Source of the DNA: Terriglobia bacterium
Lineage (GTDB): Bacteria; Acidobacteriota; Terriglobia; Terriglobales; Acidobacteriaceae
Assembly: GCA_020072645.1 (NCBI GenBank)
Contig: JAIQGK010000003.1
Coordinates: forward strand, 558,001-622,000
Direction of reading: 5' to 3'
DNA: 64,000 nucleotides
Shown: positions 1 through 64,000 of the stretch, one piece after another
Layout of the letters: every line of letters starts with the position of its first letter
Numbering within the stretch: the stretch's first letter is position 1
Program-made: the position numbers and the translations under genes
The notes under the pieces: model-generated
Database searches by the model: none
The model's input: only the letters and a program-made list of their open reading frames with translations
What the model was told of the DNA's origin: nothing

Positions 1-189
1 TAAACTCGGTGGGGCGAAAATTTAATTTGTCTCAGGGCCAGGAAAGAGCTGCTTTGGCCAGCCCACCTCCTGTGGGGGAGGGGCATCGTATGAAATAGTC
101 CGGCGTGCTGGCTCTTTTCGTTCCCCATGGATGGTTTCTCAGAGCATCGGCTGGAGATTCGCAAAACTTATATTTGGAGACGGAACGAC
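1..189. other. Intergenic leader at window edge
   Basis: No convincing gene is visible. A short perfect hairpin (CCCAC-CTCCT-GTGGG) lies at 62-76. The barrel-protein gene that follows begins at 190 with a GGAGA ribosome binding site at about 175-179. Confidence 0.4.
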
Positions 190-783
190 ATGAAACGTTT
201 AGCCATTTTAAGCGCTTTGGCGCTTTGTATCGCTTCACTTGCGCCTGCGGCATCTGCCCAGAGCGGTGACGATAAAAACCATGGAAACTTTGGCGTGTAT
301 GCCGACTTTACGCGCCTTCAACCTGCCGACCTCAACCTGCTTGGCGTGGGCGCGCGGCTTGGTGTAAACGTGAGAAAGCACGTTGTCTTAGAGGGTGAGA
401 TGGCCTATGACTTTGAGCGCAACAAAACTCAGACCATCACAACCGGCGTAGTCACCAGCACGGTCCGCTCCAATCTGCGGCTGCTCCACGGACTTTTTGG
501 CCTCAAGATCCAAAGCACCGGTCCAGTGCGTGTCTTCGGATTGCTGAAAGGCGGCTTCGTTAATTTTGGCGTTGGCGGGCCCGTGACTGCAGGCGTGATC
601 AACAACCAGATCAACAACATTACTGACGGCGACACGAATGGCGTTTTCTATCCCGGCGGCGGCGTTGAATTCAATGCTGGCTGGTTTGGTTTCCGCGTGG
701 AAGCCGGTGACGAAATCATGTTCCTGAATGCCGGTACGCGCAATAATTTCCGTGCCACTGTCGGCCCGCAGATCCGGTTCTAA
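190..783 (+). CDS. Outer-membrane beta-barrel-like secreted protein
   Basis: A 197-residue protein with a clear signal peptide (MKRLAILSALALCIASLAPAASA, cut after ASA). The mature part consists of alternating hydrophobic/polar strands (for example GVYADFTRLQPADLNLLGVG) and ends in the aromatic tail PQIRF, which is typical of small OmpA/OmpW-like barrels inserted by the BAM complex. I chose ATG 190 because it begins the signal peptide and follows a GGAGA ribosome binding site; an in-frame upstream start at 127 would add a hydrophilic tail. A strong terminator follows, so it is probably monocistronic. The ligand or role cannot be read from the sequence. Confidence 0.8.
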   Translation: MKRLAILSALALCIASLAPAASAQSGDDKNHGNFGVYADFTRLQPADLNLLGVGARLGVNVRKHVVLEGEMAYDFERNKTQTITTGVVTSTVRSNLRLLHGLFGLKIQSTGPVRVFGLLKGGFVNFGVGGPVTAGVINNQINNITDGDTNGVFYPGGGVEFNAGWFGFRVEAGDEIMFLNAGTRNNFRATVGPQIRF

Positions 784-810
784 CAATTCGACTCTTGCCA
801 GCAGAAAAAA

Positions 811-845
811 AGAAAGCAGCTCTTTCCGGGCTGCTTTCTTTTTCG
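811..845 (+). terminator. Intrinsic terminator after the barrel gene
   Basis: AGAAAGCAGC pairs perfectly with GCTGCTTTCT around a 9-base loop and is followed by a T tract, 28 bases after the stop codon of the barrel-protein gene. Confidence 0.85.
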
Positions 846-932
846 CCCAAGAAAGCTGCAGTCCTGTGGCTCTTATGACGTGTCCCGCCGGCGGCCAGCT
901 TCACCGAGCCTGTGTTAGATTAGTAAGAGTGT

Positions 933-1008
933 GGGCGCGTAGCTCAGTTGGTAGAGCAACGCCCTTTTAAGGCGTGGGTCGCTGGTTCGAATCCAGCCGC
1001 GCTCACCA
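933..1008 (+). tRNA. tRNA-Lys (anticodon UUU)
   Basis: A complete cloverleaf can be folded: acceptor GGGCGCG/CGCGCTC (one G-U pair), D stem GCTC/GAGC, anticodon stem ACGCC/GGCGT with loop CTTTTAA (anticodon TTT at 966-968), and T arm GCTGG-TTCGAAT-CCAGC. It has discriminator A and an encoded CCA. It decodes AAA/AAG lysine codons and lies alone between the barrel gene and rpsA. Confidence 0.97.
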
Positions 1009-1076
1009 TTTGTTTCACGGGCTTACGCCGCGCCGAGCACCGGCTATCACTTTTACACCAGAGACTGTAATTCTTC

Positions 1077-2777
1077 ATGTCCAATCCAACCGACCCGGAA
1101 ATCCAGCCAGACAAGCCGTCCTCCACCGATTCCACCGAATCGTTTCAGGACATTCTTTCGCAATTTGAGCAGAGCCATTCTCACAAGCCAGAAGAAGGCA
1201 GCCGCAGGATTGAAGCCACCGTTGTGACGCTCACGCCTGATTCCATTCTGCTCGATATCGGCTTCAAGACGGAAGGCATTCTTCCTCTCACGGCGCTGCG
1301 CCCCGGAGAAACCGTGAAGCCCGGCGACAAGCTGCTGGTCAGCGTGAAAGGCCGCGATCCGGAAGGCTATTACGAAGTTGCGCTGGGCAAGATCTCTCGC
1401 CCCATTGACTGGCCGTCTCTGGAGCAGGCATTCAATGAGAAAGCGACGATTGTCGGCACCGTAACTGCCGCGATTAAAGGCGGGTTGAGTGTCGACGTGG
1501 GCGTGCGCGCTTTTATGCCGGCTTCGCGCAGTGGAGTACGTGACACTACCGAGATGGAAAAGCTGGTCGGACAGGAAATTCGCTGCCGCATCACCAAGCT
1601 CGATGTGACGGAAGAGGACGTAGTTGTCGACCGGCGCGTGATTGCCGAAGAAGAAGAGCGCGCCAACAAAGAGCGGCGCTACTCTGAAATCCAGGAAGGG
1701 GAAACCGTTCGCGGAACGGTGCGCAGTCTGGCCGACTACGGCGCATTCGTTGATATTGGCGGCGTTGACGGCCTGCTACATGTGGCGGAAATTTCCTGGA
1801 GTCGCGTGAACAAGCCTTCTGACCTTCTTTCTGTTGGACAGGAGATTGAAGCGCGGGTGCTCAAGGTTGATCCGGAAAAGCGCCGCATTTCTCTTGGCAT
1901 GAAGCAGCTTTTGCCGCATCCCTGGGACTCCGCTGCGGAAAAATATAAGCAGGGTGAGCGCGTGCGCGGCACAGTTTCTCGCCTGGCTGATTTTGGGGCG
2001 TTTGTGGAGCTTGAGCCCGGCGTTGAAGGCCTGATTCATGTTTCTGAAATGTCGTGGTCAAAAAAAGTTCGCAAGCCGAGCGATGCGGTGAAAGTCGGAG
2101 AGACCGTGGAAGCGGTGATCCTTGGCGTCAATGTGCCGGAGCGGCGTATCTCGCTGGGATTGAAACAGGCTCTGGGCGATCCATGGATTGAAGCGGCCAA
2201 GAACCTGACTATTGGCTCGGTGATTGAAGGGCCGGTGGTGAGCGTCACCAAGTTTGGCGCGTTCGTTCAGATTGCTGAAGGCGTGGAAGGAATGATCCAC
2301 GTGAGCGAAATCAGCGCGGAGAAACGCATCAATCACCCGCAGGACGTGCTCAAGGTCGGGCAGACAGTGAAAGCCCAGGTGCTTGATATAGATGGAGCCA
2401 AGCGCAACGTGCGTCTCAGTATCAAACAGATGGTTCCTTCGAGTCTCGATGAATACATTGCCGAGCACAAAGAAGGTGACGCGGTTACCGGACGCGTGCA
2501 GCAGGTTAACGGTGGCGTAGCGCGGGTTGAGTTGGGAGAAGGCGTTTTTGCAACGTGCCACATGGTGGAAGATGCTCCGGCAAAGGAAGAGAAGCCAGCC
2601 GCGGTAAAACCGGCAGACCTGTCCTCGCTCACGTCGATGCTTCAGTCGCGCTGGAAGAGCGGCGCATCGCCCACAGCAGCAAAACCTGACGCGTCTTCGG
2701 CGGGGCAAATACGCAGCTTCCGCATCAGCAAGCTTGATCCTGCAGCAAAGAAGATAGAGCTGGAAATCACAAAGTAA
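1077..2777 (+). CDS. rpsA: 30S ribosomal protein S1
   Basis: This 566-residue protein carries six S1 (OB-fold) RNA-binding repeats at about residues 43-110, 125-190, 207-278, 292-365, 378-450 and 465-510, each with the GxVxxxxxxGxFVxI...GLxHxSE pattern (for example ADYGAFVDIGGVDGLLHVAE). Length and domain count match the E. coli protein (557 residues, six repeats). S1 binds mRNA on the 30S subunit and helps initiation on weakly structured or leaderless messages. The last repeat is the most divergent, as is usual. An acidic, Ser/Thr-rich N-terminus precedes repeat 1. It follows the tRNA gene, with no obvious operon partner. Confidence 0.95.
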   Translation: MSNPTDPEIQPDKPSSTDSTESFQDILSQFEQSHSHKPEEGSRRIEATVVTLTPDSILLDIGFKTEGILPLTALRPGETVKPGDKLLVSVKGRDPEGYYEVALGKISRPIDWPSLEQAFNEKATIVGTVTAAIKGGLSVDVGVRAFMPASRSGVRDTTEMEKLVGQEIRCRITKLDVTEEDVVVDRRVIAEEEERANKERRYSEIQEGETVRGTVRSLADYGAFVDIGGVDGLLHVAEISWSRVNKPSDLLSVGQEIEARVLKVDPEKRRISLGMKQLLPHPWDSAAEKYKQGERVRGTVSRLADFGAFVELEPGVEGLIHVSEMSWSKKVRKPSDAVKVGETVEAVILGVNVPERRISLGLKQALGDPWIEAAKNLTIGSVIEGPVVSVTKFGAFVQIAEGVEGMIHVSEISAEKRINHPQDVLKVGQTVKAQVLDIDGAKRNVRLSIKQMVPSSLDEYIAEHKEGDAVTGRVQQVNGGVARVELGEGVFATCHMVEDAPAKEEKPAAVKPADLSSLTSMLQSRWKSGASPTAAKPDASSAGQIRSFRISKLDPAAKKIELEITK

Positions 2778-2813
2778 TGCGCGGTCGAACTGGCGGCAAC
2801 AAATCGCAAGAAA

Positions 2814-3053
2814 ATGAACGAAGAGAGCAAACAGCCAAGGCCGGGTGAAATGGTCGTGCTGGAAAAGATACCGGCAGGCCTGCTGGACGGGCTGCCGACA
2901 GAAGAGCAGGCTGCGATATCTGCAATTCTCGGGAAGCCTGTTGTATTGTCAGAATATGATGATATCGGCAGGGCTGAGCTTGAATTCACAGATGGTTACG
3001 GTGTAATTCACTTTATTTACGTGGATCCAAGCGTCATAACAGCAGCTAAGTGA
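2814..3053 (+). CDS. Small conserved-looking hypothetical protein
   Basis: A 79-residue soluble, acidic protein without signal peptide or membrane segment. The N-terminal half holds PGEMVVLEKIPAGLLDGLP and the C-terminal half short strands (GYGVIHFIYVDPSVI), suggesting a small beta-rich fold. It sits 36 bases after rpsA and 35 bases before the glycosylase gene, all on the same strand, so co-transcription is possible. I do not recognise the family. The ribosome binding site is weak. Confidence 0.6.
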   Translation: MNEESKQPRPGEMVVLEKIPAGLLDGLPTEEQAAISAILGKPVVLSEYDDIGRAELEFTDGYGVIHFIYVDPSVITAAK

Positions 3054-3088
3054 TCCTGCATCTTGTGGGGAGCTGAAAGGCATTTCCC

Positions 3089-3988
3089 TTGCCCGAACTT
3101 CCAGACATTGTCGTTTACATGGAAGCGCTGGAGCAGCGCGTCGTGGGGCACGTGCTGGAAAATCTTGAGGTCCGTGGCCCGTCGCTTCTTCGCACTGCCG
3201 ATCCGCCTATCTATTCCATTCAAGGTCGCAAGGTAACCGCATTGCGACGTGTGGGCAAGCGCATTGCCTTTGGTTTTGACAACGATCTCTGGCTCGTCTT
3301 CCATCTTATGATCGCCGGCCGTCTGCACTGGAGCCAGAAAAAGAAGACTGCTGACGGCCGCCGCACGCTTGCCGCCTTCGATTTCGACAATGGCACGCTC
3401 ACCCTTACTGAAGCCGGCACGCGCAAGCGCGCTTCGCTGCATCTTGTCCGCGGAGAAGAAGGCCTCGCCGCGCTCGATCCTGGCGGGATCGACGTCTTTG
3501 CTGCGTCGCTCGATCAATTCAGCGCCGTGCTGACTTCAGCAAATCATACTTTGAAGCGGGCACTCACTGATCCGCATTTGTTCAGTGGTATCGGTAACGC
3601 TTATTCCGATGAAATTCTTTTCCATGCGCAGCTCTCGCCCGTGCTGCTCACGCAGCGCATGAAGCCTGAAGAGATTGGGCGTCTCCATGAGGCCACAAAA
3701 CAAACGTTGACCCAATGGACTGAAAATTTGCGAAAAGAGTCCGGCACAAAGTTTCCAGAGAAGGTCACAGCCTTTCGCGATGAGATGGCTGTGCATGGCC
3801 GCTATGGCAAACCCTGTCCCCGCTGCACCGCGAAGGTCCAGCGCATCCGCTATGCTTCAAATGAAACGGATTATTGCCCACGCTGCCAGACCGGCGGAAA
3901 GCTGCTGGCCGATCGCTCTCTCAGCCGCCTGTTGCACCAGGACTGGCCGCGTACACCTGAAGAACTCGAAGAACGCAAAAGAGCCTAG
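3089..3988 (+). CDS. mutM: Formamidopyrimidine-DNA glycosylase (Fpg/MutM or Nei type)
   Basis: A bifunctional base-excision repair glycosylase/AP lyase that removes oxidised bases. The start is TTG 3089, because the mature protein must begin PELPD, where Pro2 is the Schiff-base nucleophile and Glu3 the general acid; a GGGGAG ribosome binding site lies upstream. The H2TH region includes LTDPHLFSGIGNAYSDEILF, and the C-terminus carries the zinc finger C-x2-C...C-x2-C (CPRC near 243, CPRC near 264). Its 299 residues exceed the usual ~270 because of a charged tail. Exact substrate preference (8-oxoG or oxidised pyrimidines) is not decided. The last 68 bases overlap the convergent thioesterase gene. 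Confidence 0.93.
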   Translation: MPELPDIVVYMEALEQRVVGHVLENLEVRGPSLLRTADPPIYSIQGRKVTALRRVGKRIAFGFDNDLWLVFHLMIAGRLHWSQKKKTADGRRTLAAFDFDNGTLTLTEAGTRKRASLHLVRGEEGLAALDPGGIDVFAASLDQFSAVLTSANHTLKRALTDPHLFSGIGNAYSDEILFHAQLSPVLLTQRMKPEEIGRLHEATKQTLTQWTENLRKESGTKFPEKVTAFRDEMAVHGRYGKPCPRCTAKVQRIRYASNETDYCPRCQTGGKLLADRSLSRLLHQDWPRTPEELEERKRA

Positions 3989-4427
3989 CCCCTGCGCGCG
4001 CTTTCGGATCATCGGCCAGAAAAAGCGTCTCGATCAGCTTGGCCACCAGCGTTTCTTTTCCGGCGTTGCTGGCATACACCAGCGCTTCCGCCACGATCAC
4101 CGTTTTGCCTGCGCGCAGCACCGTGGCAGTGCAGCGCAGACGGTCGCCCATTGCCGGGCGCAGATAGTTGATCTTGAACTCCACCGTCAGAACGTCTTTG
4201 TCCCCCGAAACGGAGCGTGCTGCGCCGCCGGCCGTGTGATCGGCCATGGTGGCAATCACACCACCGTGAATGAACCCGTGCTGCTGCAGCAATCGCTCCT
4301 GAACGACGAGGCTGGTTTCGCAGACGCCCTCAGACACTTTGTCCAGCCGAATGTCAAGATCGCGTATGAAATTCGCGCGATAAAAGATCTCGCGCACATA
4401 CTCGGATCCGGCTGGCTCTGGATTCAT
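3921..4427 (-). CDS. PaaI-type hotdog-fold thioesterase
   Basis: A 168-residue single hotdog domain with the PaaI/YbdB signature HGGVIATMADHTAGGAA; the Asp in MADH is in the position used for thioester hydrolysis in this family. It likely hydrolyses an aromatic or acyl-CoA thioester in the cytosol. The start codon overlaps the stop of the enoyl-CoA hydratase gene (ATGA), indicating translational coupling. The C-terminal ~30 residues (after ARAGARLF) extend past the family domain and run antisense through the end of mutM. Confidence 0.88.
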   Translation of the reverse strand: MNPEPAGSEYVREIFYRANFIRDLDIRLDKVSEGVCETSLVVQERLLQQHGFIHGGVIATMADHTAGGAARSVSGDKDVLTVEFKINYLRPAMGDRLRCTATVLRAGKTVIVAEALVYASNAGKETLVAKLIETLFLADDPKARAGARLFCVLRVLQVYAASPGATGG

Positions 4428-5224
4428 CTTTTGCGGTCTCCAGTCGTATCGTTGAAGCGGCCGTGCTTGCCTTCGCCGGATGTGAACCGCTGCGCCCCGA
4501 CGCGTGATTCACCCGAGGCCAGCACCCGCAAGCCGTGCCGCAGTTCGTTGCGCCGTGCCTCTTCGGGGGAGAGAGCCCACTGCTCATAGACTGACATGCG
4601 ATCTGCCCGTAAGCCATGTTGCGGAAATCCAGCGAGTGTTTGTGTCAGCTCAACCGCGGTCTTCAGGGCGTTGCCCGGTTCCACCATACGATTGACCAGC
4701 CCTATCTGCAAAGCTTCTTCAGCGGTGACGGCGCGCCCGGTAAGGATGAGGTCAAGCGCGCGGCCCTGGCCAATCATCCGTGGCAGGCGTACCGTTCCCA
4801 GGTCGATCAGCGGAACGCCAAAGCGCCGGTTAAACACGCCGAAGACCGCGTCTCGCGCGGCAACGCGGAGATCGCACCACAGAGCCAGCTCCAGCCCACC
4901 GGCTACAGCGTGGCCTTCCACGGCCGCGATGACCGGCTTGGTCAACTGCAACCATGTTGGTCCCATAGGTCCTGGGCCGTTTTCTTCAATCGCCGTTCTG
5001 CGGCCATCGACAACTTCACGCAGATCTGCTCCGGCACAGAACGTTCCCGCCGCGCCGGTCAGCACCGCCGCGCACAGCGCATCGTCGGCTTCAAATTGCT
5101 TGAATGCGGTAGCTAGCGCAGCCGCCGTGGCTGAATCCACGGCATTGCGCACATGAGGGCGGTTGATGGTGACGATCAGGACTTTGTTGTCTCTCGAAAG
5201 CAGGACTGAATCAGTGTTCGACAT
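4424..5224 (-). CDS. Enoyl-CoA hydratase/isomerase (crotonase family)
   Basis: A 266-residue crotonase-fold protein. NRPHVRNAVDS and the oxyanion-hole segment GTFCAGADLREV near residue 65 are diagnostic, and EGHAVAGGLELALWCDLRVA carries the second oxyanion-hole glycine. It should hydrate or isomerise acyl-CoAs in a beta-oxidation-like route. I start at ATG 5224 (MSNTDSVLL); the upstream in-frame extension is derived from an intergenic repeat. It overlaps the aminotransferase stop by 14 bases and the thioesterase start by 4, giving a tight three-gene cluster. Confidence 0.9.
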   Translation of the reverse strand: MSNTDSVLLSRDNKVLIVTINRPHVRNAVDSATAAALATAFKQFEADDALCAAVLTGAAGTFCAGADLREVVDGRRTAIEENGPGPMGPTWLQLTKPVIAAVEGHAVAGGLELALWCDLRVAARDAVFGVFNRRFGVPLIDLGTVRLPRMIGQGRALDLILTGRAVTAEEALQIGLVNRMVEPGNALKTAVELTQTLAGFPQHGLRADRMSVYEQWALSPEEARRNELRHGLRVLASGESRVGAQRFTSGEGKHGRFNDTTGDRKR

Positions 5225-6437
5225 CTTTGTGGAGCGATTGAGAATGGATGAAGTCAAACCTTTCCCATCCTCCGCTTCCTCCGTTCCTCTGTGTTTCAAA
5301 AAGATTTTTATGAATGTGCGCTATTTGCGCCAGCTCCGCCGCGACTGCGCCGATCCTCTCCAACGCTGTTCTGACCTTCTCCGGTTCGTAGCCAACGGTG
5401 ATTCGAAGATAATTTTCCGTTCCCAGATAACTGCCGGGCGCCACGAGCACAGAAGCTTTGCTGCGGATATGGTCCACCAGCTCAGCCGACGGCATATCAA
5501 AGTTGTAGCCAACGAATGCAATCGAAGTCGCCACAGCCTTACTTACGCTAAACCGGCCTTCTTGTGCGCGTACCCAGCTTTCCAGCACCGCGTGGCCTTC
5601 GCGCGAGAGCTTCTTCTGTCGATCCAGCAGCATTTTTCGCTTGGCCGGCAGTAATGCGATTTCCGCCAGCTTCATGCTCGGGCCCGCAGCGGCAATCACC
5701 GCGTATTCGTGCCGCCGCCAAAGCTCTTCCACCATCTCTGGCGCGGCCACGGCCCAGCCGATCCGCAATCCCGCCAGGCCATACGCCTTGGACATGCTGT
5801 TGACGCAGATCGCGCGTTCATACATGCCCCAGAAGCTTGGTGTCTCGCCGGCGGCAAGCTCAGTGCCACCATAGACCTCATCCGCGTGCAGCCACGCGCC
5901 GGTCTTCCGGCAGATGTTCACGATCCGCCGCATCTCTTCCTGCGAGAGAATGCTTCCGGTCGGATTGTTAGGGTTTACGATCGAAATCAGTTTGGTTTTT
6001 GGTCCCGCCAGCGACTCCAGTTCATCCACGTCCAGCCGCCAGTTGTTATCTGGGTGAAGCTGTGCCTCCTTCACGCGGCAACCCGCATTTTTTGCCAGTC
6101 CCCACACTTGACGGTAACCAGGTGAGACGACGATGACTTCATCTCCGGCTTCCAGCAGCGTGCTGCATACCATCCAGTTCGCCTGCGCCGCGCCCACTGT
6201 TACCAACACGTTTGCCGCCGACGCATTGGGATACAGCGCCGCAACGCGCTCACGCAGCACACCGGTGCCGTTGACCTCAGGATAGTAAAGCGGCAATTCC
6301 AGCAGCGGACGCGGGTCTTCACCGGCGAGCAGATCGCTTGCGTTGGCGCACTTCACTGAGCTGTCCGCCAGGTTGATCTCTACGGAGCGCTCAAATTGCG
6401 ATTGAAAATATTCCAAATCGAAATTCTGAAATTCCAT
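5211..6437 (-). CDS. Class I/II PLP-dependent aminotransferase
   Basis: A 408-residue fold-type I enzyme with NPNNPTGSILS, the DEVYGG segment and the PLP lysine in SMSKAYGLAGLRIGW. Such enzymes transfer amino groups between amino acids and 2-oxo acids; the exact substrate is unclear. I chose ATG 6437 because AAGGA lies just upstream; the longer start at 6479 is less likely. The final ~30 residues (from about NLFETQRNGG to the stop) are encoded by a dispersed intergenic repeat at 5267-5300 and following DNA, so the natural end was probably earlier. It is coupled to the enoyl-CoA hydratase gene. Confidence 0.9.
   Translation of the reverse strand: MEFQNFDLEYFQSQFERSVEINLADSSVKCANASDLLAGEDPRPLLELPLYYPEVNGTGVLRERVAALYPNASAANVLVTVGAAQANWMVCSTLLEAGDEVIVVSPGYRQVWGLAKNAGCRVKEAQLHPDNNWRLDVDELESLAGPKTKLISIVNPNNPTGSILSQEEMRRIVNICRKTGAWLHADEVYGGTELAAGETPSFWGMYERAICVNSMSKAYGLAGLRIGWAVAAPEMVEELWRRHEYAVIAAAGPSMKLAEIALLPAKRKMLLDRQKKLSREGHAVLESWVRAQEGRFSVSKAVATSIAFVGYNFDMPSAELVDHIRSKASVLVAPGSYLGTENYLRITVGYEPEKVRTALERIGAVAAELAQIAHIHKNLFETQRNGGSGGWERFDFIHSQSLHKDVEH
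5267..5300 (-). repeat. Dispersed repeat (TTGAAACACAGAGGAACGG type)
   Basis: Read on the minus strand this is TTTGAAACACAGAGGAACGG followed by AGGAAGCGGAGG. Near-identical copies occur at 39376-39411 (minus) and about 32860-32890 (plus). Here it lies inside the 3' end of the aminotransferase gene. Confidence 0.8.
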
Positions 6438-6516
6438 GCTTTTTCCTTGCTGCCGATCTAGAGACGCTGCATGCTGCATTCATCCGCTTAACGTAGAGAC
6501 GTAGCATGCTACGTCT

Positions 6517-7983
6517 CTACACGTAGTTTGTCGAAGATGCCGAAGGGTTTCGTGGCCCAGTGTTTCTTCGTCTTTTCCAGTAAAGATAAAATGGTACTCC
6601 CAACAGCACGATCGCAGTCCCCACCAGCGTCTCTTTTCTTTTTTCTACCGCCGCATTGAGCGCCCACAGGCTGCCCAGAACGACATAAATTGCCGGCAGC
6701 CACGGATATCCGGTGCAGCGGTAAGGCCGCGGCAAGTCGGGCTTCTTGCGTCGAAGCACAAACAGCCCTACGACAGTCAACACATAGCTCAAGACCATCA
6801 TGAACATCACGTAGGTAAAAAGCTCGTCATACTTGCCGCTGAGCGTAAGCACCCCAGCCCAGATTCCTTGCAGCACCAGGCTCATTACGGGCGTGTGCCA
6901 GCGCGGATGCACCCTAGCCAGAGCGCGAAAGAAAATACCGTCTTCCGCCATGGCGTAATAGACGCGCGCGCCGCTCATCAGGCATGGCGCCATGGCGCCG
7001 AAGCACGAGAGCGCCACCATCATGGAAAGCCACGGCGCCACCCTGCTTGAGAACATCGATACCGCCGCTGTTTGCGCCACGGCATCCTGCGCGGCAATCT
7101 CATTCATTGGCAGCGCGTAAACGTAAACCGCGTTGATGGAAATATAGACGACGCCCACCAGCAGCAGGCCCCAGATCAGCGCGCGCGGCACGTTGCGCTG
7201 CGGGTCTTTGACCTCGCCGCCGACAAAGGTGATGTAGACCCAGCCATCGTACGCCCAGAAAACCGCGATCAGGGCAATGCCCACACCGGTGACAATCGAG
7301 ACGTGCTCATTGCCGGAAGGGACCAGCGAATGATGAAAATGGTCCCATGATCCGCGCCCCAGAAGCATCCCGCCGATCACAAAGGAGCCGATCGCGCCAA
7401 ACTTTGCCCACGTGGCAATGTTCTGCAGCACCGCGCCTTTCTTTACGCCAAAAATATTGATCAGCGTTTGCAGCGCGATGGCCGCCAGCGCGATCAGGTG
7501 CCCGCGCGTTATATCGACGAAGCGCAGAGGAAGGATGACCTGCTCCGCATGCAGCGTAGGAAAGGTTTGGCCCAGGTAGGTCGCGAATCCGACGCCCAGC
7601 GCCGCCACCGTCCCCGTAGCGCTTACGGTGAAGTACATCCAGCCATAGAGAAAGCCTGCGGTGTCACCATAGGCCTCGCGCATGTAAACATATTGGCCGC
7701 CGGCGTGGGGAAACATGCCTCCTAATTCGGCAAAGGCGAAGCAGGCCAGCAGCGCCATGCCCATGCCTACCACCCAAACGGTAAGAAAAAGCCAGGGATG
7801 CCGCGTGTTGATGGCAACGTCTTTGGCGGTAAGAAAGATGCCCGAGCCGATGATGCCGCCCGCCAGCAACAGGATGGAGTCGGTAAGCGAGAGTCCGCGG
7901 ACGAGTTTAGCGTCACCAGGCAATATGAGGTCCGCGCGTAAAATGCGGCTTAGATATAATCTCGTTTTTGGCGGACTAGTCAA
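6517..7983 (-). CDS. APC-family amino acid permease
   Basis: An inner-membrane protein of up to 488 residues with about 12 hydrophobic segments. The first one contains the APC signature SILLLAGGIIGSGIFLTAKD, the unwound helix that binds the amino acid backbone. Length and motifs fit LAT/SteT-type exchangers that move neutral amino acids. The furthest start is TTG 7983; an alternative TTG at 7923 (LPGDAKLVRG) would remove a charged leader and leaves room for a weak promoter (TTGACT at 7978-7983). It is divergent from the S51 peptidase and downstream-adjacent to the aminotransferase, so a role in amino acid uptake or exchange is plausible. Confidence 0.88.
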   Translation of the reverse strand: MTSPPKTRLYLSRILRADLILPGDAKLVRGLSLTDSILLLAGGIIGSGIFLTAKDVAINTRHPWLFLTVWVVGMGMALLACFAFAELGGMFPHAGGQYVYMREAYGDTAGFLYGWMYFTVSATGTVAALGVGFATYLGQTFPTLHAEQVILPLRFVDITRGHLIALAAIALQTLINIFGVKKGAVLQNIATWAKFGAIGSFVIGGMLLGRGSWDHFHHSLVPSGNEHVSIVTGVGIALIAVFWAYDGWVYITFVGGEVKDPQRNVPRALIWGLLLVGVVYISINAVYVYALPMNEIAAQDAVAQTAAVSMFSSRVAPWLSMMVALSCFGAMAPCLMSGARVYYAMAEDGIFFRALARVHPRWHTPVMSLVLQGIWAGVLTLSGKYDELFTYVMFMMVLSYVLTVVGLFVLRRKKPDLPRPYRCTGYPWLPAIYVVLGSLWALNAAVEKRKETLVGTAIVLLGVPFYLYWKRRRNTGPRNPSASSTNYV

Positions 7984-8030
7984 GGGCCGGCAGTTTTGCC
8001 GCCGCTTGGAACGGAATCCCGGGGAACTTC

Positions 8031-8726
8031 ATGGTCATCAAGCCAATTTACCTGCTTGCCGATAGCCAACTCTTTTTTTGGAAGAGCGACAGCAATTCGC
8101 TGGCTGAAAAGGTCCGCGCCGATCTGGATTCAAGCAGTCCCAAAGCCGCATACATTGGAGCATCAAACGGCGATCAGCCGGAATTCTACAGCTTGTTTCA
8201 GGCGGCAATGGAAAACATGGGAATCTCTGATTGCCGTGCTGTGCCATCCCAGCCGTCAAAAGAAGACATTGAATTCATTGAGAGCGCGGATCTCATTTTG
8301 CTTTCCGGAGGCGACGTGGAGCGGGGCTGGCAAGTGTTCGAGCAGAACGGGCTCAAGGAACTGCTGCCGCGGAAGAGGTTTGATGGCGCGGTACTGATGG
8401 GCGTTTCTGCCGGCGCGATCCAGCTTGGATTGGGATGTTTGAGCAATGCAGCCCAGCCAAAACAAGTTGATATGTTCCGCTTTGCTCCGTTCTATGTTGG
8501 CGCCCATGACGAAGAGAATGACTGGTTTGACCTGCGGGCCCTGGTCAACCTCGCTCCATCTGACGCGCGGGCGATTGGTCTCCCGACGGGCGGAGGCGCG
8601 GTCTATTACGCTGACGGAACACTGGAACCGCTGCGCAAGCCGCTGATCGAGATTGTGAAGGAAGACTCGAAGATCACAGAAAATCTACTCGGGCCGCTGG
8701 ATCCAAGCCGCATGCCTCAGGACTAA
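8031..8726 (+). CDS. Type 1 glutamine amidotransferase-like peptidase (family S51, cyanophycinase-like)
   Basis: A 231-residue cytosolic protein. The nucleophile elbow is GVSAGAIQLG (Ser near residue 127), preceded by SADLILLSGGDVERGW, the layout of the S51 family (cyanophycinase, dipeptidase E). The family cleaves aspartyl or beta-aspartyl peptides. The start is ATG 8031 with GGGGAA upstream. It is transcribed divergently from the amino acid permease. Cyanophycinase proper is longer, so a small peptidase role is more likely; the substrate is unknown. Confidence 0.82.
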   Translation: MVIKPIYLLADSQLFFWKSDSNSLAEKVRADLDSSSPKAAYIGASNGDQPEFYSLFQAAMENMGISDCRAVPSQPSKEDIEFIESADLILLSGGDVERGWQVFEQNGLKELLPRKRFDGAVLMGVSAGAIQLGLGCLSNAAQPKQVDMFRFAPFYVGAHDEENDWFDLRALVNLAPSDARAIGLPTGGGAVYYADGTLEPLRKPLIEIVKEDSKITENLLGPLDPSRMPQD

Positions 8727-8733
8727 ATCCAAA

Positions 8734-8771
8734 ATCCGACGAACGCCCGTCGAGCGTTCCACTTTTCGGAT
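8734..8771. terminator. Possible bidirectional terminator between convergent genes
   Basis: GAACGC (8741-8746) pairs with GCGTTC (8754-8759), flanked by ATCCGA and TCGGAT, in the 50-base gap between the convergent S51 and radical SAM genes. There is only a short T run. Confidence 0.4.
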
Positions 8772-8776
8772 GCGGC

Positions 8777-9883
8777 CTAGTTATGTGCTCGTGCCGGTTC
8801 GTAAGGGCAAAACGGATCAGAGCCCAGCGCATCGCCTGTGTAAGCAAAGGCGCGCGCACGCGACCCTCCGCAGATGTGGCTGTATTCGCAGATTCCGCAT
8901 TTTCCGTGAAACTCGTTTGGAGTGTGGAGCCCACGAAATATTTCAGAGTTGCGATAGACGTCAACCAGAGATCCGGTGCGCACGCTTCCGCAACGCAACG
9001 GAAGGAAACCGGAAGGGTAGATATCGCCCAGATGGGAAACGAAAACGATACCGTGGCCATCGCGAATCTGAAATCCCCTGTAAACCGAACTGCTCTTGAT
9101 TTGGGCTGCGGGCATGCCTGCCGCATGCATTCTGTTGACCGCCAGACGGCGGTAGGAGGGGGCCTCAGTGGTCTTCACCGCGAAGGGCGCGCTCGGAACA
9201 AGATCAAGCACCCAATTCATAATGCGCTCGCCTTCTTCCGGCGAGACAGGATTCAGGGCCTTGCCGCGTCCCACGGAAATCAGGAAGAACAAACTCCAGC
9301 GCATGACGGGGAAGCTCGTCCTGAGCAGTTCGTAAATCGCCGGAAGATCATCGACGGTTTCTTCTGAAACCAGCGTGTTTACCTGGATGGGCAAGCCCAG
9401 CCGTCCTGCATGGCGCGCGGCTTCCAGAGTGCGTTCGAATGTTCCCGGAACGTTTCGGATCGCGTCATGTTTAGCGGCGGTCGATCCGTCAAGGCTCAGG
9501 CCCAGGGCCTGAATGCCATGCTGGCTCAGCTTGGTAATGGCTTCATTGGTCAGTTCCGGGGTGGCGCTGGGCGTGATGGAAACTCCGAGACCAAGGTCGC
9601 GAGCGTAATCAATCAGTTGATAGATGTCCTTGCGCCGCAAAGGATCGCCGCCGGTGAGAATCAGGTGCGGCAGGGGATCGCCAAAATCGAGCAGTTGGCG
9701 AATGAAAGACTTGCTTTCCTCGGTTTTCAATTCGAGTGGATGCGCACCCGGCATGGCTTCAGCGCGGCAATGCTTGCAGGCCAGACCGCAGGCCTGGGTC
9801 ATCTCCCAGTAAACGAGCATTGGATTCTTAGAAAAATCGTGTGCCACCCGACCCATATCTGGAGCTGTGCGCGCCACTACCAT
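8777..9883 (-). CDS. Radical SAM/SPASM-domain protein
   Basis: A 368-residue protein with the radical SAM cluster motif in EMTQACGLACKHCRAEA (C-x3-C-x2-C, near residue 32), a GGDPLRRKD segment for SAM binding, and a C-terminal SPASM-like cysteine set (CGICEYSHICGGSRARAFA...DPFCPYEPA) for an auxiliary iron-sulfur cluster. The GGSRARA-type C-terminus resembles the sporadically distributed TIGR04053 family, from memory. Related enzymes modify peptides or tetrapyrrole-like substrates; the actual substrate is unknown. Start ATG 9883 has GGGAG upstream. A CRP/FNR-class palindrome lies about 65 bases upstream, suggesting metabolic or redox control. Confidence 0.85.
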   Translation of the reverse strand: MVVARTAPDMGRVAHDFSKNPMLVYWEMTQACGLACKHCRAEAMPGAHPLELKTEESKSFIRQLLDFGDPLPHLILTGGDPLRRKDIYQLIDYARDLGLGVSITPSATPELTNEAITKLSQHGIQALGLSLDGSTAAKHDAIRNVPGTFERTLEAARHAGRLGLPIQVNTLVSEETVDDLPAIYELLRTSFPVMRWSLFFLISVGRGKALNPVSPEEGERIMNWVLDLVPSAPFAVKTTEAPSYRRLAVNRMHAAGMPAAQIKSSSVYRGFQIRDGHGIVFVSHLGDIYPSGFLPLRCGSVRTGSLVDVYRNSEIFRGLHTPNEFHGKCGICEYSHICGGSRARAFAYTGDALGSDPFCPYEPARAHN

Positions 9884-9945
9884 GCTGCTCTCCCTCTAAT
9901 CCCAAATTTCGTAAGCTTTAACTTAATGTCCAGGCAGAGAAAGGG

Positions 9946-9963
9946 CTGTGATAGAAGTCACAG
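9946..9963 (-). promoter_or_regulatory. CRP-like operator (TGTGA-N6-TCACA)
   Basis: CTGTGATAGAAGTCACAG is a perfect palindromic CRP-type site: TGTGA (9947-9951), six bases, TCACA (9958-9962). It is centred about 70 bases upstream of the radical SAM start on the minus strand, a normal position for an activator. No regulator gene of this family is in the window. Confidence 0.6.
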
Positions 9964-10068
9964 TGAATATGTGAATGCGGAAAATTGAGGTTGTGTAGTC
10001 GTAGTTCGCATAGGGAAAGCGCTTTAAAGACCAATAAAACCAGATATTCCAAGTTAGCAAAGCCATAC

Positions 10069-10638
10069 TTACGGCCTGTTCGGCAGCTTCACTTTGCGGT
10101 CTTCGGGCTTCATGGCGTTGAACTCTGCTGATTTTCCTTTAGGGATACTCAAGACCGTCCACGCCGCACCGCGCAGGTGCTTGCCCACGTAAAGAATTTG
10201 TCCAACGTGGTACGCCGTGTGCATCAGGCTGCGATTAGTAGCTTGCAGGATCGTATGTGCCTCGCCGCGAATGGTTATGGTTTTCGCAAAATCTTCCTTC
10301 TTGAGCGATGCGACGGTATCAAAGACGATTTTGAAGCTTGCTTCCCATCGGAGCATCAGGTCCGCGCGCGTGTCCGCTTCGGTCAGAACAAATTCCTGGT
10401 CGCGATTGCGGTCCGGCTTCTCTCCATCGGTGGTCAGGAAATCGAGCCAGCGGGAGCGCAGGTTGCCGGCCATATGCTTAACGAGCTGGGCGGCGCAGTT
10501 GGACTCGGGGTCGGGAAGCTGGAAAAATTCCGGGTCGCTCAGTTGGGCCAGGCCGCCATCGGCCAGCCGTTTGTAGCCGCGAAAGCTGCGGCGCACCTCA
10601 TCAAGATAATCCGTCTCAAACGACCGGGCATCGGCCAT
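10069..10638 (-). CDS. DinB-like protein (DUF1572)
   Basis: A 189-residue protein resembling DUF1572, a branch of the DinB/YfiT four-helix-bundle superfamily that usually binds a metal through three histidines. Visible candidates are His in QLVKHMAGNLRSRW (near 50) and the pair in SLMHTAYHVGQILYVGKHL (near 135-145). The family is linked to thiol (bacillithiol/glutathione-like) transfer or to damage-induced functions, but this member's reaction is unknown. It has a good ribosome binding site (AGGAGGTTAAGC) before ATG 10638. It is divergent from ECF operon 1. Confidence 0.85.
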   Translation of the reverse strand: MADARSFETDYLDEVRRSFRGYKRLADGGLAQLSDPEFFQLPDPESNCAAQLVKHMAGNLRSRWLDFLTTDGEKPDRNRDQEFVLTEADTRADLMLRWEASFKIVFDTVASLKKEDFAKTITIRGEAHTILQATNRSLMHTAYHVGQILYVGKHLRGAAWTVLSIPKGKSAEFNAMKPEDRKVKLPNRP

Positions 10639-10675
10639 CGCTTAACCTCCTGAATTTTCTAGCTTAGCAAGAAAC

Positions 10676-10704
10676 TTGCACCCGAAAATGCCTCTGGTAC
10701 GTAT
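10676..10704 (+). promoter_or_regulatory. Putative ECF-type promoter of sigma operon 1
   Basis: TTGCACC (10676-10682), 17 bases, then CGTA within CTGGTACGTAT (10694-10704). The identical 11-base word precedes the second ECF operon. It ends 21 bases before the TTG start, so the leader would be very short. This is an inference from shape and recurrence. Confidence 0.5.
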
Positions 10705-10724
10705 AACTGTTCAAGAGAGGTCAC

Positions 10725-11297
10725 TTGGAGCAAACGGCGGCTTTTGAAGACGATAGGCTCAAGCTGGCGCTGACCCGGTCAGTCACGGGAGACGCACAAG
10801 CATTTGCCGAACTGGTGCGCGAGCACCAGGGCATGGTCTTCAGCATTGCCTATCACTTCCTCCAGGACCGTTCTCTTGCGGAAGACCTGGCGCAGGAAGT
10901 TTTTCTGGAGCTGTTTCAGAGCATCGATCGCATACAGTCTCCGGCGCACCTTGCGTACTGGTTGCGGCGGGTCACGGCCAACCGATGTATCGACCACGGA
11001 CGTAAAAGGCATCGGCGCCGTGAGATGGCGCTGGAAGAAGCTCCGGAACCGGCGGTAACTTCGCCGTCCGCCGATCCCATGCTGCTAGAGCGGTTGCAGC
11101 AGAGCCTGGCGACGCTGCCGGAAAAACAGCGGATGGTGGTGATTATGAGGTTTCAAGAGGGGCTGGGCCCGGCGGAGATCGCGGAAGTTCTGGAGATGCC
11201 GGTGAACACCGTGAAGAGCACGCTGCATCGTTCACTGGCTGACCTGCGCAAGGGCCTGACGCGCAAGATTCGAGAGGTACGATATGCATTTTTCTGA
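10725..11297 (+). CDS. ECF-type RNA polymerase sigma factor
   Basis: A 190-residue group 4 sigma factor. Region 2 spans about residues 23-90 (FAELVREHQGMVFSIAYHFL, then AEDLAQEVFLELFQ), and region 4 spans 115-170 (LPEKQRMVVIMRF, PAEIAEVLEMPVNTVKSTLH), the helix-turn-helix that reads the -35 element. The start is TTG 10725 after AGAGAGG. Its 3' end overlaps the next gene by 14 bases, typical for a sigma factor with a cognate regulator. The upstream CTGGTACGTAT element suggests autoregulation. Confidence 0.92.
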   Translation: MEQTAAFEDDRLKLALTRSVTGDAQAFAELVREHQGMVFSIAYHFLQDRSLAEDLAQEVFLELFQSIDRIQSPAHLAYWLRRVTANRCIDHGRKRHRRREMALEEAPEPAVTSPSADPMLLERLQQSLATLPEKQRMVVIMRFQEGLGPAEIAEVLEMPVNTVKSTLHRSLADLRKGLTRKIREVRYAFF

Positions 11298-11709
11298 AGA
11301 CGATCTCCGTGAAGCCCTCAAGCGCAAAGATCCGGGCGAAGGCTTTACTCAGAGGGTGATGGCCAGGGTCAACCAATCCGAGGCAGAAGATATAAAGCAG
11401 CTGGCAATAAAGAAGCATAATGGGAAGTTTCTGGCGTGGTGGCTGCATCGGCCAGTGTGGGCGGCGGCCGTGGTGGCGGTGTTGCTGCTGGCCTGCGGCA
11501 TCGGCGGCTATCAATACTCCGAGTATCGCCACGCCGAAGAAAATCGCATTGCCCGCGCCAAACAGCAGCAGCTCCAGCAGGAAGCGGAGCGCGCCCGCGA
11601 CCAGGCAATCCTGGCGCTGGAGATTGCCCGCGCCAAGATGAACCATGTGTTGCAGCACGCTCAGCTGCAGGCAGAACCTAACGACAAGATCAGGAGAGAG
11701 CGTTTATGA
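11284..11709 (+). CDS. Single-pass membrane protein, probable anti-sigma factor
   Basis: A 141-residue protein: a short cytosolic N-terminus (FSEDDLREALKRKDPGEGFTQRVMARV), one membrane helix near residues 60-80 (AAAVVAVLLLACGIGGY), then a Gln/Arg/Glu-rich coiled coil outside (EENRIARAKQQQLQQEAERA). The layout, the overlap with the sigma gene and the N-terminal ALKRxDPGEGFTxRVMARV pattern suggest a membrane anti-sigma factor, but no zinc-binding HxxxCxxC is present. It is probably translationally coupled with its neighbours on both sides. Confidence 0.7.
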   Translation: MHFSEDDLREALKRKDPGEGFTQRVMARVNQSEAEDIKQLAIKKHNGKFLAWWLHRPVWAAAVVAVLLLACGIGGYQYSEYRHAEENRIARAKQQQLQQEAERARDQAILALEIARAKMNHVLQHAQLQAEPNDKIRRERL

Positions 11710-12299
11710 ACCTTGCCAACCGCAAGTTAACTCGAATTCTTATTGCCGCGGTCCTGTGCCTTTCCGCCTTGCGCGGATACGGACAGGACGCAAAGCTGCA
11801 ACTTGGCAACCTGGACAAGCTGAGCGAGAAAGCCGCCCGCGTGACCGACGTGACGCTGGATGGATCACTGCTACAGTTTGCCGTGAACCTGATTGAGAAG
11901 GCCGATGACAACGATAAAGACGTGGAACAGCTCCAATCGATCATCAAAAATCTCAAGGGCATTTACATCAAGAGCTTTGAGTTCGATGAAGCCAGCCAAT
12001 ACAGCAAAGCCGACATTGATGCCATCCGCTCCCAGCTGAGTTCGCCGCGCTGGAGCAAAATCGTACAAAGCATGGAAAAGCGCCGCAACGAATACGACGA
12101 GATTTACGTATTGAAGAATGGCGACAAAGTTGGCGGCGTGGTGATTCTGGTGGCGGAAGCCAGGGAGCTCACGGTGGTAAACCTGGTGGGTGAGGTGCCC
12201 ATGGACAAAGTCGCATCGCTGGAGAGGCACCTTGCTCCGGGAGAAAAACATTCTGACAAGCAAAAACAAAAGAAGGAGAGCGGCCATGATCAGGAATAA
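11706..12299 (+). CDS. Secreted DUF4252-like protein
   Basis: A 197-residue exported protein with signal peptide (LTRILIAAVLCLSALRGYGQ). The body contains LSEKAARVTDVTLDGSLLQFA, LKGIYIKSFEFDE and EIYVLKNGDKVGGVVILVAEARELTVVN, matching my recollection of DUF4252. It ends in a Lys-rich tail. The ATGA overlap with the anti-sigma candidate places it in the sigma operon, where it may be a target or a sensed envelope component. No enzymatic motif is seen. Confidence 0.75.
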   Translation: MNLANRKLTRILIAAVLCLSALRGYGQDAKLQLGNLDKLSEKAARVTDVTLDGSLLQFAVNLIEKADDNDKDVEQLQSIIKNLKGIYIKSFEFDEASQYSKADIDAIRSQLSSPRWSKIVQSMEKRRNEYDEIYVLKNGDKVGGVVILVAEARELTVVNLVGEVPMDKVASLERHLAPGEKHSDKQKQKKESGHDQE

Positions 12300-12912
12300 G
12301 CCCCTGTCATTTGCCTATGGCCTTATCATTGCAGTGTTGGTCGCGCCGGCGCAGAACGCGTTTGCGCGCGATGACTTTGGCAAAATCGTCCATCACATTG
12401 AGGTGAACTATCACGTCCATCGCCAGCACCGCTGGGTGATGGGACTGGCAGGCTTGACTGTAAAGGTCTGGCATGTTGCGGGCGTGAAAAGTTTCAAAGG
12501 CGCAATATTTGAGAACCAGCCATTTGTGAATGCGGCTTCTGATACGCGGTTTGATGAAGTCGTCCGCGCCGCCATGGATTCAGGCTGGCAGCCGCTGGTG
12601 CAGAGCTGGGACCGCCATACCGGCGAGCGCACATATATCTACGCGCAAGATCTGGGCAAAGACATGAGGGTGCTGGCTGTAAGTCTGGAATCGAATGAAG
12701 CTGTCGTTCTTCAGGTGAAAGTCGATCCTAAAAAGCTGAATGACGTTATCGAAGGAAGCTACGGCGGTCACCACCGCAGCCGTCCGACGCCGCGTGAGGA
12801 AATGGCGCCACAGAATGAAGATGGAGTCGAGCTGGCAGCTGCAACTGCACAGAGTTGGGATGGGATTTGCCTATTCACGCAGGAGGAACCACAGGCAGAG
12901 ACGCAGCCGTAG
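12286..12912 (+). CDS. Secreted hypothetical protein, ECF operon 1
   Basis: A 208-residue protein starting at ATG 12286 after AAGGAGAG, overlapping the DUF4252 gene by 14 bases. It has a signal peptide ending near AQNAFA. The mature part resembles the preceding protein in style (KDMRVLAVSLESNEAVVLQVKVDP), with His-rich stretches (HHIEVNYHVHRQHRW; GGHHRSRP). The C-terminal ~40 residues are low complexity. I do not recognise the family; it may be a diverged paralogue of the DUF4252 product. Confidence 0.7.
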   Translation: MIRNKPLSFAYGLIIAVLVAPAQNAFARDDFGKIVHHIEVNYHVHRQHRWVMGLAGLTVKVWHVAGVKSFKGAIFENQPFVNAASDTRFDEVVRAAMDSGWQPLVQSWDRHTGERTYIYAQDLGKDMRVLAVSLESNEAVVLQVKVDPKKLNDVIEGSYGGHHRSRPTPREEMAPQNEDGVELAAATAQSWDGICLFTQEEPQAETQP

Positions 12913-12979
12913 ATTTAAAGCGGCTTTTAGAGATAGCCGTGAACTTTAAAAACCAAGCACAAGGTCCCTCCGTCCTACT

Positions 12980-13002
12980 CGCGCGCTGGTAAAAAGCGCG
13001 CG
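12980..13002. repeat. Intergenic perfect hairpin
   Basis: CGCGCGCT and AGCGCGCG pair over 8 bases around GGTAAAA in the gap between ECF operon 1 and the convergent decarboxylase gene. There is no T tract on either side, so a terminator role is uncertain. Confidence 0.45.
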
Positions 13003-13062
13003 CTCGCTTAACGGCCGTCGGGATGACGAGTTATAAAAAGCTTATGCAACACTAGAACCGTT

Positions 13063-14499
13063 CTAGCTTGCGCCTGCATATTTCTTTGCCGCGTCAGTCA
13101 CGGCGATGATTAAGTCTTCCAGGTGCCGATGCGCAGTGAGATAGCTGATCACCATCATCCGGATTACGGACTGGCCGCCAATCAGCGTGGTTGAGATCCA
13201 GCGACGGCCGTCGCGCGTGACCTCATGCACAATCGCTTCATGGGCGGCGCGGCGTTCTTCTTCCGTCATTCCAGCGCGCTTAACTCGGAAATTGACGATG
13301 GGGAGCACTTGCGGCGCGGCCAGCTCAAACAGCTCTGAATTGCGCACCCAGTTGGCAAAGAACGCAGCGAGTTTTAGTTGACGGTCGATCAATTCTTCAT
13401 AAGCCTGGCGTCCATGCACTCGCAAGGTCAGCCAGAGCTTCAGCGAGTTCATCCGGCGTGACCACTGCGTGCTTACCTGAAAGTTATCGAGCAGCGGCGC
13501 AGAGCCTGTTTTCTTCGGCATGTATGGTGTGCTGGTGGCGAAGGCTTGTTGCAGTATTTCCGGGTGCGACGTGAGCACCACGCCGGCGGCAAAGGGCATG
13601 GCCAGCCATTTGTGCGGGTCGATGGTCACGGAATCCGCCAGTTCCAGCCCGCGCACCAGTTGACGGTGCTGGTTAGAAAAGATGGCTGCCGCGCCGTAAG
13701 CTCCATCAACGTGCATCCATAGGTCGTGTCGTTTAGATATCTCCGCCAGCTTGGGCAAGTCATCAATTGCGCCTGAATTTGTGGTGCCGGCGGTAGCCAC
13801 AACGCAGAACGGCGTGAAGCCAGCAGATTTGTCCTGGGCGATCTGCGTTTCCAGTTGTGCTGGATCCATTTGCGCGGCGGCATTTACCTGAATGCGGCGC
13901 AGCGACTTTCGGCCCAAACCAAGCAGTCCTGCTGACTTATCGAGAGAATGGTGGGACTCTGCCGACGCGTAAAGCACCGGCCTCGCGCCGCAAGACGCAA
14001 GGCCATCTTCCACCGACTGCGGGAAGCGGGTTGCCAGCGCCATGGCCATTGCGCTGAAGTTGGCTTCATTGCCGCCGCTGGTGAATGTGCCATCGAAAGG
14101 CCTGTCCCAGCCAACGCGCTCGCCGATCCAGCGCACGGTTTCGCGCTCAATGCGCGCGGCCAACTGCGAGCGCGCCAAGCTGGCCAGTTGGGGATTCAGC
14201 GCCGCCACCAGCGCTTCCGCCAGCACCGCCATGTAGGTGGGCGTCGGGTTCATCAGGCCAAAATAGTTGGCGCTGGGGACATGAAAGCCCTCAAGCACCA
14301 TGTCCGAACAGAGCTGGTCCAGGACCGTTACGGCATCTTCACCAAGTTCCGGCAGTGGATCGCCAAGATCGGCAAACGTGCGCAGCTCCTCAGGAAGCTG
14401 GACAGGCCGTTGGGCCAGGCCGGAGAAATATTCGTCAATGCGGTCGATTAGTTTGTAACCAAGGCGTCGGCGTGTTTCGGAATCAAAGTCGAAGGGCAT
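13063..14499 (-). CDS. PLP-dependent group II amino acid decarboxylase
   Basis: A 478-residue enzyme of the aromatic L-amino acid/glutamate decarboxylase fold. The PLP lysine lies in DSVTIDPHKWLAMPFAAG (near residue 297), and HVDGAYGA carries the Asp that pairs with the pyridine nitrogen. FTSGGNEANFSAMAMA binds the cofactor phosphate. It releases CO2 from an amino acid to give an amine; the substrate cannot be fixed from the sequence. The start ATG 14499 lacks a strong ribosome binding site. It is convergent with ECF operon 1. Confidence 0.9.
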   Translation of the reverse strand: MPFDFDSETRRRLGYKLIDRIDEYFSGLAQRPVQLPEELRTFADLGDPLPELGEDAVTVLDQLCSDMVLEGFHVPSANYFGLMNPTPTYMAVLAEALVAALNPQLASLARSQLAARIERETVRWIGERVGWDRPFDGTFTSGGNEANFSAMAMALATRFPQSVEDGLASCGARPVLYASAESHHSLDKSAGLLGLGRKSLRRIQVNAAAQMDPAQLETQIAQDKSAGFTPFCVVATAGTTNSGAIDDLPKLAEISKRHDLWMHVDGAYGAAAIFSNQHRQLVRGLELADSVTIDPHKWLAMPFAAGVVLTSHPEILQQAFATSTPYMPKKTGSAPLLDNFQVSTQWSRRMNSLKLWLTLRVHGRQAYEELIDRQLKLAAFFANWVRNSELFELAAPQVLPIVNFRVKRAGMTEEERRAAHEAIVHEVTRDGRRWISTTLIGGQSVIRMMVISYLTAHRHLEDLIIAVTDAAKKYAGAS

Positions 14500-14576
14500 T
14501 CAGGGTATCGGATTATTTTCTCACTGCGAGGGACTCTTTTTAGTGGTGTTGTTTTGGGTGCCGATACGACAAAGGT

Positions 14577-14596
14577 CACAGGCAGGAGTGCCTGTG
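14577..14596. repeat. Dispersed palindromic repeat (CACAGGCA-GGAG-TGCCTGTG)
   Basis: A perfect 8-base stem with a 4-base loop. From memory, similar 'cacaggcaggagtgcctgtg' units recur between genes in acidobacterial genomes. It lies in a 295-base gene-free gap together with the hairpin at 14635-14665. Confidence 0.6.
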
Positions 14597-14634
14597 CCAC
14601 AAAGGCAAAGGCATCGCAGGCGAGGGCTTTTCTA

Positions 14635-14665
14635 CCCAATCAAGCCAAAACCGGGCTTGATTGGG
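14635..14665. repeat. 12-bp-stem intergenic hairpin
   Basis: CCCAATCAAGCC pairs perfectly with GGCTTGATTGGG around a 7-base loop. It lies between the divergent decarboxylase 5' end and the 3' end of the Spy-like gene. No T tract directly follows on either strand. Confidence 0.6.
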
Positions 14666-14734
14666 GCCCAGCCTGCTGTCCATGAGGGACCGGCGACAAG
14701 GTCCAAATGATCGGAAGATCGAAAACAAACCATC

Positions 14735-14762
14735 AAAAAAAAGGGCGGCATCGCTGCCGCCC
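14735..14762 (-). terminator. Intrinsic terminator of the Spy-like gene
   Basis: On the minus strand GGGCGGCA pairs with TGCCGCCC around GCGA and is followed by eight T residues, 33 bases after the stop codon of the Spy-like gene. Confidence 0.92.
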
Positions 14763-14794
14763 AGCCTCTGGAGGGAGGAGAGAGAAGGAGAATC

Positions 14795-15277
14795 CTATTT
14801 TGATTGCTGTTTTTGTTCTGCTTGTTTCTTCATGCTCATGCGTTCCTGCCGATGTTGCCGGCGTTCCTGCATAAGTTGAAGCGCCTTCTGCCGTTGCTCT
14901 GGAGTAAGCACGGCATAGACTTGCGACCGCATGCGTTCCTTCTCCACAATCAGGTCAGTCATAAGCTGGGCCTGTTTGTTGGCGAAGGCGCGGGCCTGGT
15001 TCTCGTCAAAACTTCCGTTTATGCTTGCGTCTTCCGCCTGTTGATTCTGGCGGAGCTGCTGCATCATCGGCTTGATCTTGGTCTTTTCGTCAGCCATGAT
15101 GCCCTTGATCTGGGTTTGCTGGGCCTCAGTCAGGTTCAACTGCCTGGTCATATGTTTCAGCATCCAACCATTGTTGCGGCCAAAGCCCATGCCGCGATGC
15201 TGGGCAAAAGCGGTTGTCGCCAGGCCTGCTGCCAAGGCCATTAAAATGGCGGCGAGAATGATCGATTTTTTATGCAT
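14795..15277 (-). CDS. Periplasmic Spy/CpxP-like LTXXQ protein
   Basis: A 160-residue exported protein with signal peptide (MHKKSIILAAILMALAAGLATTAFA). The mature chain is all-helical and contains both LTXXQ-type motifs (LNLTEAQQTQIKGI and VLTPEQRQKALQLM), the hallmark of the Spy/CpxP family, which chaperone or sense misfolded periplasmic proteins. The C-terminus is basic. Start ATG 15277 has GGAG six bases upstream. It is divergent from a CpxR/CpxA-like pair, so it may be both target and feedback regulator of that system. Confidence 0.88.
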   Translation of the reverse strand: MHKKSIILAAILMALAAGLATTAFAQHRGMGFGRNNGWMLKHMTRQLNLTEAQQTQIKGIMADEKTKIKPMMQQLRQNQQAEDASINGSFDENQARAFANKQAQLMTDLIVEKERMRSQVYAVLTPEQRQKALQLMQERRQHRQERMSMKKQAEQKQQSK

Positions 15278-15283
15278 AACCAA

Positions 15284-15470
15284 CTCCTTTTACAATTTGG
15301 GCGGCAGCTACATCACCCCGGCACTGCGCCGGGAAACCCCGCAATGGGCTACCACTAGTGTTAACCCGCCGGGAAGGGAAACAAAGTTATGAGTTGTTAA
15401 TTCGCGTAGTATGATTCCTTCACGATTCTTAACCCCATCCTGATATCTACAGGGTTTAAGGTGACTACGT
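15284..15470. promoter_or_regulatory. Divergent control region, Spy-like / CpxR-like genes
   Basis: This 187-base region separates the two divergent genes and must hold both promoters. It contains three GTTAA-type words (about 15359, 15395 and a reverse TTAAC near 15429) and a CCCGGC/GCCGGG hairpin at 15317-15333. No exact CpxR box was found. Confidence 0.4.
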
Positions 15471-16169
15471 ATGGTCTCAGTCCTGCTCATTGACGATGAC
15501 ACAGAGTTAAGCAAGCTGCTGGAGGAATATCTCCAAAGCGAACAATTCGACTTGCATGCGGCGCATGATGGCCCCAGCGGCCTGGAAAAAGCGCTCGCCA
15601 ACAACTATTCCGCAGTGATCCTGGACGTGATGCTTCCGGGCATGAGCGGACTTGATGTGCTCAAGCAGCTTCGGCAAAAGAGCGCGGTGCCGGTCTTGAT
15701 GTTGACGGCGCGCGGCAGTGAACTGGACCGCATTCTGGGCCTGGAACTTGGAGCGGACGACTATCTGCCCAAGCCTTTCAATCCCCGCGAACTGGTTGCC
15801 CGCTTGCGCGCGATCCTGCGCCGCTCGGCAACTGGAGCAACGCCTTCAGCTTCACAGCCAGTCCATTTGGCGGGTGTTGACCTGCACCCGGATTCGCGCA
15901 GCGTCACTTGCAACGGGAAGCCCGTCGCGCTTACCGGGGCGGAATTCGACCTTCTGTATTCATTCCTGCGCAGTCCGGGCAAGATCATCAGCCGTGAGGA
16001 CCTGACGCAGGCTGCGCTGGGCAGGCCGATGTCTCCCATGGACCGTAGCATTGACGTGCATGTGAGCAATCTTAGACGCAAGCTGGGGCCTTATGACGGA
16101 GAGCAGGAACGCATTAAGGCGATCCGCGGCAGCGGTTACGTCTATCTGCTTCCAGGAGAGCAGCAGTGA
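15471..16169 (+). CDS. OmpR/CpxR-type response regulator
   Basis: A 232-residue regulator: receiver domain (1-118) with acidic pocket IDDD at 8-11, phosphoacceptor Asp in VILDVMLPGMSG (near 52), Thr in MLTARG and Lys in LPKPF, followed by a winged-helix DNA-binding domain (about 130-228; FDLLYSFLRSPGKIISREDL and DVHVSNLRRKLG). Motif layout resembles CpxR. It overlaps the kinase start (GTGA). Predicted role: control of envelope-stress genes, probably including the divergent Spy-like gene. Confidence 0.93.
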   Translation: MVSVLLIDDDTELSKLLEEYLQSEQFDLHAAHDGPSGLEKALANNYSAVILDVMLPGMSGLDVLKQLRQKSAVPVLMLTARGSELDRILGLELGADDYLPKPFNPRELVARLRAILRRSATGATPSASQPVHLAGVDLHPDSRSVTCNGKPVALTGAEFDLLYSFLRSPGKIISREDLTQAALGRPMSPMDRSIDVHVSNLRRKLGPYDGEQERIKAIRGSGYVYLLPGEQQ

Positions 16170-17566
16170 AATACCGCAGTTTGTTCCTGAAAATATTTTT
16201 CTGCTTCTGGCTGGCCGCCGCAGCCATGATCAGCACGTTGAACATCATGCTCTGGTTCTCCTTCAACCAGGATCCCAATCCGGAGCGCAGGCGAGGCGCC
16301 CTGGGCGAGGCGCTCAATCTATATGCCGAGTCCGCGGTGCAGGTTTATGACAGCGAGGGGCCGCAGGCCTTCGAGCAATTTGTCAACCGCTCACTCAAGG
16401 AAGCCGGCACCGAAATCGAACTATTCGATGGCGATGGAAAGTCACTCACCGCGCCCACGGCGGCCGAAGCGTATAGCGTAGCCAACGAGATCAAGCAGAC
16501 CCAGCAACATATTTCGCACGTTACCTCCCTTGGCAGGATGACCTGGGGAAGGCCGGTAGTTGCACCGAGCGGACGTGTCTTTATTTTTGTTACGCGTTTG
16601 CGCCAGCCTTACGTTTTCCGCGGCCTGCCTTCCTGGGGCATTGCGCTCAGCATTCTGGCGGCCGGAGTGATTTCTTACTTCCTGGCACTCTACCTTACGT
16701 CGCCGGTAAAGAAATTGAAGTCCGTAGTCCAATCTTTTGCTGAAGGAAATCTGGAAGCACGCGTTACGCCGCAGCTAGGCAGTCGGCATGACGAACTGGC
16801 CGATCTGGGCCGTGAGTTCGACCACATGGCGGAACGCATTGCAGCGCTTATCTCATCCCAAAAGCGCCTGCTGGCCGATATCTCTCACGAACTGCGGTCG
16901 CCCCTTGCCCGGTTGACCGTGGCGTTGGCGCTGGCGCGCAAAAACACCACCACCAAAGGTGAGGCCGCGCTGGACAGGATTGAAATGGAGTCCGAGCGGG
17001 TGAATGCTCTAGTAGGACAGTTGCTGGCCCTTACGCGGCTGGAAAGCGGCGCCGAAAGCGTGCCTCCTGAAACAGTTGCGCTAGAAGAGCTGCTGGAAGA
17101 AGTGATTGACGACGCCAACTATGAAGCCAAGCCGCTGCATAAAGAAGTGAGAGTGCTGCAGCTTGCGCCGTGCCGTGTACGTGGATCATCAGAGCTTTTG
17201 CGCAGCGGAATTGAAAATGTGATTCGCAACGCCATTCGTTACACGGCTGAAGGTACCGCCGTTGAAGTTTGTCTTACCACGCGGCTCGATAACGCCGTTG
17301 TGACGGTACGCGATCACGGTCCGGGCGTTCCCGATTCCGAGTTGCAGCACATCTTTGAGCCTTTTTATCGGGTAGGCGAAGCGCGCGAGCGTTCCAGCGG
17401 CGGCGTGGGCCTGGGGCTTTCCATTGCCGACCGGACAATCAAGCTTCACGGCGGCACTATACGCGCTGAAAACGTGAATGGCGGACTTTTAATCACGATA
17501 GGCATTCCGCTCTCCGTTGCGCCGACCACTCTGCAACCTGCCGCCGAGAGAGTGCCAGTGGCCTAA
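16166..17566 (+). CDS. CpxA-like sensor histidine kinase
   Basis: A 466-residue membrane kinase starting at GTG 16166 inside the regulator's stop codon. A first membrane helix (about 5-27) and a second (about 155-177, SWGIALSILAAGVISYFLAL) enclose a ~125-residue periplasmic sensor. HAMP follows, then HisKA with the phospho-histidine in LADISHELRSPLARL (near 240) and HATPase with ENVIRNAIRYT, VRDHGPGVPD and GVGLGLSIA. It autophosphorylates and passes phosphate to the adjacent regulator. Confidence 0.93.
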   Translation: MKYRSLFLKIFFCFWLAAAAMISTLNIMLWFSFNQDPNPERRRGALGEALNLYAESAVQVYDSEGPQAFEQFVNRSLKEAGTEIELFDGDGKSLTAPTAAEAYSVANEIKQTQQHISHVTSLGRMTWGRPVVAPSGRVFIFVTRLRQPYVFRGLPSWGIALSILAAGVISYFLALYLTSPVKKLKSVVQSFAEGNLEARVTPQLGSRHDELADLGREFDHMAERIAALISSQKRLLADISHELRSPLARLTVALALARKNTTTKGEAALDRIEMESERVNALVGQLLALTRLESGAESVPPETVALEELLEEVIDDANYEAKPLHKEVRVLQLAPCRVRGSSELLRSGIENVIRNAIRYTAEGTAVEVCLTTRLDNAVVTVRDHGPGVPDSELQHIFEPFYRVGEARERSSGGVGLGLSIADRTIKLHGGTIRAENVNGGLLITIGIPLSVAPTTLQPAAERVPVA

Positions 17567-17937
17567 GTATGTTGGCTTAGAGAAAGCACGTTGCCCTCGG
17601 GATCTTTGAACCAAGCGACTTTGTCTCCGTTTGGCGTGGTCCAAATGCCAAGTTTCTGGTCCTCGACAAAAGGATACTTCTCGAATGTGACGCCGCGACC
17701 AGTTAGCCATTGGACCGTCGCCTCAATGTCGGTGACTTCCCAGCCCATCACGGTGTACTGGGCAGGCGTGAATTTAGCACCCTTTACAATGCGGATCATG
17801 GACTCGCCGGCCTGCATAACCAGCGCAAATTGATCGTCGCTCACAAACTTGAAGCCAAGTTTGCCTTCGTAAAATTCCCGGGATAACGCGGAGTTTTTGG
17901 TCGGAACAAAACCAATGAGTTTGCAGCCAGCCAGCAT
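17563..17937 (-). CDS. Glyoxalase/VOC-fold protein
   Basis: A 124-residue protein with two beta-alpha-beta3 half-modules as in the vicinal-oxygen-chelate superfamily: CKLIGFVPTKNSALSREFYE...LGFKFVSDDQFALVM, then YTVMGWEVTDIEATVQWLTGRG...KVAWFKDPEGNVLSL. The terminal Glu/Asp-Pro-Glu-Gly region normally carries a metal ligand. Start ATG 17937 follows AGGAGGTCACCT; a longer upstream frame is repeat-like and unlikely. Its 3' end overlaps the convergent kinase stop by four bases. The substrate is unknown. Confidence 0.82.
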   Translation of the reverse strand: MLAGCKLIGFVPTKNSALSREFYEGKLGFKFVSDDQFALVMQAGESMIRIVKGAKFTPAQYTVMGWEVTDIEATVQWLTGRGVTFEKYPFVEDQKLGIWTTPNGDKVAWFKDPEGNVLSLSQHT

Positions 17938-18016
17938 AGGTGACCTCCTGAAAGTCAGGGCGAAACAATAACACGCCGTGACTAATTCAGGTTGCTTTGC
18001 ACAAAAAACAAATCTC

Positions 18017-18119
18017 ACCACAGATGAACACGGATAACACGGATTTTGTTCATTCAAGAATGGTCTTAATTGAACTTTTCTGATCCGTGTAAATCAGTGT
18101 TATCCGCTGTATCCGTGGT
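18017..18119. repeat. Inverted pair of 'ACGGATAACACGGAT' repeats
   Basis: A left arm at 18017-18044 (ACCACAGATGAACACGGAT...) faces a complementary right arm at 18083-18119 (ATCCGTGTAAATCAGTG...TCCGTGGT) across about 38 bases. Same family as 26751-26820, 30770-30840 and 63186-63232. Confidence 0.75.
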
Positions 18120-18145
18120 AAGGTTTGGTTTTTTGTGCACACCGC

Positions 18146-19096
18146 TCAGGCAGCTTTTTCTCCCGGCTCTTTGGCTTCAGGATGTCCGCGCTTGGCAGCG
18201 GCATTTTCAATTTCTGAATTGATCTCGCCACCCAGCAATATGGCCATACCGGAGATATAAAGCCAGAGGAGCAAAATAATTACCGCGCCCAACGATCCAT
18301 ACGTCTTGCTATAGCTGTTGAAGAAGTGCAGGTACACGCGAAAGAGCAGGGAAGCGCCGATCCAGGTGAGAACACCCATGACAGAGCCGGGAGTGATCCA
18401 CTGCCACTTTTGCTCGGTGTCCGGTCCCCAGTAATACAGAAGCGCGAAAGAGAAGACTACAAAAAATAACGCAATCGGCCACTGCACAATACGCCAGGCG
18501 ATCATGGAGATGCTGCTCAATCCAAGATGCGACCCGACAAAGTTAACGATATCGCCTCCATATAGAACGATTGCCAGGGCGGCAATTGTGAGCGCGGAGA
18601 TTGCGACAGTCAGAGCGATAGCCATTAACCTTTGTTTCCACCATGGGCGGGAATCCTTCACGTGGTAGCAGCGGTTGAGTGCGTCCATGATTGAAACGAT
18701 TCCACCGGAGCCCGACCAGACGGCAAGCGCTAATCCAAAAGCAAGCTTGAGTCCGGAACTATTATTGGCAATTTCTTTCAGCGTCTTCTGGATCAATGTG
18801 TAGGCGTCACCCGGCATGAATCTGGCGGTGTAATTCAGCAGGCTTGATTGCAGGTCATGGCTCTGCGCAAAAAGTCCCAGCATGGCCATGAGGAAAAAGA
18901 TCATGGGAAACAGCGCGGAAACAAAGTAGTAAGCCAGCGCAGCCGAGCGGGTGAGCACTTCATCTTCATCAATCTCATGGTAGACGCGCTTGGATAATTG
19001 CAGCGGCGTGAGGCCGCCGAGCTTCCAGGGCGATGTGCGTTCTTTCACCGCTTCCGTGTGAGATTCCGTTTGTTCCGCAAATTTGTAGAGACGCAT
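18146..19096 (-). CDS. YihY/BrkB family inner-membrane protein
   Basis: A 316-residue protein with about six membrane helices. ALAYYFVSALFPMIFFLMAMLG and the LWSGSGGIVSIMDALNRCYHV segment are typical of the YihY/BrkB family (formerly mis-called RNase BN). LFRVYLHFFNSYSKTYGSLGAVIILLLWLYISG near the end is the conserved last pair of helices. The biochemical role is not established. The N-terminal ~40 residues are soluble and the C-terminal tail is Lys/Glu-rich. It is probably monocistronic. Confidence 0.9.
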   Translation of the reverse strand: MRLYKFAEQTESHTEAVKERTSPWKLGGLTPLQLSKRVYHEIDEDEVLTRSAALAYYFVSALFPMIFFLMAMLGLFAQSHDLQSSLLNYTARFMPGDAYTLIQKTLKEIANNSSGLKLAFGLALAVWSGSGGIVSIMDALNRCYHVKDSRPWWKQRLMAIALTVAISALTIAALAIVLYGGDIVNFVGSHLGLSSISMIAWRIVQWPIALFFVVFSFALLYYWGPDTEQKWQWITPGSVMGVLTWIGASLLFRVYLHFFNSYSKTYGSLGAVIILLLWLYISGMAILLGGEINSEIENAAAKRGHPEAKEPGEKAA

Positions 19097-19534
19097 CCGC
19101 AGTACCCCAGCTGGCGTTCCAAAAAGTGACCTGCTGTTGAGTTGGATGAGATGTGGGGAAGAAGGGAAACTGCTGGCCAGAGCTGCCGGATTTTTAATCG
19201 CCGATTTTTAATCACCCTGGGGAAGCCGACCGGATAAAAGAACCAGGTAACTTTGCGATGAAATTTTCTTGTCATGCACAAGAGAACTCGTCACATTGTC
19301 GCCGCGCCCTTTTATTCCGCTCAGCTCCCATCAGGGTGAGAGAGAAAAGAATGAATACTCATATGACGGCAAAAACACTGGAGAGTTACCAAAAAGCGAG
19401 TAAATAAAGTTGTAAAAAAAGTTTTACAAGATGGAACCTATTTTCCGGGAAGACGTATTACTAACCAAGAGCTGCAAACATCGTCAAAAAAGGTTGCAGC
19501 ACGAGAATACAAACAGATTTTTCCTGGAGGCGTT
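19097..19534. other. Gene-free region upstream of the 36-residue membrane protein
   Basis: It contains the perfect inverted repeat TTGTAAAA-AAAG-TTTTACAA at 19410-19429, a possible operator about 105 bases before the next start. A possible 18-codon reading frame at 19351-19407 with AGAGAGAAAAG upstream could be a leader peptide, but nothing else supports it. Confidence 0.4.
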
Positions 19535-19645
19535 ATGGATGCTAAGTGGAACAATATCGTAGACAACACCATGGTGAGGATTGCAATGGTGGTGGTTGGT
19601 TTTGGCGCGTGGCTGGCGATCGGCTACGGTTTGCTGGCGGCCTGA
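19535..19645 (+). CDS. 36-residue single-pass membrane miniprotein
   Basis: ATG 19535 follows a good ribosome binding site (CTGGAGGCGTT). The product is a short polar N-terminus (MDAKWNNIVDNTMVR) and one membrane helix (IAMVVVGFGAWLAIGYGLLAA). It is too short for most ORF callers. A stem-loop at 19647-19672 directly after the stop and a palindrome upstream support an independent gene. Function is unknown; size and shape recall small regulatory or respiratory-complex membrane peptides. Confidence 0.6.
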   Translation: MDAKWNNIVDNTMVRIAMVVVGFGAWLAIGYGLLAA

Positions 19646-19646
19646 A

Positions 19647-19672
19647 GGCGGAGTTGCTTAATCAGCTCCGCC
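19647..19672 (+). terminator. Stem-loop after the miniprotein gene
   Basis: GGCGGAGTTG pairs with CAGCTCCGCC (one G-T pair) around CTTAAT, starting two bases after the stop. The following T content is modest, so termination may be partial. It also lies downstream of the convergent ispG gene. Confidence 0.6.
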
Positions 19673-19711
19673 CCAGCTGTTCTTCATGTGAACGGGGCGA
19701 AGCGGCAGGTT

Positions 19712-20956
19712 TCAGACTCGGGCTACTTCCGCATTCTTGACTGAACCATAACGTGTTTCCACGTACTCGTTCAGTATGTCAAAGAATTCGGCGACAATGT
19801 GGTCGCCCTTCAGCGTAGTCATCAGCCTTCCGTCAACAAACACCGGAGCCTTGGGCTCTTCAAAAGTTCCTGGCAGTGAGATGCCAATGTTGGCATGTTT
19901 GGATTCGCCGGGGCCATTTACCACGCAACCCATCACAGCAACTTTTAGCTCTTCGATCCCTGGATACTTGTCTTTCCAGACTGGCATACTCGTGCGCAGA
20001 TAGCTTTGAATTTGTTCAGCCATTTTCTGGAAGAAAGTGCTGGTAGTACGTCCGCAACCGGGGCAGGCGGTGACTTGCGGAGTGAAGCTGCGTATCCCCA
20101 GCGATTGCAGAATCTGCTGGCCGACAAAAACTTCTTCAGCGCGGTTGCCGTTGGGGGCGGGTGTGAGCGATACGCGAATGGTGTCTCCAATGCCTTCTTG
20201 CAAAAGCACTGCCAGGCCTGCTGCGCTGCCGACAATCCCCTTGGCGCCCATACCGGCTTCGGTAAGCCCAAGATGGAGCGGGTAATCGCACTTGGAGGCG
20301 AGCATGCGGTAAACGTCGATCAGGTCCTGTACGCCGCTGACCTTGGCGCTGAGAATGATGTAGTTATGCGGCAGGCCAAACTCTTCCGCCAGTTCGGCTG
20401 AACGCAAGGCGCTTTCGACCATCGCGTCCATGGTGACATCGCGCGCGTCTTTTGGATTGGCGCTGCGGGAGTTCTCGTCCATCATGCGAGTGAGAAGTTG
20501 CTGGTCCAGCGAACCCCAGTTCACGCCGATCCGCACCGGCTTGTCATTTTTGACGGCCACTTCAACCATGGCGCGAAAATTGTCATCATTCTTGCGGCCC
20601 ACGCTTACGTTTCCGGGATTGATGCGGTATTTAGCCAGGGCCTGCGCGCATTCAGGGTATTTCGTCAGCAAAAGATGGCCGTTATAGTGAAAGTCGCCAA
20701 TGATGGGAACGTGGATGTTTTGCTTTGCCAGTTCTTCAAAAATGGCTGGGACAGCCTGAGCCGCGGCATCGTTATTCACCGTCACGCGGACCATTTCCGA
20801 GCCCGCCCGGGCTAGCTGTGCTACCTGCTGCACGGTGGATTGCACGTCCGCCGTGTCAGTGTTTGTCATTGACTGCACGACTACGGGCGCATCTCCGCCC
20901 ACGCGCACATTGCCTATTTTTGCTGTTACGCTCTTCCTGCGCTGAATGATTGCCAT
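19712..20956 (-). CDS. ispG: 4-hydroxy-3-methylbut-2-enyl diphosphate synthase
   Basis: A 414-residue iron-sulfur enzyme of the MEP isoprenoid pathway, converting MEcPP to [34 protein letters not shown] is the conserved N-terminus of the TIM barrel; cluster ligands are in [10 protein letters not shown] and [24 protein letters not shown] start at ATG 20956 (MAIIQRR) after GAGAGA; the 62-residue upstream extension lacks family similarity and overlaps the next gene. It is probably transcribed with the YdjM-like gene just upstream. Confidence 0.95.
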
Positions 20957-21039
20957 TCTCTCTAGTTTACCCGATTTTCCCGCGTCATTCGCTCCAAAAG
21001 GGGTTACCAGAGGCCTTCTCCTCAGGCGTGAAAACTGAG

Positions 21040-21606
21040 TTATTCGTTTGTAGTATAAAGCGACTGGGCGGGTTCTCGTCGAACTACTAATTGTGCCGCT
21101 TTTGCCAAAGCCCAGAGGGCGAGGACAGGCAACCAGACCCAAAGAATCTCATTCCAGAGAATACGCAGACCGCGCGCGCCGAAAAACCTGCCGACCCCTA
21201 TCGGCGAGACGTGAATCGGCCGCCAGGGCAAAAAATAACGCTGAAGATCGAATGGTGAGAAGAAGGCAATACCCAGGCCTCCGTCGGTCATAGCGTCAAG
21301 GATTCCGTGAGTGGCTGTCACGGCGAAGAGCAGGACCGCCAACATCCATGGGCGGCGAAATGTCCTGCTGAACCCCGCCGTCACACAAACTGCAAGGATT
21401 ATGGCAAACGTGAGCGAGTGTGTAATCCCACGGTGTCCGCAAAAAGAGCTATATGGAATCCCCAGACGAAATCCAATGGAATCGATGTCTGGCAGGATCG
21501 AGCAAACAATGAGCAGGCACCAGAAACGCCAGTCTTTGCGCCAATCAGATGTTCCCGTCTGGCCTAATGCGGTCCCAACGAATGCGTGGGTAAAAAGACT
21601 CGCCAT
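21040..21606 (-). CDS. YdjM-like membrane-bound metal-dependent hydrolase
   Basis: A 188-residue protein with about four to five membrane helices. The conserved polar motifs of the YdjM/DUF457 family are visible: [10 protein letters not shown] at the N-terminus, [21 protein letters not shown] and [18 protein letters not shown]. The His/Asp set suggests a membrane-embedded metal hydrolase, possibly acting on phospholipids, but no member's reaction is certain. It lies 84 bases upstream of ispG on the same strand. Confidence 0.85.
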
Positions 21607-21680
21607 CCGGCTATTGTTTCAGATCATATCCGCAAACCGTTTAGAATCTCTCCTGGACCCCATGGTGTCTAATAAGAGTG

Positions 21681-22772
21681 ATGGTTTTTGCCTTCTTTAA
21701 GTCGTCGTGTATGCGTTTTCTCTCAGTTGTTCTTGTGCTGGGGACAGTTGCGTCTGCTCAGTCCAAAGCTCCCGCCGGCCCTCTGCCGCAAACCTTTAGC
21801 GGCTGGCGCATTGATGCCCAGAGCGTGAAGGCTTCAAAAGATCCGGCTGCGGCTGATGCAACCGACGCTCCTGTGCTGAAAGAATACGGCTTTACCGACC
21901 TGGAAAGCGCCACGTACAGCCGCAATGGCCGCAAAATGCAGATCAAAGCCGCCCGCTTCACGGATGCTACCGGGGCCTTTGGGGCTTTTACCTATTACGT
22001 GCAGCCGCAGATGCAGCCAGAGAAGATTGGTGATCGCGGCGCTTCCAGCAACACACGCATTCTGTTCTTCAAAGGCAATATCCTGGTGGATGTATCGGTA
22101 GAGCATCTCAGCGCCATGTCCGGCGCCGACCTGCGCACACTGGCCGACGCGCTGCCGCGCCTGACAAACGAAAACGGCAAGCTGCCGACGCTTCCCGCGA
22201 GCCTTCCATCACAGTCTCTCCAGCGCAATACCAGCCGCTATATCATCGGCCCGGAAGCGCTGGCCCGCCTGGGTATTCCCATTCCGGCACAGCTCATCGA
22301 CTTCAGCAAAAGCGCGGAAGTGGCCGCGGGCAAATACCAGAGCTCGCAAGGGCAGGCATCAGTGATCCTGGTGAGCTATCCCACGCCGCAAATTGCCAGA
22401 GAGCGGATGGACGCCATGCAAGCCGCTGGGCTCACAGGCGGGCCGTTCTACTTCAAGCGCACCGGACCGTACGTTGTGGCAGTGAATGGCAACATTCCCG
22501 CTGACGAAGCGCAGTCTCTGCTCGCTTCAGTGAATTACGACGCCGACGTGATGCCGCTGCAGCCCACGAAGCCTAGGCCTGCTGAAGACCGCGCCGGTTT
22601 TGTTTTTGCCCTGGTGATGTTGTGTGTCATTGCGGTGCTGGCTGCGCTGGTGTTTGGCTTCGCTTTTGGCGGGATCAGAATCCTGGCCAACAAGATGTTC
22701 CCAAACCGGTTTTTTAGCCGGCCAGAGTCGGTGGAGATCATCCGTTTGGACCTTAGGCAGGGCGATAAGTAG
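21681..22772 (+). CDS. Membrane-anchored exported protein (DUF6599-like)
   Basis: A 363-residue protein: N-terminal signal (FLSVVLVLGTVASAQS), an extracytoplasmic body with two similar halves (GFTDLESATYSRNGRKMQIKA...FGAFTYYV and a second segment around ASVILVSYPTPQIARERM), and a C-terminal membrane helix near 305-330 (FVFALVMLCVIAVLAALVFGF) with a short basic tail. This matches my memory of DUF6599, common in acidobacteria. ATG 21681 is used; ATG 21711 would give a cleaner signal peptide. Function is unknown. Confidence 0.75.
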   Translation: MVFAFFKSSCMRFLSVVLVLGTVASAQSKAPAGPLPQTFSGWRIDAQSVKASKDPAAADATDAPVLKEYGFTDLESATYSRNGRKMQIKAARFTDATGAFGAFTYYVQPQMQPEKIGDRGASSNTRILFFKGNILVDVSVEHLSAMSGADLRTLADALPRLTNENGKLPTLPASLPSQSLQRNTSRYIIGPEALARLGIPIPAQLIDFSKSAEVAAGKYQSSQGQASVILVSYPTPQIARERMDAMQAAGLTGGPFYFKRTGPYVVAVNGNIPADEAQSLLASVNYDADVMPLQPTKPRPAEDRAGFVFALVMLCVIAVLAALVFGFAFGGIRILANKMFPNRFFSRPESVEIIRLDLRQGDK

Positions 22773-22894
22773 CTTAAAAAGAGCTGCTTACGGCGGATGA
22801 CTGCCCCGGAGTGACATTTTTTGTCATTCGAAAAGGGATGTTGATAAGATTGTTAAGTTATTGAAAACAAAGGTATCTATTCTCGAAAAATTCC

Positions 22895-22924
22895 TTGACA
22901 CTGCCTTTCACGGGCCAATAAGAT
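22895..22924 (+). promoter_or_regulatory. Sigma-70-like promoter of a candidate small RNA
   Basis: A perfect -35 TTGACA (22895-22900) is followed after 18 bases by TAAGAT (22919-22924). The predicted transcript start is near 22931 and no gene starts downstream before a strong terminator. Confidence 0.5.
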
Positions 22925-22930
22925 TTCGCC

Positions 22931-23018
22931 AGAAAGTTCTGATGGTCTTTTTCGAACTCCGTTGGAACTATTCTCCCTTGAAAGAGAAGGCCGTCCTGTT
23001 GCCGGACGGCCTTTTCAT
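22931..23018 (+). ncRNA. Candidate ~90-nt small RNA
   Basis: A promoter-like pair at 22895-22924 and a strong intrinsic terminator at 22987-23018 enclose about 88 bases without a credible reading frame. The interval starts near CAGAAAGTTCTGATGG, where AGAAAGTTCT is a near-palindrome. No known RNA family was recognised. It adjoins the ~105-bp tandem repeat array. Confidence 0.4.
22987..23018 (+). terminator. Strong intrinsic terminator
   Basis: AAGGCCGTCC (22987-22996) pairs perfectly with GGACGGCCTT (23004-23013) around TGTTGCC, followed by TTC and TTTT. The closest upstream gene stop is about 215 bases away, so it more probably serves a separate transcript. Confidence 0.8.
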
Positions 23019-23021
23019 CCT

Positions 23022-23520
23022 TTTGCTCGCTTCGCGACAAACCGCTACAGAGTCTTGCTGCGCGAAAAATTATTTCTGCTCCTGAGCAAGCCGCTCGAGG
23101 CGCGTGGTCGGCCTCGCGACGTTCTTTTTGTCGCTTCGCTCCACACCGCCACAGGTTCTTCATCTTCCTTTGCGGAATTTCTGCTCCTGAGCAAGCCGCT
23201 CAAGGCGCGTAGTCGGCCTCGCGACGTTTCTTTTGTGTCGCTACGCTCCACACCGCTACAGTGCGTTCACATTTTTGAACCTTTTATGCTCCTGATGCAA
23301 GCCGCTCGGCGCGCAAGTCGGCTTCGCGACGTTCCTTCATGTCGCTACGCTCACACCGCTTAAAAGGCGGCTGAGCGACAAACGCGAAGACTCCTGTAGC
23401 AGCGGGCTCGCCGCGTGGTCGGGCTCGCCCTCATTTTCTTTCGGTTGGCGACAGACCGTTACAGTGCGGTCATCCTGGATGAACTCTTTTTTGCTCCTGA
23501 TGTAATCCGCTTGGCAGGTT
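23022..23520 (+). repeat. Tandem array of ~105-bp imperfect units
   Basis: Units begin with TGCTCCTGAGCAAGCCGCTC-like sequence at about 23077, 23182, 23287, 23391 and 23492 (spacing 105, 105, 104, 101). Each contains a GTCGGCCTCGCGAC-like core, then GACGTTCTTTTTGTCGC, and ends CACACCGCYACAG. A partial unit precedes at 23022-23050. Short internal stems (GAGC/GCTC; GCGAC/GTCGC) suggest structured RNA or DNA. Reading frames across it differ between copies, so it is not coding. Confidence 0.75.
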
Positions 23521-23729
23521 CCAGATATTCGATCTTCAAGATATTCGATCTCAAAGAGCATTTAAATTCTCGCGCGTCATTTCCTGGGGGGCGGCCCAAC
23601 CCTTCCACCGCGCGAAAGTTGCTGCCATATCACACCTGATTTAAAAAAAATCTCACTGCAACTAATACCGCGCCCGGTGTTCATACCCGCATAGCAACTT
23701 ACCTTGGAGGGTGTGAAAGGAGCAGTTCC

Positions 23730-24221
23730 ATGATTCGACGAAATCTAACGCATCTATTCGCCGTGGTTTTATTTGGCTTAACCGCCAGCATGTGGGCGCA
23801 AAGCGCCACTAACACAACGGATGTACAGAGTGATCGCAAAGACGTGCGGAACGATCGCCGCGATTTAAACAAGGACCGCAAAGACATCCGCTCTGACCAG
23901 CGCGACCTGAATAAGGACCGCGTTGACCGCAACAAAGACGCTCGCGACATCAACAAGGACCAGAGAGACATCGCCAAAGACCGGCGCGAGCGCAACCAGG
24001 ACCTGAAAAAAGGCGATACCGCCGATGCGTCCAAGGAGCAGAAAGACATCAACCACGATAAGCGCGACCTGAAAAGTGATCGGCGCGATTTGCGGGGTGA
24101 TAATCGCGACATTCACAAAGACAAGAAAGACTTGCACGCGGACCGCAAAGATGCCCGCAAGGACAAGAAGGACATCCGTCACGACCGGCGCGATATCCAT
24201 CGCGACAAGAAACGCGCATAA
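23730..24221 (+). CDS. Exported Lys/Arg/Asp heptad-repeat protein
   Basis: A 163-residue protein: signal peptide (LFAVVLFGLTASMWAQ), then almost entirely degenerate seven-residue units of the type D-R-[KR]-D-[IVL]-x-x (for example DRKDVRNDRRDLNKDRKDI), about 18 in all. Alternating charges with one aliphatic residue per heptad predict a long, highly charged single helix or coiled coil in the periplasm or outside. Start ATG 23730 follows AAAGGAG. A strong terminator follows. Function is unknown; charge suggests polyion or surface binding. Confidence 0.8.
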   Translation: MIRRNLTHLFAVVLFGLTASMWAQSATNTTDVQSDRKDVRNDRRDLNKDRKDIRSDQRDLNKDRVDRNKDARDINKDQRDIAKDRRERNQDLKKGDTADASKEQKDINHDKRDLKSDRRDLRGDNRDIHKDKKDLHADRKDARKDKKDIRHDRRDIHRDKKRA

Positions 24222-24241
24222 GGACAGCTACCTCTCAGTTG

Positions 24242-24272
24242 AAAGCCCTGGAAAATATGTCCGGGGCTTTTT
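24242..24272 (+). terminator. Intrinsic terminator of the heptad-repeat gene
   Basis: AAAGCCCTGGA pairs with TCCGGGGCTTT (one G-T pair) around a 7-base loop, followed by TT, 20 bases after the stop codon. Confidence 0.85.
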
Positions 24273-24318
24273 CAATGGTGCGGATTGTTTGAGATCGGTT
24301 ATTTTTTTATGCGCGACT

Positions 24319-25482
24319 CTACTGCACGTGGATGGTCAGCGGAGTCTTGAATACAGCGCCGGTGGAATCCCATGCCTGCACAACGACCGAGTGCGTTCCG
24401 GTGGCAAGGGCAACAAATGTATTTAATGAACTCGCGTTGACAGTAAATTTGGAAATGTTGTCGACATAAATTCGCATTGCGGTAATCGGATGCGTGGATT
24501 TTGCCGCTGCGACAAAATGAACGGGAGAAGCCACCGTGCTTCCTGCCGCCGGCGAGCAAACGGTCACACCTGTCACGGTTGCGGTGCAGCCGCCAGACGT
24601 GGCGCCGAACATATCTGTCATATCGGCGGAGCTGCCGGCGATGCCGGGATAGCTGTGTACGCCCAGCGCATCGAGCGTTGTGCGCAGCACATTCTGGTGC
24701 TGATAGAAAGTTGTGGACTTGAAGCCTTTTTTTACTCCGGGTCCCACGGCAAGAGCGACTACATGCCCGCCACCGTGCGCCGTGTCAGTGTTAAAGCCTT
24801 CGTCAAAGACCAGGATCAGGATGCCGTCCTTCTGGAAACCGGGATTGTTGAACAAAGGCCCGATGTTGTTTTTGAGCCATGCGTCTGCGGTTGCCAGCTT
24901 TACGTCATTGGTGCAGCCGGTGGGCGCTGTGGGGCAGTCATGCGCATTGTGGTTCTGGTTCGGCACCACAAAGGAATAATTGGGCAACTGATTGTTGCTG
25001 AGATCGGTGGCGAAGTGCGTGAATGGAACCAGGTTCAGGCGCTGCACGCTGCTGTTGGCCACGTCAGTGAAGTAAGACAGCGGATTATGGTGCCGTATGT
25101 ATGGATATTGATCGCCGCCGATGTAGCCCACGGAAGGCAGGCTCTCAGCATAGCTCTTCCATGTTCTGCCGGCAGTCAGCAAGTGGCGCACAATGTTGTC
25201 CACGTTCACCGTGGTATTCAATGAGTCATTGCTGGTCACAAGCTGTCCCGCCGTCAGCATAAAGTAATTGCCGATGGAAGGATGCACGTTGGCGTAATAC
25301 TGCGTGGCCAGCGCATTCTGTTGCGCCAGGCTGTTCAGGTATGGCATGGACGCGCTGCCAATAACAGCCGGATAACTCTGGTTTTCCTCCAGTACAACAA
25401 CCACGTGGTTCGAATTTGGGATTTGCGCGGTCAGCAGCGCGGGCACGAAAATAGCGATCAGCAACAGAACGAATTTCTTCAA
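24319..25482 (-). CDS. Secreted phosphoesterase (acid phosphatase/phospholipase C-like) with Ig-like tail
   Basis: A 387-residue exported enzyme with signal peptide (FVLLLIAIFVPALLTAQ). The catalytic part (about 25-295) has the alkaline-phosphatase-superfamily features of the PF04185 phosphoesterase family: VVVLEENQSYPAV, a metal-site segment NVHPSIGNYFMLTAG, and DGILILVFDEGFNTDTAHGGGHV with Asp/His ligands. Residues ~305-387 form an Ig-like domain (VCSPAAGSTVASPVHFVA...) closely similar to two domains in the large exported protein at 54254-56878. The substrate is probably a phosphate ester outside the cell. Confidence 0.87.
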   Translation of the reverse strand: MKKFVLLLIAIFVPALLTAQIPNSNHVVVVLEENQSYPAVIGSASMPYLNSLAQQNALATQYYANVHPSIGNYFMLTAGQLVTSNDSLNTTVNVDNIVRHLLTAGRTWKSYAESLPSVGYIGGDQYPYIRHHNPLSYFTDVANSSVQRLNLVPFTHFATDLSNNQLPNYSFVVPNQNHNAHDCPTAPTGCTNDVKLATADAWLKNNIGPLFNNPGFQKDGILILVFDEGFNTDTAHGGGHVVALAVGPGVKKGFKSTTFYQHQNVLRTTLDALGVHSYPGIAGSSADMTDMFGATSGGCTATVTGVTVCSPAAGSTVASPVHFVAAAKSTHPITAMRIYVDNISKFTVNASSLNTFVALATGTHSVVVQAWDSTGAVFKTPLTIHVQ

Positions 25483-25774
25483 ACGGGACTCCCGAGGACC
25501 TGAATTTTATTCAAATCGACGAAAGTGGCGAGTACTACTGTTCCGACAAAGCGGCGCGAGTACAGCTCTTGCTTTAAGTAGAAGCTCTGAAATGGGCAGG
25601 GGATGGCGTGAGCTGATGAGAAAAAATATTTTTGAAGAGGCATCTTAGTCCTCTGGTAGTACATTTTTGTGAGTCTTTCATTGCTGGGATTTCGGTATAA
25701 CTTGATGTGGCCATCTGTCACGGGCGTATTTTAGAAGTCGTGGATCCCGAATCAGTGGAGTTGAGGAGTGATTG

Positions 25775-26704
25775 ATGTCGAAATTGATGACGATGCAGCA
25801 GGCCATCGCGGAGCACGTTGCTGACGGAGCGAGCGTGGCTCTGGGGCTCCAGATGGAGCAGATGATCCCGTTTGCCGCCGGACACGAGATCATGCGACAG
25901 AAGAAACGCGGGCTGCGGCTGATCGGGCCAATCTCCGACATTCTGTTTGACCAGATGATTGGCGCGGGCTGCGTGGAAGACGTGGTAGCGGCGTGGGTGG
26001 GCAACGTGATGATGGGGTCGGCGTATAACTTCCGCCATGCCACAGAGGTGGAGAATCCGGGCAAGCCCGGCGAGAAGCTGCGCGTCTTTAACATGACAAA
26101 CTTCACGCTGGCGCTGGCGCTGCAGGCCGGAGCGATGGGCGTGCCCTTTCTGCCGACGCGGACCGCCATGGGCAGCGACGTCCCCAAGGGCAATCATTTT
26201 TTCTACCAGATTATTTCTCCGTTTGAGCCGAAGGAGACTTTGCTGGCGGTGCGGGCGTTGGTGCCCGACGTGGCGATTGTCCATCTGCAACGCGCGGACA
26301 AGAATGGCAACGCGCATTGCTGGGGAAATTTTGGCGTGATGCTGGAAGGAGTTCGCGCGGCGAAGAAAGTGATTGTCTGCGCGGAAGAGATTGTGGGCGA
26401 AGATGTGATTGCCAGCGATCCGAACCGCACGGTGATTCCCGGTTTTCTGGTGACGGCGGTGGTGGAGTGTCCACTGGGCGCGCATCCTTCTCCGGTACAG
26501 GGCTATAACAAGCGCGACGACGCTTTCTTTCAGCAGTATCATGCGGAAACCAAGACGCAGGGCGACTTTAACGCGTGGGCAGGGAAGTGGGTGAACGGAG
26601 TGGCCGACCGTGGCGAGTACGCAAAACAACTGGGCGCCGCAAGAGTGGCAGAGCTGCGCGTGAAGGAGCATGCGTATGCCGCGCCGGCGGATTATGGATA
26701 TTGA
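25775..26704 (+). CDS. CoA-transferase alpha-like subunit (family I), orphan
   Basis: A 309-residue protein resembling subunit A of family I CoA transferases (glutaconate/IpdA/AtoD type): QAIAEHVADGASVALGL near the N-terminus and GVPFLPTRTAMGSDV in the middle are characteristic. The family works as alpha/beta pairs in which the beta subunit carries the catalytic glutamate, but no beta gene lies next to it. ATG 25775 follows GAGGAGTG. The partner may be encoded elsewhere, or the protein may act alone as in some IpdA-like groups. Confidence 0.8.
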   Translation: MSKLMTMQQAIAEHVADGASVALGLQMEQMIPFAAGHEIMRQKKRGLRLIGPISDILFDQMIGAGCVEDVVAAWVGNVMMGSAYNFRHATEVENPGKPGEKLRVFNMTNFTLALALQAGAMGVPFLPTRTAMGSDVPKGNHFFYQIISPFEPKETLLAVRALVPDVAIVHLQRADKNGNAHCWGNFGVMLEGVRAAKKVIVCAEEIVGEDVIASDPNRTVIPGFLVTAVVECPLGAHPSPVQGYNKRDDAFFQQYHAETKTQGDFNAWAGKWVNGVADRGEYAKQLGAARVAELRVKEHAYAAPADYGY

Positions 26705-26730
26705 GTGTGGTTATTGCGATGGTAAAGTCT

Positions 26731-26820
26731 GACCGGAAAAAACAAGAACCTTCACCACGGAGACGCGCGCGGAGAACAACAGGAATTTACCACGGATCAA
26801 CGCGGATGACGCGGATCAGG
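26731..26820 (+). repeat. Dispersed repeats (CACCACGGAGACGCGCGCGG and CACGGATCAACGCGGATGAC types)
   Basis: Two repeat families stand in series after the CoA-transferase gene: a 'CCACGGAGACGCG' unit at 26754-26775 and a 'CCACGGATCAACGCGGATGACGCGGAT' unit at 26790-26817. Both recur at 30725-30800 and 32755-32830. Confidence 0.75.
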
Positions 26821-26849
26821 AAGGCGGGATTGCAGAAATGAAAAACCAG

Positions 26850-26917
26850 ACCTCGGCGGTTGAAGCCGGACGGTTCTATAGCAGCTTTCCGCAGGCCTGA
26901 AAGGCCTGCTCCACCCC
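26850..26917 (+). repeat. Direct repeat, left copy, flanking the hydrolase gene
   Basis: It begins CCTCGGCGG, continues AAGCCGGAC, TTCTATAGCA, CCGCA and CCTGAA, and contains the perfect hairpin GCAGGCCT-GAA-AGGCCTGC (26891-26909). A matching copy in the same orientation lies at 27896-27974. Confidence 0.75.
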
Positions 26918-26965
26918 GTCGAACCTGGAAATCATTCCGCCCCTACAAAACAAAAAAAGCAGATC

Positions 26966-27877
26966 TCATTTGCCGTTCAAGAAAGCTTCCAGCACCTCAA
27001 TATATTTTTCCGGCTCTTCATACGCGGGCAGATGGCCGCTTTGCTCAAAGAAGACGACCTTTGCGCCGGGGATGGCGTGCGCCAGCCGCCATGCCGTGAG
27101 CGGGGCCACGTTCATGTCATAGCGTCCGTCGATTACCAGCGTGGGAAACTTGAAGCCGGCAAGCTTGGGCGTGAGGTCGAGATTTTGAATTGCTTTCCCA
27201 ACGGCTTCGGCGACGGCAGGCTCGTATCCGAGATCACCCATCTGGCTCATGTATGCGTCGCGTTTCTGCGGGGAATAAAAGATCATGCGGAAATGGTTGC
27301 GCAGGCCGGCGCGGGCGGCGGCTTCAGTGTCGGGGCCAAGCTTTTGCGCTTCCTGCTTGTTTTCTTCCTCGATATCTGGAAAGACATCAGGCAGCAGGTG
27401 GACAATGCTTTGCCATGAAGGTCCAGGAGAGTCGGAAAGTATCAGCTTGGCGACGTGCTCAGGATGCGCGGCGGCATAGGCCATGGCAACGAGTCCGCCG
27501 TAGGAGTCGCCCAGAAGCGCAAACTTCTCAAGACCAAGAGACTGTCGAATGGCGTCGAGGTCGGCGACTTGTGAATCCATCGACTGTGAAATGCCCGCCT
27601 GCATGCGCTTGGATCCGCCGGTGCCGCGCTGGTCGTATAGAACGACGAAGCGGTTCTTGCCGATGCGCTGCCAGAGATCGTTCTGCATCATGTAGGCGTG
27701 CGAGAGTCCGGGGCCGCCATTGACGGCGATGATGGGGAGCGCCGTTCCCTTTGCGCCAAAAGTTTCATACGCGAGATCAACCGGTTCGGTGTGGGCGATG
27801 CCGGTAGCGTGCGGGACGTTCTGGGCGGGGAGTGTGGAAGCAAAGATAAGTAAAGCGGAAGCAAGCATCAGGTTCAT
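26966..27877 (-). CDS. Secreted alpha/beta hydrolase (proline iminopeptidase-like)
   Basis: A 303-residue exported hydrolase. The signal peptide is MNLMLASALLIFASTLPAQ. VNGGPGLSH is the HGGPG-like oxyanion loop of the proline iminopeptidase group, DQRGTGGSKR follows, the nucleophile elbow is LGDSYGGLVA (Ser near 135), Asp in VIDGRYDMNV and His in EQSGHLPAYEEPE complete the triad. It should cleave N-terminal residues or small esters/amides. I prefer ATG 27877 (GAGG six bases upstream) to TTG 27892. Direct repeats flank the gene. Confidence 0.87.
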   Translation of the reverse strand: MNLMLASALLIFASTLPAQNVPHATGIAHTEPVDLAYETFGAKGTALPIIAVNGGPGLSHAYMMQNDLWQRIGKNRFVVLYDQRGTGGSKRMQAGISQSMDSQVADLDAIRQSLGLEKFALLGDSYGGLVAMAYAAAHPEHVAKLILSDSPGPSWQSIVHLLPDVFPDIEEENKQEAQKLGPDTEAAARAGLRNHFRMIFYSPQKRDAYMSQMGDLGYEPAVAEAVGKAIQNLDLTPKLAGFKFPTLVIDGRYDMNVAPLTAWRLAHAIPGAKVVFFEQSGHLPAYEEPEKYIEVLEAFLNGK

Positions 27878-27895
27878 AAGAAACCTCGTCAAAAT

Positions 27896-27974
27896 GACCT
27901 CGGCGGCTAAAGCCGGACAATTCTATAGCATCACCGCACGCCTGAACGCCACGCCGGAAAGGCCTGTTCTACCC
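27896..27974 (+). repeat. Direct repeat, right copy, flanking the hydrolase gene
   Basis: Matches 26850-26917 in order and orientation: GACCTCGGCGG, AAAGCCGGAC, TTCTATAGCAT, CCGCACGCCTGAA, then AAGGCCTGTTCTACCC, with a few substitutions and a short insertion. Confidence 0.75.
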
Positions 27975-28058
27975 ATACGATTACAGTGCGAAACTTGCAT
28001 CCAAGATATGAGCATGAAAGTTGCTGTATCATCTTGGGTTTCAGCGGGGTCTATTTGA

Positions 28059-29537
28059 ATGGCTAAAAAAGACAGCTTGCGCCTGGCAACTGGAATCACC
28101 GGCCTGGATGACATTTTGCAGGGCGGCCTTCCCGCCGGACACGTGTACCTGATCGAAGGCGATCCCGGGTCGGGAAAGACCACCATGGGATTGCAATTCC
28201 TGCTGCAAGGCGTAGCCAATGGAGAGCCCACGCTTTACGTCACGCTGGCGGAATCGCGGGAGGAGCTGGAAATCGTCGCCGAATCGCACGGGTTTGACAT
28301 AGCAAAAGTGGAGATCTTTGAAGTAAAGCCACCGGAGCTGGACCAAACCGGGTCCGATCAATACACGGTCTTTCATCCCTCAGAGGTTGAACTGGTGGAC
28401 GTGATGCAGAACATTCTCTCCAAGATGGAGAAGACCAAGGCGGGAAGGATAGTTTTTGACTCCATGTCGGAGATTCGCATGTTGGCGCGCGACCCGCTGC
28501 GGTACCGGCGGCAAATTCTTTCGCTCAAGCAGTTCTTTATGGGACGAAAATGTACGGTGCTGCTGCTTGACGATCGCACCGGCGACAGACAGGACACGCA
28601 ACTGCAAAGCATATGCCACGGCGCAATCAGGATGGAGTCACTATCAAGGGAGTACGGGCCGCAACGCCGCCAGGTCCAGGTCCTGAAACTCCGGGCATCA
28701 CAGTTCCGTGAAGGTCTGCACGATTACAAGATCGAGAAGGGCGGGTTGCACGTGTATCCACGCCTGATCTCAGCCGAACATCGGCCGCCCAATATGGACC
28801 GCAGCGCACTGCCCAGCGGGCTGGGCGAGCTCGACAAGCTCTTTGGCGGAGGAGTTACACGAGGGTCCACATCCTTGTTCATGGGGCCGGCGGGCAGCGG
28901 GAAATCAACCGTGGCGACGAAATTTCTGACGTCGGCCGCCGAGCGAGGAGAACGCGGCTTGATGTTCACCACCGATGAGACGGTTGAAACTATCATGATC
29001 CGTTGCCGCGGGCTGGGTATCCCGCTGGAACCGCACTTGAAGAGCAAAATGATTGACGTGCAGAGGCTTGACCCTTCAGAACTCTCGCCGGGCGAGTTCA
29101 TTACCCGGATCCGCGCAGATGTGGAAGAAAAAGAATGCCGCGTGGTGATTATTGACAGCTTGAACGGCCTGCTCAATGCCATGCAGGAACATGCCATGAT
29201 GGTGCAACTCCATGAGTTATTTTCATATCTCAGTCATATGGGGGTCACCACATTTGTGGTGATGGCGCAATTTGGACTCCTGGGAGCGCAGATGGGATCC
29301 CCTGTGGACGTTTCCTACCTTGCAGACAACGTATTGCTGTTCCGTTACTTCGAGGCAATGGGCGCGGTAAGACAGGCCATCTCCGTGGTCAAGCGGCGCA
29401 GCGGGCCGCATGAGCGCAGTATCCGCGAATTGCGGCTTTCACCCAACCGGATTGAGATCGGCGCACCACTGGAGGAGTTCGAAGGCGTGTTGACCGGCGT
29501 GCCAAAATTCCGCGGCGACACGACGCCGCTATTGTAA
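28059..29537 (+). CDS. KaiC-like double-domain ATPase
   Basis: A 492-residue protein of two RecA/KaiC domains. Domain 1 (about 8-240) has Walker A GDPGSGKTT (34-42) and Walker B GRIVFDSMSE; domain 2 (about 250-475) has Walker A GPAGSGKST (near 275) and CRVVIIDSLNGLL. The region aligning with the KaiC phosphosites Ser431-Thr432 reads VDVSYLADNV, so only the serine is kept. The glutamate pair after Walker A in domain 2 is Asp-Glu (FTTDET). It probably senses ATP or signals to the kinase gene that overlaps its stop (TAATG). It is not a true clock KaiC: KaiA/KaiB are absent here. Confidence 0.9.
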   Translation: MAKKDSLRLATGITGLDDILQGGLPAGHVYLIEGDPGSGKTTMGLQFLLQGVANGEPTLYVTLAESREELEIVAESHGFDIAKVEIFEVKPPELDQTGSDQYTVFHPSEVELVDVMQNILSKMEKTKAGRIVFDSMSEIRMLARDPLRYRRQILSLKQFFMGRKCTVLLLDDRTGDRQDTQLQSICHGAIRMESLSREYGPQRRQVQVLKLRASQFREGLHDYKIEKGGLHVYPRLISAEHRPPNMDRSALPSGLGELDKLFGGGVTRGSTSLFMGPAGSGKSTVATKFLTSAAERGERGLMFTTDETVETIMIRCRGLGIPLEPHLKSKMIDVQRLDPSELSPGEFITRIRADVEEKECRVVIIDSLNGLLNAMQEHAMMVQLHELFSYLSHMGVTTFVVMAQFGLLGAQMGSPVDVSYLADNVLLFRYFEAMGAVRQAISVVKRRSGPHERSIRELRLSPNRIEIGAPLEEFEGVLTGVPKFRGDTTPLL

Positions 29538-30709
29538 TGGCAGAAGACCTCAGTCTCAGGGTGCTGGTGCTCGCGCAGTTTGGCAGGGACGGCGAGCTGT
29601 TGCGGACTTTTCTGCAAAGGCATGGCTTCAACAGCCAGATCGTAGCCAGCTCAGACGAATTTTTCAATGAACTGGATCGCGGCGCAGCCACGGCGCTTAT
29701 TACCGAGGAATCGCTTACCCTTCCCATAAAAAACTGGGGCAAGCGGCTGGAAATGCAGCCGACCTGGTCTGATTTTCCCTTGATCATTCTTATAAGCCCG
29801 GCCAGGGGACAGGGGGAGCCGCCAGCCGGGTTGGCCGCTCTTCGAGCGCTGGGAAATGTGACGCTGGTGGAACGCCCCATCCGATTTGAAACCCTGTTGA
29901 GCGCGGTTGAGGCCGCCATGCGGGCGCGCACGCGGCAATATGAAGTGCGCGACTTCATGACCAGCCAGGCAAGGTCACAAGACGCATTGCGCAGAACAGA
30001 AAAGCTCGCGGTGGCAGGACGTTTGGCGGCGAGCCTTGCGCATGAGATCAACAATCCGCTTACCTCCGTTACCAATCTTCTTTTTCTGGTGCGCAGCGCG
30101 ACCGACGTGAAAGAGGCACAGCATTGGGCCGGCCTGGCGGAAGATGAATTGCGCCGCGTCAGCGACATCGCCAACCACACGCTGCGCTTTCATCGTTCCA
30201 ACCGGGGACTGGAGCAGGCGGACGTTCGTGCATTGCTCGATTCCGCCGCGGTGCTGTTCCGGGCGAAGCTGCGGAACCAGAGCATACAGGCGAATGTGGT
30301 CTGCGAAAAAGACGTGCGAGTGGTATGCGCCCTGGGAGAAATTCGGCAGGTATTAGTGAACCTTATCGCCAACGCCGTGGATGCAATGCCGACCGGAGGC
30401 AAGTTGTTTTTGCGAGGCGTCAAGGCCCCACATCCTAAAACCGCAGCCGGCGGAGTACGGATTTCCGTGGTGGACCACGGAACGGGTATCTCCAAAGCCA
30501 CACTGCGCAGGATGTTCGAACCATTTTTCACGACCAAGGGAGATACCGGCACGGGACTGGGACTGTGGCTTACCAAGGACATCATCGACCGGCATCATGG
30601 CCTGATACAGGCGCGCAATCACAACCATCCGCGGGGCGCGGTGTTCTCAATCTGGATTCCGGAAAAGCCGGCGAACACAAATGGAGAGTTGTTGCAAAAG
30701 ATCGGGTGA
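29537..30709 (+). CDS. Histidine kinase with degenerate N-terminal receiver
   Basis: A 390-residue cytosolic kinase. Residues ~8-125 look like a receiver fold (LRVLVLAQFGRDGELLRTFLQ), but the acidic pocket and phosphoacceptor Asp are missing (ALITEESLTLPI). HisKA carries the phospho-His in AASLAHEINNPLTSV (near 168), and HATPase has LVNLIANAVDAM, VVDHGTGIS, FTTKGDTGTGLGLW. No membrane segment is seen. The start overlaps the KaiC-like stop, so the pair should be translated together, with the ATPase as likely input to the kinase, analogous in outline to KaiC-SasA. No response regulator is adjacent. Confidence 0.9.
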   Translation: MAEDLSLRVLVLAQFGRDGELLRTFLQRHGFNSQIVASSDEFFNELDRGAATALITEESLTLPIKNWGKRLEMQPTWSDFPLIILISPARGQGEPPAGLAALRALGNVTLVERPIRFETLLSAVEAAMRARTRQYEVRDFMTSQARSQDALRRTEKLAVAGRLAASLAHEINNPLTSVTNLLFLVRSATDVKEAQHWAGLAEDELRRVSDIANHTLRFHRSNRGLEQADVRALLDSAAVLFRAKLRNQSIQANVVCEKDVRVVCALGEIRQVLVNLIANAVDAMPTGGKLFLRGVKAPHPKTAAGGVRISVVDHGTGISKATLRRMFEPFFTTKGDTGTGLGLWLTKDIIDRHHGLIQARNHNHPRGAVFSIWIPEKPANTNGELLQKIG

Positions 30710-31075
30710 TCGGAAAAACAAAAGCTCACCGCGGAGACGCGAGGCGCGGAGAAGAACCGGAATTTACCGCGGATCAACACGGATGAACGCGGATTCGGAG
30801 AAGGCAAAAACTTACCACTGATTAACACGGATGACACTGATCAGGAGGAACAAGATCGGGTGATCGCACGTGATCCCACCCCAGCCCGCGCAAAAGCGGC
30901 GCGGTCCGGGGACCCCGGTGATCTGGTGATCGGAAAAAGCAAAGCAAAAACCTTTTCGCCGCAGATTTACGCAGATGGGCGCAGATCGGGAAGGGATTGC
31001 CAAAATTTGAAAAAGCAATCCCTTTGAAACGCGGAGGAAGGGAGGACGCGGAGGGAAACGGATTCCTGTCAGGTA
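30710..31075. repeat. Cluster of dispersed intergenic repeats
   Basis: Gene-free. It holds, in order, a 'CACCGCGGAGACGCGAGGCG' unit (30726-30752), 'ACCGCGGATCAACACGGATG' (30766-30793), 'ACCACTGATTAACACGGATG' (30813-30842), 'GATCGGGTGATCGCACGTGATC' (30853-30875), 'GCCGCAGATTTACGCAGATGG' (30957-30986) and 'TTTGAAACGCGGAGGAAGGG' (31022-31055). Each family recurs elsewhere in the window. Confidence 0.75.
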
Positions 31076-31125
31076 TAGAACCTATGTAACTGTGTGTCCT
31101 TTTTGTTATTGGCTATGCTTTGGCA

Positions 31126-32646
31126 ATGATCCGACAGAGTTCACTAGCGTTGTTTGGCCTGATCTTGTCCGCGTCTTTAGCGACCGCTCAGGAACCCCAG
31201 TCCCTGGGAGATATCGCCCGAACCATCAAAGCACAAAAGCAGGCAGCGAGGAATGCGAACGGAAGTTCTTCATCTTCGAAGTCGGCCACACCGGCGGCGA
31301 ACACCGGAGCCGCAACGCCGCAACCTGCGCCGGCCGCCGCCACTGCCGCAACGAGTCCTGAAGAGATCGTTCCCGACCTGAATCCAAACGTTGCCACCGA
31401 CATTCACGGGATTGAGAAGTACGAGGCAGCCATCCGGCAACTATTCCAGCAAGAGAAGTTCGCTGAGATTGACAGAATTGCATCTGAAGCAAGAACTACA
31501 AAGGCCCGGTTCGCCGGAGGGTATTGGAAGGTGCACACCATCTATCTAGCGCTGGAAGAGCCTGGGACAAAAACCAAAGCAGGCGAAGCCGAGTGGACAC
31601 AGCATCTTGCCCGCCTGGAAAAATGGAAAGAGCAATTTCCTAATTCAATTACAGCGCGAATTGTCCTGGCCGAAGCGTACAACTCCTATGGCTGGAAGGC
31701 ACGTGGGACCGGCTACGCGAACCAGGTGACGGACGAAGGATGGCAGCTGCTGGCTGAGCGCGTGCACAAGGGACAGACAATACTGGAAGAGGCGGAGGGG
31801 CTGCCGGAGAAGTGCCCGGAGTGGTATGCGGCGATGATAGAGATCGCCCGCAGCGAGGACTGGGAGCAGGACCAGTTGCAGGCATTATTCCGGAAGGCAG
31901 TCGCATTTGAACCTGAATACTATTACTACTATCGCATGCTGGCCGACTCACTGTTGCCCAAGTGGGGCGGAGAAGAAGGCGACGCGGCACGCTTTGCCGC
32001 TGCCGTGGCTGACGGCATAGGTGGCAAGAAAGGCGACCTGATCTACTTTGAGATCGCCACCACGCTGGTTTGCGCCTGCGGCAATGTACACGAGCAGGGG
32101 CTTAAAGGGCTCTCCTGGCCGCGGATCAAGGCTGGTTATTCGGCGCTGCAGGAACTCTACGGCACATCCATCTCACACATCAACGAGATGGCTCTGATCG
32201 CCTTCAGGGCCTCGGACTTTGACTATGCCACGATCGCATTTAACGAGATTGGCGACAACTGGGACAAAGCCGTTTGGCACACTCTTGACTCGTTCTATGA
32301 CTCCAGATACCAGGCTGCGATCCCACACATCCAAAACTCACTGGCGGCAGCAACGGAAAACGTGAAGACGCCGGAAGGGCAACTCTTCAGCTATGCTCTT
32401 GGCGCGGAGATGGATAGAAGATATCACCAGCCTTTCCTTGATTGCGTGAAGGCAAGCCCCGGTTACACGCAACCATGGATTGGGCTGCTGGTGGAACTAA
32501 CAAAAGAGGGCGCCGTTCGCGATGTGCTCTTTGCCGGCGCGGATGCTCCGTCAGCATGCATTCGTCCGCTTCTGGAAAAAGCCATCCTTCCTACCCCGCC
32601 CAAAGCGGATTACTGGGTGATGGTACAGATGGACGTGAACAGGTGA
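31126..32646 (+). CDS. Exported DUF4034-like protein
   Basis: A 506-residue exported protein: signal peptide (SLALFGLILSASLATAQ), an Ala/Ser/Thr/Pro-rich linker (about 40-80), then helical repeats reminiscent of TPR/DUF4034. The stretch AVAFEPEYYYYYRMLADSLLPKWGGEEGD matches the tyrosine-rich core I associate with DUF4034. Two cysteines (VCACGNV) might form a disulfide. ATG 31126 is chosen over TTG 31120. Repeats border the gene on both sides. Function is unknown. Confidence 0.72.
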   Translation: MIRQSSLALFGLILSASLATAQEPQSLGDIARTIKAQKQAARNANGSSSSSKSATPAANTGAATPQPAPAAATAATSPEEIVPDLNPNVATDIHGIEKYEAAIRQLFQQEKFAEIDRIASEARTTKARFAGGYWKVHTIYLALEEPGTKTKAGEAEWTQHLARLEKWKEQFPNSITARIVLAEAYNSYGWKARGTGYANQVTDEGWQLLAERVHKGQTILEEAEGLPEKCPEWYAAMIEIARSEDWEQDQLQALFRKAVAFEPEYYYYYRMLADSLLPKWGGEEGDAARFAAAVADGIGGKKGDLIYFEIATTLVCACGNVHEQGLKGLSWPRIKAGYSALQELYGTSISHINEMALIAFRASDFDYATIAFNEIGDNWDKAVWHTLDSFYDSRYQAAIPHIQNSLAAATENVKTPEGQLFSYALGAEMDRRYHQPFLDCVKASPGYTQPWIGLLVELTKEGAVRDVLFAGADAPSACIRPLLEKAILPTPPKADYWVMVQMDVNR

Positions 32647-32654
32647 GGATCGCA

Positions 32655-32965
32655 GTGATGGCGCGTAATCGGGAGATCGGAACAGCAAAAGCAACACCAT
32701 TCACCGCAGAGGGCGCAAAGGACGCAGAGGGAAGACATTGATCGGAAAAGCAAGAGCACACCGCGGAGACGCGGAGGCGCGGAGAAGAAGAATCTTTTGC
32801 CGCAGATCGACGCAGATGAGCGCGGATCAAGACAGATCGCAAAATTGAAAACCAAAACCTTGAAACACGGAGGAACGGAGGACGCGGAGGCTAAGGATCA
32901 AAAGTCTAGAGCCAAAAAACCAATGGCCAAGAGCTAAAAGCCAAGAGCCAAGAGCCCGAACCAGC
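32655..32965. repeat. Second cluster of dispersed intergenic repeats
   Basis: Contains 'TTCACCGCAGAGGGCGCAAAGG' type (32700-32730), 'CACCGCGGAGACGCGGAGGC' (32758-32788), 'GCCGCAGATCGACGCAGATG' (32799-32830), 'TTGAAACACGGAGGAACGG' (32859-32890) and low-complexity AGAGCCAAGAGC units (32910-32955). Gene-free to the ECF promoter at 33074. Confidence 0.75.
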
Positions 32966-33073
32966 CCGAACCAAATCCTTATCGCGAATGGAGACACCTC
33001 ACTGCAGCGATCCCTCCATTTGCACCCTTTCACGCTTTCCTGTAAACCTTGTCACTTACATCCCATCCGAGTT

Positions 33074-33101
33074 TTGAACCAAAGCACGGCCTGGTACGTA
33101 T
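33074..33101 (+). promoter_or_regulatory. Putative ECF-type promoter of sigma operon 2
   Basis: TTGAACC (33074-33080), 16 bases, then CGTA inside CTGGTACGTAT (33091-33101). The AACC-N16-CGTA shape fits known ECF promoters, and the 11-base word is identical to that before ECF operon 1. It ends 20 bases before TTG 33121. Confidence 0.6.
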
Positions 33102-33120
33102 CCTTTTCCGGGGAGACTGC

Positions 33121-33723
33121 TTGGAAGACCAACAAACAGGGGCACTTGTTCGCCGATGCCTGGCAGGCGATGCCGTGGCATGGGAGGAGATTGTGCGCCT
33201 GTACAACAGGCGGATCTATAACTTGTGCTATCGGTTCACGAACTCCCCGGACGACGCCCAGGACCTGACGCAGGAGGTATTTATCCGGGTGTACAAGTCA
33301 ATGGCCAGCTATCACGTTGAAAAAGGGGCGTTTACCACGTGGCTGACCACTCTGACGCGGAACCTGCTGGTGGACCATTTCCGCAAGAGCAAGCAGGACC
33401 GGGTGACGGATTCGATAGACGCAGGGCTGCGGGAAGAGGACGATTCGCTGTCTCTGGGCGACCGGCTGGAGGACCCGAGACCGACGCCGGATGATCGGCT
33501 GGCGAGCAAGGAGACCCAGCGGATGGTGCAGATGGCGCTGGCAAGAATCAGTCCGGACCTGCGGGAAGCAGTGATTCTAAGGGACTTACAGGATATGGAC
33601 TACAAAGAGATTGCCCTGGTTTTGCGGGTGCCGGAGGGAACGGTGAAGTCGCGAATAAACAGAGGAAGAATGGAACTAGCGCGATTACTTTCTCGTAATA
33701 AAAGGCAGGCAAGCAATGAATAA
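33121..33723 (+). CDS. ECF-type RNA polymerase sigma factor
   Basis: A 200-residue group 4 sigma factor. Region 2: AWEEIVRLYNRRIYNLCYRF then DAQDLTQEVFIRVYKSM; region 4: LREAVILRDLQDMDYKEIALVL and PEGTVKSRINRGRMELARLL. I start at TTG 33121, which follows GGGGAG and lies 20 bases after the promoter-like element, mirroring sigma operon 1; a start at 33049 would place the promoter inside the gene. It overlaps the zinc anti-sigma gene by eight bases and heads a five-gene operon. Confidence 0.92.
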   Translation: MEDQQTGALVRRCLAGDAVAWEEIVRLYNRRIYNLCYRFTNSPDDAQDLTQEVFIRVYKSMASYHVEKGAFTTWLTTLTRNLLVDHFRKSKQDRVTDSIDAGLREEDDSLSLGDRLEDPRPTPDDRLASKETQRMVQMALARISPDLREAVILRDLQDMDYKEIALVLRVPEGTVKSRINRGRMELARLLSRNKRQASNE

Positions 33724-34435
33724 CGAAGCAAAAAACGGGATGGCATGCAGCGAGTTTGAAGCGCTGCTGGCTGACGCGCTTGATAACGAGATAGCCGCCG
33801 ATGCGCGGACGGCCTTTGACGAGCACGGCCGGAACTGCGCAGTCTGCGGGCCCATGCTGGCTGAGGCGCTGGAAGGCATGTTGATGGTCCGGGGGCTGGC
33901 TGAGCTGGAGCCGCCGAAAAACCTTGTCCACAACATTCTGGCGGCAACGAGCAGGAAAGAAGCTACAGCAGAGCAGATCGCGGAAGAGGCGAAGCTGGGC
34001 TGGATGGATCGTCTGCGCCGGAGCTTGAGGCCGGGAGTCGGCGGGTTGCTGCACTCACGCTTTGCCATGTCGTTTGCGATGGCGTTCTTCTCACTCAGCA
34101 TCACGCTTACGCTGGCTGGAGTGAAAATTACTGACGTGAAAAATATGGTCGAGCACCCGAGCATGATGCGCAAGACTGTGGTGCTCGGATACACCAACGT
34201 CGAAGCCAAGGTGACAAGCTATTACGAGAACTTGCGGCTCGTCTACCAGGTGCAAGCGAAAGTTAGAGAGCTGAAGAAGAGCGCGGCGCCGGCGGAAGGG
34301 CCTGGGGAGAATCGGCAACAGAACAGGAAGTCGTCGCCGGATGGACGCGAGAAACTGAACGAAGATTACAGCATGGAGCGCGATGGAAGCTTGATCGCCC
34401 AAACTTTTACTTGGCATGAAGGAGCCCGGATATGA
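33716..34435 (+). CDS. Zinc-binding (ZAS-type) membrane anti-sigma factor
   Basis: A 239-residue protein. The N-terminal ~50 residues hold the zinc anti-sigma motif H-x3-C-x2-C (EHGRNCAVCGP) after FEALLADALDNEIAADARTAFDEH; this domain clamps ECF sigma factors. One membrane helix lies near 118-138 (FAMSFAMAFFSLSITLTLAG), and the rest is outside. Overlaps with both neighbours fix it in the operon as the likely regulator of the preceding sigma factor. Confidence 0.85.
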   Translation: MNNEAKNGMACSEFEALLADALDNEIAADARTAFDEHGRNCAVCGPMLAEALEGMLMVRGLAELEPPKNLVHNILAATSRKEATAEQIAEEAKLGWMDRLRRSLRPGVGGLLHSRFAMSFAMAFFSLSITLTLAGVKITDVKNMVEHPSMMRKTVVLGYTNVEAKVTSYYENLRLVYQVQAKVRELKKSAAPAEGPGENRQQNRKSSPDGREKLNEDYSMERDGSLIAQTFTWHEGARI

Positions 34436-35196
34436 ACTGCGCCGTACACAATCAGACTCAGGCAGTAGCGTACTGCCGTACGTGCGGCAAAGCGCTTTGC
34501 GAAGAATGCAAACGCGACGTCATGGGCGCCATCTATTGCGAACCGTGCATTGCCGCAAGACTGCAGGGAGCAAATGCTACGACGGTGCCCGGGGCCGTGC
34601 CGCCACCGGCACCAGTTGGCGTTCCGGGCGCGCCTAACCCCATGATTGCTGGATTCTTAGGACTCATCCCCGGCGTAGGGGCAATGTATAACGGCCAATT
34701 CGTAAAGGCTTTTGCTCACGTGGTGATTTTTGTCATGTTGATCATCGCGGCCAACAACATCCACTGGGCGTTTGGATGGATGATCGCCTTCTTCATCTTT
34801 TACATGGCCTTTGAAGCCTATAAGACTGCCGAAGCAAAGCGCCATGGCTTGCCTGCGCCTGACCCTCTGGGCCTCGACAAGATGTTTGGCATTCAGGAAT
34901 CCCAAATTCATTCCACCGGCGTTCCGGCCATCGTCAACACGTCCGCCGCGTATCCGCCTGTGCCGCTGCAATCGCCGCAGGTAGCTCCGCCTCTGCAGGT
35001 TGAACCACCGCCTCCGCCGCCACAGGACAAGGCTCCCATCGGCGCAATTGTCCTGATTGGTCTCGGGGTGCTGTTTCTTCTCCAGAATCTCGGCATACTT
35101 CGTCTGCATCACCTGTGGCCGCTGTTCCTGATCGGCGTAGGGTTATGGCTTGCGTATAAGCGCACCATGCAGCCCACCGTCGGAGGCCCGCAATGA
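34432..35196 (+). CDS. B-box zinc finger membrane protein with LiaF-like helices
   Basis: A 254-residue protein. Residues 1-42 form a B-box-type zinc finger (CAVHNQTQAVAYCRTCGKAL and CKRDVMGAIYCEPC). A membrane part follows with GLIPGVGAMYNGQFVKAFAH (TM2-like) and two helices; a Pro-rich linker (about 160-205) leads to a final LiaI/LiaF-type pair (IGAIVLIGLGVLFLLQNLGI). ATGA overlaps on both sides. Probably a membrane component of the envelope-stress operon. Confidence 0.82.
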   Translation: MNCAVHNQTQAVAYCRTCGKALCEECKRDVMGAIYCEPCIAARLQGANATTVPGAVPPPAPVGVPGAPNPMIAGFLGLIPGVGAMYNGQFVKAFAHVVIFVMLIIAANNIHWAFGWMIAFFIFYMAFEAYKTAEAKRHGLPAPDPLGLDKMFGIQESQIHSTGVPAIVNTSAAYPPVPLQSPQVAPPLQVEPPPPPPQDKAPIGAIVLIGLGVLFLLQNLGILRLHHLWPLFLIGVGLWLAYKRTMQPTVGGPQ

Positions 35197-35558
35197 CGCC
35201 CTACATCCGAAACAGAAATTGCCAGTGCACGCGCTGCCGCGCTCACGGCTTGATGGGCGCCGCGGTGCTGATCACGCTGGGCGTGCTCTTCCTGATGGAT
35301 AGTTACCACATCATTCAGTTTGACCAGGCCTTGCCCGCGCTGCTTCTGGTAATCGGTGGCGTACTCCTGATTTCTCGTACCGGTTCGACTGAAGGCCATA
35401 TCCAGCCCGGCTGGATTGCTGGCCCTGTTGCACCGCCGCCGGCTCAGCCATGGCCAACAACCACCACTGCTCCTCCGCCTCCGCCATCCCAGCAATGGGC
35501 TTCCGGTGCGGAGAATCCGCCATCCTCCGGCCAGGATGATTCACAGGTGAAACCATGA
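35193..35558 (+). CDS. Small LiaF-like two-helix membrane protein
   Basis: A 121-residue protein. CQCTRCRAHG is a possible metal site near the N-terminus, followed by two membrane helices (LMGAAVLITLGVLFLMDSYH and ALPALLLVIGGVLLIS) of the DUF5668/LiaF type also seen in the two neighbouring genes, and a Pro-rich tail (about 75-121). It overlaps both neighbours by four bases. Confidence 0.75.
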   Translation: MTPYIRNRNCQCTRCRAHGLMGAAVLITLGVLFLMDSYHIIQFDQALPALLLVIGGVLLISRTGSTEGHIQPGWIAGPVAPPPAQPWPTTTTAPPPPPSQQWASGAENPPSSGQDDSQVKP

Positions 35559-36925
35559 GTGCGTCGCCACAAGTTCCTTACTATCGCCCGCGTCCGCGTT
35601 CCATTGTTGGCCCGCTGGTTCTGATCGCCATTGGTGTTCTCTTCCTGCTGCGCACCACCGGCGTCATTTCCTTCCAGTCGTTTCGCAATTGGATGGTTCA
35701 TTACTGGCCCGTGGTGCTCATTGTCTGGGGCGTCGCCAAGCTCCTCGAACACATGTGGGCCCGCCAGCACGGCGAACCAACACCGCGTCTGGGAGCAGGC
35801 GCCATCGTGCTTCTGGTCTTCATCATCCTTTTTGGTACTGGGATCACACGGACCGCGGACTGGAACTGGCGCGCCCTCGGCGATGAAATGGGTGCCGACC
35901 CTGATTGGGACTGGTTCGGCCAGCACTATGATTTTACTGACAACTTTGCCCAGCCGCTGGCTGGCGCTTCCGAAATAAAAATTCTTTCCGCCCAGGGCGA
36001 CATTAGCGTTACGCCCAGTGAAGACAATCAGGTTCACGCCGTGGTCCGTAAGTCCGTTCGCACTGACTCGCAGGAAAATGCGAATCGGTTGAATGACTCG
36101 ACTCATCCCAAGTTTATCCAGCAAGGCAATGTCTGGCTGCTCGATCTTACCAGCGGTGATTTTGAAAAGGCGCGCTTTGATCTTGATTTGCAGTTACCCA
36201 GGCAGCTTGCGCTCTCCATGGCTACGCGGCGCGGCAACCTCAGCGTTTCCCAGCGTGAAGGCAACGTGGACCTGAGCACTGATCGCGGCAATCTAAGTGC
36301 TGAAAATGTAAAAGGCGCCACATCACTGCATTTGCGCCACGGCTCGGTCAACGTAAAGACCGTCACTGGCAATGTTCAGGTGGATGGCGAGGTCGAAGAC
36401 GGAAGCGTTTCTGACGTTACCGGCACCCTGGAGTTCGATGCCGGATACAACGGCAACGTGCAGCTTTCCCACATCGGACAGCGGCTTCACTTCAAGTCAG
36501 TTCGCACCGATCTCCAACTCACCAAGCTCGATGGCGAAATGTCCATGGGCCATGGCGATATCCGCGCCACCGCGCTTGCCGGCCCCGTTAAACTCAACAC
36601 TCGCTCCAATGAAGTGCATTTTGAAGATGTCAGTGGTCCAGTGGAAGTGGAAAACCGCAATGGCATAGTTTCAATCCGCCCTAAAACACCGCTCGGAAAT
36701 ATCGACATCAATAATGTGCGCGGAGGAATCGAACTTGAACTGCCTCAGGAAACCGGCTTCCGGCTTGACGCGGAGAGCAAAGACGGCACCATTGACGTGA
36801 ATGACTTCAACATCAGCGTCGATAACCAGCGCCGCGACGCTACCGCCCGCGCCACTGTTGGCAAAGGCGGCCCAGACATCCACCTGCGTACGGACCGGGG
36901 CACGATTCAGATTCACAAGCAGTAG
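35555..36925 (+). CDS. LiaF-like membrane anchor with DUF4097 beta-helix domain
   Basis: A 456-residue protein. LiaI/LiaF-like helices (IVGPLVLIAIGVLFLLRTTG and WPVVLIVWGVAKLL) plus a third helix near 85-105 anchor a long extracytoplasmic domain (about 145-456) of short repeating strands such as RRGNLSVSQREGNVDLSTDRGNLSAENVKG, the DUF4097 (adhesin-like) beta-helix pattern. It ends the five-gene operon. By analogy with LiaF/PspC systems it may sense or report envelope damage; that is inference. Confidence 0.82.
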   Translation: MSASPQVPYYRPRPRSIVGPLVLIAIGVLFLLRTTGVISFQSFRNWMVHYWPVVLIVWGVAKLLEHMWARQHGEPTPRLGAGAIVLLVFIILFGTGITRTADWNWRALGDEMGADPDWDWFGQHYDFTDNFAQPLAGASEIKILSAQGDISVTPSEDNQVHAVVRKSVRTDSQENANRLNDSTHPKFIQQGNVWLLDLTSGDFEKARFDLDLQLPRQLALSMATRRGNLSVSQREGNVDLSTDRGNLSAENVKGATSLHLRHGSVNVKTVTGNVQVDGEVEDGSVSDVTGTLEFDAGYNGNVQLSHIGQRLHFKSVRTDLQLTKLDGEMSMGHGDIRATALAGPVKLNTRSNEVHFEDVSGPVEVENRNGIVSIRPKTPLGNIDINNVRGGIELELPQETGFRLDAESKDGTIDVNDFNISVDNQRRDATARATVGKGGPDIHLRTDRGTIQIHKQ

Positions 36926-36967
36926 CTTGTTGCTCTATTCCTGAAGGATTGGAGCAGAGCAGACATT

Positions 36968-37699
36968 TTATGCCTGCATTTCAGATCTCTGCTGGGTCGG
37001 GGAAAGCCGGGATTCAATCACTTCAACCGCTCGCGCCAGCACTTGGTCCAGCGTGAGATAAGTTGAATCAATGAGTACAGCATCTGCCGCCGGTTCCAGC
37101 GGTGAGTTAGCGCGCGTTCGGTCGCGATGGTCTCTGGCCTGCAACTCAGCTACAACTGACGCTTCATGCGTCGCAGCCGCCGGGCTCTGCTGAAACCGCC
37201 GCGTCCCGCGTATTTCCGGCGCCGCATCCAGAAAGATCTTTACTTCAGCGTCAGGAAAAACTTTTGTGCCAATATCGCGGCCCTCCATCACAATGCCGCC
37301 GCCCGCGCCCATCTTTCGTTGCGCCGCCACCATCCACTCCCGCACTGCCGGATGCACTGACACCTTTGAAGCCGCATCCGTCACTTCCTGGCTGCGCAGG
37401 CACTCCGTCACGTCCGCTCTGTCAAGCAGTACGCGATTGCCTTCAGGATTCGGTACCAGCTCAATCTGTGACTTGTCCGCCAACGCAGCCAGCGTCTTCT
37501 CATCATCCAATGAAGCGCCGCTTTGCATTGCCTTAAATGCAAGCGCTCGATACATGGCGCCGGTTTCAATATTGGTGTAGTTGTATTTTCGTGCCAGCAG
37601 CGCGGCCAGTGTGCTTTTGCCGGAACCCGCGGGCCCATCAATGGCGATCACTAGTTTTCTGCCGCCAGTTTTCTTTCCGGCCAGGTCGTGATCACGCAT
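36968..37699 (-). CDS. cmk: Cytidylate kinase
   Basis: A 243-residue cytosolic kinase that phosphorylates CMP/dCMP. IDGPAGSGKSTLAALLARKY holds the P-loop, IETGAMYRALAFKA the CMP-binding region and IVMEGRDIGTKVFPDAEVKIFL the conserved GRDIGT motif; ARDHRDRTRANSPL fits the lid region. Its start overlaps the stop of the AlkZ-related gene (TAATG), so the two are translated together. Size is slightly above the usual ~225 because of short terminal extensions. Confidence 0.94.
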   Translation of the reverse strand: MRDHDLAGKKTGGRKLVIAIDGPAGSGKSTLAALLARKYNYTNIETGAMYRALAFKAMQSGASLDDEKTLAALADKSQIELVPNPEGNRVLLDRADVTECLRSQEVTDAASKVSVHPAVREWMVAAQRKMGAGGGIVMEGRDIGTKVFPDAEVKIFLDAAPEIRGTRRFQQSPAAATHEASVVAELQARDHRDRTRANSPLEPAADAVLIDSTYLTLDQVLARAVEVIESRLSPTQQRSEMQA

Positions 37700-38559
37700 T
37701 AGTTGCGTCTCCGCTGCGTATCTGGTGGCGGCGCCAGGCGTATCAAACTCTTCGTTCCGATTGTCACCAGGCTCAGTTCGCGCGCCTGCAACAACGCGCC
37801 CACGGCCTCGCGCACCTTCGATCGCGAAGTCAAGTGCGAGAAGAACTGCTCAATGTCGTCCTGCTCCAGCGCGACTGCGGTCTCAAGATATTTGCTCACC
37901 AGCGCCGTCAACGCTTCCGGCACGGAAATGTTGATGCCTTCTTTTATCGGCTCCGGCGCCCACCTATATAGCACGTCCCAGGATGCGCCCGCGCCCGCGC
38001 TGTAATCTACGCGTGTGATCTTCAGGATCGACCATAGCTCGCCCAGCGCGCGGTCCAGCGCGGCCTGGCTGCTTTCGCGTCCCACATGCTCCTGCAGTTG
38101 CGTCTTGGTGAGTGGCCCATGCTTTTGTAGTGCTTCAAATACTTTGGCGGATAACTCAGACACAGCCGCTCCCTGCGCTTTCTTCTGCGGCAGTGCCTTC
38201 GGCGTGCGGTCGCCCACCAGCCCATAGAAAAAAGGGAACGCCGCCGCGGAGACGACCAGCGTGTTTTCGCCGGACAAGATCATTTCAAACGCCGAACGTT
38301 CACGCAGCAGACGCACCATCAGTTCCGTTGCTTGTTGTGCCCTGGGATCGGCATAAGCATTCTTTGCCAGCGGCAAGCCTGCCGCCGATCCGGCATACGC
38401 TCCCATGAAACTCGCCACGCGCGGCAGCGTCCGCTCCGGATACATCAGGCAAAAGCCCACAGCCTCAACAAAGCTTCGCGCTTCTTCCACCGTATGGACA
38501 GCGTTGCCGTCAATCCGCCAGTTCGCTGCCCTCTGCTGCTCGAGTTCTTGTTCAGTCAT
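37699..38559 (-). CDS. AlkZ/YcaQ-related winged-helix protein
   Basis: A 286-residue protein. The N-terminus (NWRIDGNAVHTVEEARSFVEAVGFCLMYP) and a later winged-helix segment (KVFEALQKHGPLTKTQLQEHVG...ALDRALGELWSILKI) resemble the family annotated as AlkZ-related, relatives of the YcaQ crosslink-repair glycosylase. The catalytic QxQ/QxD motif of AlkZ is not obvious, so glycosylase activity is doubtful. It is translationally coupled to cmk. Confidence 0.72.
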   Translation of the reverse strand: MTEQELEQQRAANWRIDGNAVHTVEEARSFVEAVGFCLMYPERTLPRVASFMGAYAGSAAGLPLAKNAYADPRAQQATELMVRLLRERSAFEMILSGENTLVVSAAAFPFFYGLVGDRTPKALPQKKAQGAAVSELSAKVFEALQKHGPLTKTQLQEHVGRESSQAALDRALGELWSILKITRVDYSAGAGASWDVLYRWAPEPIKEGINISVPEALTALVSKYLETAVALEQDDIEQFFSHLTSRSKVREAVGALLQARELSLVTIGTKSLIRLAPPPDTQRRRN

Positions 38560-38644
38560 GTTTGGAATGGAAGCCTTGGTCTCGTTCGTTTTGGTTCATC
38601 TGCCTTGCAACACGTTCACCAGTCCGGCGATATAGTTACGATCT

Positions 38645-38714
38645 GTCGTCCTGAGCGAAGCGCGTCGAGCCCTTGTAACAACAACGCTCAATGGCGCGTA
38701 GTCGAAGGATCCCG
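38645..38714 (+). repeat. Dispersed 'GTCCTGAGCGAAGCGCGTCGA' repeat
   Basis: GTCGTCCTGAGCGAAGCG ... GTAGTCGAAGGATCCCG is the well-known intergenic repeat type whose spurious translation reads like 'RPERSAS/HPERSEG'. Related 'CCCGAGCGCAGCGAGGGATC' words occur at 59948-59973 and 60064-60090. Confidence 0.7.
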
Positions 38715-38794
38715 AAGATATATCAATGTACCATGCCGTGTCAGGGAGTTCTCACGAGATGTCTCAGCAGCTGAATCAATGGCACGACCTCGGA

Positions 38795-39031
38795 CTATTG
38801 CACCGCAACATGCAGGGCCATCCGTTCAATGCGTGCAACCACCTCATCGTGGCTAAGGCTTTCCCCGTTGTCCAGTTGAGTCAACCCCTTCTGTACTTCA
38901 GATCTGAACCATTTGTCGTGACTAAGGTAGGCTTCCACCATTTCTTGCACAAGTTGGGCGACAGTTCGACCACGCTCCGATGCGGTGCGTTCAAGTTCGG
39001 CTTCGAATTGAGGATTAAAGTGGAGTTCCAT
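38795..39031 (-). CDS. Antitoxin-like ribbon-helix-helix protein, orphan
   Basis: A 78-residue protein. The N-terminal half (MELHFNPQFEAELERTASERGRTVAQLVQEMVEAYL) fits a ribbon-helix-helix DNA-binding fold; the C-terminal half (WFRSEVQKGLTQLDNGESLSHDEVVARIERM) resembles the toxin-binding tail of ParD/RelB-type antitoxins. No RelE/ParE-like toxin gene adjoins it; downstream is a repeat and the AlkZ-related gene. It starts 53 bases after another antitoxin-like gene. Confidence 0.7.
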   Translation of the reverse strand: MELHFNPQFEAELERTASERGRTVAQLVQEMVEAYLSHDKWFRSEVQKGLTQLDNGESLSHDEVVARIERMALHVAVQ

Positions 39032-39083
39032 ATCGTAGTTTAAGTACCTCTATCGAGGAGTCGTGCTTGAGTTGGCCTTGCTG

Positions 39084-39338
39084 TCAGTCGTGATCTCGAT
39101 AGATTTCATCCCGCCTGAATGCCTCCAAAGGAAGCACTGGAATTTTGTCGGAATAGACAGTCATAGCGTCGAGTGCAGCCTCAAATTCCTCTCCGCTCAG
39201 CTTGTGCTCGGTCGTCGTAAGAACGAGCTGCCGCTCGAGAATCCGCTGGATATACGTCGCAGTGGAGCCCCCACGCGCTTGGGCTTCTGCGGCTAGTCTC
39301 CTCTCTATTTCAGGATCGAGTTGAAGTGTTAATGCCAT
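39084..39338 (-). CDS. VapB-like antitoxin, orphan
   Basis: An 84-residue protein. LTLQLDPEIERRLAAEAQARGGSTATYIQRIL is a ribbon-helix-helix-like N-terminus; the tail SDKIPVLPLEAFRRDEIYRDHD is typical of antitoxins paired with PIN-domain (VapC) toxins. No PIN gene follows; instead a second antitoxin-like gene lies 53 bases downstream. ATG 39338 is used rather than the upstream 39368. Confidence 0.7.
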   Translation of the reverse strand: MALTLQLDPEIERRLAAEAQARGGSTATYIQRILERQLVLTTTEHKLSGEEFEAALDAMTVYSDKIPVLPLEAFRRDEIYRDHD

Positions 39339-39375
39339 ACTTAACCAATAATTTCGCATACAATTCAACAGATAT

Positions 39376-39411
39376 ATCCTCCGCTCCCTCCGTTCCTCTG
39401 TGTTTCAAAGG
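39376..39411 (-). repeat. Dispersed repeat (TTGAAACACAGAGGAACGG type)
   Basis: The minus strand reads CCTTTGAAACACAGAGGAACGGAGGGAGCGGAGG. Same family as 5267-5300 and 32859-32890. It lies between mutL and the antitoxin-like gene. Confidence 0.75.
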
Positions 39412-39431
39412 TGTTGGTGTTTGGTCGCTCG

Positions 39432-41372
39432 CTATATCCTCTTGAACGCCTTCTGTATCTCCTTCACAGAATACCGCAACACCACCGGCCTTCCGTGCGG
39501 ACAGCTCATGGGACACTCCGTCTTCGCCAGCTCCTTCAACAGCCATTCCATTTTGTTCTGCTCCAGCGGCATGTTGATTTTGATGGCTGCGTGGCATGCT
39601 ATGCTCGCCGCAATCTTGCCCCGGATTTTGTCCAGGTTAAGCGCCTGCTCTTCCTGCTGGAACTGGTCCAGCAACTCGACAAGCATCTTCTCCACATCCG
39701 CGGGTCGCACGCCTCCGGGAGCTGTTTTCACCGCCACCGTCCGAGTGCCAAACAACTCAACTTCAAATCCGTTGCGGTGTAGTTCTTCTGAAATCTCGGC
39801 AAACACCGCCTGCTGTCCTGGCGTAAGCTCCACCAGCAGCGGCATGAGCAGCCGCTGGCCATCTTGTGCAGCATCGTTTTGGCCGCGTTCCCGCAGGATC
39901 TTTTCAAACAACACGCGCTCATGCGCCACATGCTGGTCAATGATCCACAGCCCGTCTGCATTCACCGCCAGGATGAATGAATCTCTCACCTGTCCCACCG
40001 GCTTCAGGCTGGCCAAAGCCAGTTGATCCACCACGGCTTGCGGCTCGTCTTCCAGTACATTGCCGCACGTATCGGCATGGCCGTTCACACTCCGCGACAT
40101 TGCGGGAGCGCCGACCGCCCCAAAACCGCTGATCGCCATGTTCGCTTCCACCGTAATCGCTTCTCCGCCAAATTGCAGGCGTTCGTTGGCCGGCGGCAAA
40201 GTCTCCGGGTGCAGCGTAAAATCACCGCCGGCATGCTGTTGCGCACCCGGACTCAGCCCTGGTGCGGCCGTGGGCTGTGCCGTAATCTCACGCGTAAACT
40301 CCGGTACCGGACGCGCTTTCATCAACGCCGCCCGCACTGACTCGCGAACAAAATCATGGACCAGCGTCTGCTGCCGGAACCGCACTTCGGTTTTCGAAGG
40401 ATGCACGTTGGCATCCACTTCTTCATTCGGCAGCTCAATGAATAGCAGCACAACGGGAAAAACCGTTGGCGGCAGAATATTCCGGTAGCCCTCAATAATC
40501 GCGTGCTGCACCATCCGGTCGCGAATCAGCCGCCCATTCACAAACACGTAAATCGAGTTGCGGTTCAGTTTCTGCAACTCCGGTTTGGAAATAAATCCGT
40601 GCAGCCGTATGTCGCCCGGAACTGGCGCCTCATAATCTTCGCCTCTCCTCCATGGCGGAGGCTCGGGTATGCCCACGCGCTCCAGTTTCATTGCTGCCGC
40701 CAGGGGAACAAGCTGGTCCAGCGTTTCGCGGCCAAATATCTGATAAATTCGGTCAGAGTGCGATCGCACCGGCGCCGCTATCAGCATCGCCTCCGTTGCT
40801 GAATGGAGTTCGAAATGTTTGTCCGGATGCGCCAGAGCGTAGTGCGTCACCAGTGACGCAAGATGAGAAAGCTCGGTTGACTCCGCCTTTAGAAACTTCT
40901 TCCGCGCTGGCGTATTAAAAAACAGATCGCGCACCGCCAGAGACGTACCCTGCGGCAATCCGGCCTCTTCCACGCGCAGAATCTTTCCGCCGGCAATCTC
41001 CAGCACCGTGCCGCCGTCTTCTTCCGTCGCCCGCGTCTCCAGCAGCACCCGCGCCACCGACGCAATCGACGGCAGTGCCTCGCCGCGGAAGCCCAGCGTA
41101 TGTATGTTCAACAAGTCTTCAGCGTCTTTGATTTTTGAAGTCGCGTGGCGCTCGAAGGCCAGCAGCGCGTCGTCGCGTACCATGCCGCAACCGTTATCGG
41201 TGACCTGGATCAGCTTCTTGCCGCCCGCTTCCACCTGCACGCGAACACGCGTCGCACCCGCATCCAGCGCATTCTCCAGCAACTCCTTCAGCACCGATGC
41301 CGGCCGCTCCACCACCTCGCCCGCGGCGATCTTGTTGGCAACATGTTCGGAAAGTACGTGGATTCGGGCCAT
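39432..41372 (-). CDS. mutL: DNA mismatch repair protein MutL
   Basis: A 646-residue GHKL ATPase. ATP-site motifs: LLENALDAGATRV (motif I, near 30), VTDNGCGM (II) and HTLGFRGEALPSIASV (III). The C-terminal dimerisation domain carries a PMS2-like QHVAHERVLFE segment (near 483); the nuclease-associated Cys-containing CPHGRP box at the end (CPMSCPHGRPVVLRY) suggests an endonuclease-active MutL. It matches MutS-bound mismatches to strand incision. No mutS is in the window. A 33-bp-arm hairpin lies upstream of its start. Confidence 0.95.
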   Translation of the reverse strand: MARIHVLSEHVANKIAAGEVVERPASVLKELLENALDAGATRVRVQVEAGGKKLIQVTDNGCGMVRDDALLAFERHATSKIKDAEDLLNIHTLGFRGEALPSIASVARVLLETRATEEDGGTVLEIAGGKILRVEEAGLPQGTSLAVRDLFFNTPARKKFLKAESTELSHLASLVTHYALAHPDKHFELHSATEAMLIAAPVRSHSDRIYQIFGRETLDQLVPLAAAMKLERVGIPEPPPWRRGEDYEAPVPGDIRLHGFISKPELQKLNRNSIYVFVNGRLIRDRMVQHAIIEGYRNILPPTVFPVVLLFIELPNEEVDANVHPSKTEVRFRQQTLVHDFVRESVRAALMKARPVPEFTREITAQPTAAPGLSPGAQQHAGGDFTLHPETLPPANERLQFGGEAITVEANMAISGFGAVGAPAMSRSVNGHADTCGNVLEDEPQAVVDQLALASLKPVGQVRDSFILAVNADGLWIIDQHVAHERVLFEKILRERGQNDAAQDGQRLLMPLLVELTPGQQAVFAEISEELHRNGFEVELFGTRTVAVKTAPGGVRPADVEKMLVELLDQFQQEEQALNLDKIRGKIAASIACHAAIKINMPLEQNKMEWLLKELAKTECPMSCPHGRPVVLRYSVKEIQKAFKRI

Positions 41373-41386
41373 TAAGGTAACTCAAT

Positions 41387-41460
41387 TTAACCACAAAGGA
41401 CACGAAGGAACACAAAGGTTTGATTTTACCTTCGTGTTGCTTCGTGTCCTTTGTGGTTAA
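41387..41460. repeat. Long perfect hairpin of 'AACCACAAAGGACACGAAGG' repeats
   Basis: TTAACCACAAAGGACACGAAG (41387-41407) is exactly complementary to 41440-41460; inner segments extend the stem to 33 bp with two mismatches around an 8-base loop. It lies between the TldE-like stop (41465) and the mutL start (41372). Same repeat family as 44965-45303 and 63522-63556. Confidence 0.85.
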
Positions 41461-41464
41461 GCCC

Positions 41465-43141
41465 CTATCGGGAAGCTGTCGCCGAACTCAACGCCGGCGC
41501 TGGATACGTCGGCAGCTTCTCCCGCGTCCGGTTCGCCCGCTGAATATCCAATTCCCCAAACAGGATTGACGGCGCTACAATCGCGCTCGGTAGCGGCTCT
41601 GCGCGGTTGTAAACGTAATTGTCAGTGCCAGTCGCGACGATATCACTGCGAAGCGCGCGTGTATCAAGTTGCTTAAAGACCGCGCCGCGCACCAACTCCT
41701 GGTGTCCATCGTTGACGTAGATTCGCCACAGCAAACGCGGTGAAAGCTGCGGCCCGGTGGTTTCCACAAAATATCCGTATGGACGTCCCTGGTCTTTGCA
41801 CATCTGGATCAGTTTTTTCTTCAGCTCGTCGAAAGGCACGCTGTGCTCCGCCTTAAAGATCAGGTTTGATATCTGTGGACGCGGCGCTCCCGCCAGCGCA
41901 GTCCTTCCGTGGCCGTTCGAGTGCGGAAAGTCGCGTATCGGCTCACGCCCGAGTAGGTAATTCGTCAGCATGCCCTTCTCGATCACCGTGACCTTTTGCG
42001 CTTCCACGCCTTCGTCATCCACATCGTAATATCCTGCAAGCGACTGGTGATCAAACTCTTTGTCCTTCGGATCGTCCACCACGGTGAACGTCTCCGGCAA
42101 CACGCGTCCTTTGTAATACGAAGCAAATTCTCCATTCGTGCGCGCCGGATTCCCCAGGTCAGGACGGATCCCCAGAATATTGGGAACAATCAACCGCTCG
42201 AATATTGACGTTGCGGCGTCCGCCGAGAAGAGTACCGGTCCGCGATAATCGTCTTCCACCAGCGGAGCTTTCTTAAGCGCCGCAAAGCTGCCAATCAGCT
42301 TCTTGGCTTCCTGCGCCACTTCCTCTTTCTTGGGCAGCTCATCGCCTTTGGTCACCACCCAGCCGTGGCTGCGCTCCAAGTGCATGCCATCGTCAGCCTG
42401 ATCGGAGGCGGAAAACAGCAGCGTGTAAATGCTCTTGCCGTTGCGCGCCACCGTGCCTTCAGTATTCACAAAGTAACGGTTCAGCACGCGGAAGTTCAGC
42501 ATCGCGCTGCTCATCTCCAGGCTTGGATCGCTGCGGAATAAATCAGAAGTTGCGCGGACTTCCTGCTTCCATTTGTCCAGGTCCACGTCCAGCTTCGCCA
42601 GATCGCGCACGGACTGCGCCGGCTTCTCCTGCGAAAAGTCAGCCATGTCGTTTTCGGTTTCCACGCTCTTGAGCGCTGCCTGCTTTTCCGTAAAGCCGCT
42701 CAGTGCGGACTTGTACGCCTTGTCTGTGGCCAGCCAGAGCTGGCGACGCAGCGCAAGTTCGTCGTTATCGGTGGGCAACACTTCCACGGCGCCCATTCCC
42801 TCGCCGAAGTAGCTGTCCTGCTTGTAGTCGCCAATACGGACGACCACGCGCACCAGCCTGCCGCTGTTGACCTGGTCTGTGCGCAGAGCGCCCAGTGTCG
42901 CATCGGAAATGTTGTCCTGAATTTCCGTTACCTGGTAGTCGATGTAATACGGCCGTTGCAACTGCCCAAGCTGCAGCTTTTCCTGCGAGCGCTTCAGCTC
43001 CGCCAGCATCGCCTTAAGCACTGCATCGCCATGATCGTTCGAAGAAACTGAAGTCGCCGCAGGCGCGCTATTGTTATCACCGGCCAGGGCAGCCGCTGAC
43101 AAGATAACCAGCAAAAGAAGAGTAGGAATAAGCCGGCGCAT
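41465..43141 (-). CDS. Exported TldE/PmbA-like protein
   Basis: A 558-residue protein with signal peptide (LIPTLLLLVILSAAALAG). It aligns in outline with the TldD/PmbA modulator-protease fold (LAGYYDVDDEGVEAQKVTVIEKGMLTNYLLGREP, LIFKAEHSVPFDELKKKLIQ) but has no HExxxH, as expected for the non-catalytic TldE-like partner. It overlaps the TldD-like gene (TAATG), so both should form a heterodimer. The signal peptide is unusual: classical TldD/TldE are cytosolic. Confidence 0.85.
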   Translation of the reverse strand: MRRLIPTLLLLVILSAAALAGDNNSAPAATSVSSNDHGDAVLKAMLAELKRSQEKLQLGQLQRPYYIDYQVTEIQDNISDATLGALRTDQVNSGRLVRVVVRIGDYKQDSYFGEGMGAVEVLPTDNDELALRRQLWLATDKAYKSALSGFTEKQAALKSVETENDMADFSQEKPAQSVRDLAKLDVDLDKWKQEVRATSDLFRSDPSLEMSSAMLNFRVLNRYFVNTEGTVARNGKSIYTLLFSASDQADDGMHLERSHGWVVTKGDELPKKEEVAQEAKKLIGSFAALKKAPLVEDDYRGPVLFSADAATSIFERLIVPNILGIRPDLGNPARTNGEFASYYKGRVLPETFTVVDDPKDKEFDHQSLAGYYDVDDEGVEAQKVTVIEKGMLTNYLLGREPIRDFPHSNGHGRTALAGAPRPQISNLIFKAEHSVPFDELKKKLIQMCKDQGRPYGYFVETTGPQLSPRLLWRIYVNDGHQELVRGAVFKQLDTRALRSDIVATGTDNYVYNRAEPLPSAIVAPSILFGELDIQRANRTREKLPTYPAPALSSATASR

Positions 43142-44877
43142 TAGTGCACCTCCGGCTTGCTGGATTGCTGGTTCGCAACCTCGGCTTTCTCTACACCCGG
43201 CGGAGGCAGCAGCGGCGGTCGCTCATGCCCTTGCGAAACCTTCTGCACCTCAATTTCTGAAAACAACATTGCCGGAGCGGCTGCGGCTACAGGCACCGAA
43301 CCCGATTCCGCTCCGCATTCTCCATTAAATACATCCATCTTCTGCCCCGTTAGCACAATCCGGTTCAGCGCGTTCAGCGGCGTTCCAATAATGTCAACGC
43401 CGCGCACCAGTTCGTCCGGACGCCCATCTGGATAAACTTTCCACACCATCAACGGCATTACCTGAAAAGCCTGCGGCATGTTGCGCATCGTGAGCGTAAA
43501 GCCGCCGGCGATATCTTCAAAATAAAGACCAAACGGCTTCTTCTGTTTCCGAATTTCGTTGATCAGTTCCTGCCGCAGTTGTGAATCCGGCACAGTCTTG
43601 TTCGAGCGGACAATCAAATTTCCCTGGCGTCCCACCGGCATCATGCCAGCCTGCCCGCGTCCGTGCCCGTTCGATTGCAGAAAGCCTTTCACCGGCATCC
43701 GCGACATCAGGAACTGCTTCAATATGCCGTTCGAAATCAGTTCTACCTTTTTGCTCTTCTCGCCTTCTTCGTCATAACTGTAATTGCCGCTTAGCTCCAC
43801 TCCGTCCAGCTTCGCCAGCGTCGGATCGTCTTCCACGCTCAAAAACTTCGGCAAAACCGGCTGACCGATCATCTTGGTAAACGTCTGGCCTTCATTCTCC
43901 CCGCGCTGCCGCTGACCTTCCAGTCGATGTCCCACTACCTCATGGAAGAACACCGCCGCCGCCCGCCCGGAAAGCAGCGCTGGCCCGTTGAAGGGTTCCA
44001 CCACCGGCGCTTTTTTCAGCTTTTGCAGATCCTGCGCGATCTTGTCAATCTTTGCCGCGATCTCCTGCTCTGGCGCGAGCTTGTCAAAAGTAGAAGCATC
44101 AAACGTCTCTGACCTGGCCAGTTCCATCCCGTCGGATGAACGCGTGCTTCCCAGCGCCAGCACCCGGATCAACGGACGCGAATCCACTAGCCGCGAGCCT
44201 TCACTGGAAACAAAGTAGCGCGTCGTATCCTGCACCACCAGCACTACCGTGGAGCTTTCAATGTCTGGATATTTCTTGAAGATCGAGGAAAGTCTGCGCA
44301 CTCGCTCTTCCCATTCATGCTGGTCAAACTTTGGCGGAACAATTTCCTTCCCGATATAAACCTGCGGCTTCTCCGCTGAAAAATCCGGAGACGAATCCTC
44401 TTCGTCCGCGCGGACCTTGGTATTGGTCTTCACCTCAAGAAATCCCTGTGCGGCTTTCTTGTACATGCGATCGGTGTTGATCCACAGCACGCGCGCAATG
44501 GCGTCCGGCTTGTCTTCCAGCGGCAGTGAAGCCGTGGTGACCGCGTTAAAGCGGTTCTCGCCGTGCGTGTTGTCCAACTCGCGGCTGCCCACGCGGACAG
44601 AAACATCCACCGTGCGATCGTGCCGCTTGATGTTGGCCATCAACGCGCCATTGCTGGCCATAATGACGGAGCCAAAATCCTCGTTCCCGGCATAGCTGAT
44701 GAAATACGGTGCAGGATCGGCCTTGCTCAGCGAACTCATCGCGCGATCCAGCTCCTGCTGCAGCGTGTGCAGCAATACCGGGTCGTTGGCGCCGGCCGCG
44801 GCCGTCTGCCCCAGCAACGCCGGGACAGCAGACACAAATAGTAGTAGACAGAGAAAGAATGACTTCAGAGATGACAT
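43141..44877 (-). CDS. Exported TldD-like zinc metalloprotease
   Basis: A 578-residue protein with signal peptide (SFFLCLLLFVSAVPALLGQ). The HExxxH zinc motif is VFFHEVVGHRLEGQR (near residue 313), with GVELSGNYSYDEEGEKSKKVELISNGILKQFLMSR and the SNGHGRGQAGMMP segment downstream as in TldD. The family trims unfolded peptides; TldD/E processes microcin B17 and CcdA in E. coli. It is coupled to the TldE-like gene; both being exported suggests a periplasmic protease complex. Confidence 0.88.
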   Translation of the reverse strand: MSSLKSFFLCLLLFVSAVPALLGQTAAAGANDPVLLHTLQQELDRAMSSLSKADPAPYFISYAGNEDFGSVIMASNGALMANIKRHDRTVDVSVRVGSRELDNTHGENRFNAVTTASLPLEDKPDAIARVLWINTDRMYKKAAQGFLEVKTNTKVRADEEDSSPDFSAEKPQVYIGKEIVPPKFDQHEWEERVRRLSSIFKKYPDIESSTVVLVVQDTTRYFVSSEGSRLVDSRPLIRVLALGSTRSSDGMELARSETFDASTFDKLAPEQEIAAKIDKIAQDLQKLKKAPVVEPFNGPALLSGRAAAVFFHEVVGHRLEGQRQRGENEGQTFTKMIGQPVLPKFLSVEDDPTLAKLDGVELSGNYSYDEEGEKSKKVELISNGILKQFLMSRMPVKGFLQSNGHGRGQAGMMPVGRQGNLIVRSNKTVPDSQLRQELINEIRKQKKPFGLYFEDIAGGFTLTMRNMPQAFQVMPLMVWKVYPDGRPDELVRGVDIIGTPLNALNRIVLTGQKMDVFNGECGAESGSVPVAAAAPAMLFSEIEVQKVSQGHERPPLLPPPGVEKAEVANQQSSKPEVH

Positions 44878-44964
44878 GGCTAACAGAAAGTGTACCTCAA
44901 GCTTTAGACACCGGAAATGTTACGTTAGACTTCCCTCCAAACCTGTAGTTGGTTTACCTGATTT

Positions 44965-45303
44965 TTCACCGCAAAGGACGCTAAGGACGCCAAGGAAACC
45001 AGGAATTTCAAAGTCCATTAACAACGCGTCTGATCCCATCACGAAGGTGTAGAGTATTGAAATTAATCAGGATTCCCAGCTTCTTTCCGCTGAGCTTAGG
45101 GACGAGATAACCTGCGCCTGGTGAATGGCTACGAAGCTGTCAATCGCTTTGATCTCGACTATCGCTAGATCTTCCACCACCAGATCAAGCCTGTAGCCAA
45201 TATCCAGCCGACCATCGATAGACAAGCGTTAGGAAAAAGCAGGGGTACAAATAAACCTTCTGATCCATTTTCCTTCGCGCCCTCTGCGTCCTTTGCAGTA
45301 AAA
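44965..45303. repeat. Inverted repeat pair bracketing a GxxExxY relic
   Basis: Left arm 44965-45000 (TTCACCGCAAAGGACGCTAAGG...) and right arm 45268-45303, whose complement is TTTACTGCAAAGGACGCAGAGG..., are about 35 bases each and face each other across 267 bases that hold a decayed GxxExxY-type gene. The arms belong to the same family as 41387-41460 and 32700-32730. Confidence 0.7.
45008..45231 (-). pseudogene. GxxExxY family protein remnant
   Basis: Translation of the minus strand gives IDGRLDIGYRLDLVVEDLAI followed by VEIKAIDSFVAIHQAQVIS, then, after a one-base frameshift near 45098-45102, KLSGKKLGILINFNTLHLRD and GIRRVVNGL with a stop at 45008. This is the C-terminal two thirds of a GxxExxY protein (a nuclease-like fold of unknown role, normally ~125 residues). 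The N-terminal third is missing, replaced by repeat DNA. Confidence 0.75.
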
Positions 45304-45310
45304 GTAGGGT

Positions 45311-46822
45311 TTATTCCCCTGCACTCTTCGCCGACGCTGGTTTCCACCTCAATATCGGCTTTCTTGCTGCAGCCGTTTCATCCAGCCGTTTCACCCTAGT
45401 CGTATGCGGCGCATTCTTCACGAACTCAGGATCTTCCTCCGCTTCGCGCGCAATTGATTTCATCGCGTCCACCAGGAGATCCAGTTCTTCCAGCGACTCG
45501 CTTTCCGTTGGCTCGATCATGATTGCGCCGTGCACCACCAGCGGAAACGACACTGTATAAGGATGGAAGCCATAATCGATCAGCCGCTTGGCAATGTCGC
45601 CGGTCTTTACGCCCTTCTGCTCCTGGATGTGGTCACTGAACACTACTTCGTGCATCGACGGGCTGGAATACGGCAGCTGGTAATCGCCTTCCAGCTTTTT
45701 GCGGATATAGTTGGCATTCAGCACCGCATCTTCTGTCGTCTGCCGTAGGCCGTCAGGACCATTGGCCAGCGTGTAAGCCAATGCCCGCACGTGCATGCCA
45801 AAATTTCCATAAAACATGCGCACGCGTCCCACGGATTTCGGCCGGTCGTAGTCGAATGCCAGCGTGCCATCGGCCCGCTCCACAATCACCGGCTTAGGCA
45901 AAAACGGTTCCAGAATTTTCTTGCACGCCACGGGACCCGATCCAGGCCCGCCTCCCCCATGCGGCGTGGAAAAAGTCTTGTGCAGATTCAGGTGCATTAC
46001 GTCCACGCCAAAGTCGCCCGGACGCGTCTTACCCACCAGCGCGTTCATGTTCGCGCCATCCATATATAGAAGACCGCCCTTCTGGTGAAGGATCTCGGCG
46101 ATCGTATGGATTTCCTGCTCAAAAATTCCCAGCGTGTTGGGATTGGTCAGCATCAGTCCGGCGACGTCTTCATTCATCTGCGCCGCCAGCGCGCTCACGT
46201 CCACCATGCCGCGTGAATTCGACTTTAAATTTTCCACGGCGTATCCGCAGATCGCCGCCGTGGCAGGGTTGGTGCCATGCGCGGAATCTGGTATCAGGAT
46301 CTTTTTGCGCGGGTTACCTTTCGACTGCAGATAAGCATGGATGAGCAAAATGCCGGTCATCTCGCCGTGCGCGCCCGCCGCGGGCTGCAGAGTGATCGCG
46401 TCCATACCGGTAATGTCCAGCAGGCAGTCGGAAAGCGTCTTCATTACCCGCATTGCACCCTGTGAAACTTCCGCAGGCTGGTAAGGATGCGCATTGGCCA
46501 GCCCCGGAAAGCGCGCCACAACTTCATTCACTCGCGCGTTGTACTTCATGGTGCAGGAGCCCAGCGGATACATCCCCAGATCGATCGCGTAATTCCATGT
46601 GGAAAGGCGCGTAAAGTGGCGGATGATCTCCATCTCGCTCACCTCCGGCATATTGCCTAGGTCAGCGCGGGCTGAAGAACCTAGAGCCTTTGCGTAATCG
46701 ACTTCGGGCACATCCAGCGGCGCCAGCCGGTAACCTTTCTTTCCCGGTGACGAGCGCTCAAAGATCAGCCCTTCATTCTGGTTAACGTGGTGTGTCGCTT
46801 TCTTGATATCTTTATTGCTCAT
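45311..46822 (-). CDS. gcvPB: Glycine dehydrogenase (decarboxylating) subunit 2
   Basis: A 503-residue C-terminal half of the P protein, as in organisms with a split GcvP. The PLP lysine is in [36 protein letters not shown] and [14 protein letters not shown] are conserved. With subunit 1 it decarboxylates glycine and loads the aminomethyl group on the H-protein lipoyl arm. It overlaps subunit 1 by four bases. The C-terminus is Lys/Ala-rich and ends next to the repeat pair at 44965-45303. Confidence 0.95.
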
Positions 46823-48144
46823 TGGCCCACCGCCTGCGCTGCCGCGTCAATCTGTTCTTTGCTGTTCAGCTCCGTGCAACACCATAATGATGCGTTGCCC
46901 AGCTCCGGATAATGCCAGCTCAGCGGGAAGCCGCCAATCATCTTCTTTTCCAGCAGGCGTTTGTTGATTGCGTGCGGATCATCCTTCGTCTGCACCACAA
47001 ACTCATTGAAGCGCGGCGCGCCGTTAAAAAGTATCTTTGCCTTTTTCGCAAATTCTTTCGACGCGTGCGTGGCTTTAGCCAGGTTCTGTGCCGCCAGCTC
47101 TTTCAGCCCTTCACGGCCATAGATCGTCAGGTAGATCGTCGCCATGGTGGCAATCAACGCTTGGTTGGTGCAGATGTTCGACGTTGCTTTCTCGCGGCGG
47201 ATATGCTGCTCGCGTGTGGAGAGCGTCAATACGAATCCGCGTTTGCCGTCTTTATCTTTCGTCTCGCCCACCAGCCGGCCCGGTATCTGCCGGACGAACT
47301 TTTCTTTCGTCGCCATCACGCCAGCATACGGACCGCCATATCCCAGCGGCACGCCAAACGATTGCGTCTCCATTGAGACGATGTCAGCCTCCACCGGCGG
47401 CTTTACGATTCCCAGCGACAACGCCTCGGCAATCGACACAATCAGCAGCGCGCCCTTTTTGTGGACCAAGTCAGCCACGGCGGTCACGTCTTCAATCGTG
47501 CCAAAGAAATTTGGTGACTGGATCAGCACGCACGCCGTGTCGGACGTAATCTTCTTTTCCAAATCGGCCATGTCCACCCGGCCATTTTCCAGGTAGTCGC
47601 ATTCCGTAATCGGCAGCCCCTGGTGCTGCGTGTAGGTGTGCATCACCTCGCGGTATTCGGGATGCACGCTCCGCGCCACTACCGCCGCCTTCCTTCCGGT
47701 AATGCGCACTGCCATCAGCATGGCTTCAGCCGCGCCCGTAGAACCGTCATACATAGAGGCGTTCGCCACTTCCATGCCGGTCAATTCGCAGATCATGGTC
47801 TGGAATTCAAAAATCGCTTGCAATGTTCCTTGCGCGATCTCCGCCTGGTATGGCGTATATGACGTTAAGAACTCGCCGCGTGAAACCATGGCGTCAATAA
47901 CCACCGGACGGTAATGATGGTAAGCGCCGGCGCCCAGAAACAGCGCATACCCGGCGGCGTTGTGGTCGGCTCGAGCATGGAAATAGTCAATGATCTCTGA
48001 TTCCGCCATTTGTCGCGGCACTTTCAGGTCGCGGGTCAACCGATATTCAGCTGGAATTGGCGCGAACAGGTCATCAATGGATTTACATCCGATCTCGCGC
48101 ATCATTTGCGCACGATCAGCGGGCGATTTGGGTAAGTAGCGCAT
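46819..48144 (-). CDS. gcvPA: Glycine dehydrogenase (decarboxylating) subunit 1
   Basis: A 441-residue N-terminal half of the P protein. [18 protein letters not shown] and [32 protein letters not shown] are typical of the split subunit. It has the fold-type I aminotransferase core but no PLP lysine, which is in subunit 2. The gene lies between gcvH and gcvPB on the same strand; a 310-base repeat-bearing gap separates it from gcvH. Confidence 0.95.
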
Positions 48145-48145
48145 G

Positions 48146-48219
48146 TTTTTTTCTGAAATCCCGAGCCCGCGGTCTTTGCGGGTTTTTCTGAAATCCCAAA
48201 CGTGCGTTCTTTGCGCGTG
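48146..48219 (-). repeat. Two tandem 37-bp units upstream of gcvPA
   Basis: Units 48146-48182 and 48183-48219 share TTTTTCTGAAATCCC and TCTTTGCG words at 37-base spacing. They lie directly before the gcvPA start (48144). The remaining gap to gcvH (48220-48454) has further repeat-like GC-rich DNA (a TCCCTCGCTCCGCTCGGGA word near 48430) and no gene. Confidence 0.6.
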
Positions 48220-48454
48220 AGGGACCCCTACAATCTTCTGTACAGCTTAGGTTAACTATAAAAACTTTACATTCGTCATCCCGAACCCCGTAAATGAGCG
48301 CGCGCAATCATCAGCGCGAGAGTAGGGGTGAGGGACCTTTTGTTGGGAAGTTGCACGTTTCTCAAGCTGCCACACGTTCTAAATGTCTGCTCATTTCAAT
48401 CCTAAAGCTCGTCGCGGCCATAGGGCTCCCTCGCTCCGCTCGGGATTGCAAAAA

Positions 48455-48838
48455 CTACTTCTCTTCCGCGATGTACTTTTCATAATCGTCTGCCGACATC
48501 AGCGCATCGGCCTGGCTCGGGTTGGAAAGCTCCAGCTTGATCATCCAGGCCGCATGCGCGTCCTGGTTCACGGCTTCCGGCCCCTGGTTCAGGCTCTCAT
48601 TGATCGCAACAACTTTGCCGGAAGCCGGCGCATAAAGCTCAGACACGGCCTTTACCGACTCCACGGTGCCAAAGCTTTTGCCTGCTTCCACCTGAGCGCC
48701 CACCTTGGGCAGTTCAACGAACACAATGTCGCCCAGCGATTCCTGAGCGTGATCGGTGATTCCTACCGTGGCGGAGTTGCCCTTTACCTGGATCCACTCG
48801 TGCTCTTTCGTGTACTTGTAATCTTTCGGATATGCCAT
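48455..48838 (-). CDS. gcvH: Glycine cleavage system H protein
   Basis: A 127-residue lipoyl carrier. KYTKEHEWIQVKGNSATVGITDHAQ is the conserved N-terminus; the lipoylated lysine is in GTVESVKAVSELYAP (near residue 63). It shuttles the aminomethyl group from GcvP to GcvT. It lies 62 bases after gcvT on the same strand. Confidence 0.96.
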   Translation of the reverse strand: MAYPKDYKYTKEHEWIQVKGNSATVGITDHAQESLGDIVFVELPKVGAQVEAGKSFGTVESVKAVSELYAPASGKVVAINESLNQGPEAVNQDAHAAWMIKLELSNPSQADALMSADDYEKYIAEEK

Positions 48839-48900
48839 CGGTTCATCCTGTCTGCAATTAAGATTTCGGGGTACTGATTTCTAAGGCGATGGTTTCTTGG

Positions 48901-50043
48901 CTACGACTTTTTTGGTCTCTTGTAAAACGGTGTGGGCACAACCTTGCACTTGACCTTCTGGCCCCTGATCTCCACAAACACTTCGTGCCCAATTTCTGAA
49001 TTCTGCGGCGGCACGTAAGCCAGGGCGATGTTTTTTTTCAAAAACGGCGCAGGCGACCCGCTGGTAACGTAGCCGATCTCATTCCCCGCTTCGTCAAATA
49101 CTTTGTAGCCGTCGCGCGGGATTCCGCGGTCCACCGCTTCCAAGCCCACCAGAATGCGCTTTACTCCAGCAGCTTTCACTTTTTCCAGCGCCGCCTTGCC
49201 AATGAAATCCGGCTTCTCCATCTTGCAATAGCGATCCAGCACGGCCTCAAAAACGTTAATCGTGTCTGAAATCTCGTGGCCATAAAGCGCCATCTTACCT
49301 TCAAGCCGCAGTGTGTTCCGCGCGCCCAAACCACAAGGGACAATGCCAAACTCTTTCCCCGCCTCGGTCACTTCGTTCCAAACGCGCTCGCTGGTTGGGA
49401 CATCGGACGGAACGTAAATCTCAAATCCGTCCTCCGCCGTATAACCTGTCCTGGCGATCAGCGTGTTGGGCAGATTGCAGACCGTTCCGTGCTTGAACCA
49501 GTAATTCTTGATCTGTGAGAGGTCAACATTCGTCAGCTTTTGCAGCGTGGCTTGCGCCTTGGGGCCTTGTACGGCGATCTGCGTGTAGTAGTCGCCCACA
49601 TCATCCGCATGGCAGCGGAACTTGCTCACGTTCTTGCGCACCCAGCTGTGGTCTTTCTCGCGCGTGCCTGCGTTGATCACCAGCAGATAATCGTTCGGTC
49701 CCATCTTGTGGACGATCACGTCATCCACGAACGTCCCTTCGGGATAAAGCAACGCGGAATAGTGCGCCTGGCCTTCCTGAAGTTTTGAGGCGTCATTCAT
49801 GCTGATCCACTGCACGGCCTCCAGCGCCTGCGGCCCGCGGATCAGGATGTCTCCCATGTGCGAAACGTCAAACATGCCCACGCCCGTGCGTACCGCCATG
49901 TGCTCTTTTACAAGCCCGCCACTCGCAGGATACTCGACGGGCATGTCCCAGCCGCCAAAATCCACCATCTTGGCGCCGAGTTTGCGGTGCATCGCGTTGA
50001 GCGCAGTTTTCCGGAGCGTCTGGCCTTCTGCGGTAGAGGACAA
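48901..50043 (-). CDS. gcvT: Aminomethyltransferase (glycine cleavage T protein)
   Basis: A 380-residue folate-dependent enzyme that releases ammonia from the H-protein-bound intermediate and makes methylene-THF. KMVDFGGWDMPVEYPASGGLVKEHMAVRTGVGMFDVSHMG is the family N-terminus; CGLGARNTLRLEGKMALYGHEI is the conserved folate-site region. The start is TTG 50043 after AAAGGG; no ATG fits. It is the first gene of the gcvT-gcvH-gcvPA-gcvPB cluster. Confidence 0.95.
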   Translation of the reverse strand: MSSTAEGQTLRKTALNAMHRKLGAKMVDFGGWDMPVEYPASGGLVKEHMAVRTGVGMFDVSHMGDILIRGPQALEAVQWISMNDASKLQEGQAHYSALLYPEGTFVDDVIVHKMGPNDYLLVINAGTREKDHSWVRKNVSKFRCHADDVGDYYTQIAVQGPKAQATLQKLTNVDLSQIKNYWFKHGTVCNLPNTLIARTGYTAEDGFEIYVPSDVPTSERVWNEVTEAGKEFGIVPCGLGARNTLRLEGKMALYGHEISDTINVFEAVLDRYCKMEKPDFIGKAALEKVKAAGVKRILVGLEAVDRGIPRDGYKVFDEAGNEIGYVTSGSPAPFLKKNIALAYVPPQNSEIGHEVFVEIRGQKVKCKVVPTPFYKRPKKS

Positions 50044-50112
50044 ATGTTTTCCCTTTCTGACCTTTTAGTTACAGGCTGACAGAGTCCGCCGGGGAGGACA
50101 GGCGAACCTCCA

Positions 50113-50141
50113 AGGTTAACATCCGAGTTTTGCAGGGTCAA
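50113..50141 (-). promoter_or_regulatory. Putative promoter of the gcv cluster
   Basis: On the minus strand TTGACC (50141-50136), 17 bases, then TAACCT (50118-50113) preceded by TG (extended -10). The predicted ~60-base leader can form a GGAGG/CCTCC hairpin; it does not match the glycine riboswitch consensus I know. Confidence 0.45.
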
Positions 50142-50172
50142 TAAAGCCGAAGTGTGTTGTCAAAGCTCGTTA

Positions 50173-51606
50173 GAAATGTCCCCATCGTTAACTCATTTTT
50201 TTAAGTTGTTGTGAGTTTGGACTGCGCCCAGAAGCGGAGCCCGTTAGGGCGAAGCGTAAGGGCGCATTCTAAACGGTGGCACTGCCGCAACTGCTGGCTG
50301 CATGCTTTTATAACTTTGCCGCCACGGATGGTCCTGCTTGGCGGGTTTTCTAACTCTCACCGGGGCGACCGCTGGACGCGTCTGGATCGCCTTCGGCGGT
50401 GCTTCGGATAGCTCGGTAAAGGTCATCTTCTCGCCTTGATGGTAGATCGCCATGCTGCCGTCTTCCCATTCGCACACCAGAGCTTTACTTTTACTTGATC
50501 GGTGGTGCTTCCGCTCTGGTTGCAGTTGCAGATAACGGCCATGATGCCGAATCACCCAGTCGTTGCCAATTGTCCGTTCAGTTTCCAGCCGGAAGATCTG
50601 CCGTAACTCCCATGCCGGTGGCTTCCGCCGGTGATAATCTTCCGGCTCGGCTGCCTTCCGTGCGAAACGACGGTTGTGCTCCGCCAGATACTCCTCTTGC
50701 AGATACTGGTTGGCCGCCTCATAGCTGGCGATCCCTTTCCGCCGTAGCTTCTTGATCAGCCGGTCCTGGTGCACTCCATGGACGCGCTCCACTCGCCCCT
50801 TGGCTTGCGGTGTACTGGCCGCGATGATCCGTATTCCCAGCTTCTGGCACATCCTCCCGAACTGCGTCAGCGGCACCTGGCCCCGCAACTGCTCGGCGGG
50901 CGTGGCTTTCCGCTTGTACACGTTCTTCCAGTCCGTATACAGCGCCTGCGGCACGCCATACCGTTTGATCCAGCCCCGCAACACTCCCACCGCTGCCCAG
51001 ATCGTCTCTTCTTTTCCCATCCGTGCCTCCGTTCGGCTCGTGGCATCGTCATGTCCATCAGACAGCCCCGCGGTCCCCGCCCTTCCAGCCAAGTCATGAA
51101 AGCTGCCTTCCAACTGCACCAGTTCACCCAAATGGGCCTTGCGATCTCTCCTCTGGTGGTGCTTCTTTCTCTTTCGCTGCCGGCTCGGCCAGCATCCAGC
51201 GTCGTAATGTTTCGTGGTCGACTACGATCCCGTCTTCTTCGGCCAGATGTTCGGCGGCCAGATGTTCGGCCGCCAGCGTCGGCCCGAATCTTGTCTCTTG
51301 TGTCCCGGAATACTTCTTCTGCATCAACTGCAACACTCGTCGTCGCAGTTTCTTCGGCTTGCCTCGATTCGAGCCCCGGCCCGCATGCCCGTGTTTCAGT
51401 CCTTCTGCTCCCTTTTTCCGATACCTGCGCCACAGCCTTTTTGTCTGCCGATAGCTCAGTTCCAGCATCTCCGCTGCATGCACCAGCTTCAACGCTTCGC
51501 TGGCGACACGTCCCATTACTTCCACACGCTCCAGCTCGCGACTACTCATCGCTGTCCTTTTCAATGAGTCCTCCTGGCTGGAGTCCTCAGTCTAAGGGGA
51601 CATTTC
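50173..51606 (-). mobile_element. Decayed ISNCY-type insertion sequence
   Basis: About 1.43 kb bounded by inverted ends GAAATGTCCCC (50173-50183) and GGGGACATTTC (51596-51606); a further GGGGACATTATC lies at 51623-51634, so the right end may reach there. The interior is one transposase gene broken by frameshifts. The left end is only ~32 bases from the gcv promoter. Confidence 0.75.
50244..51564 (-). pseudogene. ISNCY-family transposase, frameshifted
   Basis: The N-terminal part (51564 down to ~51170) encodes the helix-turn-helix region with ELSYRQTKRLWRRYRKKGAEG and FGPTLAAEHLAAEHLAEEDG, the latter showing a 15-bp internal duplication. The frame shifts near 51170-51195; the sense frame continues HQRRDRKAHLGELVQLEGSFHD, shifts near 51091 (WLEGRGPRGCLMDM) and back near 51050 (DDATSRTEARMGKEETIWAA). 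The C-terminal DDE half runs to 50244 (PQAKGRVERVHGVHQDRLIK). The first catalytic Asp (normally LDGS) is Glu. It is clearly inactive. Confidence 0.8.
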
Positions 51607-51608
51607 CA

Positions 51609-51797
51609 ATGAGTCCGGAAGGGGACATTATCAAAGAGTTTCAACACAGTAAGAAGAGCATGGCTGCTATAGGGTTCCCGCGCTGCCGCTTCGGGTTTCA
51701 GGAGCCCGGCAACAGCTCTGGCCAGGATTACATCTCACAATCTCGGGCCGTTGATCCAGGCCGCAAGGACCACCACTTACGAGTGAAAGCCCAGTGA
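51609..51797 (+). pseudogene. Possible C-terminal remnant of a gene cut by the IS
   Basis: An open frame runs from the IS end to a stop that overlaps the glycosyltransferase GTG (CAGTGA), ending SRAVDPGRKDHHLRVKAQ. The stop/start overlap is what an operon partner would show. The product is not recognised and could be chance. Confidence 0.3.
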
Positions 51798-52894
51798 AAA
51801 TTACTATTTTTGGTCTGACACTTTCCTCCTCATGGGGCAACGGGCACGCTACGCCCTATCGCGCCGTTATCCGCGCGCTGGATCGGCTGGGGCACGAAGT
51901 ACATTTCTTTGAGAAAGACGTTCCCTACTACAGATCCCGCCGCGACTTTGATTCCTGCGACTACTGTGAGCTAACTCTGTATCCAGACTGGGCAGCCGTG
52001 CGCGACCGGGCGCTCTCAGCCGCCGCAGATTCTGACGTGGTGATCACCGCAAGTTTTCTGCCGGAAGGCCGCCGCATTAACGACGAAATATTAGATCTGG
52101 GCCGCCCTCTGCGCGTCTTTTACGACCTAGACACCCCTGTGACTCTGAATAGCCTGCGCCACGGCGAGGTTGAGTATCTGGACGGGGCGCAGATCCCAGC
52201 GTTTGATCTGGTGCTTTCCTTTACCGGCGGGAAAGCGCTGGCTGCGCTGGAGGATGAATATCGCGCGCCGATGGCGAGACCGCTTTACGGATGCGTTGAT
52301 CCTGACGACTACCAACGAGTCGGGCCGGTCGAGAAATTCCAATGCGACCTGAGTTACATGGGGACATATTCGGCAGACCGCCAGGCCAAGCTCGATGCGC
52401 TGCTGCTGGAACCTTCCCGCCGCCATCCTGAGAAAAAGTTTCTGCTTGCCGGGTCGCTGTATCCCTGGAACTGGGAATGGCCGAAAAACGTGCGCCGCAT
52501 GGAGCACGTTGCGCCAGCGGACCACTCGCGCTTCTACTCGTCCTCACGGCTGACGCTGAACATTACGCGTGGTGAAATGGCGGCCAACGGCTGGTGCCCT
52601 TCCGGGCGTTTCTTTGAAGCCGCCGCCTGCGGCACGCCGCTGATTACGGATGCCTGGGAAGGACTGGATTCATTCTTCGATCTGCACAGCGAGCTTCGCG
52701 TGGTGGCCACCGCAGAAGAGGTCGAAGCTGCACTGGAAACGACCGACGCTGAGCTGCAATCGATGGCGGCCCGAGCAAGGCAGCGCACGCTCGATGAGCA
52801 TACAGGGAACGTCCGCGCACGGCAGTTTCTGCAATACATTGAGGAAGCGCGGTCAGGCGCGAACGCATCCATGAACAAAGAGGTAGCCCAATGA
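51794..52894 (+). CDS. CgeB-like glycosyltransferase
   Basis: A 366-residue GT-B-type protein. MKITIFGLTLSSSWGNGHATPYRAVIRAL and the C-terminal sugar-nucleotide region (LNITRGEMAANGWCPSGRFFEAAACGTPLITDAWEGL) match the CgeB/spore-maturation-like glycosyltransferases. Start GTG 51794. It overlaps the nucleotidyltransferase gene by four bases, suggesting they work on the same glycan. The acceptor is unknown. Confidence 0.85.
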   Translation: MKITIFGLTLSSSWGNGHATPYRAVIRALDRLGHEVHFFEKDVPYYRSRRDFDSCDYCELTLYPDWAAVRDRALSAAADSDVVITASFLPEGRRINDEILDLGRPLRVFYDLDTPVTLNSLRHGEVEYLDGAQIPAFDLVLSFTGGKALAALEDEYRAPMARPLYGCVDPDDYQRVGPVEKFQCDLSYMGTYSADRQAKLDALLLEPSRRHPEKKFLLAGSLYPWNWEWPKNVRRMEHVAPADHSRFYSSSRLTLNITRGEMAANGWCPSGRFFEAAACGTPLITDAWEGLDSFFDLHSELRVVATAEEVEAALETTDAELQSMAARARQRTLDEHTGNVRARQFLQYIEEARSGANASMNKEVAQ

Positions 52895-53643
52895 TCGGAA
52901 TCATACCTGCCGCCGGGGCCGGAGAACGCATTCAGCCGCTTGGATGCTCCAAAGAACTGCTACCGGTGGGCTCGCGGATGGTCGGGGGCGTGGAGCGCCC
53001 CAAGGCCGTCTCAGAATATCTGGTGGAACGCATGATTGCGGCGGGGGCAAGCCAGATTTGCATGATCATATCGGCGGAAAAGACTGACATTGTGAAGTAT
53101 TACGCCGAGCGCGACTACGCCGCGGAAATCTTCTATGTAGTGCAGCAGCAACCGCTGGGGCTCTGCGACGCGCTCTTCCGCGCCGAGCCGTTTGCCCGCC
53201 AACATGACCAGGTCCTGATCGGCCTGCCGGACACGATCTGGTTCCCGGAAAACGCTTACGCGCCGGCCCTGGCGCCGAGCGGAGCTGAATGCAATCTTGT
53301 GCTCTTTCCGGTTGGCAATCCCACAGTATTTGACGCTGTGATTTGTGACGATCTGGGCTATGTCCAGGAAGTCCAGGTAAAGAAGCCAAACGCCGGATCA
53401 AATTGGATCTGGGGCGCCGTGACCATACGTGGAGAGGCGTTCCACCGCCTGCGACTATTGTGGGAATCACGGCACAGAGCGGACAACTATCTGGGAGAGC
53501 TGCTGAACGCTTTCATCGCGGCCGGCAATCCGATCCGGGGCAAGTTTACCGGCGAGAGTTATATGGACGTGGGAACGCTGGAAGGTTATCGCAACGCCCA
53601 GGACTTTTTGAGGGCAAACGCTCCATCGCGGCGAGTCGCCTGA
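52891..53643 (+). CDS. Sugar-phosphate nucleotidyltransferase (RfbA-like)
   Basis: A 250-residue protein. MIGIIPAAGAGERIQPLGCSKELLPVG is the nucleotidyltransferase signature (the motif is AGxGxR-type with Lys of SKELLP); GLPDTIWFPE carries the metal-binding Asp. Members activate hexose-1-phosphates as dTDP- or UDP-sugars. The ATGA overlap with the CgeB-like gene supports a joint role in surface glycan synthesis. Confidence 0.87.
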   Translation: MIGIIPAAGAGERIQPLGCSKELLPVGSRMVGGVERPKAVSEYLVERMIAAGASQICMIISAEKTDIVKYYAERDYAAEIFYVVQQQPLGLCDALFRAEPFARQHDQVLIGLPDTIWFPENAYAPALAPSGAECNLVLFPVGNPTVFDAVICDDLGYVQEVQVKKPNAGSNWIWGAVTIRGEAFHRLRLLWESRHRADNYLGELLNAFIAAGNPIRGKFTGESYMDVGTLEGYRNAQDFLRANAPSRRVA

Positions 53644-53678
53644 TCCGTGGGCCACGCCCCGCGGGAGACCCGTGAAAA

Positions 53679-53921
53679 CTAGGCGCTGGCTTTTAGAATG
53701 TCGCGGATGTCGCGGTTGATTTTGGCGCAATCCCTGCTGGCCTTGTCTATCAAATCCGCCCACTTCTTGGCGTTATCATCCAGGTTGGCCTGGGCCAGCA
53801 GATAAGAGGCCTGCATGATGGTCTCAACGGAATTGCTGAGATCGTGCGCCAGCGATCTTAACTTGGTATTGATTTCTGCGGGAATTTTGGCCGCAGACTC
53901 GGTCTTAGGTTGAGCGCTCAT
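53679..53921 (-). CDS. Stand-alone HisKA-like (DHp) protein
   Basis: An 80-residue protein, essentially a single two-helix hairpin: INTKLRSLAHDLSNSVETIM resembles the H-box of histidine kinases (LxHDLxNxxxxI), followed by a second helix (WADLIDKASRDCAKINRDIRDIL). No ATPase domain follows. Such isolated phosphotransfer/dimerisation domains may accept phosphate from another kinase or act as a decoy. ATG 53921 follows AAAGGG; longer starts are less plausible. Confidence 0.65.
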   Translation of the reverse strand: MSAQPKTESAAKIPAEINTKLRSLAHDLSNSVETIMQASYLLAQANLDDNAKKWADLIDKASRDCAKINRDIRDILKASA

Positions 53922-54253
53922 AAGCCCTTTCTCATCGGGTTGCATTCCACACAAATCCCATCGGTACGTATCAGCTCTGATTAGACGCAAATTTCGTCCT
54001 GTCTGTTGCTCTGGCAAGCCGCCTTTGCCTTGGCCATCAGGACGTGTCCTAGTCCCCTAACCTTCACTGCTCGGGCGTTCTCTGTAGTTCACTAGGGTAA
54101 ATCATGGTGAAAAGCTTAGCGCTTTCGCGGATGGGGGTTACAGCAAATTCGGCTAAAATCCGCACAAATCTGCAAGAAGAACCAAATAAATAAATTGATT
54201 GCAGGCTCATTCCGTCCTTTTTCCGGGGGGCGACGCATGTCCGGGGGTGTGTT
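53922..54253. other. Gene-free region before the large exported protein
   Basis: It contains the near-palindrome AGGACGTGTCCT (54039-54050) and a GGTACGTAT word (53963-53971) like the ECF promoter core, but without a matching -35 at the right distance. No riboswitch or gene was recognised. Confidence 0.4.
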
Positions 54254-56878
54254 GTGCGAATTTACGCCGTATGGGTCACCGTTCTGCTCTTCTTTTCGTC
54301 GCTGATAGCGTCGGCCGGAACCACGTTTAAGGCCACCACCACCCTGGCCGCAGAGACCTCAAATAACACCAGCGCGGCTGATAGTTTTGCCACGCAGACC
54401 AACGGGAATATTGGCGCAACGAATATCAGCAAAGCTCCTGTCCGCAGCCTGCTCTATCCCGGATCCACTGCCAAAATTTATGCCCATCTGGTTCCCTGGT
54501 TCGGCTTTGGCGACCATATGAATGTGGGTTATGTCTCCAGTGACACCCTGCAGGTGCAAAAACAGGTCAATGACATGCTCAGCCGGGGGATCGATGGGGC
54601 CATCATCGACTGGTACGGGCGCGGCGAGTCAAGCAAGCACTTTGCCTCCTATGATCTGGCGACACAGGCCTTCATGCACGAAGCGGAGCTTCATCCGGGT
54701 TTTAATTTTGCCATCATGCATGATGCGGGCGCGCTCAAGACCTGCGCTGCCACAGTTGGCTGTGACGTGACGCAGACTCTCATCGACGACCTGAACTATG
54801 CCAACATCACGTATTCAGGCTCAGCCGCGTACCTTCACAGCGGCGGACGGCCCGTGGTCTACTTTTTTGGCCATGAGGCATACACCATCGATTGGACGCG
54901 GGTCCGCGCTGGAGTGGCCGGGAACCCGATGTTCATCTTCCGCAATGGCAGCGGGTTCACCAAGCCCCAAACCAGTGGGGCTTTTTCCTGGGTGGAACCG
55001 ACAACAGTAAGTTCCACTAACCTGATGGCCATAAATTATCTGGATAACTATTACAAGACCGCGTTGTCATTTCCGACTGAGTATTCCACCGGTTCCGGCT
55101 ATAAGGGATTCAATGACACGCTGGCGCTGTGGGGAACAAACCGGATCATCGGGCAACAATGCGGACAAACCTGGCTGGCCACAATTGCCGACGCGGGAAA
55201 ATATTATTCGACTGCGAAACAGATGCTGGGCATCCAGTTGGTGACATGGAACGACTATGAAGAAGGCTCGGAGATTGAAAGCGGTATCGACAATTGCGTA
55301 ACGGTCTCAGCCACGGTAGCGGGAACCGTGGCTTCATGGGGCATAACCGGGCAGATGAATACCGTGGACCATTTTACGGTCTTTGCCTCGCAGGACGGCG
55401 CAAATCTGATGTGGCTGGCTGACGTGCCGACGACCACCAGTTCGCTCAATCTGGCCAGCTTTGGGCTGAACGCCGGTAACTACATTGTCTTTGTGAAGGC
55501 CGTAGGCAAGGCGTCATTGACGAACAAAATGTCCGCGGGCGTGCAAGTCACGATAACGAATCAGCCGCCTACGGCGGCGCTGAGCATTACCAACGCATTG
55601 ACGAAGAGTTCCGTCACGGGATCAGTAGCGGCGCCAGCGAGCATCACCGCTTCAACGGCGGGCTCAACCGATGTGGATGGAACAATCGTCTCCAGCACAA
55701 TTAACTTTGGTGATGGCAGCGCGCCGGTAAGCGGCTCAAGCGCTTCCCACACTTACAGCACCGCTGGTACGTACACGATCACTGGGACAGTTACAGACAA
55801 TCAAGGCGCTACGGCCAGCAAGTCAGCGGCGATTGTGGTTTCCAGCAGCACCAACCAGCCACCCGTCGCGGTGATTTCGGCAACTCCCAACTCCGCCTAT
55901 GCTCCGGCGACGATTAGCGTCAGCGCGGCCGGGTCTTCTGATCCTGATGGCACGATCGCCAGTTCCGTCATCAGTTTTGGCGATGGCACATCGGCCAGCG
56001 GCCTTACCGCGTCGCACAAGTTTTCTGCCGCCGGAGTTTATACGCTCACAGCCACAGTCACTGACAATCTGGGCGCTTCTTCTACCGCCAGCACCAGCGT
56101 GACGGTAAAAGCTCCGGAGGTAATCGTGACCAGCCCCGCCGCCGGAGCTTTGCTGAACTCACAAGTCCATGTTGTTGCCAGCGGATTCTCCGGTTACACG
56201 GTCACGACCATGCAGATTTACCTGGATGGAACGATTGTTTATTCCGTGAACTCCGCCAATCTCGATGGCACGATTTCAGTTGCCAGCGGCGCGCACACTT
56301 TGACGATAAAAGGCTGGGACGTTAGCGGGAAAAGTTTCTATAAGCAGCTTGCTGTTACCGTCAATAAGCCGCCCGTTGCGGCGCTGACCTTGAGTTCCGG
56401 ATCGATTCTAGTAGGCGGATCAGTCATCGCGTCGGCTTCCAACTCGACTGATCCTGACGGCACAATTGCAACGACCGTCATCTCCTTTGGCGATGGTTCG
56501 TTGGTCGCGGCTGTCAGCGCATCGCACCAGTACAAAGTCGCCGGGACTTACACGGTGAAAGCGACGGTGACTGACAACATGGGCGCTTCGTCCAGCACCA
56601 TCGCGACTCTTGTAGTGAAGCCGCCATTTGTCACGATCATCAGTCCCACGTTTACTTCGACGACCTCGACTTCCGTTCGCGCGACGGGGACTTCTTCCTC
56701 CGCCTACCCCGTGGTGGCGACGCAGGTTTATCTGGATGGCGTACTCAAGTACCAATCGTCAACCGCCACTGCAGACACAACTCTGCCGATTACGGTCGGC
56801 ACACACCAGATCATCATCAAGGGTTGGGACTCTTCCGGCGCTTCGTTCATGGCGTCACGAACCGTTACCAGGAACTAG
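54254..56878 (+). CDS. Exported glycoside-hydrolase-like protein with PKD and Ig-like domains
   Basis: An 874-residue exported protein starting at GTG 54254 with signal peptide (VWVTVLLFFSSLIASAG). Residues ~60-370 resemble the GH71/GH99-like barrel (AHLVPWFGFGDHMNVGY, SRGIDGAIIDWYGRGESS, TWNDYEEGSEIESGIDNC). Then PKD domains begin near 436, 534 and 705 (IxFGDGS...ASHxYxxAGTYTxTxTVTDNxG) and Ig-like domains near 622 and 790 (ISP/TSPAAG...ATQVYLDG...IKGWDSSG). It probably degrades or binds alpha-glycans outside the cell. The Ig-like units match the tail of the phosphoesterase at 24319-25482. Confidence 0.85.
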   Translation: MRIYAVWVTVLLFFSSLIASAGTTFKATTTLAAETSNNTSAADSFATQTNGNIGATNISKAPVRSLLYPGSTAKIYAHLVPWFGFGDHMNVGYVSSDTLQVQKQVNDMLSRGIDGAIIDWYGRGESSKHFASYDLATQAFMHEAELHPGFNFAIMHDAGALKTCAATVGCDVTQTLIDDLNYANITYSGSAAYLHSGGRPVVYFFGHEAYTIDWTRVRAGVAGNPMFIFRNGSGFTKPQTSGAFSWVEPTTVSSTNLMAINYLDNYYKTALSFPTEYSTGSGYKGFNDTLALWGTNRIIGQQCGQTWLATIADAGKYYSTAKQMLGIQLVTWNDYEEGSEIESGIDNCVTVSATVAGTVASWGITGQMNTVDHFTVFASQDGANLMWLADVPTTTSSLNLASFGLNAGNYIVFVKAVGKASLTNKMSAGVQVTITNQPPTAALSITNALTKSSVTGSVAAPASITASTAGSTDVDGTIVSSTINFGDGSAPVSGSSASHTYSTAGTYTITGTVTDNQGATASKSAAIVVSSSTNQPPVAVISATPNSAYAPATISVSAAGSSDPDGTIASSVISFGDGTSASGLTASHKFSAAGVYTLTATVTDNLGASSTASTSVTVKAPEVIVTSPAAGALLNSQVHVVASGFSGYTVTTMQIYLDGTIVYSVNSANLDGTISVASGAHTLTIKGWDVSGKSFYKQLAVTVNKPPVAALTLSSGSILVGGSVIASASNSTDPDGTIATTVISFGDGSLVAAVSASHQYKVAGTYTVKATVTDNMGASSSTIATLVVKPPFVTIISPTFTSTTSTSVRATGTSSSAYPVVATQVYLDGVLKYQSSTATADTTLPITVGTHQIIIKGWDSSGASFMASRTVTRN

Positions 56879-56887
56879 GATTCGCGG

Positions 56888-57124
56888 CTGATTGCGCAGA
56901 TGAGCGCAGATGAGCGAGAGGATCCGGCATAGTAAGGAAAATGGGCCGCGAATCAACGCGAAGACACGCGAATCATATTAAAAAATGATTCTCATCGGCC
57001 ATGCATGTGCGGTTGTTTTTGAATTATTCGATCACCTGAATATTAATCCGCTTCGATTCGTGTTTATTCGCGAAATTCGCGGCTGCTTTCTGATCAGTGC
57101 TCATCAGCGTAAATCTGCGGCAGA
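56888..57124. repeat. Nested inverted repeats, possible long cruciform
   Basis: Outer arms: GATTGCGCAGATGAGCGCAG-type (56890-56913) versus CTGATCAGTGCTCATCAGCG-type (57090-57122). Inner arms: GCCGCGAATCAACGCGAAGA... (56943-56972) versus GATTCGTGTTTATTCGCGAA... (57055-57083). The interior also holds an AT-rich stretch. It lies between convergent genes. Confidence 0.7.
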
Positions 57125-57128
57125 GGTT

Positions 57129-58118
57129 CTAGCCTTCCCAAACGAACGCATCAAAGCGGCGGCGGGTTTCAAAGCCCAGGCGGCGGTAGAGTTCCACAGC
57201 CTTGGTATTGGCTTCAGTCACGGTTAGACTCAGCCCCAGAAAGTTGCGGCTGCGCAGTTCCTGCGTGCATAGTCCCAGAAGCGATTCGCCAATCCTGCGG
57301 CCGCGAAGCTCCGGCAAGACGCAAACCTGCGTTACATGACCAACATCATCGCGGACGCGCGAACAAAGCAGCAAGCCGGCAATCGACCGCGTGGGTTTGT
57401 GCAGCGCCACGAACGAAGCATGCGCGTCAAACACGCCGCATCCAGGAAAACGGACGATATTGTTCAGGAAGCGCAAAGAGCCGTTCAGGCTGCGGTATTG
57501 ATCGTTGATTTCTGAATCAATGTGGCCGCGATACGCCGTGGTAATCACCGCCGCGCCGGGCTGGAAGTCCTGCTCTCCCCAGCGGCGAAACTCGATGTCA
57601 TGCAGAGTGGCTATTTCCGGACGCGCGCTGTTCCTGAGCGGCAGCGTCATAAACAAGCGCGGATATTGGCGGAAGCCTTCCGCCAGAAATGGCCCGCTCA
57701 GCACGCCGGATTCATGCGGCAGAAGCTGCGCTTCAATGCGCTGGATGCCGGGCGATTGCTGCAAGGTGTTGATTACGTGCACCGCCAGCCGGTTTTCTAC
57801 GGTGTCCCCGGGGATGCGGATGGAGTCGTCGGCGTAAAGATCGCCAATTACGCCCTTGCTGCCTTCATAAACAAAAAATGCGTAGCCGCCAATGTGGCCA
57901 TCTTCCACGGCGGCGTATCCGGGCAGGATTTTGGAATCGATATAGCGCAGAATCATCTCGGCCGAGGGCCGGTAGTCCCAGGACATCATCTGCGCCCACA
58001 ACAGGGTTTCCCGGTCCAGCAAAGGACGCAGGTTGTGGGAGCTGAAGTGCCTTAGGTCCAGAATCTCCACGCCAAAAGGGTGTGCCCGGTGTGTCTCGAT
58101 AGGGGTATGAAGGCCCAT
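57129..58118 (-). CDS. Double-GNAT acetyltransferase
   Basis: A 329-residue cytosolic protein with two GNAT folds. The C-terminal one (about 175-325) has the acetyl-CoA site VTQVCVLPELRGRRIGESLLGLC (Q/RxxGxG/A type: RGRRIG) and LTVTEANTKAVELYRRLGFE; the N-terminal one (about 15-160) is degenerate (AAVEDGHIGGYAFFVYEG). It likely N-acetylates a small molecule or protein. Start ATG 58118 follows GGGAAG. The substrate is unknown. Confidence 0.87.
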   Translation of the reverse strand: MGLHTPIETHRAHPFGVEILDLRHFSSHNLRPLLDRETLLWAQMMSWDYRPSAEMILRYIDSKILPGYAAVEDGHIGGYAFFVYEGSKGVIGDLYADDSIRIPGDTVENRLAVHVINTLQQSPGIQRIEAQLLPHESGVLSGPFLAEGFRQYPRLFMTLPLRNSARPEIATLHDIEFRRWGEQDFQPGAAVITTAYRGHIDSEINDQYRSLNGSLRFLNNIVRFPGCGVFDAHASFVALHKPTRSIAGLLLCSRVRDDVGHVTQVCVLPELRGRRIGESLLGLCTQELRSRNFLGLSLTVTEANTKAVELYRRLGFETRRRFDAFVWEG

Positions 58119-58255
58119 GAAAACTTCCCATTACCGCCTGCAAATAGCGTACTTGGCGGCGAGCTAAGAGTCTAGCTTTGGTCTGGGAATTTATCAAAGC
58201 CTGTATCCGTAATGGAACCAAACCAGTAGGAACCAGCAGCGCCACTTGCCAGCGT

Positions 58256-59911
58256 TTACTTTGCCGCACTTACCTGAAAAAACTCAAGATGCTGCGGCGG
58301 AAATGTGCCGATAGGCAGGACTTGCCGGTTGCCCACCGCTGCCTGGACCGCGCCCAGGCTTCCCTCTCTTGCCACCACAACGTGCTTGGCCGATGGGATG
58401 CCGGAAGGCAGATCAAGCGGGCCTTCCTGCTCGTAATGGCTGATCGGCTGGTTGCGGTAAAAGTCCAGCCCGTACGCGACTTGCCGCTTTACGTTGAAGC
58501 TGGCCACCGTCTCATTGGCGTCCACGCCAAGCTCTGCCAGCCGCTGATTGATGGGCCGCGCTGATTGCGTGCGATCGATGGTTGCAGCCGCAGGCCGCAA
58601 CAAAAAAGCTACAGCAAGGATAGTGGGGACAAGAGTCACAAAATGCAAAACTCGCATCCCCTCCCGACGCACCATCAGCAGGACCATGAACGCGATAACT
58701 CCACCGGTGACCGCCATAAAAATCCCCATATAGGAAGGCGGCTGCACTTTCATCATGGCGAATGGAGCCATCAGCGCGGCCACCATCAGGACCGCGCAAA
58801 GCAATGCGTGGAAAGAAGTCAGTAATCTGGGGACGACCTTGAGGCGGTGTACATAGTCGGCAGTGAGCAGCGCGGCTGCGGGGATCGAAGGAAGAATGTA
58901 TCCGGGCAGCTTGGCGCGGGAAATACTGAAAAATACAATCGGCACGACAATCCAGATAAACAGGAAGCTCGGCAGGCCGTCATCGGCGTCGGCTTCAATC
59001 GTTGTCGACTCCGAATTTGTGGACTGCGAGGTTGCGTGCCACCTCTTCCACGCGTTTTTTCCCGCATCTATTAGCGCGGGGACAGCGAATAAGGTCCATG
59101 GAATTGTAGCCAGCAGAAAAACCGGGATGTAATACCAGAATGGCTGTGAATGCTGGTAGAGATTGGTGCCAAAACGCTCAAGGTTGTGCTCAATAAAGAA
59201 GACGCGGAAGAACTGCGGCACTTTGTGCTGCACCGCCAGGTACCAGGGCAGCACGATGGCCGCAAACAAGAGAAAGCCTATGAGCGAGAGGCTACGAAGA
59301 AAAATTCTGCCGTCACGCCGCAATACGGCATACGCGCCCACCACCAGCACAGCCAGCGCCGGAGCCACTGGACCTTTGGCCAAAGCACCTACACCCAGTA
59401 ATCCGTAGAAGATCAAAAGCCAGAGCTTCTTGTTTGTCTGATGCCATGTCCACCAGCACATCATGGCCAGAGCAAAGGGTGCGGAAACCAGCATGTCCGT
59501 CGAAGCACCGCGCCCAAAGCCGATCATCCCTGCCGACGATGCGGCAATCATGGCGGCATCCAGTTCGCTGGCAAAGCGAAAACGCCGCATGAAGAAAAAT
59601 ATGCCGAAGACGACCGCCGTGGCATGGAAGGCCGCCGGAATGCGCGCGGCCCAGTCACTCACGCCAAAGATGGCGTAGCTGTTTATCATCTTCCAGTAGA
59701 GCAGCGCAGGTTTTTCCAGCCAGGGCGCGCCGTTCAGCGTGGGAACGATCCAATCATGCCGAGCCAGCATCTCGCGGGCAATCTGGGCATAACGCGGCTC
59801 GTCCGCGCCGGTCAGGCCAAATGCGCCAAGTCCAAAAAAGAAAAAGAAGTAGCACACGCCCGCGACAAGCGCGAGCTGCGTGGCCAGCAATTTGGTGCGA
59901 ATAGCGGTCAT
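58256..59911 (-). CDS. ArnT-like glycosyltransferase (GT39/PMT family)
   Basis: A 551-residue inner-membrane protein with about 11-12 helices. LTGADEPRYAQIAREML right after the first helix is the catalytic Asp-Glu motif of GT39/ArnT/PMT enzymes, which use lipid-linked sugars. WLEKPALLYWKMI follows, as in ArnT. The extracytoplasmic tail (about 430-551) is soluble. It may add a sugar to lipid A or another envelope glycan; the acceptor is not known. Confidence 0.9.
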   Translation of the reverse strand: MTAIRTKLLATQLALVAGVCYFFFFFGLGAFGLTGADEPRYAQIAREMLARHDWIVPTLNGAPWLEKPALLYWKMINSYAIFGVSDWAARIPAAFHATAVVFGIFFFMRRFRFASELDAAMIAASSAGMIGFGRGASTDMLVSAPFALAMMCWWTWHQTNKKLWLLIFYGLLGVGALAKGPVAPALAVLVVGAYAVLRRDGRIFLRSLSLIGFLLFAAIVLPWYLAVQHKVPQFFRVFFIEHNLERFGTNLYQHSQPFWYYIPVFLLATIPWTLFAVPALIDAGKNAWKRWHATSQSTNSESTTIEADADDGLPSFLFIWIVVPIVFFSISRAKLPGYILPSIPAAALLTADYVHRLKVVPRLLTSFHALLCAVLMVAALMAPFAMMKVQPPSYMGIFMAVTGGVIAFMVLLMVRREGMRVLHFVTLVPTILAVAFLLRPAAATIDRTQSARPINQRLAELGVDANETVASFNVKRQVAYGLDFYRNQPISHYEQEGPLDLPSGIPSAKHVVVAREGSLGAVQAAVGNRQVLPIGTFPPQHLEFFQVSAAK

Positions 59912-59930
59912 TAGTAATTAGTACTTGGTA

Positions 59931-60105
59931 TTTGGCTTTGTCTGAAGTCCCGAGCGCAGCGAGGGATCCCTACCTCCTGTGAAAACGCTGGTTCACCTGT
60001 TGAATTACTCACAATCCGATTCACCTGAAAGCTATGCGTACCTTAGCGTGTTTCGCGGGAATAGTGATCCCTCGCTTCGCTCGGGACTTCGGGAAAACTA
60101 AGTAC
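59931..60105. repeat. Inverted repeat pair (AGTCCCGAGCGCAGCGAGGGATC type)
   Basis: The left arm (about 59921-59970; ...TACTTGGTATTTGG...GAAGTCCCGAGCG) is complementary in outline to 60062-60105 (GATCCCTCGCTTCGCTCGGG...AAGTACC). The right arm reaches into the nrnA stop codon. A 'TTTGGTACTTGGCTTTGTCTGAA' relative is at 63909-63938. Confidence 0.65.
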
Positions 60106-61057
60106 CGCTTTCAGACAGGTGCTGCCGCAGCTCCGCCAGGACGCGCTTGGCCGCCTCCTTTACGGGGCCTTCTGTGGAAAATCCTCCGGCGCACTCATGG
60201 CCACCACCGCCAAACTTCTGTGCGATTTCCGCCACGTTCACCGCGCCCTTGCTGCGGATGCTGACGCGGATGCGCTCATTGGCCAGCTCGCGTAAGAAGA
60301 TCGCCACCTCCACTCCGGCGATGCCCAGCGCATAGTTGACCAGCCCTTCACAGTCTTCCTCGAGTGCGCCAAAGCGCTCCATGTCCTGCCGCGTAATGGA
60401 CATCCATGTAACCGCGCCATCGCGCTGCAGCGTTGATAGCGCAGCGCCCAGCAGGCACATCTTGGACATGGGTGCGGAAAAATAGATGTTGTGCGCAATC
60501 GTGGTGGGATCTGCGCCGTGCTCCACCAGATATTTTGCGAGCTCAAAAGTGCAGGCATTCGTGGGGGAATAGGAGAACGAACCCGTGTCAGTAAGCACAG
60601 CGGTGTAAAGGCAGGTCGCAATGTCCGGCGTCAGCTTTACCTGCGCGGCCTGGGCGAGACGGAAGATCAACTCCGCCGTTGCCACAGCGCTGGGATCAAT
60701 CCAATTCACGTCGGCAAATGGCTTGGCGCTGATGTGGTGGTCAATGCTGATTAGAAATTTATTTTCCAGCCCTTGCAGCCGGGTGCGCTGCACGCTGTCA
60801 CATTCCAGGATAATGGCAGCGTCGTAATCGCAATTCGCTTTGATAGTGTGACGAATGGTCTCAGAATGCGGCAGCGGCTGGTAGATGACAGGGACAGGAT
60901 CGGCCAGGACAACGTCGGCAGTTTTGCCCATTTTGCGCAGAATCTGGGCCAGCGCAAGCGTTGACCCAATGGCGTCACCATCGGGCCGGGCGTGCGAGGT
61001 AACCAAAAAGCGCCGGCGCTGTTGAATCTCCTGTAAGACCTGTGCGAGCTGGTCCAT
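60098..61057 (-). CDS. nrnA: DHH-family oligoribonuclease/pAp-phosphatase
   Basis: A 319-residue phosphoesterase of the NrnA type. DHH-domain motifs: TSHARPDGDAIGS, ILECDSVQ, SIDHHISA (the DHH triad), and C-terminal DHHA1 KFGGGGHECAGGFS. It degrades short RNAs and/or pAp with Mn2+. It lies five bases after rbfA, the arrangement found in the conserved nusA-infB-ylxP-rbfA-nrnA operon. Confidence 0.93.
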   Translation of the reverse strand: MDQLAQVLQEIQQRRRFLVTSHARPDGDAIGSTLALAQILRKMGKTADVVLADPVPVIYQPLPHSETIRHTIKANCDYDAAIILECDSVQRTRLQGLENKFLISIDHHISAKPFADVNWIDPSAVATAELIFRLAQAAQVKLTPDIATCLYTAVLTDTGSFSYSPTNACTFELAKYLVEHGADPTTIAHNIYFSAPMSKMCLLGAALSTLQRDGAVTWMSITRQDMERFGALEEDCEGLVNYALGIAGVEVAIFLRELANERIRVSIRSKGAVNVAEIAQKFGGGGHECAGGFSTEGPVKEAAKRVLAELRQHLSESGT

Positions 61058-61062
61058 GGCCC

Positions 61063-61431
61063 CTATTTCTTCTTGCGTTTATTGATTCGGCCCAAAAGAT
61101 CGTCAATTCTCGATCCGTACTCCTGTGACTTATCCAGCAGGAAATTCAGCTCCGGCACATGGCGCACTCCCAGCCGTATCAGCAGCTCGCGCTTGATATA
61201 GCCCTTGGCCGCGTTGATGGCCTTGACCGTCTGCTCCTGCTCACGCTCGTCGCCCGCAACCTCAATGTAAACCCGCGCGCTCTTCCCGTCCGGCGCCAGC
61301 GCGATTTCCGTTACGGTGCACAACGCAATTCGCGGATCGCCCAGCTCGCCTTCAATAATTACGCCGATCTCTTCCTTCAGCGTCTCGCCCACGCGCGCCC
61401 TGTGGTACGTCCTGCCCCGATGCTCCGGCAT
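61063..61431 (-). CDS. rbfA: Ribosome-binding factor A
   Basis: A 122-residue KH-fold protein that assists 16S rRNA/30S maturation. RVGETLKEEIGVIIEGELGDPRIALCTVTEIALAPDGKSARVYIEV is the family core; the C-terminus is Lys-rich. It is immediately upstream of nrnA. Confidence 0.94.
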   Translation of the reverse strand: MPEHRGRTYHRARVGETLKEEIGVIIEGELGDPRIALCTVTEIALAPDGKSARVYIEVAGDEREQEQTVKAINAAKGYIKRELLIRLGVRHVPELNFLLDKSQEYGSRIDDLLGRINKRKKK

Positions 61432-61502
61432 GTTATTTACATCCCTGCGAAAAACTTATGAGAATACCAGAGATGGTGCTCGGAAGGAATAGGGGGAATT
61501 GG

Positions 61503-61548
61503 CAGATCGGGACATCGGGTGATCGCGCGTGATCGGGAGATCGGAAAA
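61503..61548 (+). repeat. Dispersed 'GATCGGGTGATCG' repeats
   Basis: CAGATCGGGACATCGGGTGA and GATCGCGCGTGATCGGGAGA words; the same words occur at 30853-30875 and 32667-32680. It lies in the 295-base gap between rbfA and the Sel1 gene, where no gene is convincing. Confidence 0.6.
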
Positions 61549-61726
61549 CCAAACCAACACTGATTGGAGAAACTGCCGGCCTTGATTGGAATGCTGAACG
61601 AAAACAGCGCGGCGATCTCAACTTCCAGATTGCCCATCGCTTGGGGCACGAATTGCATTAAACGTTTGGCTTCGGGTCTCGAGAAATTACGAAAATCAAG
61701 TTGCGCCATCCGAAGTTGAGAATCCG

Positions 61727-63007
61727 TTAGGGAGCAGAGACAGCGGGGCTGGATAGGTTTTGGCTTTCGGTTTGGGCCAACTCATCACGCAGGCGCGCAG
61801 CTTCAGCGCGATATTTTTCGGCTTCAATACGGTACTTGGTGGCGCCGACGCTGCCCATCGCGTTGAAGACCTTGGTGATGGCGTCACTCTTGCCTTTGCC
61901 AGTATGTGTGAGCTGGTAGACGAGATCGTCCTGGTACCCGGCAAGGGCTTCGGCATGGTCAATGCGACTGTGAAGATCCCGGATTTTCGCCCAGCGTTGA
62001 GCTTGCGCGATGATGGGATAACTGACCGGGCGAGTGGCGTTTTGCAGCTCTCCGCCGTCGTCCTGGAGATTGTCCGTGAGAATTTCGAGATTATTTTGGC
62101 CTTTCGTGTTTCCCAGATCGGCGGCCAAACCATACCAGGTCAACGCCATGGCATTGTCAGCCTTAACACCTTGCCCGAATTGATACATCCAGCCGAGCTG
62201 GTTTTCCGCCATGCCGTTACCGTGCACTGCAGCCTTGTTGAACCAAGACATCGCCTGAGCATAGTCGGTTTGCACGCCCGTGCCATGCTGAAAGATATAG
62301 CCGATGTTTTCCTGGGCCTGGGCATTGCCGTGTTCCGCGGCTTTGTAATACCAGGAAATAGCTTCGGTGTAGTCCTGTGGCTCACCCCATCCTTGCTCGG
62401 CCAGGTAGCCCAGCTGGTTTTCCGCGTCGGAGTTGCCGTGATCGGCAGCGCGGCGATACCAAGCCAGAGCCTGGGCGTAATCACGCTTGACTCCAAGTCC
62501 GGACTGGTAGAAGTATCCAACTTGCTTTTCAGCAGCGGCGAAATTTTGGTCGGCGGCTTTGCGGTACCACACGAGGGCCTGCTTATAGTCACGATGGATG
62601 CCGTGGCCAGACTCGAACAATGCCGCCAGATTGTACTGTGCCGGCGCGAAGCCCTGGTTCGCAGCCAGGCGGTAGTAGGTTGCGGCGCGCTTGTCATTCT
62701 GCGGCAAACCGATGTTATGTTCGTACATGTTGCCGATCTGATTCTGCGCCGGAGCATAGCCCTGGGCAGCGGATTTCCGATACCACGTCAGCATCTCTGC
62801 GTAGTTGAGTGTCACGTAACGTGCCCGAAAATAGTCATTCGCAAGGGCGAATTGGGCCTGGGCGTTCCCGGCAGCGGCATCGTGCTGAATATCAGAGGTG
62901 GATGCTTGCGCAAATAGCAGAGGAGAAAGAAAGCAGAGGAAGAGTGAAAGGGCAGAAAACTGCGCTCGCCCGGGGCCAGTGATATTTGCCCAGATATTCA
63001 TAACCAT
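61727..63007 (-). CDS. Exported Sel1-repeat (TPR-like) protein
   Basis: A 426-residue exported protein with signal peptide (FSALSLFLCFLSPLLFAQ). About eight Sel1-type repeats of ~36 residues follow (for example AAEKQVGYFYQSGLGVKRDY then AQALAWYRRAADHGN), then a helical tail (about 330-426). Sel1 solenoids mediate protein-protein contacts. I start at ATG 63007; a longer frame to 63172 lacks support. It interrupts the rbfA-ylxP neighbourhood. Confidence 0.85.
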   Translation of the reverse strand: MVMNIWANITGPGRAQFSALSLFLCFLSPLLFAQASTSDIQHDAAAGNAQAQFALANDYFRARYVTLNYAEMLTWYRKSAAQGYAPAQNQIGNMYEHNIGLPQNDKRAATYYRLAANQGFAPAQYNLAALFESGHGIHRDYKQALVWYRKAADQNFAAAEKQVGYFYQSGLGVKRDYAQALAWYRRAADHGNSDAENQLGYLAEQGWGEPQDYTEAISWYYKAAEHGNAQAQENIGYIFQHGTGVQTDYAQAMSWFNKAAVHGNGMAENQLGWMYQFGQGVKADNAMALTWYGLAADLGNTKGQNNLEILTDNLQDDGGELQNATRPVSYPIIAQAQRWAKIRDLHSRIDHAEALAGYQDDLVYQLTHTGKGKSDAITKVFNAMGSVGATKYRIEAEKYRAEAARLRDELAQTESQNLSSPAVSAP

Positions 63008-63185
63008 CTTTCGTTGCTTTGATCTCGGTTCAGGGTAAGTCTGGACGGGACAACATCTACCGGGAAGATAACCGAAGTAATGAAAGCTGATTGTCGGCAT
63101 CAAAATGCACGGCGCTTTACGACCTACGACCAATGATTGTTCTTGTTTAGCAGCTTCCGAAGGATCGGCCAACCGGATAAGCAGG

Positions 63186-63232
63186 AAAAACTTACCAGTG
63201 ATTTACACTGATAACGGTGATCAGAAAAACCC
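63186..63232. repeat. Dispersed 'ACCAGTGATTTACACTGATA' repeat
   Basis: AAAACTTACCAGTGATTTAC followed by ACTGATAACGGTGATCAG; related to 18017-18119 and 30813-30842. It lies between the divergent Sel1 and selenoprotein genes. Confidence 0.65.
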
Positions 63233-63256
63233 GCCGGAACCAACATGGAGGACAGA

Positions 63257-63508
63257 ATGAAAATTGAGATACGTTCCTGCCCCACGTGAGGAAACAACAA
63301 AGCCAAGGTCGCGAGTCTCGTGGCGCTGATTAAAAAACGGCTTGGAATTGATGCCGTGGTTACGCCCGGAAAGACCGGCCAGTTTGAAGTGCTGGCCGAT
63401 GGTCAGACGGTCGTGGAACGCGGCGGCAACTGGTTCACCAGAAGCTTTGGCGCCGGCTATCCTAATCTTAATAGCGTGGTTGATCAACTTGAGAAGCGCC
63501 GCAGCTAA
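63257..63508 (+). CDS. SelT/SelW/SelH (Rdx)-type selenoprotein with in-frame TGA
   Basis: Reading TGA at 63287-63289 as selenocysteine gives an 83-residue protein: MKIEIRSCPTUGNNKAKVAS, then LVALIKKRLGIDAVVTPGKT, GQFEVLADGQTVVERGGNWF and so on to EKRRS. C8-P-T-U11 is the CxxU redox motif, and the rest follows the thioredoxin-like Rdx fold (beta1-CxxU-alpha1, VVTPGKTGQFEVLADG beta3-beta4). ATG 63257 follows GGAGG by five bases, so translation must begin before the TGA. The frame is open on both sides. A plain ORF caller would start at 63320 and lose the active site. Sec machinery genes are not in the window. Alternative: a nonsense mutation of a CxxC gene. Confidence 0.8.
63302..63324 (+). promoter_or_regulatory. 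Possible bacterial SECIS stem-loop
   Basis: GCCAAGG (63302-63308) can pair with CTCGTGGC (63317-63324, with an A-G mismatch and a G-U), loop TCGCGAGTC, centred about 24 bases after the TGA, within the distance range of bacterial SECIS elements. The stem is short, so support is weak. Confidence 0.35.
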
Positions 63509-63521
63509 CCCAAGAAACCAC

Positions 63522-63556
63522 TTCGAACCACAAAAGACACGAAGGAACACAGAGGG
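63522..63556 (+). repeat. Dispersed 'AACCACAAAAGACACGAAGG' repeat
   Basis: CGAACCACAAAAGACACGAAGG followed by AACACAGAGGG closely matches the arms at 41387-41460. It lies between the selenoprotein and ylxP-like genes. Confidence 0.7.
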
Positions 63557-63572
63557 AATTGCGCCCATATAC

Positions 63573-63896
63573 TCACGCGTCGTTGGCCTCGGTTGATTCT
63601 CCTGTTTCCACAAAGTCCATAAATGAGTCCACGACTTCCGCTCCAAGATTGTTGGCCTGCCGTGTGGCGGCCTGTTCCACGTTGCGCATCAGGCCTTCAA
63701 GGTAGTCGCGCGAAGCGGAAATGCTGACCACGCCAAGAGTGGCTCGTTGCCAGAGATCGGTAACATCGATTTCTGCAATGGAGATATTGAACGAATTACG
63801 CAGGCGGTCTTTCAAGCTGCGCAATACCTGTCGCTTATCTTTGAGCGAATGTGCGCCTTCAATGCGCAGTTCAATCGTCAAATAGGCAATTGGCAT
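63573..63896 (-). CDS. YlxP-like DUF503 protein
   Basis: A 107-residue protein. LTIELRIEGAHSLKDKRQVLRSLKDRLRNSFNISIAEID is the DUF503 core; VTDLWQRATLGVVSIS follows. The family lies between infB and rbfA in many bacteria and has been linked to ribosome assembly. Here rbfA is ~2.1 kb away because the Sel1 and selenoprotein genes intervene. The operon's infB would lie beyond the window end. Confidence 0.9.
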   Translation of the reverse strand: MPIAYLTIELRIEGAHSLKDKRQVLRSLKDRLRNSFNISIAEIDVTDLWQRATLGVVSISASRDYLEGLMRNVEQAATRQANNLGAEVVDSFMDFVETGESTEANDA

Positions 63897-63904
63897 AGAG
63901 AAAC

Positions 63905-64000
63905 GGTATTTAGTATTTGGTACTTGGCTTTGTCTGAATGATTAAAACAATCTCCACATCCATTCCTCCCGGTCTTGGGCCAAATACCAACTACCAAGTA
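63905..64000. repeat. Inverted 'TATTTGGTACTTGG' repeat at window edge
   Basis: TATTTAGTATTTGGTACTTGG (63908-63928 approx.) and the complementary GGCCAAATACCAACTACCAAGTA (63978-64000) face each other. The family also occurs at 59921-59940. Confidence 0.6.

Follow-up and report, generated by a model that had tools for sequence, protein, structure and literature searches.

A probable Rdx-family (SelW-like) selenoprotein gene with an in-frame UGA in a Terriglobia bacterium

The window, a stretch of 64,000 nucleotides of contig JAIQGK010000003.1 from a Terriglobia bacterium (Acidobacteriota), contains a reading frame that runs for ten codons and then reaches TGA. The question raised by this locus is whether the TGA (63287-63289) is a stop or is read as selenocysteine (Sec). 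All features described here lie on the forward strand. The frame starts with ATG at 63257, is preceded by a likely ribosome binding site, GGAGG (63247-63251), at a spacing of 5 nt, and is closed after 83 codons by TAA (63506-63508). With TGA read as Sec, the gene (63257-63508) yields a product of 83 residues with Sec at position 11, within a CPTU redox motif from Cys8 to Sec11 (63278-63289) that is seen in the translation and in the alignment. A second in-frame ATG is located 12 nt upstream (63245-63247) and overlaps GGAGG; the start at 63257 is favoured because relatives conserve it. A gene finder that allows no recoding sees another picture: the mechanical ORF list holds only a truncated GTG frame of 62 aa (63320-63508). 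The ribosome binding site and ATG ahead of the TGA, as well as the annotation of nothing but a fragment from 63320, had been part of the original prediction and are both present as described. As judged from sequence comparison, the locus very probably encodes a selenoprotein that belongs to the Rdx (SelW-like) family.

The UGA is conserved. TGA occupies the Sec codon in 15 of the 16 distinct genes of the window gene's branch, while the sixteenth (L012, the same gene as L025 of genome G150) has GGA (Gly). L071, for which no homologue was readable, is left out of this count. Three genes found elsewhere in the phylum (L081, L082, L084) also have TGA at the Sec codon; left out of that set were five unparsed loci with a TGA listed inside each (L083, L085, L087, L088, L091). 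A different codon in close relatives had been named beforehand as the sign of a nonsense mutation; such a codon occurs once among the 16, and the other 15 agree with the window gene. A pseudogene, left by a Cys-type Rdx gene after a nonsense mutation, would account for a frame that is broken under the standard code, and the selD gene of this assembly is damaged too (see below). The shared UGA, the conserved hairpin described below and dN/dS values of 0.055-0.127 against the window gene (9 of 15 comparisons, those with computable dS) speak against such an origin and leave it very improbable. A code with UGA as Trp was also considered and was ruled out, UGA being a common ordinary stop within the window: TGA ends 19 of the 44 stop-to-stop frames of at least 250 codons, shadow frames counted. 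The Gly-type gene (L012, 3001-3264) starts with GTG and has two of eight hairpin pairs broken; its genome retains selB and selD.

The pattern of substitutions indicates purifying selection both upstream and downstream of the UGA. Among the 15 UGA genes, codon position 3 takes 453 of 715 pairwise differences upstream and 2913 of 4816 downstream, with the UGA codon and the hairpin codons excluded. When dN/dS is compared over the six frames, the sense frame is lowest in 4 of 4 comparisons (0.10-0.15), and the runner-up is one antisense frame (0.22-0.41). These values bear on the proposal that the locus really makes an antisense protein or the fragment begun at the GTG of 63320. The GTG frame is indeed open, and each of the 16 genes compared also has open antisense frames across it, but the sense frame is the one under strongest constraint by dN/dS, the codons upstream of the UGA are constrained too, and a product started at the GTG would lack strand 1 and the CxxU site. 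This proposal is the least credible of those considered, and the full-length selenoprotein is preferred.

A SECIS element was expected within 63287-63340. A candidate hairpin is located at 63307-63325, with arms at 63307-63314 and 63318-63325 and the loop GUC at 63315-63317. In the window gene seven of the eight pairs form, the outermost position being G.G. The stem of eight pairs is complete in 11 of the 15 UGA genes and reduced to seven pairs in the other four, the window gene included. In the branch alignment 96.7% of 120 stem cells are paired, a share reached by 4 of 500 shuffles. Three pairs are altered on both sides (2 of 500) and the covariation score is reached by 0 of 500 shuffles, with the caveat that related sequences may exceed shuffles without any structure. 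The count of further pair types in this alignment is not above the shuffles (465 of 500 as high). When the hairpin is slid along the alignment, 28-49% of the cells are paired. Synonymous codon choice is constrained at the same place: of the codon pairs that encode the same residue, 374 of 394 are identical within codons 18-23, as compared to 3096 of 5407 in the rest of the gene, and among 73 codon segments 17-22 takes first place. The window stretch folded alone (-10.1 kcal/mol) does not stand out from its shuffles (z -0.35), 70 of 200 of which fold as well; the corresponding z values are -1.94, -1.78, -2.30 and -0.43 for L009, L010, L011 and L012. The expected SECIS element is thus backed by covariation and synonymous constraint, but not by the folding energy of the window alone. 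According to the accessible parts of PMC13188914, bacterial SECIS elements have a loop of 3-9 nt with G in the first two places, a stem of 4-16 bp, a distance of 16-37 nt from the UGA and an energy of -7.5 or lower; the window hairpin, with its loop GUC, seven pairs, 25 nt from UGA to loop and the energy given above, agrees with all four of these rules.

Similar hairpins are found across the phylum. In 114 of 127 TGA rows (43 + 84 from two sets, with one gene in twice, L086 = L035) the best hairpin is found 14 or 17 nt downstream of the UGA, each having been picked as the best of 14 offsets, a choice that favours pairing. The 114 rows reduce to 70 distinct hairpins with 504 of 560 cells paired, as compared to 29-57% in slid versions, and in all 70 the first loop base is G. 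The best pair score across the 127 rows is 8 in 56, 7 in 49, 6 in 20 and 5 in 2. Eight pairs are reached by 26 of the 43 rows of the first set versus 29 of 8600 mononucleotide shuffles. In the three Cys-type genes of the phylum the best hairpin has five of eight pairs (3 of 3 genes).

The original prediction also included an Rdx-type domain that carries Sec in its CxxU motif, and here the family matches of the relatives and the predicted fold agree. The window protein itself misses the gathering score of PF10262 (Rdx) with 18.8 versus 22.6 bits, and is below the cut-offs of the NCBIfam SelWTH models as well. At an E-value of 0.1 or better, PF10262 is matched by 21 of 22 aligned members (best 3.7e-10) and TIGR02174 by 20. 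A PDB sequence search with the members' profile gave MIEN1 (2ljk) as best match (1.9e-5) and 2oka, 3dex, 2p0g and 2fa8 at 0.036-0.098. Unrelated chains fall between these, namely glycoside hydrolases at 0.004 and a kinase at 0.039. A structure model from five sequences reached pLDDT 76.6 and pTM 0.68; residues 57-66, inside the branch loop, have pLDDT <50. In the model, C8-P-T-U11 is placed at the N-terminal end of helix 1, between a strand (3-7) and the helix (12-29). The first 22 Foldseek matches are Rdx-type chains, followed by thioredoxins; the best are 2oka, 3dex, 2fa8, 2ojl and 2p0g. We take 2oka, 3dex, 2ojl and 2obk to be chains of the Rdx family. Mouse SelW is among the matches with a poorer fit (TM 0.57 by query). 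The model thus supports a predicted Rdx variant of the thioredoxin fold. In another locus (L072, 1498-2313, genome G602) an Rdx-like part with Phe at the Sec position is fused before a methyltransferase domain. MduS was rejected as a relative: the match of L072 to MduS sits in the methyltransferase part and is far below the cut-off. A literature search on MduS yielded a review only.

Reading the UGA as Sec depends on the decoding genes, and SelA, SelB, SelC and SelD had been predicted to be encoded outside the window. All four were found above their cut-offs in the genome assembly (6.44 Mb, 42 contigs, 99.14% complete), selD with an internal deletion of 35 codons. A single tRNA-Sec match scores 73.9 bits (family cut-off 47) and ARAGORN calls it tRNA-SeC, giving the anticodon as tca (UCA); the family search is also above cut-off in 5 of 14 control genomes, so that the match is not decisive alone. 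SelB (9.1e-116) and SelA (4.0e-165) have open frames and were above cut-off in 2 and 1 of 14 control genomes, respectively. SelD is above cut-off as two pieces of one frame, with an in-frame TGA within KAAG-TGA-ASKLSP, presumably the catalytic loop. Two formate dehydrogenase genes above cut-off, L110 (contig C9 of the window's genome, G000) and L108 (C7), contain one TGA each; the Sec site, ARV-TGA-HGPTV, could be read in L110 alone. Among the genomes of the class, all 14 with a match to the window protein have selB at E 1e-60 or better. This co-occurrence gives weak support to Sec decoding, because selB is common (286 of 399 overall).

The damage concerns selD (L036/L039, G000 C12:254514-255335), which lacks 105 nt in frame relative to genomes G143 and G386. 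The gap falls between CGCC repeats, as visible in the G143 copy, and the lost part presumably holds catalytic residues. In the ten other genomes searched selD is always above cut-off, in nine as a single piece spanning the profile and in one (G078) as two pieces. The deletion may be real, and an assembly error is equally possible; unless it is such an error, Sec synthesis in this strain may be impaired. The gene could then be genuine and ancestral in a strain in which Sec decoding is failing, the selD core being lost and only a peptide of ten residues being made. The deleted copy is the sole selD above cut-off in this assembly, which fits such a failure, but the SelA and SelB frames are open, tRNA-Sec is present, no other damage was seen in the UGA frames of Rdx, selD and fdhA, and the gap itself may belong to the assembly. 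We consider this course of events unlikely, though far less so than a pseudogene, and retain a decoded selenoprotein as the preferred reading.

The gene is patchily distributed. With other Rdx branches included, matches were obtained in 14 of 399 genomes of the class (13 with TGA inside), in 17 of 300 of the family (16 with TGA) and in 5 of 36 of the genus of G070 (4 with TGA). Within the window's own genus, 6 of 9 listed genomes have no match. When 84,980 species were scanned with the window protein, a query that finds close relatives only, four loci came up, all in Acidobacteriota records. A wider profile matched 106 of 396 genomes of the phylum (119 matches by row count). Re-reading the 89 matches without a prior locus gave UGA at the CxxU site in 84 and Cys in 3, with 2 unscored (L185, at a contig start, and L194, with the printed frame YCAY-TGA). 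With UGA at the site in 84 of these 89, the Rdx proteins that this profile finds in the sampled phylum usually have the Sec form. The three Cys-type (CTQC) matches (L202-L204, in G866, G920 and G621) all belong to one family, f31. In a tree of 61 rows, built from only 86 columns and with 18 hand-picked rows from the 89 that were re-read, a branch (98/86; 99% of 200 bootstrap trees) separates the 19 CPTU/GGNW rows from the others. These 19 are possibly a subfamily. An alignment and the tree identify the RGGNWFTRSFGAGYP stretch (63419-63463) as the loop that marks this CPTU branch of Rdx proteins. No operon partner was indicated among stop-to-stop frames of at least 90 codons beside the 16 genes, within flanks of 1.5 kb in most cases and 5 kb at the most; with frames overlapping the gene itself set aside, the most widely shared neighbour frames occur in three genomes of one genus only.

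SelW-like CxxU selenoproteins are established in bacteria, according to the available parts of PMC1088965, PMC1794560 and PMC13188914. The window protein resembles these bacterial SelW-like (SELENOW-like) proteins (PF10262 Rdx / TIGR02174) in CxxU at the start of helix 1, in the thioredoxin-like fold and in a SECIS hairpin behind the UGA, and differs from them in scoring below both family cut-offs, in combining CPTU with an RGGNW-TR-FGAGYP loop and in its own branch. With the Cys-type Rdx proteins it shares the domain and the position of the motif, whereas these have Cys for Sec, pair the hairpin to the lesser extent given above and form a separate branch. MIEN1 (C17orf37), which was also retrieved in the fold search, and mouse SelW are eukaryotic. 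The portion of PMC1794560 at hand reports very few or no Cys homologues of SelW-like proteins in Sec-containing organisms, and the count for the phylum given above accords with this scarcity. A literature search, with most subscription papers outside its reach, found no description of the CPTU/GGNW branch. The window gene is a new member of an established SelW-like kind, possibly of a subfamily of its own.

In the proposed mechanism, SelB carrying Sec-tRNA-Sec would bind the hairpin, and Sec would be inserted at the UGA in competition with termination. In the thioredoxin-like product, Cys8 and Sec11 at the start of helix 1 would act as a thiol/selenol redox site, with targets that are most likely linked to glutathione or peroxide. 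For SelW itself, the accessible text of PMC1088965 describes the function as unclear and an interaction with glutathione as found. Tentatively, and with somewhat more doubt than confidence, the proteins could be considered an unnamed Rdx subfamily, here seen only in Acidobacteriota and marked by CPTU and the loop RGGNW-TR-FGAGYPD, in which Sec is the normal form, the partner is unlike that of SelW, and the SECIS hairpin formed by the same codons largely determines the sequence of helix 1 (AASLAA/VASLVA). Annotation without UGA recoding truncates or misses such genes. The gene illustrates clearly how an RNA signal can shape a coding helix, and its Gly-variant relative, L012, shows the loss of Sec with the SECIS signal decaying together with the codon.
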